Source: Branchiostoma floridae (taxonomy: Eukaryota; Chordata; Leptocardii; Amphioxiformes; Branchiostomatidae). From it: a stretch of 64,000 nucleotides of DNA. This document shows, in pieces, positions 1 to 64,000 of the stretch (positions within the stretch are counted from its first letter, which is position 1; each line of letters opens with the position of its first letter). A program made the translations under genes and the position numbers. Location of the stretch: assembly GCF_000003815.2 (NCBI RefSeq), contig NC_049995.1, positions 116,845-180,844 on the forward strand, in the 5' to 3' direction. The notes below the pieces were generated by a model. The model was given only the letters and a program-made list of their open reading frames with translations, was not told the DNA's origin and searched no databases.

Positions 1-3000
1 TGATTGTGACCCAAACGCCCTTTGTGATAACAACCAGGGAGGATACACCTGTAGTTGTAGACAGGGCTATACGGGTAACGGCACATTCTGTACAGGTACG
101 TAAAACACTATGTTTTCATTTCAACATGCAAAGTTCAATGTATTAAATGGTTAAAAGAACAAAGAAGGTCAACCTCGACTATTAAATTCGGCCGACATTG
201 TGCTTAACACGTGTACAAGTTCGTCCTGCCATATGGTTATCACAGCATGGAATCTGCAAAGTACGAAATGCACAATAAAGTCATATTTGCCAAACCGACC
301 AACCCTTCAATCCATCTATATTATACTTGACATCAAACTACTTAGACTTATAAAGCAAAGAGGTCGTCTTAAACAGGTATAATTGCATGCGCACATTATA
401 CAACTTAACCCCAAAAGAAGATCATGCAAATTTCTATAGATGAACGTATCGTTGACGGAAAGAATAACATGCGTAATGTCTGGTCATTATGAAGTTTAAT
501 TTTACAAATGATAATGTAACAATTTCGAAAAGCTTCCATCATTCTCATACAGAAGTAGAACGTATAATGAGAAGAATAGTACACTTTATTCACGAAACAG
601 AAAAGGGCAAACATACTTGTGACCATATAAGTTATAAAGATTAAGATAACAATGTATCTGCGATTTTTAGTGTCAGATTGCTAAAAAATGCGTAATATCA
701 TTGACTGTTCATGCTTACATGTTTCTTGCCATTTACTAATCAGACTATGATGAGTGTACGTTGGGTAGTCATGCTCAGAACTGCAGTAACAGCGCACAGT
801 GTGTCAACTCTGATGGTGGCTTCAGCTGTACCTGTCGTGACGGGTATATCGGCGACGGCTTCTTCTGTGCCGGTATGATACCCCATTCTTTTTATTTCCT
901 TCTTCCGTAGCTACATGTAAGATTTTTATCTTTCAGGACTGTCAACCTTGCACGGCCATATATATCATCAGAAAGACCATGTATGTTAACTGTTACTTTA
1001 ATGATAGTTATTCATATATGCTTGAAAATAACTAATATGGCTCGAAATTGTGCTACCTATTCTGTGAGTAATGCAAAATTCACTGGATAAGCTCTGTGTA
1101 AAATGCAAACAACCGTCAGGGACCACATATTATTTCATCAACATCATAATTTAAAGGAACTTTTGCTGTCTTCAGATGTCGATGAGTGTATGCACGGTTC
1201 TCAAAAGTGCCATGAACAGGCAACATGTACCAACGCCGTGGGCAGCTTCACCTGTTCCTGTAATGCTGGGTTCAATGACATGGGAACAGTGTGCGAAGGT
1301 AGGGCTAGGGTAGGGGGTTATCACTGGATTTTACACTAAAATCGTTTGTCATTGCTTTATGCATAATTATTGTCTACAAACACATCAGTATCGTCATTTC
1401 CATGTCCACCTTCTTGTTGGCTCCATTCTTGCTCTATAGTAGGCTGTATGACGATGGCAATGGATGTTCATAAACATTAAATTAGATCAACATGTAATCA
1501 ATGAAACTTTATTGAAAGCAAAAGGATCAGCAAGTATGGAAACATATTAAGTTGTATTAAGAAAATACAGAATTTATTTGGAGCTTTTTATTCTATAAAA
1601 AGGTCCTTCGTGTTGTTCATTTTGTCTTTTATGAATATTTTTATGCCATAATATGTGTAAAGTAAGCGTGTAATATATTGCAAAATACTTTTAATGTATC
1701 GCACAATTCAGCGTAAAAGGCTGTGACGTTTTACAAAATAAATCATCACCATATTAGATTCTCAAAATGAAATTATCCATTATTTTGTTGATCACTTTTG
1801 CTAAAGACAGCTTAAGTTTACATCCCTATACTTGTTGTTAAGACCAAACTACTAACTGCACGTAATCGATGATTTGTTTGCTTCAGACATAGATGAATGC
1901 AAAAACGGAATGGGTCTGTGCGATGGAAACGCAACATGCGCCAACAACGCTGGGTTCTACACCTGTACATGCAATGCTGGGTACACTGGTAAAGGAATGA
2001 CATGTACAGGTACAGGATCCTCATCTTGTTATCACAACATATTATAATTACTTCTTTGCATACTTTGTATACTTGTAAGAGTTTGACACTGATGATTTTA
2101 TAGATACAGACACAGTGCAAAGAAGTCCTACGTGTCAAATTTTCGGGTACTAAGGATTCATGCCTTCCATCCCTGACAGACAATGGAATACTAATTGCCG
2201 ACAATTTCCAAAGCCATGGCCAGTTGCTTGAATTGATATTATTTGACTTTTCTTTCATTCTATGTCTAACCTTCATCGACCTTTGTCTAGCATTGCATAT
2301 TACCTCGTGTTTTTTTACGCAGAATGACAAAACTATTCACATGCATTTATTCATTTTACGATTCGATTCACCAGTTGCATACTTATAAAACTAAGACTTA
2401 AAAGATAGGTACCTAAGTAGTAAAGACATATCAGATAACAAAATATAAAGCGGTTGCTATTGTGCCTGTAACAGCTCAGGTAAACTTTAAAAGAAACTTC
2501 CTTATTGTCAGATGTGAACGAGTGTTTAAGTGGCCAAGCTGGCTGCCATGAACAGGCATCATGCAGAAACACAGAGGGCAGCTATGTGTGTACCTGCAAA
2601 GCTGGTTTTACAGGCAACGGAACGGACTGTAAAGGTAAGCCGGGACAAAGGCAAACGGGAGTTTTAATGTAACTCAGAGGAATACTGTCTGTTAGATAAC
2701 TAACTGGGAGGTTTACATTAAAGTATTTACACTTGTTACTCATAGACATATTTTGCAAGCAAATTTAAAATCTCCCTATACCCTGTAATATGTTACTTGA
2801 TTACGAATGTGTAGGTAAACTAACTAATGTATTTTTCCTTGAACCAATTACATAACCATGGCTTACGCATCGTAAGGATATAATGTTATCATAAAATTAG
2901 CTTTCTATTAATACATATGACATATTTGAAATAACATTCACTGCTCAGAAAATAATCTTCCGAGTGTAATCCGCTTGGAAAAAAAAATTGAAATGGAATT

Positions 3001-6000
3001 GACGTAAACATTTTACCTGTCTGCAAAGAATCAATGTTTGCAACTGAATTACAGAAAACGATTCTAGTGGTTTGCCACAATATAAATTCATACGACTGAT
3101 GCTTTTAATGCCTCCGTTTATTATTATTTTTAGATGAAGACGAGTGTACAGAAGGCAAACACACCTGTACAGAAAACTCCGTGTGTATGAATACCGAAGG
3201 CTCCTTCAATTGTCCTTGTAAGTCCGGCTACATCGGAAGTAGCTGTGTGGATGTCCGTGAGTGTGAGGAGGACATTGACGACTGTGATGACAACGCTAAC
3301 TGTACCAACACACCGGGCTCATTCAGCTGTGTCTGCCATTCCGGCTACGTAGGAAACGGTACAGTCTGCACAGGTGAGAAATAGTTTCAGCATGGTCAGG
3401 GAAGACCTTTTCATTTATTTATTTCAGCTTCATCATGATACGAAAATGTACAATGTACTGGGCAGAAGGTACGGGATAAAACTATTATTCTTCATACGAC
3501 TACATATCCAAAGCATTGTTGATAATATACAAATATGAAAACAAAATGATGTCACAATGTACAAAAGTATAAATCTGTGGTGTTTTACATATAGCACCGA
3601 ATCTATCTAAGAAAGCGTGCCCTGTGCTTAACCCTCAACCCACCGTATGGGGTCAAAACTGACCCTAGACGTATATTTATATGTGCCATTATGACATTTC
3701 TGGTTGAAAACAAATTTCCTCCCATGTGTTGTATATATGTCTTATAGCTTCTCATACGTTTTTACCGAGATTGGCTCATTGTTGATTAAGTTATCATTGA
3801 AAGTGTATGTATGGTTCAGTGGGGTCAAAACTGACCCCAGCATTTTTTTAAACAAACTTCTGGGACCCACGCCTAAACTTCTTATCGTATGATCACGAAA
3901 TTTTCAGAGAATGAGGTACATGTGCAACGAAACTATGGTAACAACTTTTGTGTCATTATCATGTTATATGACGACACCATTACGTCATTTAGCTTAAATT
4001 GGCTGCCATCTTGGATTTTGACTGATGACGTCATCAAATTAGCATAAATTGTGAATTTTGAATCATGAAATTAGAAAATTGCGTAATAAATATGCTTGTC
4101 AGAATTCCGTTGCCATGGCAACATGAAACATCATGAACTTTTTTTATTCACTTAAATTGCTTGCTATTAACATTTTCTTAAAAGGGATCACGTTTGGTGG
4201 CCCTAGCATAAGCTATTCAGGGTCTATGTGACTTTGAAGTTGATGCTGGCATTAAAAGAAAAACCTTTATCCGGTCTGAATAGCATTAGTGCAAAATGTG
4301 GTCCTCATGATCTTTTGCATAAATTATGATAATGAGCTAGAATTATTCTCACCTAATCATGTCAAACTGTCCAACATTGATTAATGAAGCTATACATATA
4401 TACAAATCACAAAAAGAGTCACCAAAAAATCTGTTTTTGTACAAAACGTTATGGGGTCAGTTTTGACCCCATACGGTAATCTACGTCACAAAAAAGGTAC
4501 GGTGGTTTGAAGGTTAAAATTTGTGTACCGTATTTGAAATTCTATGTAGATCCTTATGTGCACAAGCGTATGCCACTAAATATAACGATACTTTTTTCCT
4601 CAGCTATGTTCATTTAGACTAGAAGATACAGGCTATAGAACATTTATATTTTAGTCTAGAAAAGTTAGTAAAGCTCCTTGCCTTGGTGAAAATAGCATTC
4701 ACAAATTTGAAAAGAGCATTAATAATTTCTTTCTTTATATAAACTATAGAAATTACCATAACATCAGAAGCGACTACACTCGAATTCAAAAGTACGGCAG
4801 CCCCAACGACGCAAACTAGAATGACTGTTACTGCTGGGCGGCGTAAGTTCGTATGCAATTTAACTTATTTGATATTTTCTCGTTTGGATGTAAACTTTGT
4901 ATTTAATACCACTGTAGGATTTTACCATTTTATGCAAAAACGTTTACAGTTACACATGAAGATCAGATAATGTTGCTTGTTTTTTATGGTTAAGTTTTGG
5001 TATTTTGTAGCAAAACCGCGGAAGTTTGTGCCTGCCCAAATAACGATGGACAGAGACTTTAAACCTGGATACAACGACGCAAATTCACAGGAGTATATGG
5101 AACTATCGTCACAGTTGAAATCATCGGTGAGTAAAAAAAAGTCAAAATTCAGTTCTACCTTGCTTTTATTGTGTGGGAAATAAAATGATAACTTACCACT
5201 AAGCGTTAGTCTAAGTTGTACTTCATGATTTGCAGTATAAATGTATCTGCCCATCTCTTTAGATAGTGTCAGCGCTGACTCAAAGATCACCATGTCATAG
5301 ACGTAGTCTTAGACATCAACGGATAAGACTAAGAAGCCAATATCAGTATGATATATAGGGAAATTATGAATTATGTGGTTTTACTGTTAATTTAGAATTT
5401 CAAACATTAATCTAATAATCATCATCTCATTACTGCCAGCTCTCCATCGTCTATTCTGGAATTCAGGGGTTCATCGAGATCATCATTATTCGATTCATGT
5501 AAGTACAGACAAGATATGTCAAATTCGACTTCAATTTTTTTTTCTGTTATATATGATGATTTAAAGCCGATGACTCAGCGTTACGAAAATACGAATTCAG
5601 ATCACTGGGCATTTCTGATCTCTATGGCACCTAATCACATTTACCTGGTCATAATTAGCATCCTCGATCTGTCATCACTACGTTAGTGCAGTTCTTAAGG
5701 GTCTCACTAAATACCGAAAACAACTGAAAACAACCGAAAACAACTTTCACTAATTACCAAAAACAACCGAAAACAACTTTCACTAATTACCAAAACTAAA
5801 ACAACTCGACAAAACCATAAACAACAGACAATCATTTCAGTGGGCTATCATTTAATAATTTTGATTCTATTTTGGACAGGAGTTATAGGCTACGATGGAT
5901 TTATTTGTTTGACAATATCAGTAAAGTCAACGATCTCCTTTGCCTGTTCGAATATATTAATGTTCGCATTCAGATTCGCAAACATCATCAATGGATATCT

Positions 6001-9000
6001 ATATTACTTGGCATCTATTGTGTAACTCCAAACAGAGGTAACGGTAGGGGCCTGGTGTAGTATTGGCCACAACAAGAAATAGCAGTCACTGCTATTCCCC
6101 GACGAAATCTCTGCTTAGAAAATAGGTTTACTTATTAATTACTGCTGGCAATTTCTGCTGCCTAGTTTGCTAATATGTACTACATTTTTTTTCTAGCAAC
6201 CAAAACAATCTAGTATATTTCTTGCTCAATTATAACGCATTTCCGCTGCCATAACAAGTCGATTTCAATTGTTTGTTTGTTTGTTTGTTTGTTTGGGCCG
6301 GCTACTCTCTCTTCGCAGCCAGGGGCTGAATTGCGAGGAGCTTACAATAGGCGGGACTAAGCCGCAAGGGTCTGAAATGGCAGCCTGTATACAGCGCCTA
6401 ATGGCCTCAATACGACAGTAATTGCCCCATGTGCGGCCAGGGACTGTAGGTTTTGGACCACTCACACCGCACCATCGCACATGTGGCGGGTTCTTTAACG
6501 TGCCTGGGGTATGGCTCTCCCCAGACACGGGACCTCCATTTAACGTCCTATCCGAGGGACGGCCCTAGCCGAAGCTAGTACTCATTTTCACCTGAGTATA
6601 GTGAGGAAATACGTGTAAAGTGCCTTTCCCAAGGACACAAGAACGGTAACACGGCAGCGGGATTAGAACCCGCAACCTTTCGGTCACGAGGCGTTCATCC
6701 CGCCACTGCGCCACACGGCCCCACGTAAATGGAAAAACCGCAAACGTGTATTACCACAGAGGCCCCAGATTAAACTGAATGATCAAAAAAGGGATTCTGC
6801 TTTACACCATAAAACAGCGTGTGATCAATGGAAAGGTGTTTTCACCGGCTACATTCCCTTTGCTGAAAGAACCCTTCCTTCAGAATCACTCCATTCTCTC
6901 CCCTGGCCGTGGAGAAAATAATTCAAGGGATAGTAGCCAGTAGATGAAGATAAAATAGACATTGTTGTTGTTTACGAGTTGTTTTCCGGCTTTTTTCGGG
7001 TTCTGATAGGTTGTTCATGATTGCTTTGATATTGTTTAGGTGGCTTCGAGTTGTTTTCGGTATTTGTCGAGTTGTTTTCGGTTGTTTTCGGTATATTTCA
7101 AGTTGTTTTCAGTTGTTTTCGGTTGTTTTCGGTTGTTTTTGGTATTTAGTGAGACCGGTTCTGAACATTATATTACTTGATAGTAACAGGATTATGACTA
7201 TGATAATCAGCCATAACAGCAATAAGCACCATAATAACAAATAGTACCATAAAAATGATTCAGTTATCACAAATGCACAAATCAACAAGATTATGATTAT
7301 TTCTCATTTATTCCTGTCTGTATGATCCATAGATATTGGGCAATAAACTTCTAGTGGCTTCAATGGCATGGTAGTAAAAGGGCTTCTGGCAGCTTCATTT
7401 AGTCAGGTCACGATATTACTATCAAACACTAACATAGCAGATTTTTCACTGCCATTTGTTGAAGTATTGTTGAGTATATATGTCAATACACTTTGTAGCC
7501 CCGGCAGCGTGCAAGCCAGATACGCAGCAGTTTTCACCGTTGAAGACTCGGAACCTGACTCCATCATCCATCAGGCGGCGAGGACGAACCTTCAGAGGGC
7601 AATCGATAGTGGGACGTTTGACTCGGACCTGCAGGTCAACAGTGACAGCCTAGAGCCGACCAAACTCAGTAAAGAAGGTAGGCGTCATCGGTCGACCTTT
7701 TGGTTTACTGTTACACGCTCCACAAATTCAGAAGTACTTCTTTGCGTTTTCGTATTGGCTGTACTTGATCTTTGCTATTTTACTTTTTGCAAACATGACA
7801 GACTACACTGCATGGTATACGTTCATAATGATGATGATATACGTATTTATAGGCCGTAGAAGCACTGGAAGCATGCGCCAAGACTCCGTTTTAATTACAC
7901 ACAGTGTTATAGCATTTTTGTAGAAAATCGATGAGACTGATTGGAATTTCAGGTCTTGGGCCGATCAGTAATCAGAAGTGGTCAGTCTCTTACTTGACGT
8001 CAAAGGAAAACAAAATGTCGGCATTATTTGACTTCCTTTACTGTCGATGTGTTGTTGCGCCCTAGCCCTATAGAACATTTTCATATTGGATTTTTTTCGA
8101 CACGCAGACTACTGCTTAGTGTGAGTTGTAATTACTTAACATGTTTACGGACGAGGTAATGGGTATCAAACTAGAGCCGACTATTGAATTTGCTTATTTT
8201 CTATTATCTGGAATACAGCTTTTCTTTGATGACCTCTATTGCAGACTTGGATCAAGTGTCATGTGACTTGCCATGTGGGGAGGGGGGCGTGTGTGCCCGG
8301 AGTGAGCCCTATCCTGGAGCTGTGGTAGCAGAATGTCAGTGTGAGGAAAACTACTGCAACACTGGAACCTGTGAGTTTAACGTTCAGGAGGGAAGACCAA
8401 GATGCAAGTAAGCACCAAAAATACAAGTTATGTCCTCTCCTTAATGACAATGACAAAGACGTTTATTGCATATTCATGCCCCAACGAGGCTAAGTGCAGT
8501 AAATTTGATACAAAGCGAATAACAATGTAAACCATGATATGTCTAATTTATATCTATATTCTACATGCTTCATCCCTCTCCTTAAAACGTGTAAAAGAAC
8601 TTACACAGTTATTCCAATATATCATATTAGTAAGCATTATCTCAACTAATCATTTCATGTCGAACAAAGAAAAGTCAAATATAATTAGCTTTGATTTATC
8701 CTATACAGTAGTAGATTAGTCAAAAGTCAGTAAATGTTAAGTCTTAGTATGTCGTTCTTTGTCGCGTTTCCTTCTTTCCTGTTGTCAAGCAGAGGAAGTT
8801 TATTTGTCTCACATAGCCAGTAAACCATTTCTAGACATTACATACCAGTTTCGTACACCAAATACAAGCTACGAAAGGCCACACTGTATGGTTTGGTACA
8901 CTTTCATCAGAAATGACCCTTTCGTTTTTAGATAAGTACCAAGTGTGTGTGTGCTTGAGATGTGGCTTTCCTCAAACATGGCACCTTCTGCGTTCCGTCG

Positions 9001-12000
9001 TATCCACGAGAACGTCCACAGCTGAAGCAAATTTTCAACTGAGTAGAGGATAAAGAGGTTTAGACTACATTTCCAAGAACCATTTAAACTAGTAGCCATT
9101 AGATTCTAAGTCAATAACACAAACCACAAGACTGCATTTCCATCTACAATTATCATTGATTACCTCTACCCTGCGCAGCTGCCCGGCAATACAGGGTGCC
9201 TGGTACAGTGGGGAGCGCTGTCAGGTCAGTTTGACCGAAGCGGACTTGATCGGTATTGCATCAGGCTGTGCGTGTGCTGTGTTGGTAATCGTCCTGTTGG
9301 TGGTTGTGTGTATGGCCAAGAGGTCCAGGCGTTTGGCAAAGAAGAGAAGACAAATGAGACAAATGAGGTAACGCCAAATATTGGCTTTCCCTTATCTTTA
9401 CCCGTGATGCATATTTTCTGAAGCCTTGGCATATATAAAGAGCGTGAATTATTGTACAGTGTGCGATTTATAGTAGAATGAATTCATTGCTCAAGCTACC
9501 GACATCTTGCACACTCCGGTCGTCCCTCAGTAAGACATTTGGAGCCGCATAGTTCAAGTTTTTAACTTTTATTCAGCCTGTCGGCCAACTACATTGATGT
9601 GTTGATAGATAGGTGCCTTGGGAATTGGACAAAGGCCCACATGAAAGATTTGTGCATACACTGTCACTGATTTTTGTTCCAACTTAGCCAAAAAATTATA
9701 TTATAGGTTCCAAGGCCCTTATATCTAAGCCAAATTTGGTATGAAAGCGCATATCACATGTGCCCACATGACTTTAAAGTTATCACATTTGGGATTTTGG
9801 AAGTGTTTAGGCCAGAAATGCAAAATTACCTATTACCAATAGCGATCTGGCAATGCCTATTTCTTCTATCTTACTTCTTCTATCTTACCTTTGTTGTTGA
9901 TGCAATACCTGCAGGTCATTGTTAAACATGACTTAAGATTTTTCGCAATTGCTTGGTTTACATGAAATGAAACCACATTTGCGGCCAATGTGGGCGATCG
10001 TAATATAAAATGTGAGCTACATATAAGGCTTCCAAAGCATTTCCAATCATGACAATCATTTCTCAGAGATGCTTACGTGGAATGTTTAGGTACAGGGTTG
10101 ATGCACCTGCAGTCCCCCAGGCAAACTTCTATGGCCTTCCGGACTTGGATGAAGACCGGGACGACTATCTCTCGCCAGTCGACTACGTTTTGCCTATAGA
10201 GTCATGGATACCGCTTCATAGCCTTCCGGTCACCGACCTGAATGAAGACCAAGACGACTATCTTTCACCTGTGGTAAGGGCCCAGTATTTCGCCAAATAG
10301 GCCGCTTTGCATTGAAGTTAGGCCTATTGGGTAAAGTTAATGTTTAGTGATATTAGTCAGGGTCAGGGTTTTAGTTGTGTAGGGATTAGGGTTAGATTAA
10401 GGTTAGGGTTAGGTAAAGAGAAGGATTAGAGTTAGGGTTAGCCCGTTACGGTTATGTGTATGGGTAGTGTAGGGTTAATGTTAAGTAAAGATTTTACTAT
10501 CAGTGATAAGGGTTAGAGTTGGACAAATGTTAGGGTTAATCTCAATAGCTCGACTCCTCCTTCAGACATCCGCTCAGAATTCTGTTTGAAAATGTATCCC
10601 GCCCAGGAGTGTGACGCATTTTTCTTCATTCCAGTATACTGGAAACCCCTTTTCTTGAAACCAACAATATACGTCGTCGAATCGTCGTACGATAAAAATC
10701 TTGGTGAAATTGTGGGATAGTCGTTATGTAAGCTGAAGGACTTGGATTTAAAATTGTCTTCTTTTGTTGTCGTCAATTGATGTTGGCGATGTAAACAGCT
10801 GTACAAAACATTAATAAGCAAGACATCATTTAACTTATCTTTACAATCTTAAATTAACAGTATAACTTTGCTGTAATACCAATAGTCAAGCATCGTCCTA
10901 TGTTTGGTAGTAGGGACAACCTGCTCCTAATGCAACATTTACAAATCAAACATTATTTTTAGAATCATCCCTTATCGTCACAATATGATAAAAAATATCT
11001 GTTGATGTGTTCTTAGCCTCTAGATGCTGATATGATACCTATAGCTATACACACGGAATCCCTGCGAGTCAGGGGAAGGTCTTTCTGGAACCCAAGTGTT
11101 GCGAAAGTGCCATCAGGAGAGGTAGGTTTCCTTATGTAAGATCAGGTGAAATATTTTTGGCACCTCAAGACCAAGGTAGTTCGGCAGCCGGTGTATCTTC
11201 ACGGGGACCCGCCCAAAAGTAGAAAACGGGTAGCCCGTAAACTATCTGTCGGGTTGTCGTTTTGGAAATATAACTGTAGCATATGTGGGCGATCGTGATA
11301 TAAAAAGTGAGCTCTTTATAAGAACTTAAAGCTATTGTAATAATGACAAATTTTGTAAATTAAGTTGTATTTAAGCTATGCTTTATGAAGCTAATATGAG
11401 TAAATCATCATTTAGAAAAAAAAGAAGATACACTACTACATATTTGCACAACTAAGTTTTTCCTCAATTTATACTTTCTATGTCTGATTTTTTTGCTAAC
11501 TTTCCACCCCTGTGTCTGTTAATGTAGTACTTATGCACGTTTTGTGGTAGGTAAAAGTAAAGTAGTTGAAAAGAATATGACATCCCTATGCCTAATTTTT
11601 TTTATCTATTGATCAGATTAAGATCCCACGCCCATCTGTGAAGACCAAGACTCATACTAAAGACGATAAAAGTGGGCAATTTGTCCAGGTAGGTTTCATC
11701 TTCTAATACCCTGTAGTCAGTAAGTGGCATTTTTCTCTTACAAAAACGGCTCAATTGGCTTGTATGCAAATTCTGTATGGATGACGTTTCCCAACCAATG
11801 AACTTGTCTCTTAATGACACGACTAATTTTTTACACCTATAAGCTGCCCTATGTCTGCATTGCGTTATAACATATTGTTGACGTACACTCTATCTGTTTG
11901 TTTTTTTTAACAATTTCTTTTCTATGGCCGGTACCGATGCTCACAAGAGCTTTGTATGTCAATCTACTCAATAATATATCACGTGATACTGAAAGACAAT

Positions 12001-12320
12001 TCATATAAATCTGAAATATGCTTTGAGTATAGACAAGACATTTCAACCAGTTCTCTGCATGTATCAAGTTGCAAATGACATGTAATGCTGATACTAGTAC
12101 ATGCATCTCGAGATGTGAAAATAGCCGTTACAGATTCAGTGCATGCACGCAATTTTAATATTGGATGGTAAGGTTTAAAACTCATACAACACGGTATGTT
12201 AAGTGAGTGTACCAATACTACAGTCCACGTACTCTTAACCCATTTTTCGTCTTTCATTTCATAGTAATCAATGTTGGTCGTTTTTGCTTTTTCTGAAAGA
12301 CGTTCGAGTTCAAGTTCTGA
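1..12320 (+). CDS. EGF-SEA-EGF transmembrane protein (3' part, 16 exons, 5' end outside window)
   Basis: Exons read from splice signals and phase: 1-95, 744-872, 1176-1298, 1887-2009, 2512-2634, 3134-3373, 4750-4842, 5011-5126, 5440-5498, 7499-7677, 8245-8407, 9179-9367, 10090-10273, 11017-11121, 11617-11688 and a tentative last exon 12300-12320. All joins keep one frame. The first six exons carry seven EGF modules, most starting D-x-D/N-E-C (calcium-binding type) and bounded by phase-1 introns. A short Thr-rich linker follows, then a SEA domain over four exons with the PGSV turn at 7500-7511, two further EGF-like units, a transmembrane helix, a basic stop-transfer stretch and a tail of roughly 120 residues. 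The order EGF-SEA-EGF-TM recalls membrane mucins and IMPG-type matrix proteins. SEA domains of that kind often self-cleave, but the G-SVVV site is not clear here. The function is probably cell-surface adhesion or matrix binding (inference). Confidence 0.85.
3134..3373 (+). CDS. Exon with two EGF modules
   Basis: This is the only exon of the gene that carries two EGF domains together. The first opens D-E-D-E-C and the second V-R-E-C-E-E-D. Each shows six cysteines and the G-S-F-x-C-x-C core. Entry and exit are both phase 1, so the pair could be gained or skipped without a frame change. It is followed by a 1.4-kb intron that contains a piggyBac-like MITE. Confidence 0.85.
3628..4517. mobile_element. 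piggyBac-like MITE, TTAA-flanked
   Basis: The element starts and ends at TTAA. The ends are imperfect inverted repeats: TTAACCCTCAACCCACCGTA on the left, and on the right the complement of GGTTTGAAGGTTAA plus flank. A near-palindrome GGGGTCAAAACTGACCCC occurs beside the left end, again at about 3822, and inverted near 4451. TTAA target sites with CCC/GGG ends are the hallmark of piggyBac-type insertions. No transposase frame is present, so it is non-autonomous. It shares interior sequence, in opposite orientation, with the element at 31524-32187. It sits inside an intron. Confidence 0.75.
5011..7677 (+). CDS. SEA domain exons (5011-5126, 5440-5498, 7499-7677)
   Basis: The first exon gives a hydrophobic strand followed by [13 protein letters not shown], the usual SEA opening. 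The second continues with [11 protein letters not shown]. The third begins [12 protein letters not shown], the conserved SEA turn and strand. Junction phases are 0 and 2 and the codon split at 5498/7499 gives Ile. The intron between the second and third exons is 2 kb long because a 1.46-kb TIR element with a nested SINE sits in it. Confidence 0.8.
5699..7156. mobile_element. Non-autonomous TIR element with subterminal GTTGTTTTCGG repeats, interrupted by a SINE
   Basis: The two ends match as inverted repeats: GGTCTCACTAAATACC at 5699-5714 and its complement at 7141-7156. Both are followed internally by tandem copies of an 11-12 base motif (CGAAAACAAC on the left, GTTGTTTTCGG on the right). No transposase frame is seen. 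A tRNA-type SINE (6271-6722) lies inside, so the TIR element is the older insertion. Target duplication is unclear; flanks AGTTCTTA and GGTTCTGA match at six of eight bases, which would suit a hAT-type 8-bp duplication, but offset by two bases. Confidence 0.65.
6271..6722 (-). mobile_element. tRNA-derived SINE, about 450 bp
   Basis: Read on the minus strand, the head (near 6722) contains an A-box-like TGGCGCAGTGG and a B-box-like GGTTGCGGGTTCTAATCCC, the internal RNA polymerase III promoter of tRNA genes. The body includes CTTGGGAAAGGCACTTTACA, which resembles a core shared by many animal SINEs. The 3' end is an (AAAC)n tail at 6271-6294. It shares body sequence with the copies at 51100-51293 and 48849-49124. 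It has inserted into the TIR element 5699-7156. Confidence 0.8.
9179..12320 (+). CDS. Transmembrane and cytoplasmic exons of the EGF-SEA protein
   Basis: Exon 9179-9367 finishes the last EGF unit (W-Y-S-G-E-R-C). It then encodes a helix of about 22 hydrophobic residues followed by [11 protein letters not shown], a stop-transfer signal. Exon 10090-10273 encodes an acidic tail with two copies of D-D-Y-L-S-P-V. Exons 11017-11121 and 11617-11688 extend the tail in phase 0. The final exon (T-F-E-F-K-F-stop) uses an AAG acceptor after a good pyrimidine tract and is the weakest call. An alternative TAG acceptor at 12262-12264 would give an immediate stop. Confidence 0.75.
10358..10537. repeat. Degenerate interstitial telomere repeats (TTAGGG-like)
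   Basis: Many spaced copies of TTAGGG or GGGTTAG-like units lie in an intron of the EGF-SEA gene. They are interrupted and mutated, so this is an old insertion or a slippage-grown tract rather than a chromosome end. Confidence 0.7.
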
Positions 12321-13381
12321 TCAGAGGGAAATACAAAGAAGCAAAAGCGGAAATCTACGACGATTGAACATCTTTGTGAATACAAGCTGTTTGCGGAAAT
12401 CGTCCAGAGTACAAACGGAAAACTTGCTTATAAATTGCGTAATTTAATGCATATGGGTAACATCAAAGTTGACGGTGTCTGAGACATTTCCAAAAAAAAA
12501 TATTTTAGATTTTGCGTTGCCATCGCGCAGTTAGTGCAGTGAACCAGCTTTTGGTATAGATTAATGGTGCTTAATAGAAATCCGTGGAACACCAATTGCT
12601 ATAAAGAACTTTCTACATGTACAACTGGGATTGAAAAGTGCATGCCGTTCAATATCTTAACAGTATTTAGGTCATAATTACTTGAGCACGAATGCATGAG
12701 TATGTAAATTGACTTGACTTTTTAATTCATTAACAAAGCAATGCGCTTTTTATCGAGTTTTATTTTATACTTTTAGTGAGATATAAGACTGAGATATAAG
12801 TGACATAGTGATACTTGCAGAAGGGATATATTTGAATGAAATACTGATAACAAACATTGAATTGAATTGAATTGCATTTAAGAGTGTCTTAATATATGCC
12901 ATCTTCATGTTTGTAATTCTAATGGCAGGAGAGCAGGTATTCAGGAAATAAACAGATTTATAGTATAAAGCATTATCCGAATACTATTTCATTTCGTGAA
13001 TATTCGTCATTAATTTTGTTTAGATTTTTAAAACAGCTTTGACTTGCATGCTACTTTTGTATGGGTGACGTTTCCAAACGAATAAGCTATTTTCTAAATG
13101 GCAGGACAGATTTATCACACCAATTATCTGTCCTATGTCTGCATTGCGTTATAATGTAGAGACGTGTACTTTCTATGGCTGCCTGCTCAAGACTATATAA
13201 CTCTACAGTCTATGCTCTATTCACTAATGTCTTCAGTCTAAGGTCTCCATTCACTAATAACAAATTGCAGATGTGCTGTATAGGAACACATTTGTACAAT
13301 GGTACACATACTCATGCCCTCTAAGTCATCACAACATTCAGATAATTATGCTCTCGACAATATTGCCCATACATAAAGGGT
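12321..13381. other. Convergent intergenic region, 3' UTRs and a diverged direct repeat
   Basis: This stretch lies between the convergent EGF-SEA gene and the C2H2 gene. Besides poly(A) signals on both strands (AATAAA at 12947 on plus; its complement at 12759-12764 for the minus gene), it holds the second half of a direct repeat. The sequence around 13046-13175 resembles 11759-11890; both contain CCTATGTCTGCATTGCGTTA. No further coding potential is seen. Confidence 0.5.
12947..12952 (+). terminator. Poly(A) signal AATAAA, EGF-SEA gene
   Basis: The hexamer lies about 630 bases after the proposed stop codon and is the first clear AATAAA on the plus strand in this stretch. It would give a 3' UTR that converges on the C2H2 gene transcribed from the other strand. 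Confidence 0.5.
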
Positions 13382-14215
13382 TTAAATATCAGTATGTCTT
13401 ATCATTATGTGCTCGTCTAATTGATATTTGTGAGCAGTGGTGTAGTCACACTTTTCACATCTGTACGCCCTCTCACGTATATGCTTCCTCATATGTCGGG
13501 ATAAGTCAGCCTTTTTAGCCGTTTTGTATATACACTCCTTACACATGTAGGGTTTCTCACTGGTGTGTTTTATCATAACGTGTTGGTCTATATGGCCTTT
13601 TTGTGCTGCAGTATACTCACACAGGTGACATTTGTAAGGTTTCTCACCGGTGTGTTTTCTCATATGCACTGATAGGTGAGACTTAGAAACCGCTCCAGAA
13701 TCGCATTCTATACACATGTAAGGGGTCTCCCCTGTGTGTTTTATCATATGTTGCGTTAGGTTCGACTTGTTAGCTGTACTGTATCCACACTCCACACAAA
13801 TGTACGGTTTCTCATCCGTGTGTTTGACCATGATGTGTCGGTCTATGTTGCACTTCTGCGTTGCAGAATAGTCACACCTGTCACACTTGTACTGTTTTTC
13901 ACCGGTATGTTTTCTGAGGTGTCTGGACAGATGTGACCTATAAGCAGTCCTATACCCACAGTCCGTACAGACATATCGAGTCTTCGTACTGGATTTTCCC
14001 GAAAGAGTCTCTTTTTCTGAACAGACCTGTGCATGTTGTTGTGATGTAGCTCCATCGCCAGGCTCGCCATAGTCTACATCGCAAGTTTTGCTGCGAAGAA
14101 AGTCATTGTCCCGTTGCCGCTCTGTGTCATTTTGTTCATGACGATCGCAAGTCTCGTTCACGTGATGTCCGGTAGAAACGTCATCATCAACAGATTCACT
14201 GTTCGGCTGGTCCAT
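13382..14215 (-). CDS. C2H2 zinc-finger protein, seven fingers, 277 aa
   Basis: An uninterrupted frame encodes an acidic, polar N-terminus of about 80 residues and then seven contiguous C2H2 fingers to the end. Linkers are of the TGEKP type or close variants (TDEKP, TGETP, TSEKP). Fingers 2, 5 and 7 have H-x4-H and the rest H-x3-H, so fingers 1-3 and 4-6 look like a duplicated triplet. The start is placed at the ATG at 14215-14213. The frame stays open for 19 more codons upstream, but that part reads like a pyrimidine tract and acceptor (CAG complement at 14227-14229), so a non-coding upstream exon is likely. It is a probable nuclear DNA-binding protein; the target is unknown. Confidence 0.85.
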   Translation of the reverse strand: MDQPNSESVDDDVSTGHHVNETCDRHEQNDTERQRDNDFLRSKTCDVDYGEPGDGATSQQHAQVCSEKETLSGKSSTKTRYVCTDCGYRTAYRSHLSRHLRKHTGEKQYKCDRCDYSATQKCNIDRHIMVKHTDEKPYICVECGYSTANKSNLTQHMIKHTGETPYMCIECDSGAVSKSHLSVHMRKHTGEKPYKCHLCEYTAAQKGHIDQHVMIKHTSEKPYMCKECIYKTAKKADLSRHMRKHIRERAYRCEKCDYTTAHKYQLDEHIMIRHTDI

Positions 14216-14226
14216 TCCTAATAAAA

Positions 14227-14829
14227 CTGTTGGAATAGTGTAGAAAAATAACAATGTATTTACAGTTAACATTTTTTTAATGAATGAAGACCTTTATCAA
14301 TCATAACCGCATAACTTTCATTACTTTCATTGCTTCCTTTTTTGAAAAAGAAAATACTGTATCAATTTTGATACATTGGTATAATACAATAGTATGTGTA
14401 AATGGTTCAAAGGTCAGAAATACAAGCGTGTGTTACAAGCTCATGTACAATTGCACACGTTTTGCAATTCTTTTTTTTTCATGCAAGTTGATATATATAA
14501 ATGGAAATGTTTATACAGCCAGTAGTCAATTCAGAAACAGCAATGTTCTAATTGTCTTCTTCCTAACAAAATTTAAAGATCTATTGATCAAATGGTTTGG
14601 AACAAAGGGAGAATATCGTAAATAAATCAATAATTAAATACAAGCAATCCACGAAAAACATGGTTCCGGACATTTTTTTTTTAAATTTCAACCGTAACGT
14701 TTTTGCAAGTTCTCTTCTGGAAATGGAACGCAGCAGGACATGTACTCCTCATGCACTAAAACAGATCTGAAATATTTAATTACTGGACCTGAATTGAAGC
14801 CTCTGCAGTCCTTGCCAACATACCAATAG
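14227..14829. other. Non-coding stretch upstream of the C2H2 coding exon
   Basis: AT-rich sequence, probably the 5' intron of the C2H2 gene given the acceptor at 14227. No exon could be supported. The likely first exon of the gene was not found with confidence. Confidence 0.4.
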
Positions 14830-15129
14830 CAGGGTTCGAAATTTATTTTTGGTGCACCCAGCTTAAAAAAATGGGTGCACGAAAAAAGTTTGGGGTGCAC
14901 CACTTAAATTTAATCAATATTCTAATAATAAAACTTAGTTACCAGCTATCAAATTCTCAAACAAGTACCATGACAGATATTTTTATTATCTTTCTAACAC
15001 TTTGATGTCAAGAGATGGATACTTATATACTTTGATATCTTTACATACATAAACCCAAGAAAATATTTGGGTGCACCCTTTGCACAGCTCCAATTTTGGG
15101 TGCACCTGCACCCAGTATTTCGAGCCCTG
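14830..15129. mobile_element. hAT-like MITE with CAGGG...CCCTG ends
   Basis: A 300-bp element begins CAGGGTTCGAAAT and ends ATTTCGAGCCCTG. The interior is rich in GGTGCACCCA and its complement, so it can fold. Identical five bases (AATAG) flank both ends and look like a target duplication. Its termini match those of the larger element at 37563-38279. No coding frame is present. Confidence 0.65.
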
Positions 15130-17440
15130 AATAGTTAAAATATCTTAAAATTGTGCACCAAACATGAGCCTATTTGGAGAGCTCTCTCTCTCTCTTTACC
15201 TGCACCTTCCAGGAATTTCAGTGGTACTTTTGGTGTTGCCCGCCCGCCCAGGTCCATTTGGCACTTTCCGGGGTGGCATTTAGGTATTAGTGCCTAGTTA
15301 ACGACTGCCCTGTCACCATTCTCCTTTAGATTTGGTCAGCATACAAGTGTACTGCTCCTTTAGTTTCGGTCAGCATACAAATGTATTGTCTTTTAAGCAG
15401 AGACCTATTTCGTATAGTTTTTTTAGCTGGATTTTCGAGAGCGATAAAACTGAATCCTTGAAAACCGCAAAAATTCCGGTGTTTATGAACTATGCGGAGA
15501 GCCAACACTCTTACAAGTTAAAACCGTAAGAATGGCAGCCAGCTTACGATAACATGGCAACCAGTCATAATACCAGGCTAAACGCACGGCCGGTACGTAT
15601 GCATGACTTAATCGACTGCCAGAAATAGCCCAATTTGCATATAGCAGCCGAGCAGGGGCCGCCGTCAGTACTGCTAACCAAATGTTCGTACCTAAGACCC
15701 ACCGATAATTGCTCTTTTTCTCAGGCAACATTTCCTTCCAGTCTAGCCTGGGTACCGTCCGTCTTGCTACCAAAGGTCATGTAAATAATGGGATCTATAC
15801 TCTATAGTCTTAAGTCTTTGTCGCCCGTAAAAAGCAAAGTAATTGAAACCCAAACCGTGAAAAAATCCCCGCCGCCCCATTATATGGGCCTCACTGGGTG
15901 GAAGACACTCTCAGGACTGTAGAGGTCCATGATATAGTCACAACGCTACCGGTGGCTACTAAAGAACGAGACAGCGAGAGATGGTTCCCAGAAATGATTT
16001 ACCCCCCCCCCCCCCGGCAAGCCTCATTTATGACGATATGATATTTTCCCGAGAGCATTCCAAGTTGAATCGCCTATCACTGTATACACACGTTCAAATA
16101 AACACAAGCAGTTATCAAGAATGATCTTACCTGATCGTGTAAGTTGTACCTAATCGAGATGATTCTTGACGTACATGTGTTGAAATCACAGACGTTGAAA
16201 TTATGGTAAGCTTTAAATTTTTGTGTGAAACGATATCAAAACAAAATGGCGTACTTGCCGAGGCAGGGTTAAAGGTCAAAGGTGATTAACCTGGTTATCC
16301 ACTTACGTGTACAGTCGAACGGTGGATATAGGTCACCGTTGAATAAAGTTCTAATACTTCTATCAGTGGTATATGTTGTCCTTGGACAGTATCATAACCA
16401 CCACTATTATGTTTTTAGTAGCGTTTGTATGTCTGTCTGTCTGTATGTATGTGTTTGTCAACAACATAACTCAAAACCGAATGTGTGTCATTTACCTATA
16501 AAAGCAGTATATTTCCACATGACAAATGTTCTTGATTCTACACTGCGTAATTAATGCAAACACTCACCACTCCAAACATTTAAATTAGTAGCAATCAGTT
16601 TTATTCACCAATAACACTTTTGTGTGTTGAACAAATGGCAATAGCATTTGATAGTTATCTCAAATTTGTTACATTATGATCTAATTTACAGCATATTCGA
16701 AACAATAACTCAAACCACAATGTTAATGCAGATCAACTCAACAAATAAATCTACAGTCAAACTTACTTAAAACAGTCAAATACTAATAAAGTTAGTATTT
16801 CCGTCACATTTTGTCAAAATCTTGCGCAGGATTTCTCTATTAATGTCTCAATGGCAGATTGTATCTGGAAACTATCCTAATAGTTCAAATCACAAACTAA
16901 CACACATTTGAATAATCAATATCCCTGGTGACCTTCTTTTACATTTTAAAATCTTTGATGGTAGTTCTTATATTGTACAGTAAAACATTAGATATATTAT
17001 CTTCTCTTACTCTCTCCTGTAGTAATCTTTTATATACTTAAAACGCTACAATTTCACTTGCTTATTCCTAATTGATCTACAACGCACACTATTTACACCT
17101 TACTATAAGCATGATGCAACGCCTAAAGAAGTTATAAATATATGTCCCAACACAACCTATACAGTAAGCATGACCTAAGCAAAATGTCACCTGATATCGC
17201 TTTGATGATTTTTATATGGCCATATTGAATTATGAATATGTATTCACGCGCGTACCGATTTCTGTTTGTTTAAAAAAAAGGGTTTGGGCAATAGTATAAA
17301 TCGTACAAATCAACTGCCAATTAAGTAAATAAATCGAAAAAAATCGGAACATGGTTGTTTATGTTGTAGGATTCCAAATAATTAATTAATGACCGATGAA
17401 AATGTGTCGTCCCTGTGTCCTTCTTACGCGCCTTCGTGTC
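15130..17440. other. Intergenic or intronic DNA without recognised genes
   Basis: The stretch contains short repeats only. TTTGGTCAGCATACAA occurs twice near 15332 and 15366 with one difference. ACCAGGCTA near 15574 and TAGCCTGGGT near 15745 are inverted and may end a small MITE. There is a poly-C run at about 16001-16016. No frame here shows domain-like or exon-like features. Confidence 0.4.
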
Positions 17441-17444
17441 GGTA

Positions 17445-17906
17445 CCCACAGCCTAAATTATAGTTTATCTGTGTTAACTTAGTTGATAATCCTTCCTGTA
17501 CCTGCGGGTGCCGATGCGAAAGCATTTCCCACTTCCTATTGCACTGCCCTAACTTTAATAATCAACGTTTACTTTTATTTGACAGACTAAAAAAATTGAA
17601 TATTTCAACTCTCAATATAGATGCCTTGTCTCCTCTCCTCTGCTGATAATGCTGGGGTGTTGTATGTGACCCAGATGTACCTATTGGAATCTAAACGTTT
17701 TGTATAAGTGTTTTCTGTTGTTACAGTTTCAATGCAGTATTGTTCAATATTGGTTATATACATCTGTTATAATGACGATTCCCGTATTTTTGTGTTTTAC
17801 TTTTCATTCATTGTATTTTGTTAAGTGGTGCCGTGAACATAAGATTTTAGCTTGAGTGCGGCACCACTGTGTGTGTTATTTGCATATTCTTTAAAATTAA
17901 TAAAAA
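17445..17906 (+). mobile_element. 3' end of a LINE (non-LTR retrotransposon), degraded
   Basis: A frame around 17492-17643 reads D-N-P-S-C-T-C-G, then H-F-L-L-H-C-P-N-F, the Cys-His motif seen at the C-terminus of many LINE reverse transcriptases. It stops before a roughly 260-base 3' UTR that ends in AATAAA followed by a short A run at 17899-17907. Sequence 5' of the motif is interrupted by stops. It is truncated and inactive. The clade is not determined. Confidence 0.65.
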
Positions 17907-18270
17907 AATGTGTCAATGAGAATCTCCGGTTATTACTTCTCCACGTTCTCACCACTTGTGAGCTCCCCACATAGATTCAAATGGGAGGTCAAGTGCATTT
18001 AGAAAAGTACCTGCTATTTTCAACATGACCTTGACATTTCAAACGTTTCCTTGTGCTTTATATTAAAAGATCTATATTATCAACGTACCAGTTTGATAAA
18101 TTATCATAAATACTTGACTAAAACTTTGTTTACGGTGTCATGTAAGACATTATTGGCCTTAAAGCCAACTCGTTAGCTTCGACCACTCTGTCGTTTTTTT
18201 AATAGTTTTTTTTTTTTGTGGAACCAATGACTTATGACCGTATATAAACCCCAGGGTGGGCCTATAAACC

Positions 18271-18276
18271 TTTATT
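18271..18276 (-). terminator. Poly(A) signal for the LRR gene
   Basis: AATAAA on the minus strand, 33 bases after the LRR stop codon. It gives a very short 3' UTR and supports the position of the 3' end. Confidence 0.6.
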
Positions 18277-18308
18277 TTGTGAACATTTTTGCATGGTGGT
18301 TACCAAAT

Positions 18309-19166
18309 TTACGCCCTGAAGCGGAAGGTGGCCTTTGATTTCCCACATGTTGCTGTCAGATCGTGTTTGGGCTTGGCAAGAGTGGATGGGCTGATCTCAT
18401 CTGTCCTTGCTTTTGCACAGGACGCAGGAATCTTTGGTAAAGTTGTTGGGTGATATTTTGGCTTGTCAGTCGAACCAACGTCAGTCGTTTTGTCTGATTT
18501 TGCAACGCAGTGGGAAAAGCTGACTTTGTCCAGCGTGACTCCTCTGAGCCTTTTAGGGCTGCCGCATTGAGGAATACCAATATTAAAATCGGAATAGAGC
18601 ACGTGTCTCATGTCGCAAGTGAACGGAAAACACTGGCGATACACACGTGCCATTTCTGCCAGCCACACCATTCGGCAGTCGCAATGAAACGGGTTGCCGT
18701 GAATAAAAACGGTGGTAAGAGCCAGATCGGCCACCGAGAAGGTGAGTAGCTTATTGTAGGCAAGATTTACATAGACAAAGAACTTCAGACGGTTGATAGC
18801 CAAGTCGAGCCTAACAGTAGACAACCGGTTATGTGATAAGTCTAGCTTAACGAGGTACGAGCTGTGGTTACTGAGAGACTCCCAGTTAAATGTTGTGATG
18901 AGATTATGGCTGAAATTTAGCATATTGACAAACAAAAATTTAGATAAGTCAGGGATTGAGGTTATCATATTCCTTTGGAGGTTGACTTTGGCTACCATAC
19001 GGGGCGGGTCGGCAGGTAAACTTGTTATGCCCGAATCGGGGCAGTTAATTTCAGTTATAATGCCAGACTCCATGTAACAACTTGGTGGAAAGGGCTCATT
19101 TGTCCTTGCACAAGTCATAAGTGCCATCAAAATGACATAGCCGAGATATTGCATGACTGAAGACAT
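18309..19166 (-). CDS. Secreted LRRNT-LRR-LRRCT protein, 285 aa
   Basis: One coding exon. The start is the ATG at 19166-19164; the frame extends six codons further only from a TTG. Residues 1-23 form a signal peptide ending near C-A-R-T-N. A short cysteine-containing LRRNT-like cap (S-C-Y ... I-N-C-P) follows, then about five leucine-rich repeats (L-D-L-S-H-N-R-L, V-N-L-A-Y-N-K-L) and a good LRRCT cap (N-P-F-H-C-D-C ... C-G-S-P-K-R-L-R-G). A Thr/Pro/Lys-rich tail of about 65 residues ends the protein. No transmembrane helix or GPI-like end is seen, so it is probably secreted. The layout resembles lamprey VLRs and other LRR-only recognition proteins, but such layouts arise repeatedly. An acceptor (TTTAG) at 19197-19199 suggests an upstream non-coding exon. 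Confidence 0.8.
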   Translation of the reverse strand: MSSVMQYLGYVILMALMTCARTNEPFPPSCYMESGIITEINCPDSGITSLPADPPRMVAKVNLQRNMITSIPDLSKFLFVNMLNFSHNLITTFNWESLSNHSSYLVKLDLSHNRLSTVRLDLAINRLKFFVYVNLAYNKLLTFSVADLALTTVFIHGNPFHCDCRMVWLAEMARVYRQCFPFTCDMRHVLYSDFNIGIPQCGSPKRLRGVTLDKVSFSHCVAKSDKTTDVGSTDKPKYHPTTLPKIPASCAKARTDEISPSTLAKPKHDLTATCGKSKATFRFRA

Positions 19167-20307
19167 TTTATAGGAGACTGTCAACGGTTCAAACCACTAA
19201 AGAATATACTTATGGAACGTCAAAATCTCAAACTGGTGTTTAGTCAAATGTTGATATAAAAATGACTAATAAACATATAAATCTTCTATTGCCGTGTGTA
19301 GTATTTCACTGCTATACTCAAATAATTGAAGTATTATCAATTTAAGCGTTAAGTCGAGATGTTTGGCGACTGCCTCGATATCTACTTGTAAGACGAATCT
19401 TTCCGACAGCTCTTAGATGACTTGTTGTTCTGTAGAAGCGGCCGACTTCTGTGTAGGACCAGGGACCTGCAGCAACGTAAGAATGTATATTACAAAACAT
19501 TATGGTGTGACAATTGGAAGACATTTGTAATATTTTTGTATGAATTGCTTATCCATTGGTTTATAGAAACCTGTTGACATGTGTATATCTGATCATCATC
19601 AAATGATGATAATGGTAATGTAAATACCACTTGTCTGCTTCAGAGAGAATATTTGTCATACTAATAATGAGTATTGTTACAACAAATAGGAATTTTGGGT
19701 TTTCTCCACGTCAATGAAACTATCTCAACGCTATCATCATATCTTACAAAAGTATCCACTTTTAGTGCATAGATTGTTATACGAGAAAGAATTCGAAATG
19801 ATTAAGAAGACCTATCAATGCACAATTTATTATCAACTGAATGATAGAATAGAAAGACTAAGTTTTTAATTTCTATATCTAATATCGCACTATTCTTCTT
19901 AAACAACGTTATTATGTCCGTTACTTAAAGCAAAATTCACCAGAGGACTTTTGTTTATTTTGCAGAAAAACTTTATGTAACTACAGCCAACCAATCCAAT
20001 TTGCTCACTGTCCATTAAACTGTGTTGGGACAATTTCTATTCATTTCCTGTCATTCAATTTAAAACATCATTCTGCTCCATTTCTGATTTCCATTTTATT
20101 AAATAAATGGACGGAAGCTTCCCCATATTTTCAATGGAGTCGTATCGGATGTTTTTTTGCAGCAGATCCATCAAACGTACATAAATGTCACATAAAAACA
20201 AATAGTAGTAAAAAGACAATAACAAACTTTAAGATTCTTCCCCTAGGAAATACGAGCTATGTTAGATTACAATGAAATGTATATTGTAGGAAATCAGCCT
20301 CACATAC

Positions 20308-20390
20308 CCTGTGGCTTCAATAACTATTACATAGGCTGCTTGTTGTAGACAAGGTGGAACGCTTTCGTTGTTGGAGTTAGATGACTGTTC
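20308..20390 (-). other. Possible 5' exon of the LRR transcription unit
   Basis: On the minus strand this 83-base block has a good acceptor (pyrimidine tract then TCTTGTCAG) and a good donor (GG then GTATGTG). It has no ATG that leads into a long frame, so it is most simply a 5' UTR exon of the LRR gene. Alternatively it joins a small open block at 19341-19456 behind a CTGCAG acceptor. Splicing is inferred from signals only. Confidence 0.35.
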
Positions 20391-21556
20391 CTGACAAGAG
20401 AGAGATTATTTATTAGTTTCTTATTTCATGAAAACCTCGAATTTTGGTAGCGCGGAGTTTTACATTGTGGTGATAATAAAGGAGTCACAGAGATACAGAT
20501 TACGTATCTGTATCTATATAGCCGGTATCACCGCGGTTCGGCGTAACACACCAGCTTCGTAGGCACGCGACGCGGCAGCAGCTGAATATGTTACAGCAAA
20601 CGACCCGTCACAACGAACTTTTGCACATCTATATACAAGCATTCTTTAAAACTACCCGGAGAAGATGCCCCTACTGTATTGGTGATAAGAAATTCCACTC
20701 TACGATAGTTCTGGCCATGGGAAAGTACAAAATTTTGAACACATAAATCCTAGGTTGGTAACTCTGGTATTTGAAGGCATGACTACGTGTCTTCTTCTTT
20801 TTTGAGCTGGTATTGGATACTTATCAGTCGGTACGTGTACCATTCTATTGGTCATTTTGTACACCATGCAAAGTCTGGATATTTTGTCTTCAAGTGACAT
20901 TCACTGTAGGTCTGTTCTCATTTTGGTAATACAAGCATAATAGGGATTACTTTGTGATAAATCTAATCTACCTATCTATGATTGATCTACAGAAATGTAG
21001 TTCGCTACTTATAATTTACATTACAAAACACAAAAATGAAAGTGGGTTTTCAATCCATGTACGGTCATATGTTTTCTTCTGTTATGCAAAAGTCCCGCCA
21101 TAAGCTATGAGCGAGATTTATTTAGGCTAGTAGGGGCGTGTATGTGTGTCTGGTAGACTGCTCTAAATATAGACGCTAAGTCCACGGTAGGTCAAATATC
21201 GTTTAAAAGTCTTGGAGAGGTTTTAGGGCAACAACCAGGGTACTGTGCCCATGTTATTAATTTCTGTGGTTTTGGTCTCTTTATTAGACAAACATTAGGC
21301 AACTTTGGGTCGACAGATTTTCATACACATTATTTTTATAGAGCATTTTTTTTTTTAAATAAACTCGATTCCACAAATAAACGAACTGAATTTCACAAAC
21401 GGGTGAGCTAATTTGCATCAACACGAAACGGAACTATATTGTACGTAAACGTTAGCGTGTTTTTGATTTACTCATAATGACGTCCTCTTTTATATTATAC
21501 ATACAGACAGGTTAGCCAAGCACAGTAATGGAACCACTAAAGTTAAGGTAGCATAC

Positions 21557-21672
21557 CTGAAAACGTCGAGCTTCTCTTGAGATCGCACTCTCTCCACTTG
21601 TTCACCACCGTCTGTACAGCCCCGAAAAGGCCCCTGGCCGCAGTGTTACCAAAAAGGCATATGATTGGTCAG
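21557..21672 (-). promoter_or_regulatory. Possible promoter and first exon (minus strand) with CCAAT box
   Basis: A CCAATCA motif (minus, near 21663-21669) is followed by a GC-richer block that ends in TTTTCAG and then GTATGC, a fair donor at 21556. This could start the transcript that includes 20308-20390 and the LRR exon. No ATG opens a frame here. The call rests on motif spacing alone. Confidence 0.3.
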
Positions 21673-23123
21673 GGCCTCGAATGACGCATACTGAATTAAA
21701 ATTCAAGATTCAGCTGCTGCGGCCATTCGCAGCAAAGCAACCCTTTCTCCTATATGTAGGCTAATAAGTCTGCCATGGGCTTCCGACAGATACATTCAAT
21801 TTGCTTCCTGTTGACATGTGATTCGACAGGAATTGCCAAAGGCTACTTTACAAAGGAAGGACACGTCGAATGATACAAACAAACATTTGAAGAGAAATGC
21901 GAATGATACAAACGCAAATTTGAAGAAAAAAGTGTGTGACATCTTGAATGTAAGTTCTGTGACATTAACGGACTATGACATTTTCCAGTTATATATAGTG
22001 GTCCTAGCGCGCTATAAATTTGCGATTTCATTTTGATTTCGCAAAGCGCAAATATTGAAAACACAATTGCGTGCAGACGTTGGAGGCATGAAATAGATGT
22101 GAGGACTCGGTTATTTTTCAGTGCTCTACACTTGTTCTTACAACATAGAGTCCATTCCGAGTCACCTAGAGGGATTTTAGATACTATCTTAAAATAAACT
22201 ATTTTGAGTAAAAGAATATTTCATTAACTAGATTTCAAAATTGTTCAAAAAATCAAAAAAGAAAGTTTGATAATGTCTTAACCTATTTATATTTGTTGGA
22301 AATGTTGGAAAACGGTACAATTATCTCTTTGGTTATAGCAATATTCAAACATCTACGTGGTTTTGTCATTGTTTGAACATGTTTCCACAATTTGAGTCAT
22401 GTTTCCCACCATAAAAACTTTTATTGCCCCCAATAAACCAAGCTGCTAAGTCGTTTTTTTTGTTGGGTCTTGTATTCTTAGATTTTCTTTAGTAGACACT
22501 GGTTGTGAGAAGCTGTGAGACAGACATAATTTCCTACAATCGGTATGGATGTGTGAAATGGCGTCTTCCAAGCCCAACTGATCCAGTTACATTATTGTTT
22601 CAAGTCAATGTTCGAACATGTTATCACAAATTACCAATTGGCAGGGATGTGTGAATTGCCGTCTTTCCAAAACCCCTAAACACTGTTACACAATATTGTT
22701 TCAATTGTCGAACATGTGATCACAAATGATCAATCTATGTTGGAATAGTTTAGAAACTAACATATATAATTTATTTTATATTAGATGTATTGCTAACATA
22801 TAAGAAGACAGCACAATATATTTAGAACATTACACAAATGTTCTAAATAGTTCTAAACAGTTACGTATCATAGATTGTTACAAAGATTTCCAAAATATTA
22901 GAACAAAAGGAAATAAACACCCTCTTGCTAATGTGGAATTGACCCTATTATTGTGTTACATTTTCAACGATTTGCTTAATTCTCTCTCTTAAATGATTGT
23001 TTACTTGCTTCCAAACTGTAACTTAGTATGACATAGCTGCATCTTGTAGTGCAATGTATAATAAACACCAATGTTTTCTTACGATAGTTATTAATGATAC
23101 ATGTATGTCCTACTTTAGAACGC

Positions 23124-23124
<1 letters not shown>

Positions 23125-23185
<61 letters not shown>
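23125..23185. repeat. (AC)n microsatellite
   Basis: About 30 uninterrupted AC dinucleotides. Confidence 0.95.
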
Positions 23186-23187
<2 letters not shown>

Positions 23188-23903
23188 TACACACATACAC
23201 ATGGTTGCCAATAACATCATTTAATATTTTATCTTTGTGCAATGCTAGATACATTAAGTAGTTACGACATTGTGAGTAATATACAATCCAATAAAAATTC
23301 ATACAAAGTTTTACATTTAGTCACCCATACTCGGCGACAAATTGTTTACAAATCACATGCGACCATTTCGTGTGGAAACAGGGAACGTTACGAACATTCT
23401 ATAAGTCACTTTTTTTCTGCAAGATGACATAATAGAATCGGAATACGCATCATTCACTAAGAAAGACTAGTGCCGCGTAGTCAAAAATAAGTCAAATTTT
23501 CTCCTTTGTGTTCTAAAATACTGTTTGATTAATTAATCCTATAACATAGTGTACTCTACGAAAACAGTCTTACTTTCAATCTATCGCACAACAAATAAGT
23601 GCATATTGAGTAATATAGTGGGTACAAGCCTGTACTAAAAATGTTTTTTTTTTACTAGACACCAGTCCCCCACGTTTCAGAGACTTCCGTCAGGCCTGGG
23701 TACAGATGTAGGGTCCCCCCTCTTGCAGGTAGCTGACTGCCTCTGCAGGAGAATATTTTTTTATTTATTTTATTTGCAAATTCATGCCCGAAGGCTAATT
23801 GCGAGGGTACAGACAGTAAAAAGTAAGAAGTGTCTATTCTATTCAGCTATCTATATGAAATATATGACTGAAATGGGGACGGGTAACCTTAGCTGAGTTT
23901 CGT

Positions 23904-24038
23904 TGTGGCCACCCAACCCAAACCATGGGACACATTACGAAGGACTGTGTATTAGGCCCCAGCATCTCCAACCAGGACCTACTAGAAGCTAACGAGAAGG
24001 CCGTGGCCTGGCTGCAGTACTGGCACGGAACGCTATGA
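23904..24038 (+). mobile_element. LINE remnant, C-terminal reverse-transcriptase tail
   Basis: The frame reads C-G-H-P-T-Q-T-M-G-H-I-T-K-D-C followed by Q-D-L-L-E-A-N and a W-L-Q-Y-W end and stop. C-G-x-x-x-Q-T-M-x-H-I-x-x-x-C is the typical Cys-His end of jockey/RTE-like non-LTR retrotransposon proteins. Only the last 45 codons remain. It differs in type from the remnants at 17.4 kb and 59.1 kb. Confidence 0.7.
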
Positions 24039-24464
24039 TGATGAGCTATCTATATACATGATTCTACATTGTTTACTGGGAGGTTTGGCTTCTTTCTTTG
24101 GAGGAAGTGGCTGATGAAAAGTCCCACGTCTTTAATGACTAGTGGGTTCTGGTGAAAAGTTGGAAATATTGTATTGATTGTGTCGAAAAGGTTGTTTCTA
24201 ATATTAACAATGTAGGCAATTTCTATGTGCAAGTTCGGATGGAGTCAATGTATTTGCACAACGACTGATGTGCTTTCTCCTTCTTTTTATGATTTCGTCC
24301 CACTTTGTACAGTCGATTCTTCCTATTCTCTATTTGCAAAAAGAAAATAAGCACGGCTGTTACTATTATTACTGTTTAAGTGCCTGGAACCCTGTAGTGC
24401 TCGATTAAATTATGTTATGATGTAGCAAGAATGGGGATAGGTCAGACCTGGAAATGCTGGTTAC

Positions 24465-24575
24465 CACACACGTGCACACAAACACACGCACATACACAAA
24501 AATATATGCGCGCGCGTGTGTGTGTATGTGTGTGTTTTTGTGTGTATGAGCGTGTGTGTGTGTAAGTGTGTTTAC
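24465..24575. repeat. Alternating CA/TG palindromic tract
   Basis: CA-rich sequence, a GCGCGCGCG centre and a TG-rich arm form one imperfect inverted repeat of about 100 bases. Alternating purine-pyrimidine runs of this kind can form Z-DNA or a hairpin. Confidence 0.7.
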
Positions 24576-24783
24576 TTATACGAAGAGTATCTATAGCAGT
24601 AGTTTGATAGATTAGACAATTGATACAAGTATTGAGAATCTCGTCAATGGTGTCCACATCAACAAATTTTATCAGTTCTGAGTGGCAGTTCTGCTTGTAT
24701 TGTTATGTTGAATTTTATAGTTTTGAAATTATGACATAGCTGGTGATTATATATATTCTCTTTTTCACAATTGCAATGAGAGT

Positions 24784-26324
24784 TCATGTTTTCTTGATTA
24801 CTTGTTCGTAGACTTGGTCAAAGTTTGCATATGCGAGCGGCAGGTTTTGTTGTCCGGGGTATAAGTAAGGGGGGTCCTTGAATTCTGCACCGTCCTTTGT
24901 TCTGGAGGATAGAAATCAACATGACAACTTACAGTCATTTGCTATGCATTTATGTGTTCTATATACACCCCATGTTAATTGTCTGAATGAACACACAGTG
25001 AAGGCATGTTTGTCACACGTGTCATGTTAATAAAAAATCTACTGTAATTATTTTACAAGTTTGTTACACGTGTCATGATTTTCTAGTTTTCATACACCTT
25101 TTCAATTTAGAGGGAAATATTTTCTTATAAATTGTCTGAAATCACACTTCAAGATTGCGGCAAGAACGCATATCTGTCACGTGTAATGTTTCTAAACAAT
25201 TGACTGCAATTATTTTTCACGCTTGTCACACGTATCATTTTTAAACGATCTACCGCAACTAGGTTTCATGAACCTTTCCCTGTTGACAATATTGAAGTAA
25301 TTCTTTTCAAGCAAAATGTCTGAATTCATACACCACAGAGGCCTGTATGTCACACGTGTCATGTTTATAAATAATGGACTGAAATTATTTTCACGTTTGC
25401 CACACGTGTCATGTTTTTAAACATTCTACTGCAATTCATTTTCACGTTTGTCACACGTGTCATGTTTGTAAACATTGTACCGAGACTAGAGCAAGTGAGT
25501 GAGTGAATGACTGAGCGAGTAAGTGAAGGAATGAATGAGTGATTGATGGCTAAGGGTGAGGATGAGTTTACGTGAGTGGGCGGGTGAATGTGAGTGAGTA
25601 AGTGAGTGAGTGAGTTACTCACCCAGCCTTTATCTCGTTCAGAGGGAGGGATGTCTTGTCGTCAGTTTGCCTGTATTAAAGGACACACAGGATAAGATCT
25701 GTTATTGCCACCCGGTTAACTATGTGTTGTTATTCCAACGGTTTTTGTTTCGGGCACAAGGCATTTCACGTCATAACTTCCATAATAATCCATACTTCGC
25801 GATACACAAACAATATAGTGAAGAAGATTTTATAATTATGACGCATGCTGCAAAACATGTCAACACAATTGTCGGTTTCTATATTGTATATTTGTTAAGA
25901 CTGCACTGAAAATTAGAGTAAGAAATATTCATTTTTATACTACTTTGTAGGATATATATGATTTGAATTTACCTCGCTTTCTTTTTCTTGTAGCAGACGA
26001 CAGACACAATGATGATTACTAGTAGCAAGAGCGCCGCACCTCCGGCTCCCGCTGCTATGGCAACGATGCTGTTACTGCCGCCATTTTGTAACTCTGCGGC
26101 GGCTGGGGGCTTCGTAGTCTGCTTGTCGACCATCTCCTTCGTCGTGAGGGTTTTCCAGGTCGTATGCTTCTGATGTGTGGTAAATGTTGCTACTTCAGGC
26201 TTGATTGTGGTTTTTGATGGTGTAGAAAACGGTTTGATGGCCGGAGACGTCATTTTGGGGTACTCTGTGGATGACGTCATTGGTGATGTTGTGGTGAAGG
26301 GCAACGGTGACGTCATTAGTGAAT
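24784..26324 (-). CDS. Membrane-proximal, transmembrane and cytoplasmic exons
   Basis: Exon 26324-25973 ends the Thr-rich stalk, then encodes a Gly/Ala/Leu/Val/Ile helix of about 25 residues and Y-K-K-K-K-A-R. The last codon is split by a GTAAAT donor that would read as a stop if not spliced. The 48-base exon 25670-25623 and the final exon 24901-24784 add a tail with P-P-Y-L-Y-P, A-Y-A-N-F and Q-V-Y-E-Q-V. Y-A-N has the Y-x-N form recognised by Grb2-type SH2 domains when phosphorylated (family knowledge; use here is inference). Retention of the first tail intron would give a nearly tail-less protein. Confidence 0.8.
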
Positions 26325-29300
26325 CTGTATGACGGAGGGAAGGTATTGTTGAGTTGGTGTTTATACTTTTGAAGAGGTGTCAATAAGTAAGTATTGAGAG
26401 GTTATATTGATAAAAATGATACTGGATGACATAAACAGTGATACTCTTTTTATAGGGGGAGAGAGGCGGACTAGCTCATTAACAAAAATACAAAGTAGTA
26501 TTGCGTAACGTTACATAACAAGATATGAACATAGAAAACAGCAATAATGATATGATTTGTGATTATGGTTTTACCTTTTGATGTGGTTGTGGTACCCTGT
26601 TCTGACGTCACATTTTGCGTGATCATGGGTGACGTCAGTGGCTGCCTGGTCACAGTAATCCCCTCCGATGTTAGTTGTTGCGTGGTTGACGTCATGACAT
26701 GTTGCGTGTTTGTAGTTTTACTATCTGATGTCAGAGATTGTGTGGTCTTAGTCCCCGATTCTGACGTCACTTGCGTAGCTGCCCCTTCTGCTGTCATATG
26801 TTGTATGGTTGTAGTTGCCCCTTCTGACGTTACAAGTTTGGTGGTTCTAGTTGTTGCTTCTGACGTTGGAGGTTGTGTGGTTCTTGTTGTCCCTCCTGAC
26901 GTCAAAAGCTGTGTGCTTCTAGTTGCCCCTTCTGACGTCACGTGTTGTGGGGTTCTAGTTGCACCTTCTGACGTCACAAGTTGTGTGGTTCTTATTGCTA
27001 CTTCTGACGTAGGAAGTTGGGTGGTTCTAGTTGCATCGTCTGACGTCACATGTTGTGTGGTTCTTGTTGCTACTTCTGACGTAGGAAGTCGTGTGGTTCT
27101 AGTTGCACCGTCTGACGTCATAGGTTGTGTGGTCCTACTTCCCCCTGCTGTCGTCAAATGTGTACTCCATCCTGTACCTACAATATCAATAGTTAACATG
27201 AATAAAGCATTTTATTGTTATCAAAACGGTAGCATTATTATCAAATATGTACAAAAACATACCAGGGTAAAATGATGTTGTTGTTTTTTCAGACAGAGAG
27301 TCCATTTGAAATAACAGAAATGTATAAGGGTGATCTATTATATATAAGTCCTAAATTTAAAGTCAATCTACTTATTTCAAGTAATGTGAATCGTAGTTAA
27401 ATGTCCTCACTGTCCTTTAAGGGAATATTTTAAATCTACGATAGGGATTCTTTAGATACTTGCAGCTTTAAATATCTGATATAACAAATATTTTTTGTAT
27501 TACATTCTATTTTGATAATTTTTATAGATATCTACTTTAGAATGGATTTTTATATTTTTCTAGAAGCAATTGCATGATTTTGACATTAAGAAAAAAAGTT
27601 CAGAACTCACTTTCAGAGACTTCAGTGCTTCCCGAGGTGGGTGGGCTGGTTTGTGAAGTAGTTCTAGTTGTAGACACGTGAACAACTGGGGGTGACATTG
27701 ATGTTGATGATACTGATGTAGTTTCATTAGCGCTATGAGTTGGTACAGTCCCACTGGTCGTTCCTAGAACCACGGGAGAAGAAATCGACTGGCTCGAAGT
27801 TGGTGACATCGTCGACAGTTCACCTAAGTGTGTGTGTGTGTGGTGGTGGTGGGGGGGGGGGTTGAGATGTTGTTTTTGACATTTTATCAAGTAATGATTT
27901 GGTGAATCTATCAAATAACAGTAAAACTTTGTGTTTTATTTAAGCTTCAATATGGAAGCTGTAATTTATCTACTGTGCTTTCAAATGAAGATACATATTA
28001 ATCAATTAATTAATAATTTTTTTGCGGGCATGAACCACTAATGATGAATGACCTTGGCAGCTAAATCACGCTCCTACCGGTCAGTGCTTTAGTTGCATAC
28101 AGTTGTGGCCACATGGTGACTGTAGATATGTTTAAAATTCTATTTTTAATACAGGACCTTAACGTGGCTCTGATAACCCATAAGTGTGCCAAAACATATT
28201 CATCCTATTTTCCTCTAGGAAGTCATCAAGGGACTTCAAACTTTTCAAAAAATCAGAAAGAAAAAAATTTGCTCACCGGTGCACCCTAACAGTTCCATCC
28301 TCAGCCTTGGGACGTTCCCATTCCATGTCAGGGGGTAGATGCGTAGATAGGTTGCGAAAATGGGAGGGTCCAGGATTTGCTGAGTGATGTCCAAACCGTC
28401 ACTGTTTGCAGGAAAAACCTGTATAATAGAACAAAGGTACAGCGTTGATACAGTATTAAATTGTAAGTATCGCAGCGTTAGTCAGTCACCAACGTTACCT
28501 ACAATCATATGTTAAAAAAAGTTAAAGTTGCCCGTGCAGATGCTTAGGAACGTGGCACCTCTCTCCATTTCTGTAGCCCTTGGCCCACGCATTTGTGCAA
28601 TGTACTACAGCAAGTAAGTCAACTACAGCAGGGGGCTGGTCAGCTGGTAGTGATGTGTTTCCATACTCTTTCTCATTAGTGATAACTGCTAAGCAGAGAA
28701 AGTAGCATTTACCATTTTAAAGTGTTTAGTATGACTCGGCATCGAACTCATAATTTACTTCGAACACCCTACCCACGCGACCATTGCACCAGTTAATGCC
28801 CTGACCGTATATTATAGTGATCTTTATACTCTGCATCTGGTCCGAGTTCTGTTGAGTCGCGATCGGCGAACTGGGTTCCCATGCGGGACTGGATACGACT
28901 GAAATAGAGTCGTGTCATCCTCTAGGATGGGTACATAAATTCGGCGACCCGTGGATTAGGAAATTTTTTGGCATCCGTCCATCGCACGTAAAGTTTAAAG
29001 AACCCAACACAATTTCGATTTATACCAGCTTGGCTAAAATGTGCAACACAAATTGTTATGCCTCGTCTTCGATGAAATATTTTTACTTGGCCATATGTGA
29101 TACAATCCAGTCCATGGATGGGATATGGAGGTTGGGGGCAAAGGGTCATTTACTTCCAAACCTTGGACATATGAATGACTTTCAACGGACCATAGTGGTC
29201 TTTTTCACCCACAGTAAGAATGCATATGGTCTGAAAATGGACTTACTTCAGGGGAACTGAAAATTGACTTACTGACTAAAATTGATGTAAAGCCTAAAAC

Positions 29301-32300
29301 TCTGGATTATTGTCCACTGAAACTAACACCAGATAGTACTAGGTTTCATCAAACATGTCAAAATAGAGTGAACTTACTATGGGAGTGACTCCCAATCTTA
29401 TACAATTAAGTCCACCTTCATCTACAATTCCACTTTTTCTGTACACCTAACGATATTAATTTTCATTTTCGATATGTTGAGGACTTTTTCAAATACATGC
29501 AGACAATAGAGATATTTATGTACAATGTATTTATGTTAAATTACGTCACTTCGACCAATTCCGTTTATTGAATTTTGTATATGTTTCGACAGAAAAAGCA
29601 TACCTGCCTTTTATGAGACGAAAAACAACAAAAGTAGAAATATGCTTACCTTTCCGTCCTCAAATGAACTCCAAGTGAACCCGTCTATGCTGTACTTGAT
29701 CATGTATGACGTCAGCCATCCTCCCCACTTTCCCTGTGTCTGCACACCGCTGACATAGTGGTTCGTTGTGAGGTTCACCTAGAAAAAATAATTCATTAGA
29801 AATACATTCATTGTTTTTACTTGTTTGTGTTCTTAGATTTAGTTCTCTAAGATTTTGAGCGCTCCGTTGAGGGTCCAGTCGTCATAGCCACACATGACCA
29901 AGGCACCTAGTCTCCAAGCAAATCCTACTGCGCCATAACAAAGTATCATTATATAGCTGGCTAAGGACTGTAGCCGGCCAAAGGGAGTCAAAGGGTAGCG
30001 TAACACTCCTAAACTGGCTTCACTCCTCTGTCAGCTTTTGATACTATTTTATGTTTTATGCTGCTTAGAGATTACAAGGCAACCCAAAATCTAGAAAAAA
30101 GTGACTGTTTATGACAGTCATTTAGACTCTCAAAATACATATCCGAATGTTATCAGTGAAAGAGAAAGGAATTTTCTTTAGATATCGTCCATCTCGATGC
30201 ATAGCCTTAATAAACGACACAAAATACCTGTAACCAAGGTTCGCTATTGTATGACACGTTGAACTGCCAGGCGATACCCCCATTTAGCCTGGCTTTCCAG
30301 GCCTCGTAGTTAGGCAACTGTGAAGACGCAGACAGTTGGGTGTCCTTTATCTGCCCGTTCTCCAAGCCAAGGGCATTGCTACAGTCAACTAGCAGAAATT
30401 CATAATGACATTTTTAAACAATTAGTAGACTGTCTTTTTCTGGCCAAGTATAATAAACATTGCATTAGATGTATGTATGTATGTATGTATAATAAACATG
30501 TTATCACCACTATTTTGCAACGTAAAACATGACTACGCTTTGACAGATTTGGCAAATATTATTGTGGAATGATTCCATATACAGTAGAATCATTTCAGAA
30601 AAACAATAAAAACTATAAGTACAAAGCATAAATAACCAATACATCATTTTTAATGAAGATTATGTGCATTTCCATTTTCCCTTTTCCATTTTTAAAATAA
30701 TTTCTCCCCGTGGAAAGAGGCTATAGGCTGAAATACTGTTATTCTTGTGATTTGGTGCGGTGGATTCGTGCTCGCGGTTTTCACGTCGACCGCTTTAATG
30801 CGACCGTTAAATCGCAAATGTCTCTTTTATTTTACATTGTGTGACTATAGTGTCATCGCAAATTCGAAAGCACAACGACCATTCCGTTTCATCTCTACAT
30901 GAATTTGGATAAAATTGAATGGGAATTCAAGCACTCGTTTGCCCCGATATTGTAGCTTCGCTTGACAATTGCATCTTCCTATGCAGGGACTTCCAACAGC
31001 GACACCACCTGTCTGGATGTACTGATTTCTCAACCGTCACTCTTAGTTTCTGTGGACCTCCCCCCCTGTCAAACCAGCTGTCGGCCAGTCAGAAAATAGG
31101 CCTTTCAGATTTCAAAAGGTGTCGAAAATATAAGGTAAGCTCATTGATATTTATAAGCAGAACGGTCGGGAACTAAGGGTGAGGGTTGATAGCAGGGTAC
31201 ATCCAGACAGGTGGTTTCGCTGTTGGATGTCCCTGCGTAGAAGGATGAACAATCGTTTACCCGAAGGTGACATTGCGTTGTATGTTGCAAAGAATCCTGG
31301 GTAGCGGCCGACTCGTTGTGCCCGAAATGTCACGAACATGTGCCGACCGCTGGACCGAAGTACTCCCGAAGGCGGCCAAGCGGCACACAGCGTTCCAATG
31401 ACGTCACAGCCTGTGTTGTTGCCGTCGTAGATTGTGACTTTGTCTGTCAGCTGACAACTATAGCCGAAAATTGAACCTAAAAACAACAAAAAACAAAATG
31501 TTCGTTCAAACATTTTCAACAACTTAACTATCCAGACCCTTGGGGGGGGGGGGGGGGGCTAAAAGAGCCTACGCCAACTTTGACGTCCTATAACTGCCGA
31601 ACGACGTGTGCTAGGACTACGAAACTTGATGACTTTTCCTAAAATATTGTTAGCAACACTTTTGCGAAAAAAAAATTTAGTTTGTGACTTTTCATGTTGC
31701 CATGGCAATGGGTTTCTGACAGGCATATTTTACCATATTTACCAATTTCAGTTTGAATTATTGGATTTCATAGTTTTATAGCTAAACCAAACTTGTTTAT
31801 CTATATCATTAAGATCCTGTGTAATTTCAAGTTACATATCTTATTAATTATTTATATCTTATGCTAATTTGATGACGCCATGGGTCGAAATCGAAGATGG
31901 CGGATAATGCCACTTTCAACGATAAATATATAGTGGAAATAAAGGTATAGTGGAAATTTCATATTTAGGTGATTTTAGCCTAAAATTTGACATTGTGACG
32001 TCATAATTACGTCATATTAAGTTATAACAATACTAAACTTAATATATAAAATATAAAATTTTACTAGTACATCATCCCCTCCAAATTTGGTGATCGTAAT
32101 CCAAGCCGTTTTGAAATTACGAAGGGGGGTCAAAAGAGAACCCCCCGACCCAGGTATCCCCAAAAAGCCCGGTCTGGATAGGGTTAACCAATTATTTTCA
32201 GGCCTGAGCTTTGCAAACAACCATTTCAACTATTTGGAGCGCCTACGTAGTTACATACATCACGGGTTAACCCGACCCTCCCTACGTTGTCCCTGGCGCA

Positions 32301-32521
32301 GTTATCTAGTGGTAGGAGTACCCTTAACGATGACATAATGCCCCGAATCATACCTGTAAGGTTAAACCTGATAAAGTTCAGGGAAATGTATCCCTCCGCC
32401 GGAGCAGTGATCAGCCACTCGCAGCTGTCAAGAGGCTCGTACAGGTCTGGCCAGTTCGGAGAGGTGATGTTCCCCGTGGTTTGGTTCAAGCTACCGCCAC
32501 AGATTTGGGGTACGCCGTTTG
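24784..32521 (-). CDS. CUB-F5/8C-mucin-transmembrane protein (10 exons, first exon missing)
   Basis: Exons in transcript order: 32521-32354, 31476-31261, 30388-30228, 29778-29650, 28418-28277, 27823-27611, 27177-26575, 26324-25973, 25670-25623, 24901-24784 (stop TGA). Every junction has GT/AG and a consistent phase. The product, about 715 residues plus a missing signal-peptide exon, has one full CUB domain (exons 1-2), one full F5/8 type C (discoidin) domain from V-D-C to L-L-G-C (exons 3-5), a long Ser/Thr mucin stalk (exons 6-8), a transmembrane helix and a tail of about 60 residues. CUB plus discoidin recalls neuropilins and DCBLD proteins, but the single copies and mucin stalk differ. It is probably a cell-surface glycan- or lipid-binding receptor (inference). 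The signal-peptide exon must lie beyond 32521, perhaps in or past the N gap. Confidence 0.88.
25010..25475. repeat. Diverged intronic repeats carrying CACGTG palindromes
   Basis: A block with TCACACGTGTCATGTTT recurs at about 25011, 25064, 25175 (altered), 25225 (altered), 25349, 25400 and 25450, with AAACAxTxTACTGCAAT-like spacers. Most copies keep the palindrome CACGTG. The array lies in the last intron of the CUB-F5/8C gene and is bordered by a GAGT-rich tract at 25490-25616. Confidence 0.7.
26575..27823 (-). CDS. Mucin stalk exons (27823-27611, 27177-26575)
   Basis: Exon 27823-27611 is Ser/Thr/Pro rich without clear periodicity. Exon 27177-26575 is built of 12-residue repeats of the type T-S-E-G-A-T-R-T-T-Q-x-x (36-bp DNA period), about 15 units, some imperfect. 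Dense Ser/Thr predicts heavy O-glycosylation. All borders are phase 1, so either exon could be skipped in frame. Because the DNA period is a multiple of three, the opposite strand also stays open, but that frame is not a gene. Confidence 0.85.
28277..30388 (-). CDS. F5/8 type C (discoidin) domain exons
   Basis: Exons 30388-30228, 29778-29650 and 28418-28277 join as phase 1 in, 0, 0, 1 out. The domain opens V-D-C-S-N-A-L-G and has A-W-K-A-R-L-N-G and P-W-L-Q-V-N-L. It then has the Y-S-I-D-G-F-T-W motif and closes A-T-Y-L-R-I-Y-P-L-T-W ... L-L-G-C. It is full length at about 145 residues with the end-to-end cysteine pair. A SINE lies in the intron at 28535-28802. Confidence 0.9.
28535..28802 (-). 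mobile_element. tRNA-derived SINE, second family
   Basis: On the minus strand the head near 28800 reads TGGTGCAATGGTCGCGTGGG (A-box-like) and GAGTTCGATGCC (B-box-like). A body running to about 28535 contains CCCCCTGCTGTAGTTGACTT. Its body is unrelated to that of the 6271-6722 SINE. It lies in an intron of the CUB-F5/8C gene. Confidence 0.6.
31261..32521 (-). CDS. CUB domain exons (32521-32354, 31476-31261)
   Basis: The first exon has I-C-G-G-S then T-S-P-N-W-P-D-L-Y and C-E-W-L-I-T, the canonical CUB start. The second has the Y-D-G-N-N and L-C turns and ends with G-F-F-A-T-Y, the usual last strand. All three introns touching these exons are phase 1, as in most shuffled extracellular modules. 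The 877-base intron holds a TTAA-flanked MITE (31524-32187). Confidence 0.88.
31524..32187. mobile_element. piggyBac-like MITE, TTAA-flanked (second copy)
   Basis: The element is bounded by TTAA at 31524-31527 and 32184-32187. Its ends share CTATCCAGACC as an inverted repeat. The interior is homologous, inverted, to the element at 3628-4517: both carry CATCAAATTAGCATAA, GTTGCCATGGCAACATGAAA-like and GCCATCTT-like segments. It has no coding frame and lies in the CUB intron. A long G run at 31541-31558 follows the left end. Confidence 0.65.
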
Positions 32522-32744
32522 CTGTGGACAGGTTTGTATAACATTGTTAACTGGGATGCTTGGCATGGATTTCCATTCAAATGTAACATATTGCGAAAAT
32601 AAACTGTTATTAAATTAGTTAAACTTTGATTTTCAACACAAAAATTGGACTGAACACCACCAGTCTTTGTCAATGAATGGACAATCCACTGCTGTCGTGA
32701 CGTCATGTTATGTAGATAAAATCAAAGTCAAATATGAAACACGT

Positions 32745-32814
32745 GACTCAGTAAGCAGTGGATCATACGTTGCAATAGACTTCCTGTCACATATGATCCA
32801 CTGCTTACTGAGTC
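32745..32814. repeat. Perfect 23-bp inverted repeat beside the assembly gap
   Basis: Arms 32745-32767 and 32792-32814 are exact complements separated by 24 bases. The second arm ends at the first N. Confidence 0.9.
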
Positions 32815-32914
32815 NNNNNNNNNNNNNNNNNNNNNNNNNNNNNNNNNNNNNNNNNNNNNNNNNNNNNNNNNNNNNNNNNNNNNNNNNNNNNNNNNNNNNN
32901 NNNNNNNNNNNNNN
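32815..32914. other. Assembly gap (100 N)
   Basis: Exactly 100 N, which usually marks a gap of unknown size. The missing first exon of the CUB-F5/8C gene may lie here or beyond. Confidence 0.99.
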
Positions 32915-34235
32915 AGGGTATGCAAATGTCCATAGTTGCATCATTTATGACAGAATGTTAACATTGAATTTTGCCGACAGGACTTTTTTTAAAACTACAA
33001 ACAAAAACAAGTGACAGTAATTTAGTCACATACTCTGTGACATTTTTATGGATTTCCTTGCATCAGTTGCTATGATATATATTATGCAGATGATATGGAC
33101 AGTCCCAGACAGACACATAATGACAAACAGGAAAGAAAATGAAGCCCTTATATTACTGGTAGCTTACCAGGACAAGTATTGTTTATCATAACACTAGTAC
33201 TGACCCATGCAATGTGCCAGGAAGCCAGAGCCGAACATCTGTTCAGGAATTTCTCTACTGCGAATAACCCCCATATCTGCTTGGAGATACGCTAATCACC
33301 AATCCTTAAAACCACATTGCCTGTTCCATAATACAGGGAATACATGGGCGATTTCTGGAATTATTACATCGATTATATAACAAAAGCTACCGCGTGAAAA
33401 ATGTATCCTGAGTATTGGTGCCTCAAAGCCCTTTAATTTCATTATCATTTTTTGGAGAGTTCAAATTCAGGATATGTGATAAAGTAGGTCCTTTATGAAA
33501 GCTGTTTCTTTTAACTGAAGGAAACAAAAATTTGCATGTATAACATTTGTTAAGTATATGGCATATTTGAGGTACCAAATTATAGACTTGCTGAATTAAG
33601 GAATGCTTGTCTCATATGATTTGCTTGTGGGTTACTGACCTTACAACAGGGATGCCCTGTCCCAGCATCTTGAGGAGCTTAAAAGGACTTAGGACTGGCT
33701 TTTTAATTTCCACCTGCAGTCTCACCCTCTATGTCTGTAACAAACAACATACCAAGCAAATACATTACAACAACACATAAAAAGTTTCAGTTTTTGTGCT
33801 CCTAACAACCGACAAGGAATACAAACAAGAAAAACATGTTCTTCTATACACAACAAGAGTCTGTAGCACACAATCCTCCATGAAGTATACTTGTCTTATA
33901 GTTTGCTATAGATGTGACTGAGGTGTTTGCCAAATGTCAGACCAATCCATCAAAAGGACCTTGATTTATATATAGGTGTGAAGACAAAACCCCCCAAAAG
34001 TTCATATAATATATATACATGAAATATCCAGAGTGTTTGAAGGGAGTGGGGGGGGGGGGGGTTGTGATGGCTGGGTTTTGGGGTGTGACATGGATAATAT
34101 TAAAATCAACATCCCAGAAAGTCCAGGTCCCAAGATACAAGACAAAACATGTTGTTTCACCACCAAGTTCAACAAACAGGCAACCCAAATCAAACACCCA
34201 CCTACCAAAAACTATCACAATCCCTCCAGCAACTC
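32915..34235. other. No recognised gene
   Basis: AT-rich DNA with a poly-G run near 34051-34061. No exon with both splice signals and domain-like content was found on either strand. Confidence 0.4.
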
Positions 34236-35128
34236 ATCTGCTTGGAGATTACCTCCTAACATCTGTTTGGACATTACCTCCTAACATCTGCTTGGACGTT
34301 ATGTGCACATTACCTCCTAACATCTGTTTGGACATTACTTCCTAACATCTGCTTGGATGTTATGTGCACATTACCTCTTAACATCTGCTTGGAAATTACC
34401 TCCTCACATCTGCTCAGAAGTTATGTGCACATTACCTCCAAACATCTGCTTGGAAATAACCTCCTAGCATCTGTTTGGACATTACCTCCTAACATCTGCT
34501 CGGACATTATGTGCACATTACCTCCTAACATCTGCTTGGAAATAACCTCCTAGCATCTGTTTGGACATTACCTCCTAACATCTGCTCGGACATTATGTGC
34601 ACATTACCTCCAAACATCTGCTTGGAAATAACCTCCTAACATCTGTTTGGACATTACCTCCTAACATCTGCTTGGACATTATGTGGACATTACCTCTTAA
34701 CATCTGCTTGAAGATTACCTCCTAACATCTGTTTGGACATTACCTCCTAACATATGCTCGGACATTATGTGGACATTACCTCTTAACATCTGCTTGAAGA
34801 TTACCTCCTAACATCTGTTTGAACATTACCTCCTCACATCTGCTCAGAAGTTATGTGCACATAACCTCCAAACATCTGCTTGGAGATTACCTCCTAACAT
34901 CTGCTCAGACGGTATGTGCACATTACATCCTAACATCTGCTTGGAAATTACCTCCTTACATCTGCTCAGAAGTTACGTGCACATAACCTCCAAACATCTG
35001 CTTGAGATTACCTCCTAACATCTGGTCGGACGTTATGTGCACATTACCTCCTAACATCTGCTTGGAGATTACCTGCTCACATCTGCTTGGAGACTACCTC
35101 ACATCTTCTTGGAGATTACCTCCTCTAT
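34236..35128. repeat. Minisatellite of about 890 bp
   Basis: The array is made of mixed units built from TTACCTCCTAACATCTGCTT, GGACATTA and ATGTGCACA segments. Basic steps are about 25 bases and higher-order steps include an ATGTGCAC insert. Units vary by point changes (CTTGG/CTCGG, TAAC/CAAAC). Frames that stay open across it are by-products of the repeat. Confidence 0.9.
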
Positions 35129-37562
35129 CTGAGCTGACCCAATCACAACTCTGAGCTGGCACATACGTATGACCAGGGTACTAACAATTGATACTTCCCT
35201 GGTGCCCTGTGGCCTTCAGCTGCACAATTCAAAATTTGTACTACGTTAGCAATGCCTCAGAGTCAAACTAATATAATGAGACACAATGGCATCACACAAT
35301 ATCCTCATTAATTACACTTTAAATTAATTTAATTTCCCTCTATTTTCCATAATTTCTATTTCACTGTGTACATCTTTGTCTAAGCTACTTACACAACAAA
35401 AATTATGACAAGACATTATCCCTTTCTTGAGTTATACTCCTCGCAAGTTCTTGACAAAAATTGCCCCTTGCAATTCTAAAACTAGACACTAAGAGGCCAA
35501 AACTGATGTAACTTCTTCCAAAGCACAAGAATTATGGAAATTTGCATCATCAACTACTAGTAGGAAACTCTATAATTTCAGTGTTTTCCAATTACAAGAC
35601 TTCAAAATATGTAACTATGTATCTATTCTAAGGCAGGTGCAACAAAACAGAAAGTTATAAAAACTAGAAAGACGACATTTGCAAGCAAATATATAATGTC
35701 TACCTTCACAGATCCACTTGGCCTAACAGTGACTACAGTTATGTTTATTCTTACTCCAACACATTTATGTTTAGTGACCTGACCCCTAAACTTCAGCTCT
35801 GTGCTAAGCTATATAAAACTTAAAGCCATTTGCTACTTTACCAGTATGTAACCGAACAGCACAGGGTGTCTGCTTCTTTGGTGACCATAGTGGCAGTCAT
35901 CTGGTCCAGGTCATTGGCCTTATTCGTTTGTAGAAGAGGAAACAGAGCAAAAACAGTATGTTTACCTTCCATGAAGATAAACATAATAATAAGACCTGCA
36001 AACAAGTACTTGATGCAAAAATATATATATATAAATGCATGATGTGTGATGTATATGTAAATTAGTTAAATGTGAATGTCACCATGCATGAAGTTTGTAA
36101 ATGTTAAAGACACAACATCTAAAAAAAAGGTCTAAATAGTTTCAGGAGGTATGACTATTTTGCAAAAATGCAGTTTTTTAAGAAATACGCCCCTAGAAAT
36201 ATGGAGACGGTCCATCTGAATATGAAAATGTAAAAATTTTGAAAATATTTGATTGCTAACCCCCCTGTACATGCCCCCTGAAGTTTTTAAGTTGACAATG
36301 TACTGAACTAGTATAACGCTATACTACCAAACACGCTTAATGCCTTAGAAATTGTACTTTGGCATCCTTGGCAGAATATTTGACTTCAGGAGAGATCATT
36401 GTGGATATCTGAACCTCCAAATGCAATTCCCATGCAAATATGGACTATTCCAAATCACCCCCATGGCAAAAATGGACTGATCCAAACTCAAAATTGGACG
36501 AAACGGGCTAAAGGTATATTATAGTATAGTCTGTAGTCATTTCTACCAATTTTTACACTCAATCGCACAGAGGCAGTTAGCCTTGTAGGATTTTAAAATG
36601 CCTCAAATACTCTGCAAAACAGATTTCTTTGTAGCGAAATGGACCATTGTTTTGAGTATCACAAGTTTTCACATACTCAATCAGGTCCAGGTTCAGGTCC
36701 GAACCTCTGGACCTGAACCAGACCTGCATGAACCTGAATTTTCTGTACTGTTTACCCACCCCTATTAGGCACCCCTGTAGTTACGTGTAACTTATGTTTT
36801 CTATCAAGAAATAAATACTTAAGAATGTAGGTGGGGGAAAGTTGTGTTCCAACTGAAAAATTTCAGGTTGCGCACTGCGCTACCTAAATTTAAAATTACG
36901 ACTTACGTTGCTCAAACCGTAATGCATTTTCAAGTGTGCAAGTGGGTATTTCGAGCACTGTTCCTGCAGGTAAAGGATGCAGCCTTCGGGTTTATCTCTA
37001 AGGAGATGTTCCAACAGACAAGGAAAGAAAAAGTCTGTAGTCCAAGTGGTAACCATGTAATTACCAATCTGAAGTTACAAGGGTACTGAAAAAGAGAAAA
37101 GAACCCGGATCGTTTAGACAGTACAGTAGAGAAGGCAGGAAAGGAGGCAGGATACCAGACATTCTGATAGCTTGGAAGAGAAATGAAGAAGAGCTTAAGA
37201 AGCAAGGACTCCATGAGAAAGAGATTGCAACCATTGCTGTTGATTGGAAGAGAGACAAATACTTACTAGTACAAACCCTGAAAACCCAAGATGGATCTTT
37301 CACATCAGCAGCAGAAGTTGATATGTAAGTTTAAAGCTGGCCCAACTCAAGAACACAACCCTGTCACTACAGATAACCACAAAAACTCCATCTGTGGTCA
37401 ACCTAAAATATCATATTGTACTTGAGCAATGTTACACGCCATTGACACCATCAATGAGTGTAAATTTGACTATGGTTCTTTTGATTCTGTTGTAAATAGA
37501 TGTACCAATAAAGCATTGTTGACATTCAGTATCGCAGGCATCTTGCTTACAATGAGAGATAT

Positions 37563-38279
37563 CAGGGCTCAAAATACTACCTGCTTATGCAGGTTAGTAC
37601 AGGTAAAATTGGAGCTGTGTAGGTATTTCTGGTATCTTCCTGTACCTAACCTGCACTGGTCCATGTACTGGGTATATACAGGTTAGTGCAGTTAAATTGA
37701 AGCTGTGTAGGTATTTCTGGTGTCTACCTGCACCTAACCTGCACTGGTCCATGTAATGGGTATATGCAGGTTAGTGCAGGTAAAATTGAAGCTGTGTAGG
37801 TATTTCTGGTGTCTACCTGCACCTAACCTGCACTGGTCCATGTAATGGGTATATGCAGGTTAGTGCAGGTAAAATTGAAGCTGTGTAGGTATTTCTGGTG
37901 TCTACCTGCACCTAACCTGCACTGGTCCATGTAAGGGGCATATACAGGTTAGTGCAGGTAAAATTGGAGCTGTGCAGGTACTTTTTTTATGTCTACCTGA
38001 ACCTAACCTTCACTGGTCCCAAATACTAGGTTTTTATACATAAACGTCATATGATGTAGGTGTACGTGGATTGATATTAGCTGCATTGAATGTTACCACT
38101 ACCACCTATATTAAGTAATATTCTGTAGAAAAGAAAAAATAGCAATGGTTCCTGAACAATTTTAGTATGAACTATACTTCAAAAATTCAGAGTGGTACAG
38201 GTAAAATTTGTCTGGTGCAGGCTATTTTCAATGTTACCTGCACCAGTGCAGGTATGCAGAAAAAGTATTTCGAGCCTTG
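37563..38279. mobile_element. hAT-like TIR element with an internal 89-bp minisatellite
   Basis: It starts CAGGGCTCAAAATAC and ends GTATTTCGAGCCTTG, close to the ends of the element at 14830-15129. GATAT flanks both sides as a 5-bp target duplication. About five 88-89 bp tandem units starting AGGTTAGTGCAGGTAAAATT (37591, 37680, 37768, 37857, 37946) fill the left two thirds. The interior is rich in CCTGCA/TGCAGG inverted motifs. No coding frame. Confidence 0.65.
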
Positions 38280-39420
38280 GATATAGTATGTACATTGTAC
38301 AAGAGAGGTTAGTAGTAGAGAGAACAGTCAACTGTTGCTTTTCTGTCCATACTTCACGACACATATACAAAAACACTGGTTTTAAGCTTGGCAAAAAAAC
38401 TGTGTTTTTGTAACCATGAAACAATGTTTCTTTTTGAAGTTGCCCAATTCCTTGGCATCGAGTTTCTGAAAATTTTACCAGTATTCTTGTGAAGATAAAG
38501 ATACTCTGTAGTTGATTTGGGTAACGTTACTCTTTCTTATTCTCAGCACTTGCCGAATTACTGCCCTACCGTGACACATAGAAACCTGCTATAGAACAAC
38601 CGGTGCCGCCATCTTGGATATGATGATGATGATCTGAGCAAAGCTTGGCTCATTATCGTACCACGTGACCTGGGAAAATCTCGACCCCAGGGTCGGTAGA
38701 ACTAATGCCTTGCCTAGCTTGCAGACTGATCTGGGAAAGAGAGTGGGCTTTAGACATGCGCACTGGCTGTTTTTTCAATAATGGAGAAGACGTCCTACCG
38801 AATGAAAAAAAACGGAGGTTTCTAGGACGAATTTCGGGTGAGATATGAATTTTTGAAAATTTTACAAGGCCATGAGGTGATGACTAATGATCTTAATGAT
38901 GTCTAAGAGTAATTAGTCTGTAATTAACTGCATAATTTTTTCTGGAACTAGCGGATTTTTTTGTGGGTTCCAGACATGTCATGGCGTGTTATTACATAGG
39001 AATTTTTGATATACGCGGCCGCAAATTTTTATTCGCGAGGAATATGCATGAATTTTTGGCATGAAAAGTGTGCCTGAACTCTCTGTCCCAGGGGGCCTGG
39101 CATGTTATTGCATGGCCTAAAGTATTCGAAGTAAGGCGTATTTCCAGACACAGAAGCTTTAACTGAGCAGAAATGATCATGTATATCTATAATATTATTC
39201 TTAGAATGCTTTAATAAGTGCATGGATATGATTTGCATGCTTTGAAGACATAAAAAAATTATTGGCCAGGAAAGCCGCAAGTAATAAATAGATGGTATAT
39301 AGAGAAAAGGAGACTGGCGGGGCTGATAATTATGCTCTAAATATAAGAATGTGTATACTTAGGTAATTTTAAACAAAGGTAAGATCTGCATAGTTTTGCA
39401 ACTTGTTTGATTATCAATAT

Positions 39421-39424
39421 TAAT

Positions 39425-39494
<70 letters not shown>
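39421..39494. repeat. (AT)n(AG)n compound microsatellite
   Basis: AT dinucleotides pass directly into a run of about 20 AG units. Confidence 0.95.
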
Positions 39495-39496
<2 letters not shown>

Positions 39497-40302
39497 GTTT
39501 AATTCCTTCACGGTTCTGTGTGTGTTATTCAGCTAATTTCCAAGAAAGACTGAAGACTATATAGCCTCATCCCATTGTACATAATATGTGTATAGTATGT
39601 AATATCTTCCTTGAATTGTAGAAGTTGCCATGTATTTTTAGAATACTGTTTATGAGCAGTATATTAATCAGTCTTTTTTGTCATCCTGACAGGACTCCCA
39701 AGAGCAGCTGATGGTTGAAGGGAGCTGGGAACTGGCTGGCCTCTAGTACTTCAGTAGTAGTAGTAGTACTACCCCTGGTGTAGCATCCTCTTCTACCAGA
39801 CCACTGCATGAGGGTTCTGTTGTTAAGTCAGGAAACTATGTAGCTGAACTGAACAAAGTTCAACAGTTTCAAAATATGTTATCAACTGATATATCCTGAA
39901 TTATAGGCCACATTTGTGTAGTATTTGTAAGATAACTTAAGAACATAGTGTACCTCTGATGCATGTAGCCTTTCCCCTTTGATGAGGGAAATAGACCATA
40001 AAATGTTATTGTACATAAATGTATTACAATATTATTTCAATGGCCACCAAATTAGCAATTGAACCAAAACAATTTATTACTCATTGTTAGATAATTTTTC
40101 AGGATTATCAATTGTTTTATTGACTTTTTTTATTGTATAACTGTTGGTGTAGAAAGACTATTCTATAGTGACTTTTATTTTTATTTTTTTGATCACATGT
40201 ATAGGACCACCATGAAGTAGAACTTAAACTAGTACCTTAAGTATTACATCATACCTCTCAAATTAAATGTCTGTACATTGTTTTTATTCATGTCATAATA
40301 AA

Positions 40303-43206
40303 TATATTTGACAAAATATTTAATGTCTCAATTATTGTTACACATTCTACTTAACTATATTAATACAGCCAGATCTCAGCCCGTGGTCAGAACATTTTCA
40401 TCTTTGTTTGGAAAAAAAAGTAGACAAAAAATTTCAGATTATTAAACAAACCATTTTCAAAGGTATTATTACACAGAAAGACCGCCATATTCTAAAGGAA
40501 ACTTTATTCAGGTGCGTATGTAATGCTTGCTACCATGCATCTGCTTGAATCTCGGGGCTAAAATCGCGAGATCTCGCATGATCTCGTGAGGTTTGACTGA
40601 ATTCAAGATGGCCGCCATTGTCTATGGGTGAGATGCCGCGAGTTCCTATGTGCGTGACTTCCCTGTTTTTGACTAAATAATGAAAATTCGCCCCAATACC
40701 TGCTTCCCTGTTGCCATGACAACTAAGAATATTAAGCCAAAACCTTATGGAAAGGTATCTTGGAGTGTAATGGCATCATTTAATAACCCAAATTGTGCAA
40801 AAAGAACTGAAGTAATGCAGCCAGTGCTTGCAGACGATAGCAATGTCACACAAGTACATGGCGAGGGGGGTATCCAAACTTCAGGGGGTATGTACAGGGG
40901 GGTTAGAGTTTTACAATTGCCTAATTTTTGTGACTTTTGTGTTTAGATAGATCATCTCCATATTTTAGGATGCGTATTTCAAAAAGTTTGTACTAATGTC
41001 CCCCCCTAGTATGAGGTCTCCGAACTCTTTTGGATCTGGTAGACAGGGGAGGGGGGCAGCTTCAAAACAAAGTAGCCATACACTAAAAAAAACTTTGCTC
41101 ATATTGCCACACAGATGGATGAATAGCAGCACATTTTCCGGCCATACAGAAAGCTCAGCCTTTCCGTTCTGAGAATAGTTAACTTTATAGTAAGTTGTTG
41201 AATTTGTGGAAGATCAAATGAAAGAAATGTGAAGTGACTGAGCGCATGCATCAAAACAATGACATTTTATAGCAAGCCACATGGCACACAGTTCAGCTCG
41301 TACTACAAGTACAAGAGCAAATCAATCTTCATTGATCAATGAACCCTTGCTTTAACGTATTTTGGGCAAAGTGTACAGTTTGTTTGGCAGTGAAACCGAA
41401 TGGAGTTCCCTAAAATGGGCGCCAAATCTGACACCCGTGCAAGTCAAATCTGACACCCTTATTGTCAGACGACAGCAGATGAAACGATGTCAGTCGTTTT
41501 GCGTCTTTTTTTAGGATAAGTCTACACGATATCTCCTAAATATTTAAGACATCTATTCCTTCATCTGTTACGTATTTTTCCCGTTAATGACAGTCACAGA
41601 CAATGTAGAAATTTCCGAAAATACTCACCAAAACCACACGTTTGCATCGACCGGTTACTGGACCACCGCCATTTTGAATCTGCCTTTCAGTCTCTACTTC
41701 TGACCAATGAGGTCGAAGTATTTGCACAAAAGCAGAAAATATGGAAATCAGTTACTCTCCAAGCAGAGGTTGAATCGCGCAGATATAGTAGAAGTCGGAA
41801 ATATTACACGGAGAGAAGTTATTCGATTATTGTTTGTCTGTTTGCTCAAACAACAAATGATAGGGGTTCTGGAGGCACTTATTTTTGGCGACGCCTCAGG
41901 GGCGGAGCCGTTGGTATAGTACTGCGATTGAGTGGCCAGGAATTCTATATTTCCACGAACGCATTCCCTTGGGAATTCGTTTTTGGCAACACCTTGTGGG
42001 ATCGGCGTTTGCACATAAGAATGAGAAACTGTGATTTAATTCATTGGGCATAGCATAGGCCGTAGTTTTTATACAATATTGCAGCTTTTTAAGGGTTTTC
42101 AAGAGCTTTCTAGATGTTACTTAAGACCAAAATGTCACGTTTGTCGATGTTTTTGGAGAAGTTCTAACTTCTTAAAATGAAGAATGATATGTTTGGACAT
42201 GTAATTGATACAGTTATTCAGATATGTCAAACACATTGATGATAAAGAAAAGATGAGATTCACCGTGCATTTGGTACGGTAGACTTTTAAGATATACCGA
42301 CTACTTTAAATTTGACTGCATAATGCTTTTCTTTCTTTTTCAAAGTCTTACTGTGTGATAGAAGTGTTGTTTTGTTGGAGGGTTTTATTCTTTATTTGTA
42401 TGTTTTGTGTCATGAGCATTTGTGTGACCTTTGCTTCATTTATTCCATTAGTTTCGTTTCTTTTTGCTTTCGCTGTGATGCTGCATTCGATGTTTCTTGG
42501 GTGATATCGGAGCAGACCCCAATTCTTCCGTGGCCGGGGTTCGTGCTAGCCTGTGAATTCCTTTTCTATCCTGAGTCATGGAGAAGTTCACCTGTGGGTA
42601 CAAAGAGACAAAATAACATACATGTATCAATGGCATAAACACTCCTCTGTTACAAGATGTTCTGTGTATGTATGCTCTTCCTATATATAAACAAGATTCA
42701 GTGTCTTATTACCTCCATGAAATGTCATGGAGGTTATATTTTACCCTGCGTTTGTCTGTCTGTGTGTGTGTCTGTGTGTAAACAAAATAACTCAAGAACG
42801 GCAGGGTGAATTGGTTTCATACTTGGTGTGTTGGTAGTGTGTGATGAAAGCTGGAAATGATTAGATTTTGGGCCCCCTAGCGGCTTCTCTTGGTACTGCA
42901 GCACAACTTCTGGGTTTGCTACCTCGTGTTCTGAACAAGCTATGGTCACGATTTTTGGGTGTTAGATAGCTCTTGTGCTCAGGAATGTTGTGGGCCCCCT
43001 AGCGTCTAGTTTGGGATAGCAGGGGCATTTTTGTCAAAAACTTCTGAAGACGATAACTCAAGAAGGGAACAACGGATTTTCATGATTTTTGGTATGTATT
43101 GCTGCCCCTACGGCCGATGAGGCTATGGGACCGGTGAGGTGAGGTGAGGCTGTGGGCCAACGCATTTTGACATTTCTCTGTAACGAACTGTTAGTCTATC
43201 TCACCT
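40303..43206. other. Region upstream of the histone cluster, no firm gene
   Basis: AAGATGGCCGCC-type sequence near 40609 and CCGCCATTTT near 41668 are YY1-like motifs that often mark promoters. Around 42721-42746 a 9-bp hairpin CCTCCATGA/TCATGGAGG begins a repeat-like block that contains two GGGCCCCCTAGCG segments (42870, 42992). A block at 40870-41000 is an inverted, diverged copy of 36170-36300. No coding gene is supported. Confidence 0.4.
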
Positions 43207-43235
43207 TTATGCTCTGAGCAGTGAATTCCTTTTGT

Positions 43236-43251
43236 GGCCCTGAAAAGGGCC
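43236..43251 (-). terminator. Histone 3' stem-loop (H3)
   Basis: On the minus strand this reads GGCCCTTTTCAGGGCC followed by ACAAAAGG. That is the canonical replication-dependent histone stem-loop bound by SLBP and used in place of poly(A). It lies 31 bases after the H3 stop. Confidence 0.97.
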
Positions 43252-43282
43252 GGGGTTGTCTTGACTCTTGTTCCGATCCAGC

Positions 43283-43860
<578 letters not shown>

Positions 43861-44109
43861 GTTGTTAGAGCGCCAGGATCCGATTTTTCGCAGCAAGCTT
43901 GACCCTTTTGGACCGGTGTCACGTCGGAAAATGTGGCAATTTCGATATTGAGCTATTTTAGAATGGCTATCGGATACTAGTGTAGATCTGTGCCTACATC
44001 AGGTAACAAGACGTCACCTTACTCAGTAAATTTGTCGATAAATACACAATATGACTTTGTCTTCACTGTGTCAACGAAATTACAAAAGTCTTGTTAGACT
44101 GTGTGCGTG

Positions 44110-44135
44110 TATGTATGTATGTATGTATGTATGTA

Positions 44136-44203
<68 letters not shown>

Positions 44204-44206
44204 CGT
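44110..44206. repeat. (GTAT)n(GT)n(GA)n microsatellite
   Basis: Three simple repeats in succession, just past the broken 3' end of the H1 gene. Confidence 0.95.
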
Positions 44207-44253
44207 GTGTGTGATCGTTCATCTTGAGGATGGGGAGGGCGGTGTTGCTGTAC

Positions 44254-44610
44254 TTATAGAAAGTTTGTTGTTTTATTACTATTTATTACTTTATTCCATG
44301 TGTGGATATGTGATTGAGATAGTTCTTTGATCTTGAAGGACCCCGACGCCCCGGTCCCTTTAACCTGTAGGAGGGTACCCTTCTCCACCAGGCTTTTCAG
44401 GGCGCGCTTTATGAAGTGCGCTTTCTTCTCCACGTCGAACTTGTAGTTGCCAGCGATGTACTTCTTGATAGCCGTCAGGGAAGAACCGGTGCGGTCCTTG
44501 AGCGCTTCCACGGCCGTCGTAACCATGACGGTGGTGGGCGGGTGAGCCGCAGGGGCCTTGGGCGCCGCGGGCTTCTTGGCCTTCTTCGGGGACGATGCTG
44601 GAGCGGACAT
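44254..44610 (-). pseudogene. Linker histone H1, cut off after the globular domain (118 aa frame)
   Basis: The N-terminal tail ([13 protein letters not shown]) and the winged-helix globular domain are normal: [28 protein letters not shown] and G-T-G-A-S-G-S-F-K. After S-F-K-I-K the frame runs into 23 unrelated residues and stops. The long Lys/Ala/Pro-rich C-terminal tail of about 100 residues is absent. No histone stem-loop follows; simple repeats lie just downstream. A deletion or insertion has removed the 3' half. If expressed, the product would bind nucleosomes weakly because the C-tail drives linker-DNA binding (family knowledge). It could also be a damaged assembly. Confidence 0.85.
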
Positions 44611-45281
44611 GCTGTCTTGTCTGCGTTAGTCGCGCAAATCAAATGAACCAGTCTGATGTCTTGTCAAGCTGGCATGAAGTACTAGTACTAAGGGCACGGA
44701 CCTGGCCGGAATCGTCACACCTTGTCTGCGTCTTATTGTCCGTCGAACTTGCGTTTCTTTTCTACATTGACAGTGGAATTCCACCCTTACCAGGCATGAC
44801 AAATGAAATTTGATTGGTTTATCAAAGTACAGCACAGTACTGTCTTTTCACGACAAGACAGCTGTGACGACTCATCCAGCCGGCCCGCACATGGAGCAAC
44901 AACAATACAACACACACACATCAAGATCCATCCGCCGCGCACAGAAAACACATCACATTTTACTACATGTCTCCTTCCTCACACTACAAACACCCGCTAA
45001 TTACAACTAAAGCAGCAAAGACCACAACATCAGCAAAAGAAAACACCGCATTCTTACGTTTCCACCAGCAAAATCACACCCAAACACACAGAATCAAGAC
45101 AACTAATAAACAAACGCAAACGATTCTTGAAAACTACAATCGTACGTGAGCACAAACAGGTGTGATTGCTTGGGTTTTGAAAGAATGTATCTTATATGCT
45201 CGTTGTTTAGTAGAGTCGACTGGGTGTGTACGTGTGTGAGATTGTTGTGAGAAAATACAGCTCTTTCTTAGACATTTGGGT

Positions 45282-45297
45282 GGCCCTGAAAAGGGCC
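45282..45297 (-). terminator. Histone 3' stem-loop (H4)
   Basis: GGCCCTTTTCAGGGCC followed by ACCCA on the minus strand, 35 bases after the H4 stop. Confidence 0.97.
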
Positions 45298-45332
45298 GGG
45301 GTTTGCTTGCGATGATAAGTCAGTCGGATCTT

Positions 45333-45742
<410 letters not shown>

Positions 45743-45743
<1 letters not shown>

Positions 45744-46129
45744 TACGAGGAGTCTAGGCCGCGACCGGTCGACCACACCTGGCCAATGGTGACGGCCTTG
45801 GTGCCCTCGCTGACGGCGTGCTTGGCTAGCTCGCCCGGCAGCAGGAGTCGCACGGCGGTTTGGATCTCTCGGCTGCTGATGGTGGAGCGCTTGTTGTAGT
45901 TAGCCAGACGGGACGACTCGGCGGCGATGCGCTCAAAAATGTCGTTGACGAAAGAGTTCATGATGCCCATTGCCTTGCTGGAGACGCCTGTGTCGGGGTG
46001 CACCTGTTTCAACACCTTGTAGATGTAGACGCCGAAGGTTTCCCTTCTCTTTCTCCTCCTTCCGCGCTTCTTGTCTCCGGCGGGCCTGGCCTTGCCGGCT
46101 TTCTTGACGGCTTTCCCACTTGGTGGCAT
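45743..46129 (-). CDS. Histone H2B with replaced C-terminus, 128 aa
   Basis: The start is placed at [10 protein letters not shown]; the frame stays open 15 codons upstream without histone character. The body is canonical: [23 protein letters not shown] through [15 protein letters not shown]. The expected end K-Y-T-S-S-K is missing and 14 other residues ([14 protein letters not shown]) follow. There is no stem-loop before the H4 promoter, which begins at the stop codon. The lysine near the C-terminus that is ubiquitinated in animal H2B is lost. It is either a recently damaged copy or an assembly deletion. It shares a divergent promoter with H2A. Confidence 0.88.
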
Positions 46130-46187
46130 GATGATGATGTTCTTGACGTAGTAGACAGCAAAGAATGTCTGCACCCGTGCCGTCTCG

Positions 46188-46316
46188 GCTTTTTATGTGG
46201 GAAAGCATGCAAATTTTTCGGGATTGTCTCGTCGAAGGTGCGGACGTTGCAGAGATTATCTCCCCTCTCTATTGGTTCGCGGTCGTAAGTTGTCGATCCA
46301 GCGGCGAGGTATAAAT
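46188..46316. promoter_or_regulatory. Divergent H2B/H2A promoter
   Basis: A 269-base gap separates the two start codons. For H2B (minus): CATAAAAAG at 46188-46196 and the octamer ATTTGCAT (46207-46214), the Oct-1 element typical of H2B promoters. For H2A (plus): TATAAA at 46310-46315. ATTGG at 46271-46275 is a CCAAT box in reverse, shared by position. Confidence 0.8.
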
Positions 46317-46380
46317 TGGTGGGGCAGTGGTGGTTTGTCTATTCATTCTTCCATCCACTTTGCCGTTTGTATAACGCTAA

Positions 46381-46773
<393 letters not shown>

Positions 46774-46798
46774 ATTCCAGACGGAGACCGAAACCCCC

Positions 46799-46814
46799 GG
46801 CCCTTTTCAGGGCC
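46799..46814 (+). terminator. Histone 3' stem-loop (H2A)
   Basis: GGCCCTTTTCAGGGCC followed by ACCCA, 25 bases after the H2A stop. Confidence 0.97.
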
Positions 46815-47992
46815 ACCCACATCCTTTCGAAAGACCTGTATCATATTCGCATAAAACTACACACTACATCTACACCATACACTGCATCTAAGTCAATCGC
46901 GCATTACATCTACCATTCCATGGTAGCAAACACATTGACAACCTTACGCATGTTATACGCCTGAGTAGAACAATGTGGTACTTGCGAAAGAAATGAGCGC
47001 AGTGGTCCGTTTCATGCTAGCTGACATATCTGCACATCATTTGTAGAACTATAGAGGATGACCGAGTAATACAAGCTGACATATCTGTACAATTATTTGG
47101 GTAACCGTAGAGGATGACCACGTACTGCTAGCTGACATATCTATACAATTTGGGTAACCGTAGACGGTAAACACGTAAAGCACGTGGAGTAACACGTGGA
47201 ATATCACGTGGAAGACAAGAGCATAATCCTTATGTGTGTGTGTGTGGTGGGGGGGGGGTGCCTTTGCCATATTACTTCAAATTATTGGTATGTACGCGCA
47301 CAGGCATGTGTGTTTATCGGAAGGGTATCGTAATTCAAGAAATGTGAACGATGTAGATCTTTCTGGGATATATTTGTGGCCCTGAAAAGGGCCGGGGTTG
47401 TCTTGACTTTGGGCAAGTGAAAATTTGTTTCAGACAGGTAATTTTTTGTGTGTGCTTGCCCAATAGAACAAGTGAACATTTAGAAAGCTTGTCCAACCCT
47501 GGAAACTAAATTTTCTCAACTCCGGGCACATTGTGCATTCCCTTTCTTGGGTGGGTATGCAACACAGAGTATTCCACATGATTGTGTGTTATAGTTGATA
47601 TAATTTTATCACTTTATGTCAAACTGCTCTTTCTTTGATCAGGAAAGAAAAGAGCTGTTTGAAATTCCACCCGAACTTCTTAACATTCACTCGTATCATA
47701 TCGTATCATATCCATTTTTTATTGACTGACAAAAAGAAAACAATTCTCCTTCGTACATCACAAAACCCACATATAATAGAAAAGGTGGGATCTTTTGTCT
47801 TCCACCGTCTTAAAAAAAGGAGTCCAACCCAATAACCCAGGATCTAGAGTTAGCTTTTACCAGTTTTAGACTAGTGTAGACACTTGTGATATTGTATTTT
47901 ACACTGTTTGAATCTCTTATGTTACCTGCAATTACCCCACGGGCAAGAATTTGCAATAAACTTAAATTATTATAATTGTTTTGTGGTTGTAG
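46815..47992. other. Non-coding stretch between H2A and the TPR gene
   Basis: It contains three diverged copies of a roughly 60-base unit with AGCTGACATATCTGTACAAT and GGGTAACCGTAGA (47010-47165), a GTGT/G-run at 47233-47259, and an orphan histone stem-loop at 47378-47393. No exon upstream of 47993 could be found for the TPR gene. Confidence 0.5.
47378..47393 (-). terminator. Orphan histone 3' stem-loop
   Basis: GGCCCTTTTCAGGGCC on the minus strand, with flanking sequence (GTGGCCC...GGGCCGGGGTTGTCTTGACT) that matches the H3 stem-loop region at 43233-43265. No histone coding sequence lies on its 5' side. It is a leftover of a lost or collapsed histone gene, probably H3. Confidence 0.85.
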
Positions 47993-50900
47993 TTTGCTGA
48001 CCCAGGTTCTGGAGAGATTTGAAGAGGAGAATGGTGGTTACCTGTTAGTGGCTACACTGTGTCTGTTGGAGTGTTCTAACACTGGGCTGTTAGAGACAGA
48101 ACTGCTCAGGATACTGGCTGATGAGGACAACCTCATGCCGAAAGACATGAAACATAAAAAGAAAGGTAAGGTAACAGGAGATTTTGTAATACACTCAGAG
48201 ACGTGTATTGAACGGGTGCGAGGTTCTCAAATAATTATTTCCTAAGTTTTTGTTGTCCAACTAGATGTAGTTTTTTCAGATGAAATTGCACTTTGATTTT
48301 GCCAGTGTTAAATTTTTTTAGATTTGAGTTAAAGATACAATGTAACATGCAGGTAAATGCACTTTACAAGGTTTTTAAAACTGCATTTTCTGCTTCTTCA
48401 TTGCATTTTACATGACTTGTATGGTACATTTTTGTACATGTGCACATGTTCAACAACATTGTTTTTCGACAGCGCTAGCGGTGCACAGGAAGTTTGTTCA
48501 AATCACCTGATGAATGCCTGTGCCCACAACTTTGGAAATCGTGTTAAATTCTTCTGAAATCTTGTTGTTGTTTTCAGGTAAAGGCAACTCAGAAAAGCTG
48601 GAGATTCTACCAATGGCAAAGTGGGCAGTTGTTTACCGTGGATTGCGTACATTTCTGCGCCCGTTTGGCGAGAGTGGGGAGGGCAGACTGGACTTCTACC
48701 ACAGGTCACTCAGCAAAGCTGTCAGGTCAAAGTACGTCATGAGATCATATTTTCTAGTCATAATTGATATGTGTGATTATGTCCCAAAAAATCTAAAACT
48801 AGACATATTCTTTCTTGAATTTTCTTTCCCCATCATAATCATGCATGAATTATAATAATAATAATAATAATCATCTGGTGTATTTTGCCAGCCAGTAGGT
48901 ACCCAGTATGAGTAATGAGGCTGTTTAACGTGGTCGAGGCACCTCCTCGAGCACGGGACCCCCGTTTTACGTCCCTCCCGGAAGACGATTTCGTGGAAAC
49001 TTCGTGAGGCTACAGCAATCCGGACGTCCTTGGTTGGTCCCCCATCCAAGCACTGTCCGGACCGTCGCGTTGCTTAACTTCCGAGATCGAGGGATCGGGT
49101 GACCAACGCGCCACGCGGCCGTAGTATTATCCATGAATAGAAAGAGACACTGTCTAACCATCAGTGAAATCTCTGGAAGATTTTCCCAGGTCAAATTTTT
49201 TATTACATTAACTACTGTTGCATTAGGTATTGCTAGGGCTAAGGCTTACACAACGTGTACTTATACATAAAAGTATAGTTACGGTTCATGTACATATATG
49301 TAACCATCAGAATATGGCCCATTCTTATCATACCTGGGTTGGGATTACATGTACATTGTATACTGATGATCTGGTCAGGACGGGTGTGCTGCACAATGAC
49401 AAGCACATTATAAACAGTGGAGTATGGTCCCATAAGGACTGCGACCTTTTCCTATTGCATGTCATGGCTTCCTGGTCCAGAGGCAGGGCCAGTAGCCACT
49501 GGACTATGCACGCAAATACATTGTACTGTTAGTGTAACATGCACATGTACATGTAGGTTTGCAGAGCATGGATAGTAGATAATGGGAGGTGACATGCATG
49601 TATTGTTATCTGAACAGTATCTGAACATTGTGTACTACTAGGTATTTCCTGGTGGATGGTGCAGATGAAGACAGGGTGAAGGCCAGGTACAACTGGTGGC
49701 ACAGCAAACTGGCCAACTTCTTCCAACATGTGGCCATTATCGACAGAAGGGTGGAGGTAAGACAAGTAATATTAAATCTGATTCAATAGTCTAGTAGACA
49801 AACATTTGGATGTAACGCTAGTTCATCTTTATTCAGGGTTTAACCTATATCCGTTCTTTTTAAAAACAGTATTCAGGCATATCAAGTCGACGGACTGTTG
49901 TTTTAAAATTGTGATATTTTCAAAGCATTGCAGTTATATACCACCGTTGACTTGACATCCATAAATGCATCCTGTATTCCAAAACAACGGATATAGGTTT
50001 CCCCACGGATAAAGGTGAACCAGCGTTACACAGGTCTGAATTTTGTGGTATGGTTTACTGCTGTATAGCTTTTCCAAGTCATGACTTTGCTAGCTTTCTA
50101 GCTACTAATAGAAAAGAAGCAGTATACAGTCATGATGATTGTATGCAAGAAATTTTATACCCAATTGTTGTTATCTATCAAATCTTACATTGTGTTACCC
50201 TCATGCCGTAAGCATATTCAATTTGTCAATTGATTTTAATTTCACAATCACTAAAAACTTAAATTGACTTGTCTCTTAGTCTCATGAAGGTTTAGGAAAT
50301 CAGTTCTATGAAGAAAATGATCAGTGTCACACCAAATGATTGCTGCTTGCCAAATAACTGCTGGGACACTGTTTGGGGGTTTTCAGTATACCTGAGATGA
50401 GATTGAGAGAACTTGAAAATTTTGATTGTTTGAAGCAGATTTTGGAAGGAGGATCACTCTGTGGAGACTAACCCCACCACTAATCCAACTTTAACCCTAC
50501 AATAGACCCTGACCCTAACCCTAACCCTGACCCTAACCTAAACATAACCCTAACCCTAACTTTATCTTTACCCAAGGCTTTGCTCTTAACCCTTGTAATG
50601 AATGCCAACATAACCCTAATCCAATCCTAACCCTAACCCTAACCCTTGCCATAACCCTAAGTCCTTACTTCACACACTGATGCAGAAGCAGACTGGCATT
50701 TATTTGCTTAGGTATACATATCATGTACCTACATTTATAAATGGCATCACACCTGAGCTTTGCATATCTGTAACAGACCAACCTACATATGTCTGACCTT
50801 CCAGGAGTACCCTTACCAGCTGACTAAGATAGGTGACCACAGCAGACTTGCTGAGTGCCTGCTGGACTGGGAGGTGTTTGATCATCTGTACAACGAAGAC

Positions 50901-53900
50901 TACAGCAGCCAGCTGCTGGCTTACTGGAGAGCTGTGAGCTTTTGTTTGTTTGTTGTTTGCATTGCATTGTAAACGCCTCTTGGCATAACACATCATGTTC
51001 TTACTGTACAGTACAAGCTGGATACCCGGATAGGTTTGATTGGTACATTGTATATTCACACTGGGAAAGACGTGCTTCGGGGGTGTTTCTCTTATAAAAA
51101 GGGACCTCCAATTTAACGTCCTATCTGAGGGATAAGCCCTAACCAAGCCTCATTTACACCTGTCATGAGTGAAGTGAGTAAAGTCATGCAAAGTGCTTCT
51201 CCCAAGAGCATAAGATCGGTGACAATTGCAGGATTCGAACCTTGGACCACCTAGTTCTGAGCCAAACACTCTGCCGTTGCCACATGACCCCACAAGTTTG
51301 ATTGAGAAATGCCAGTTTGTTGCCCCTATTGAAATATAGTCTTTGTATTGGGTTGGTGTGTTTCTTTGTGAGTTAGTGGTGTGAATTTGTACCTAGGAGA
51401 CTCTAACAGCAGAAATGTATGGGTCAAAGGTGCAAGAAACTTTCCAAGTAAGATGTACATGACATTGTATTACCTTAGAGTCATGAAGGCTAAAAAAAAA
51501 ACCTCCCTAAAATATATACCCTGCTACTGAAACAACAAGGAAGTCTGCTGCCCTACATGCATATGCCACTTGGCACCACATGTGTTAAACTTTGAACAAA
51601 TAAATGAACAAGAAGGAAAAGTTGCGATTATCTTTTCTTTTTTTTTTTACAAAATCTTTGTCCTCATTCCTAGGCTGGAGGAGCAGAAGAGATGGAGACG
51701 AGGTACAAGGAATCTCTGAAGGAACTAGAAAACACAGAGGGAGTCTCCAAGGAAACCCTGGGTCTGAGATACCTGCAGGTGTCCAGAGTCATGTAAGTCC
51801 TAACATCCTACATAATAATATACAGGTACCCATGTCGGCTCTACCTGGATTCTGTGCAGTGCTTTTGTTTTGTATTGTACCAGTTTCAGCCAGCCAGTGA
51901 CCTGCTAGTGACTGGGTAAGGGAGCTACAGACAGGCAGTGCAGTCGTGTTCGAGTGGTAGTTGTGATGTGATTAACTGTCTCTGATCTAACTATCTATCT
52001 AACTAACTAACTATTAACTGTCTTTGATCTAACTATATCTTCCCTCTGGAAATGTAGCACTTCTTGATAAATGTCCAATGTTAAAAGATGGAGTCTGTGT
52101 TCAATTTTGGCTACGTAAGAATGTTTTGTCTTCACCTTAGTGCTTGCCTCCAACAATCACAATACTGTTCAGTGTATGTGAACATTCAGAGAATATACAA
52201 AACAGAAATTCTCACTTTTGAGTTGGCAGTGAAGCAGTGACAGCCTGAAAAACTGCGAACATAATATCATTGAAAACATTCCCGCATTTGCAGCGCTTTA
52301 TCTGATACTTTTCCATTTAGTACTTTTTTTACTTCCTGAAATTATTATTTATTGGAATTTGAAGAACACCTCCTTCTGGACTTGAGGGCTCATTTAAGGG
52401 TTAATCATGTAAAGCTAAGGGCACAACCCGCCGAACGTGCAATTTGCCCATACTTTATTTTTGGAAGCCATGTTCGCCACGTATTTCTGAAAACGTCCAG
52501 GCTGTACAGGGCAGGCGCGTCGCACGTACTGGCACCTAGGAGGGGCGAATCCGCAGCCCGATGGCACACAAAGTTTTGCCTGCACGTAAAGTTCTATGGC
52601 GTGTCTGCATGCTCCAAAATCCGTCGGATTCCCTACGAGTGTGTATGGAGGCGGTACTTACCACTTACGGATCCCAAAAGATTGCCCATGTTTTGGCACG
52701 TAGACAGCACGGATTTGCACATACAGCAGGTGGTACCCTAATATATACATGTATAAGACAAAGTTATCCAGTCCAATGGACTGAGCTGTCATATATTGTA
52801 TGTTGTACAGGACACAGGGAGGCCGCCATGACGGTGCGGAACAGATGCTTGCTCCCGCGGTCAGGATCGAACAGGACGACCTGGGGGCGCGGCCTGAAAG
52901 GATGGCGCAGGTGTACGAACTCACCGCAACCATCTTTACTGAGGTACTGTACCATCCCAATCATACTTCTGTCTACATCTACATAGTCTAGTATAGAAAA
53001 ATGATGAATACAAAATACATGTGCCTTTATTTATATTGGACAACTACTGTATGTTATGTTATGCTTCAACATTATGGTCTCGGAATACTGGATGCATAGT
53101 ATTATATAAAAAAAATGCACTTTTGTGACAAAATCTTTTTTCATATTGTACAGTTACTGTTACAGTTACAGTAACAGTAATATTCTATCCTAACTTTTAA
53201 AACTTAGTAATAAATAAGACAACTGTTTGAAGTTGAAGACTGATAATGAAACTCTTGTAAATGAGACTGAAGTAATTACATAGTATCACAATCTGTGTCC
53301 TACACAATGTACATTGGTTAAGCACACTCATGTATCTCACTGGAATACCTAAAACTGCATGACTAGGAAATTGTGCTAAAAGTTCACCAATTCCCCCTTG
53401 TGGTCATACAATAAAATGACTGACATGCAACACATTTTTTCTAATACATGACTGTATGAAACCCCAAGATGAGCCAAACAAAAGTACCACACTCAGAATG
53501 TCTCATTCTCAATTTCGATACAAGATGACTTTATTGGAAATTGCAGCATAATGCCACTGAAACAAAGATAAAAAAATTCATAAAAAAGATGTTTGTTTTC
53601 ATAAAAAGATGTCCACCTTGTTGTGTAGCTTTGCACCATTGCTCCACTTTGCCAATTTTTACAAAAATGTAATTGTAAAAAAGAATCCCAATTTCCTCAA
53701 TGCAGTCCATACATGTACATGTTATAAACTAATACTTCAGAATCAATGTTTCACTGTATATTTTACATAGTATATGGAATTCTTTCCCTACAGAAACTGA
53801 AGCTGTATGACTTTGTGAGTCCTCAGCAGCTGACAGAGCTCAGGCCAGCGATTGACAACGGCAGGAAAGCTGTGGAACTCAGGGAAACTCTACCTCAGGA

Positions 53901-56900
53901 TGATAAAAACAAGGTAACATATTATTATCATTAAAATACTTGTATGGGGATTAATCGAGTTACCCAACATATATTTTTTAAGACTGCGTAGTACTACCTA
54001 AATGTAACATCAAGTACTACTATTAAAAAGTACAGGTACTGGTACAGAGGTCTAGGTACAGGTCCAACTGTACCTGCACTCGCCTGAACGATCAGATTCT
54101 GTTGTGTATTAGTTACGCTGTGCCTAGGTATAATTTTGGTCACGTTTGGTTTGGACTGAGACCATGAAGTAAGGAGACGAAAACTGTTTCAAAGATGGCT
54201 CTGATATCAAGTTTCAGCATAGGATTTTTTCGGTGCAAAATTTTCTTTGTGAGTGCATCTACATGTATACAGTCAAATGTAGTGTAAATTTATATTCTTG
54301 GTACAAATATACAGTACCAGTACTTCATGATCCAGTATTTTGAAACCTGTGCGGAATCATTATTTACGGTATAGTGCCGTTACTAGTGTTTTGTGTAGAA
54401 GGTGTGTGTGTGTGTGCATGCATGTGTGTGTTAATAATGCATGTGCATCTGTTTCAATGTGTTTGTGTGTATCTGTAATACTGTAATGCATCCTGGCAGT
54501 AGCATATTCAACATTTGTGACTTATACACTCTTGTTCATGCATATTATGTATTCAATAAACTCAAAGAAAGTTTAGCATTGTATTACTGTAACAATCATG
54601 TTGAATGTTGCACACAGTTCAAGCTGGCCAAGACGCGGATGCAGCTGGCCTTTAACATGGAGAGCTGGCAGGCATGTCTGCTGGACGAGAGACAGTACCC
54701 AGATGCTACAGCCTTCCTCAGTAAGGCACAGGCCTCGCAGGACGGCAACAAACACATCGACCTGGCCATGGAGACATTCAAACAGGTCAGTACATAAGTC
54801 TAGTTACATGGGCAGGATGGCAACAAACACATCGACCTGGCCATGGAGACGTTCAAACAGGTCAGTACATAAGTCTAGTTACATGGGCAGGATGGCAACA
54901 AACACATCGATCTGGCCATGGAGACATTCAAACAGGTCAGTACATAAGTCTAGTTACATGGGCAGGACGGTAACAAACACATCGATCTGGCCATGGAGAC
55001 GTTCAAACAGGTCAGTACATAAGTCTAGTTACATGGGCAGGATGGCAACAAACACATCGATCTGGCCATGGAGACATTCAAACAGGTCAGTACATAAGTC
55101 TAGTTACATGGGCAGGATGGCAACAAACACATCGACCTGGCCATGGAGACGTTCAAACAGGTCAGTACATAAGTCTAGTTACATGGGCAGGATGGCAACA
55201 AACACATCGATCTGGCCATGGAGACATTCAAACAGGTCAGTACATAAGTCTAGTTACATGGGCAGGATGGCAACAAACACATCGATCTGGCCATGGAGAC
55301 ATTCAAACAGGTCAGTACATAAGTCTAGTTACATGGGCAGGACGGTAACAAACACATTGATCTGGCCATGGAGACATTCAAACAGGTCAGTACATAAGTC
55401 TAGTTACATGGGCAGGACGGCAACAAACACATCGATCTGGCCATGGAGACATTCAAACAGGTCAGTACAAAAGCCAGTGACATGGGCAGGACGGTAACAA
55501 ACACATCGACCTGGCCATGGAGACATTCAAACAGGTCAGTACATAAGTCTAGTTACATGGGCAGGACGGTAACAAACACATCGACCTGGCCATGGAGACA
55601 TTCAAACAGGTCAGTACATAAGTCTAGTTACATGGGCAGGACGGTAACAAACACATCGACCTGGCCATGGAGACATTCAAACAGGTCAGTACATAAGTCT
55701 AGTTCATGGGCAGGACGGTAACAAACACATCGACCTGGCCATGGAGACGTTCAAACAGGTCAGTACATAAGTCTAAGTTACATGGGCAGGACGGTAACAA
55801 ACACATCGATCTGGCCATGGAGACGTTCAAACAGGTCAGTGCGAAGTCTAGTTACATGGTGACTCATCTAATCTTAATGATTGCAGAGAAACCAGGGTTC
55901 TCCCCACAATTTCTTAGTATAGTGGAGGGCTGGCAAAAATAACCCGAACCAATAATGCGCTGCACTTTCATGAAAATGGGTTCATTTTGCAAAGACAAAG
56001 GGTGTCAAATACTACTAGTATGATATATAGATTATTGTGATTCCTTTGTTGTGAAGTGGAAAACGACTATTGTTTCGATCATGCCTAATTCACAAGTCTT
56101 TGTAGACAATGCCGACTGGAAAAGTGATGCCACTTGGCACAAAAATCTCTGTGAATTTTCATTGATTTTAGCAAAACTAACCAAGAAAATAGGTAAGAAA
56201 CACAATAAATTTCAAAAGTAGTATAGTGGAGCTAGGCTAGGAGTATAGTGGAGGGCCTCCGTTATTCCATCCTCTGGGAAGGACTCTGGAAATTTGTATT
56301 ACATTGTAGAGGGACTCATCTAAAAAGGCAAGTCTTCAAAGTAAAAAGTTGACCTTGATCTCTTGTCATTATCCCATTGATACTAACTTAAAATACAGTA
56401 GGGGGTTTATTTTTGGATAGGTTATGTATCGTGGAATACACAATCAGCAGAGTTTTTGCTCTTATGTATTCACTATAAAATGTAGAATGCCATATAACTT
56501 TTGTCAGGTCTTGTCAGGTACATTGTATTGAGCCATAGGCTGAGATTGCTTGATTTAATCAAACTTTAAGGGTACTTGTAGAGTTTAATAGAATACTGAA
56601 TGCTTTTCAGGAGAAATGACAATTTTTAAAATTTATTTTTAAACCCAGCTGCGAGACGACCGGCACCTTGCTGAAGCCATCATGACCAAGGCCATCCTAG
56701 CAGATAGAGGCAGTCAGGTCCAACTGGAGGTACGGCAGGGTTCATGCTAATTATGTATGGCAGGGTTCATGTTAACCATGTGTGATGTGGAATAGAAGAA
56801 CTCTTTTCGGTATGAAACATCAATTTGTCTTCCTAACATTGAACTTACAAAATGTAACATTAATGTATGCTGTGTTATGCTTCTGTCACAATTTTGCTGG

Positions 56901-59900
56901 ACAGGTGACTCTCAAGCCACAAATTTGACCCAGTAGACTGCCAGATACTGTTGGGGTATGTCTCAGTGTTTTCATGGATAAGGCCACTGCATCTTTTTGT
57001 CACCAGGTCCCCAGGTTGATTTTATCTGAGGTTGGGTCTTATAAAATCCGGGGCCCGGCCGGGCTCAAATTTAGCCAGATATCTACAGGGAAATTCCCAC
57101 AGCGCCCCCCAAAAAAAACAGTCAGGGCCCCATTTTCCAATGTTGATGGAAGCATTACACAATTTCTCACTGTCAGGAGCTTATTGGGCATCTTCTCTGA
57201 GAGCCTGTGACCATACAGTCAACAGAAACTGTCGACATCTGATTCCCTTAGATATCAAACATGCCTACACATGTACATGATGACTAGGGGCAGCAAATGA
57301 AACATTGATCACTCCTGTACAGACTGTTACCTGTAAACACACACCGACATGACATGATGTACATCACTTGTACAGACTGTTACCTGTACCCACACACCTA
57401 CATGATTGTGTACAATGTACATCACTCCTGTACAGACTGTTACCTGTACCCACACACCTACATGATTGTGTACAATGTACATCACTCCTGTACAGACTGT
57501 TACCTGTACCCACACACCTACATGATTGTGTACAATGTACATCACTCCTGTACAGACTGTTACCTGTAGCCTGTACACACATACACACTTACATGTGTAC
57601 ATGTACATCACTCCTGTACAGACTGTTACCTGTACACACACACCTACATGATTGTGTAACATGTACATCACTCCTGTACAGACTGTTACCTGTACCCACA
57701 CACCTACATGAATGTGTAAAATGTACATCACTCCTGTACAGACTAACCTGTACACACACACCTACATGATTGTGTGCAATGTACATCACTCCTGTACAGA
57801 CTGTTACCTGTACACACACACCTACATGATTGTGTGCAATGTACATCACTCCTGTACAGACTGTTACCTGTACACACACACCTACATGATTGTGTACAAT
57901 GTACATCACTCCTGTACAGACTGTTACCTGTACACACACACCTACATGATTGTGTACAATGTACATCACTCCTGTACAGACTGTTACCTGTACACACACA
58001 CCTACATGATTGTGTACAATGTACATCACTCCTGTACAGACTGTTACCTGTACACACACACCTACATGATTGTGTACAATGTACATCACTCCTGCACAGA
58101 CTGTTACCTGTACACACACACCTACATGATTGTGTACAATGTACATCACTCCTGTACAGACTGTTACCTGTACACACACACCTACATGATTGTGTACAAT
58201 GTACATCACTCCTGTACAGACTGTTACCTGTACACACACACCTACATGATTGTGTACAATGTACATCACTCCTGTACAGACTGTTACCTGTACACACACA
58301 CCTACATGATTGTGTACAATGTACATCACTCCTGTACAGACTGTTACCTGTACACACACACCTACATGATTGTGTACAATGTACATCACTCCTGTACAAA
58401 CTGTTACCTGTACACACACACCTACATGTACATCAGGAGTTCTCATCAGAAACTGTTGACCTAACAAGACTCCACTAACTCCCACATCAGCTGTACCAGC
58501 AGTCCCTCAGACAGTGCCTTGAATGTTACGGTGAAAACCACATCCTGACATCCCGGCTGTACATCAACATCGGGATATTCTACGAGGACCTTCAACAGTA
58601 CGAGAAGGCATACAGGCACTTCCAAAAATGGTACACGGCCTGCTATGAGGTCTATGGTCCGGACCACCCCAAGACAAAGAGAGCAGAGGGGACACTACAG
58701 GAGGATTTCTACAGAAGTATTGCACAGCAGCTGGATGGGGAGTAATAACCCCCCTGTGCACACATGGTACATTCCAGAACAAACTTGTCTCCCCCTGCTG
58801 TGTGCTGTGTTGCTGTGGCTTTCTGGATTCAATCATATTAATCAACGTGAAATCCTTGCTTTTCCTTATATATAAACTCATGCTTGTACATCAGTGTGAT
58901 AATGTTGAATGGAGATGCTGCTCCTGTCAATCAAGCAAAGCCAATCAGCAGCAGCAGCCAATGAGACCAAGCAGGACCCTCTCTGTCTCACAGGGTTGCA
59001 TCCATGTCTGTTTTCTACCATGGCAACATTACGATTCTTCCATGGCAACTGCTCTGAAGATTTTACACTACTTTTCCCTCCACTGAGAGCCTTTCAGCGC
59101 CATACCAGGTTTTCTTAAAACTCACATCACTATACTGTTCAATTACCAGTCTCAAAGTCCTTCTACAGCAACAGCTTCTTTCCTGGGACTGTCAAACTGT
59201 GGAACTCTCTCGAAGCAAACTGTTTCCCTCCTTTTTGCAACCTTTCAGCCTTCAAAATTAATGATGTACCTCAACATGTATCTCCTTAGATGATTCTTTC
59301 CACATGATGATCCAACACCTTAGTTCATTACCTTGGAGTGGTGCAATGGACTTACATGTAGCTACATTGTAGTAGTACCAGTTGTCCAATCCACCTTTAC
59401 TGCAGCTTGCATCTTCAGCCAAGCACATCAGCCCATCCCTACTCTTTTTGATAAGTGTGTTGGGTTCTTTAAGGGCGGAGGGTATGACTGGATGAATGTG
59501 TTGAGAATTGTTATTCAAGAATCTGAATTGTTATGCAAGAATCTGATTTGCTATCATTTTCAGTTGGAACTGTCTGAATAAACTTCACCCTAAAAGCACA
59601 GTGTGGCATTGTATAACAGCAGGGTGATTTGCCCATAGGTTCTGGGTTTTAATCCCCTGACATGCTCAATCATTGTGACCTTGAAAACAGCACTTCACAA
59701 AAAATTCCTCCTTTCACTCAGGTAAAAAAATGTGTACCTATGGCTTCAGTTAGGGATGTTCATGTTTGAGGAGAGCCAAAACCTACCACTGGGACTTATC
59801 AAAAAGGGAAGGTCCCTTTCTGGTGTGAGTGTATCCATCCAGATATGCTGCCTCACTCTCCAGTACAAACTTCTGTGTTACTCCATCAGGCAGTTTACTG

Positions 59901-61068
59901 GGTTACAAAAAATACATGTAATGTACAGAACAAACAGGATACATACATTACATACACACAAAACAAACAAACAGTTGGCTGGTGACAAGCCATGCTTCAA
60001 CTGACCTGTACCTCTTTATTTCTTTCTTTTTCCTTTTTTTAACTTACTGATCACGTCTTATATTCATCTGGTGTTGTCTGACATGCAAGTGAGTCTAATA
60101 ATTTGTGCAGTGTTATCTGAATCTACTGTACTGTTACATGGTATTGTACTTTTTGAATAATGTCTATTCATAACAGTTACTGTTAATCATACTCCTTTCA
60201 TTTTACTAATTATGATAATTTGGACAAGGATGTTCAACTATAATTGTGTAATCAGACATGTATGAGAGACCAATCACATCAAAATTTATTTTTTTGGGCC
60301 AAACTAATCTTGGTTTTTGGATTCACTATTTTTGTGTGGATGACTTCTGCAAGGACATAGATTGTTGCTCATTTAAACTCATGAAAACTTTTTGCACGCT
60401 CACTCCAGTTTTGAGGTTCTTAGGGGATGTCATCTATATACATGCATGTAATAAAATCAATATCATCGTACATGTAAAAGAATTACAGTGATAATTTTGT
60501 CATCAAATCTAAAAAATGGAACGGAACTCACCTTTGAGAAGTTATTTTGTGGCTGATGAATTCAAAACAGTCACAGGATATTGAAGATTTCTTTTGAACA
60601 ACCAGTAAATACTGTCTTTGTATCAGAGCTAACTGGAGTGCTGCGTATGTAGCCAATGTATTACTAAGTAATGATTGTTAATGTTTGTTGTTTGGGTAAA
60701 AGAAATCTCCAATATCCTAATGTTTTACCGAATCTAATGTAACTTCAAAAACAATCATGTTTACTTGCATGGATACATGAATTTGTGTTTGATCCCTTTC
60801 CCTACAGCTGTATGAAGAAGCCCTGGCCCTGTGTTTACAGACCTACGGAGAGAACCACATCCTGACCTCCCGACTCTACATCAATGTGGGCATCTACTAC
60901 GAGGACAGGGGGCAGTACAGGGACTCCTACAAACACTTCAAGAAGTGGTACGAGACGTGTCTGGTCGTGTTTGGTCCCGACCACCCCAAGACAAAGCGAG
61001 CCGCGGGGACGCTGGAAGAGCCGTTATACCGTAGGGTACGGCGGATGGACGAACGGGGGGAACTGTAG
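47993..61068 (+). CDS. TPR protein with NACHT-type winged-helix start (12 exons, 5' end not found)
   Basis: Exons: 47993-48165, 48578-48731, 49642-49756, 50805-50933, 51674-51792, 52811-52943, 53794-53913, 54618-54785, 56649-56729, then alternative last exons 58491-58745 or 60808-61068. All junction phases agree. The first exons read V-L-E-R-F-E-E-E-N ... L-L-E-C-S-N-T-G-L-L-E-T-E-L-L and L-D-F-Y-H-R-S-L-S-K-A-V. This looks like the winged-helix segment that follows NACHT ATPase domains in nephrocystin-3 and TTC41-like proteins. The rest is helical repeats ending in a TPR module with G-E-N-H-I-L-T-S-R-L-Y and G-P-D-H-P-K-T-K-R. A NACHT domain would be expected further 5', but none is seen between 46.8 and 48 kb. 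Either the histone cluster lies inside an intron of this gene, or the gene is 5'-truncated. It is probably a scaffold; the role is unknown. Confidence 0.8.
48849..49124 (-). mobile_element. 5S rRNA-derived SINE
   Basis: On the minus strand the head (from 49124) reads TACGGCCGCGTGGCGCG, then CTCGGAAGTTAAGCAAC and GTGCTTGGATGGGGGACC. These are the landmarks of 5S rRNA, including its internal promoter region. A tail follows with GGACGTAAAACGGGGGTCCC, matching GGACGTTAAATGGAGGTCCC in the tRNA-headed SINE at 6271-6722. The 3' end is an (ATT)n run at 48849-48872. It lies in an intron of the TPR gene. Confidence 0.8.
49811..50030. mobile_element. Foldback MITE
   Basis: Ends TGTAACGCTAGTTCA and its near complement (50016-50030). 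Further matched inner segments (CCTATATCCGTT / AACGGATATAGG; TCAAGTCGACGG / CCGTTGACTTGA) make most of the element one long hairpin. A second copy is at 63100-63309. No coding frame. It lies in an intron of the TPR gene. Confidence 0.75.
50490..50660. repeat. Interstitial telomere repeats (CCCTAA-type)
   Basis: Many CCCTAA units, partly in register and partly degenerate, in an intron of the TPR gene. The strand is opposite to the tract at 10358-10537. Confidence 0.8.
51100..51293 (-). mobile_element. tRNA-derived SINE, diverged copy
   Basis: Minus strand: A-box-like GTGGCAACGGCAGAGTG, B box GGTTCGAATCC, then CTTGGGAGAAGCACTTTGCA and GGACGTTAAATTGGAGGTCCC. It is the same family as 6271-6722, 5' part only. 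Confidence 0.7.
52352..52745. other. CpG-rich intronic block
   Basis: A stretch clearly richer in CG dinucleotides than its surroundings, in an intron of the TPR gene. Frames stay open for 130-140 codons, but none has recognised domains. It may be a repeat insertion or a small unmethylated island. Confidence 0.35.
54618..54785 (+). CDS. TPR exon at the head of the 75-bp tandem array
   Basis: A phase-0 exon of 56 codons, F-K-L-A-K-T-R-M-Q-L-A-F ... ending D-G-N-K-H-I-D-L-A-M-E-T-F-K-Q. The last 15 codons and the donor (CAG then GTCAGT) are the founder sequence of the array that follows. The frame joins 53913 upstream and 56649 downstream without a shift. Confidence 0.85.
54737..55858 (+). repeat. 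75-bp tandem array containing the exon end and its splice donor, about 14 extra copies
   Basis: Donor-like GTCAGT sites lie at 54786, 54861, 54936, 55011, 55086, 55161, 55236, 55311, 55386, 55461, 55535, 55610, 55685, 55759 and 55835, mostly 75 apart. Each unit is 45 nt that would encode D-G-N-K-H-I-D-L-A-M-E-T-F-K-Q, bounded by GGGCAG on the left and GTCAGT on the right, plus a 30-nt spacer with stops. Copies differ by few point changes (GATGG/GACGG, GACCTG/GATCTG, ACATTC/ACGTTC), so the expansion is recent. Confidence 0.95.
57302..58430. repeat. 60-bp minisatellite, about 19 copies
   Basis: Unit GTACATCACTCCTGTACAGA CTGTTACCTG plus TACACACACACCTACATGAT TGTGTACAAT (60 bases), highly uniform from 57842 to 58420 and more varied at the left. 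It lies in the intron just before last exon A. Because 60 is divisible by three and the unit lacks stops in several frames, long false frames appear on both strands. Confidence 0.97.
58491..58745 (+). CDS. Alternative last exon A of the TPR gene
   Basis: Phase-0 acceptor (CCACATCAG), 84 codons and a TAA stop. It encodes L-Y-Q-Q-S-L-R-Q-C-L-E-C-Y-G-E-N-H-I-L-T-S-R-L-Y and Y-G-P-D-H-P-K-T-K-R-A-E-G-T-L-Q-E-D-F-Y-R. It is a clear paralogue of exon 60808-61068. A poly(A) signal lies at 59577-59582. Confidence 0.85.
   Translation: MYQQSLRQCLECYGENHILTSRLYINIGIFYEDLQQYEKAYRHFQKWYTACYEVYGPDHPKTKRAEGTLQEDFYRSIAQQLDGE
59146..59289 (+). mobile_element. LINE remnant (C-terminal reverse-transcriptase tail)
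   Basis: The frame reads S-F-Y-S-N-S-F-F-P-G-T-V-K-L-W-N-S-L and ends in a stop. S-F-F-P-R-T-x-x-x-W-N-S-L is the typical C-terminal signature of CR1/L2-like LINE proteins. Only about 47 codons remain, inside the 3' UTR of the exon-A transcript. Confidence 0.7.
59577..59582 (+). terminator. Poly(A) signal after last exon A
   Basis: AATAAA about 830 bases after the stop of exon A, before exon B. It would allow transcripts to end with exon A. Confidence 0.55.
60808..61068 (+). CDS. Alternative last exon B of the TPR gene
   Basis: Phase-0 acceptor (TTCCCTACAG), 86 codons and a TAG stop. It encodes L-Y-E-E-A-L-A-L-C-L-Q-T-Y-G-E-N-H-I-L-T-S-R-L-Y and F-G-P-D-H-P-K-T-K-R-A-A-G-T-L-E-E-P-L-Y-R. 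The E-P-x-Y-R end seems closer to the usual family ending than exon A, so B is probably the ancestral end (inference). Confidence 0.85.
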   Translation: MYEEALALCLQTYGENHILTSRLYINVGIYYEDRGQYRDSYKHFKKWYETCLVVFGPDHPKTKRAAGTLEEPLYRRVRRMDERGEL

Positions 61069-63099
61069 GGCCACAGTAGGGGTTTGTTTATGCTGAAGTT
61101 AGGCGCTTGCTTTGTCAGACACTGACAAAAAGTTTGAGTTAAAATATTTGTGCGCCATACATTGTTTCTAAAAAAAAACAGCACGTTTTTATGTAATAAC
61201 AGTAATAAGATTGGGTATTCATCATCATATGGCCTCTTTTGGTCAATATTGACCATGGTAAAATCCTAATTGATATCAGCCCTACAGCGTCGACTGTGGT
61301 TTAACAGTCTTATACGAGAATGACAGTCTCTGCCACATGTATATTATTTGATATTACATGATTGGATATTACATTATGGAAAAGTCAAGTCAAAATCTGT
61401 CGTGACATCAGGAACACTTCTTAAGAATTTTAGTTTTGAAAGTCTTTTTTAAAAGGTGATTGATTAGTATTTAATAAGGGTAGTATAAAAACATCTATAC
61501 TGTCAAGGTGTCACATTTGTATGCTAAAAATTAGCTAAAAGTTTAGGATGTATGTAAATATGATGTTTTTACATTGATAAATGAACATGTTTATTTTTCA
61601 AGCACCTTCCCCTTTACTATGCAACTTATTGCAATCACACAGTATTGTGCAATTGGTATTGATATGTCCAGACTATAGTTTGCTATTGGTGGACTTAGAA
61701 TTAGTTAACCAATCAGAGCAGTGCTAGGTAATTTGTGTACATAGTGGTGGGTTGGACTGGAGAAATGTTTTCAGAATAATTGATCCATGTTAGCTACAAA
61801 AAAAGGACAAAGAAATCAAAATGTAAATTGGAAATTGTTACTTTTGATAGAAATATCAACAAACATTAGGTAAGAGGTGCTTCATCCATTCTGTAGTTAA
61901 AATAATCATGAACCAGGACTACACCAATGTGATTAATTGGTTCTTTTTAGTTTGTGCGCTAAGGATGTACAAATGCACATGACCCATATCATTGGGTGCC
62001 TTGTAGAAATGTGGACATAATGTGAATATTATAATGACAAAGATACGTGCAGTCGTTAACAAAAACACACAGTAACAACATCAAGGCCAAGAACAATATA
62101 TACTAAGTGCAAGTCATGCCTCTGCTGCAATATGTGAAAAATCATGTATATTTTTCTTAACTTGCCCATCCTAAGACACGTCCTATTGTTAAATGTGTTG
62201 TATTAATGGTTGCCATTAGTGCCTCAGGTCTGTATTGAAAGTTTGATATGAATATTTCTGTGTAGTTAGAAGTACACTGTACTGGTGTACCGTTCTGTTG
62301 ATAATCAATTCAACATCAGGTATTTTTCAGTCTTGTAGTTTTGATGAGAAGCAGAGGATTTCATGGATAGTTTGTGGAAACATTTTATAATATGGGATCA
62401 GAATATAACATGGCATTATTATTAGATATGCAGTTTGGTTTTCCAACTTGGGAGCTTGACTCTGATTGTTTTTTTTTCACTGTATAAAAAGTATATTGAT
62501 TTCACATCCCGTTACAGGATGCGTCAGAGATTTTCTGTGTTGTCATTTCTTTGAGACACTCTTAATCGGAAACACAGCATCAAGTTCTTAAACTAGATCT
62601 TATCACATCAGCTATTACATTCAGGCAAAGTCAAACACAAAGAATCATTGTGCTAGTAATTATGGTAAGTAAAACAAGTTGATTCATGCCTATTATTATT
62701 AATTATAATAGTAAAATGTGCATCATGCGCCACGAGATACAATGAGAGAGAACTGGTTTATTTAAACACACAATTTCAGGTACAAGATGATAGTCCGAGG
62801 ACTAAATTGTCTCATACGATGTACTTAAGAGACTGGCGCTTAAGAGTGTAATGAAACACCCTGCCTAAGTGCATAAATCTCATAATAATCACCAACATTC
62901 ACATTTGATTAAACTGCACAACTTGAAAGTGTGGATCTCCAAACACACACAGAAGATTCAAATGTAAAATCAAAATATGTCGAAGTCGAAAGCCTGGGGG
63001 AAAAGACGCCAGGTCAATTGGATCCTACGGACATAGCGACTCTAGTCGGGCTCGCAAGCACGCACGCACAATTAGCAAACATTTGCAAGGCCTGCATGA
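61069..63099. other. 3' flank of the TPR gene and intergenic DNA
   Basis: AT-rich DNA. A perfect 16-bp palindrome TGGTCAATATTGACCA lies at about 61240-61255. No clear AATAAA follows exon B closely, and no gene is seen. Confidence 0.4.
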
Positions 63100-63309
63100 T
63101 GTAACTCTAGTTAACTTTTATCCGCAAGGTAACCTATATCCGTTGTTTAAGAAAAGATGTTTAGGGATATCAAGTCGAATTTGGAATTAAAATATTTCGA
63201 AAATAGTGCAATTTGAAACAACTGTCCGTCGACTTGATGTCCACAAATATCCCGTTTTTAGACTATCGGATATAGGTTACCCAGCGGATAAAGGTGAACT
63301 TGCGTTACA
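63100..63309. mobile_element. Foldback MITE, second copy
   Basis: Ends TGTAACTCTAGTTAAC and GAACTTGCGTTACA. It shares CCTATATCCGTTGTTT, ATATCAAGTCGA and CGGATATAGGTT with 49811-50030. The flanks contain ATGA on both sides, but no convincing target duplication. Confidence 0.75.
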
Positions 63310-63383
63310 TATGATTCTGCTGTCGAAGCCGAGACAAAAACGCACTGACTCGCGCTGTATCGGCGCTTACGTCAACGGACTGG

Positions 63384-63455
63384 AATCCGGAAGTGATCTG
63401 ATGACATCAAAAAGTCCCCTAAAACGTCACCCCTGCCCTGAGGCAGCCATGACAG
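63384..63455 (+). promoter_or_regulatory. Possible promoter and first coding exon
   Basis: CCGGAAGTG at 63387-63395 is an ETS-type motif common in housekeeping promoters, and TTACGTCA lies just upstream. An ATG at 63449 (after GGCAGCC) is followed by ACAG and GTGCGTAAG, a good donor at 63456. The first exon would contribute only M-T plus one base. No later exon is visible before the window ends. Confidence 0.35.
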
Positions 63456-64000
63456 GTGCGTAAGGCCCTAATGTTTCCCTTCCTTTATTAGCGAACACAG
63501 TGTGGTATTTAAAGACCAATCCATTCGTCATTTTTCCACTCAGCTTTGTAAATTCTGGCGCACACACAGAATACTTAGAAGAAGATTTAAGATAAATATT
63601 GATGATGGCTGAGTAATTCCCTAACATTACATGGCTGTAGTAATGCACAGCGTTCATATATCTGGTTCAAAGTTTTCCCTCGTCTTTCTTTACATTGGTT
63701 TTCTGAAAATGACGTAAGATCAGCAAGAAGCGGTAAGCTATTACTAACACACTAAGTCAAACCATTCTGCGTCTATGTGTCCCCAATATACAAGGTCATT
63801 CTGTTACCCGTAACGTCATGTTTGTTTCAGTGATATCATAACTTACCGCTACTATTGTGTATATAACGTTACTACCTTACCATTTCAGTATACATAACTT
63901 GAATTTTAAGCATACGTCTTTTGAAATATTACTTCAAAAGTTGGCCCATTTTTATTGTCCTTCATCGCATACAACACCATTCCATAACGATGTCACAAGT
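63456..64000. other. Window end, no gene features seen
   Basis: AT-rich DNA, possibly the first intron of a gene starting at 63.4 kb. Confidence 0.35.

Follow-up and report, generated by a model that had tools for sequence, protein, structure and literature searches.

The 64,000 nucleotides of lancelet DNA analysed here (the window) contain, on the plus strand, a gene for a TPR protein whose eighth exon ends inside a long minisatellite. The splice sites of the gene model were picked by eye from GT-AG borders and an open frame; nine exons and two alternative last exons, bordered by GT and AG, give a single open frame. By Pfam, the product contains TPR_12 (45.5 bits; cut-off 30.1) and TPR_10 (36 bits; cut-off 27.5), and TPR_NPHP3 reaches 61 bits, under its cut-off of 100. 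A search for relatives of known structure gave no match at an E-value of 0.01. The window lies on contig C17, and a second copy of the TPR gene is located on contig C15. The features concerned are listed below.

47993..61068, plus strand: model of the TPR gene, with nine exons followed by either of two last exons (58491-58745 or 60808-61068)
47993..48165, plus strand: first modelled exon within the window; both of its borders are tandemly duplicated in the C15 copy
54618..54785, plus strand: exon 8, which with its last 49 nt supplies the exonic portion of array unit 1; donor GTCAGT at 54786
54737..55859, plus strand: array of 15 units of 74-76 nt, from TRF and unit-by-unit reading
55786..55859, plus strand: unit 15, the distal end of the array, with an altered intron part (GTCAGTGCGAAG...), running into TGACTCAT
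56649..56729, plus strand: exon 9, the presumed splice partner of exon 8
56730..56781, plus strand: 2.1 copies of a 25-nt repeat that begins directly behind exon 9, with the first base of the intron; shared with the C15 copy

The two alternative last exons are similar to each other, each with an acceptor and a stop codon, and differ at 34 of 84 residues; both are conserved in the C15 copy (missense codons, 0 of 84 and 1 of 86). Another intronic minisatellite, at 57308-58428, consists of 60-nt units (15.8 copies from 57475), and the equivalent place in C15 is occupied by 95-nt units in 7.5 copies. Just upstream of the gene, a histone cluster was recognized by eye at 43283-46773 (H3, H1, H4 and H2B on the minus strand and H2A on the plus strand), and interstitial telomere-like CCCTAA repeats were found at 50506-50660. 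An 89-nt tandem repeat at 37586-38019 (4.9 copies), whose unit and flank match sequence inside the C15 gene copy, is probably part of a dispersed element.

The 11 exons of the two gene copies are 95-99% identical and free of gaps, and exons 1-9 give a dN/dS of 0.047 over 397 codons (24 synonymous and 4 missense codons). The longer aligned blocks that include introns are mostly 77-92% identical, with many gaps. This homology begins at position 47979 of the window and extends to an N gap at 64001-65779, and the C17 segment (47979-64000) could be either a paralogue of the C15 locus or a divergent haplotype of it that was misplaced. DUF4062 (25.5 bits; cut-off 24.7) is encoded by one reading frame upstream of the gene on C15, and another frame there has a P-loop-like motif, seen by eye and below the Pfam cut-off. 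A total of 25 upstream C15 frames of at least 70 amino acids were compared with the 58 kb that precede exon 1 on C17; the four domain-like frames had no match there, and only two frames matched, these being repeats or other sequence. Judged on frames of this size, the 5' part of the gene is apparently missing from the window copy.

Run on the window, TRF reported the minisatellite at 54737-55859 with a period of 75, 15.0 copies and 96% matches (score 1999). Unit by unit, it consists of the real end of exon 8 followed head-to-tail by 14 further copies, so that the original prediction, made from the letters alone, of an exon end amplified together with its splice donor is confirmed. Each unit joins the last 49 nt of exon 8 (GCAG and a 45-nt block) to the first 26 nt of the intron. 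The blocks start at 54741, 54816 and so on up to 55790 (the last block being 55790-55834); 11 of the 14 spacings are 75 nt, and the remainder are 74, 74 and 76 nt. As also predicted, every block stands in phase 0 directly behind an AG, here within GCAG, and directly before GTCAGT (15 of 15 units), and all 15 are translated into the same 15 amino acids, DGNKHIDLAMETFKQ. Stop codons had been expected in the spacers: an in-frame TAA is indeed present in 13 of the 14 inter-block stretches, the exception being that of unit 10 (29 nt), which is stop-free in this frame. At the repeat junction of either gene copy, TTACATGG is followed by GCAGGAC, and the last unit continues into TGACTCAT. The 26-nt intron parts are identical in 11 of the 15 units; of those that differ, unit 15 is the distal edge and unit 10 lies inside the array. 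An array of this kind is beyond chance by far, its number of units being that of one assembly, and the near-identity of the units makes recent growth plausible.

The AG before the block belongs to an exon codon, CAG (TCG CAG GAC in unit 1), and the GCAG that ends each apparent spacer is therefore the start of the next unit and not an intronic acceptor. An acceptor copied within each unit was rejected on this ground. A tandem duplication of the whole exon was rejected as well, only the last 49 of its 168 nt being copied and the acceptor at 54617 lying outside the unit.

Minisatellites spanning an exon-intron border, termed mirages, have been described in amphioxus for Adh3 and the globin genes BflGb6 and BflGb9 (PMC3087553). 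By its testable anatomy, the present array is a many-unit instance of this already known lancelet class. Each unit spans the border (49 nt exonic, 26 nt intronic), the splice signal GTCAGT is copied in 15 of 15 units, and the centre is homogenised to the exclusion of the distal unit 15, albeit imperfectly, since unit 10 differs inside the array. The difference in length between haplotypes that characterizes mirages may or may not have a counterpart in the 15 versus 2 units of two gene copies on different contigs. Compared with the Adh3, BflGb6 and BflGb9 mirages, as far as the available text of PMC3087553 presents them, the array has a 75-nt unit in 15 units, with donor and peptide kept in every one. 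The 60- and 108-bp tandem repeats of lancelet PGBD5, which abut 5' splice sites and number 2 to 7 copies depending on the assembly, are imperfect and described without RNA confirmation in the available portion of PMC3902484, whereas the units found here are near-identical and more numerous.

At the end of exon 8 in the C15 copy, this duplication recurs with the same breakpoints but comprises just 2 units. The anticipated variation in copy number is thus found, although between two gene copies on different contigs that may be alleles or paralogues. It is very improbable that the array is an artefact of assembly, with a wrong number of units or with haplotypes merged into a single array. The published B. 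floridae assembly, in the part of its description available, combines an earlier shotgun with linkage data and merges haplotypes, and the N gap mentioned above lies past the window end; but the two-unit form with the same breakpoints recurs at a second place, the units are mosaic and the array contains no N.

The splicing potential of the units was scored with a small position matrix derived from 22 acceptors and 18 donors of both gene copies. All 15 array donors, the real one among them, score 6.03, a value above that of 97% of 560 background GTs. Scores of the 14 array acceptors range from -2.9 to 1.8 (as against -3.7 to 8.2 for the 22 real ones), their pyrimidine content is 0.29-0.47 (0.47-0.82 in the real ones), and a typical array acceptor exceeds 78% of 383 background AGs in introns of the TPR gene. 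By these scores, the array acceptors are weak, not dead. As to the suggested bank of competing donors, extension of exon 8 to donors 2-15 was rejected, since each such extension runs into a stop at residue 60 (14 of 14). The proposed lengthening of the TPR stack in 15-residue steps is not supported either. A TPR has 34 residues, more than twice such a step, and in the Pfam search with a 207-aa query the block, at residues 82-96, lies outside the best TPR_12 stretch (122-169) and is touched by the sub-threshold TPR_NPHP3 stretch (86-190) alone.

Inclusion of a single block keeps the frame (3 of 13 shown). The blocks could then be optional cassettes, 45-nt in-frame inserts in some mRNAs under direct selection, with an AG and a GT at each phase-0 block, an undisturbed frame upon single inclusion, variation that is synonymous only and acceptors ahead of most background AGs. 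This is improbable. The acceptors have little pyrimidine tract and score below most real ones, their AG is the coding CAG carried along by the breakpoint, adjacent blocks are just 30 nt apart, and RT-PCR on published mirages gave normal splicing, according to the available text of PMC3087553. The real acceptors that the original prediction had assigned to its cassettes are therefore not upheld. Splicing from the first donor to exon 9 is the simplest expectation and most likely.

The 15 blocks vary at five positions (in codons 1, 2, 6, 7 and 12), all of them third positions and all five synonymous. With random transitions, 15 of 45 would be synonymous, and the probability that five distinct sites are all synonymous is 0.0025, or 0.0002-0.004 under other weights, these tests being post hoc, partly overlapping and based on few sites. 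Three of the five sites involve CpG, and when these are scored as one in two, P becomes about 0.014; no corresponding CpG change of the missense kind occurs in the 15 units. When the two C15 units are added, the coding one contributes a single missense site, which leaves 5 of 6 sites synonymous (P = 0.002). Indels of one base occur in units 10, 13, 14 and 15, all four within the 26 nt of intron (P = 0.014); of the private changes, eight are in the intron part and one is in the exon part (P = 0.0013, or 0.05 with clustered changes counted once). In a tandem duplication at the acceptor of exon 1 in the C15 copy, a comparison of spare copy and exon over 98 positions shows two differences, both of them synonymous. 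Unconstrained intronic copies would rarely be expected to show such a pattern. It is nevertheless conceivable, if rather unlikely, that the array is a plain neutral mirage, whose spare units are young and unconstrained and owe their all-synonymous variation to luck or to CpG bias. There are only five variable sites, three of them with CpG, and mirages are treated as intronic repeats that do not disturb splicing in the available parts of PMC3087553 and PMC3902484. The low probabilities given above, including the one that allows for CpG, the absence of the corresponding missense CpG changes and the confinement of indels to the intron part all argue against neutrality.

All four combinations of variants are present in 5 of the 10 pairs of variable sites, and neighbouring units are rather more alike than by chance (P = 0.036), so that the units have probably exchanged sequence; two of the array variants were also found in C15 units. 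The consequences of exchange were simulated under a Wright-Fisher model (N = 3000; 15 units; third positions synonymous; missense changes in unit 1 lethal), in which half of the exchanges took place between haplotypes and the mutation rate was set per exchange rate. Twelve runs were made per setting, and arrays with 4-7 variable sites were scored, the sampled arrays being non-independent. At N*g of 3000, 300 and 30, respectively, all-synonymous arrays made up 28% of 89, 2.1% of 95 and 0 of 27 with selection, and 0 of 110, 0 of 150 and 0 of 17 when selection was absent. Two small early simulations were noisy and partly contrary: in one, 1 of 8 arrays was all-synonymous without selection, and at g = 0.3 missense changes were higher with selection than without. 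Within this model, selection on unit 1 together with exchange is sufficient for the pattern, provided that exchange is frequent.

Taken together, we favour, at a probability of roughly 0.55, a mirage-type minisatellite whose spare units are cleaned by exchange with the selected coding unit 1. As the sequence itself demonstrates, the array arose by tandem duplication of a 75-nt segment that crosses from the 3' end of exon 8 over its donor into the intron. The first duplication would predate the parting of the two gene copies, this being the simplest order of events because the breakpoints are identical in both, and would have been followed by growth to 15 units in the window copy or by shrinkage to 2 in C15. 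In the mRNA, the first donor would most likely be joined to exon 9 and units 2-15 removed as intron. The units, unit 1 included, may exchange by unequal crossing over or gene conversion, as the mosaic haplotypes suggest. A missense change arising in a spare unit could thereby be copied into the exon and would then be removed with its carrier, and the spare units are proposed to vary synonymously only because of this purging. Since any unit could overwrite the exon end, selection on the exon would reach the whole array. It is possible, and we put it forward tentatively, that the intronic units evolve like coding DNA though they are not translated, the array being an unstable store of interchangeable exon-end alleles.

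Other borders of the gene pair are duplicated too. In C15, the acceptor region of exon 1 is tandemly repeated (113 nt, 2.2 copies, 98% matches), as is its donor region (113 nt, 2.0 copies, 80%). By eye, the duplicate at this donor has lost the donor and carries one missense change; such divergence speaks against the clean-up, as not every spare copy is kept clean. A survey for other mirages covered a 200-kb sample of C15 (1,271 N). It contained 36 arrays with a period of at least 20 after merging, four of which were flagged by a crude coding detector; no clear splice-border mirage was found among the three inspected, and the fourth (185442-185556) was judged by coordinates alone. In the gene pair, this weak detector flagged three border duplications (window exon 8, C15 exon 1 acceptor and C15 exon 8), and the duplication at the exon 1 donor of C15 escaped it, as did the two 25-nt repeats. 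Elsewhere on C15, at L016:3043-3861 (C15:2013043-2013861; minus strand), the end of an apparent last coding exon (...KMKAGVYNFWYHSAMHSTEQLGDTLVSL, stop) is repeated about 2.3 times, the downstream copies being degenerate.

In the model of Rogers, cited in PMC3087553, introns are gained via tandem duplication of segments bearing AG and GT. The present array resembles that model, as outlined there, in that duplication of the segment positions an AG and a GT from which a new intron could emerge, and differs from it in that an existing donor is duplicated, adjacent blocks lie 30 nt apart and the AG is a putative acceptor only. What stands out here is that all 15 copies spell the same 15 amino acids, as if the spares were kept fit for coding. 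We could not find any coding-constraint test on the Adh3 or globin mirages in the available text of PMC3087553, and variation confined to synonymous sites in mirage units is absent from the titles and abstract openings, a narrow coverage, of publications on amphioxus minisatellites, mirages and splice-border duplication.

In short, the array adds a many-unit example to a poorly understood class of minisatellites that duplicate splice junctions, in a host gene with duplications at three further borders across its two copies. The idea that exchange with the exon preserves the coding capacity of the spare exon ends is modestly supported. If the synonymous-only pattern holds in more alleles and in other mirages, these arrays would provide a natural test of gene conversion extending purifying selection into non-coding DNA, and also a test of the proposed route from mirages to new introns.
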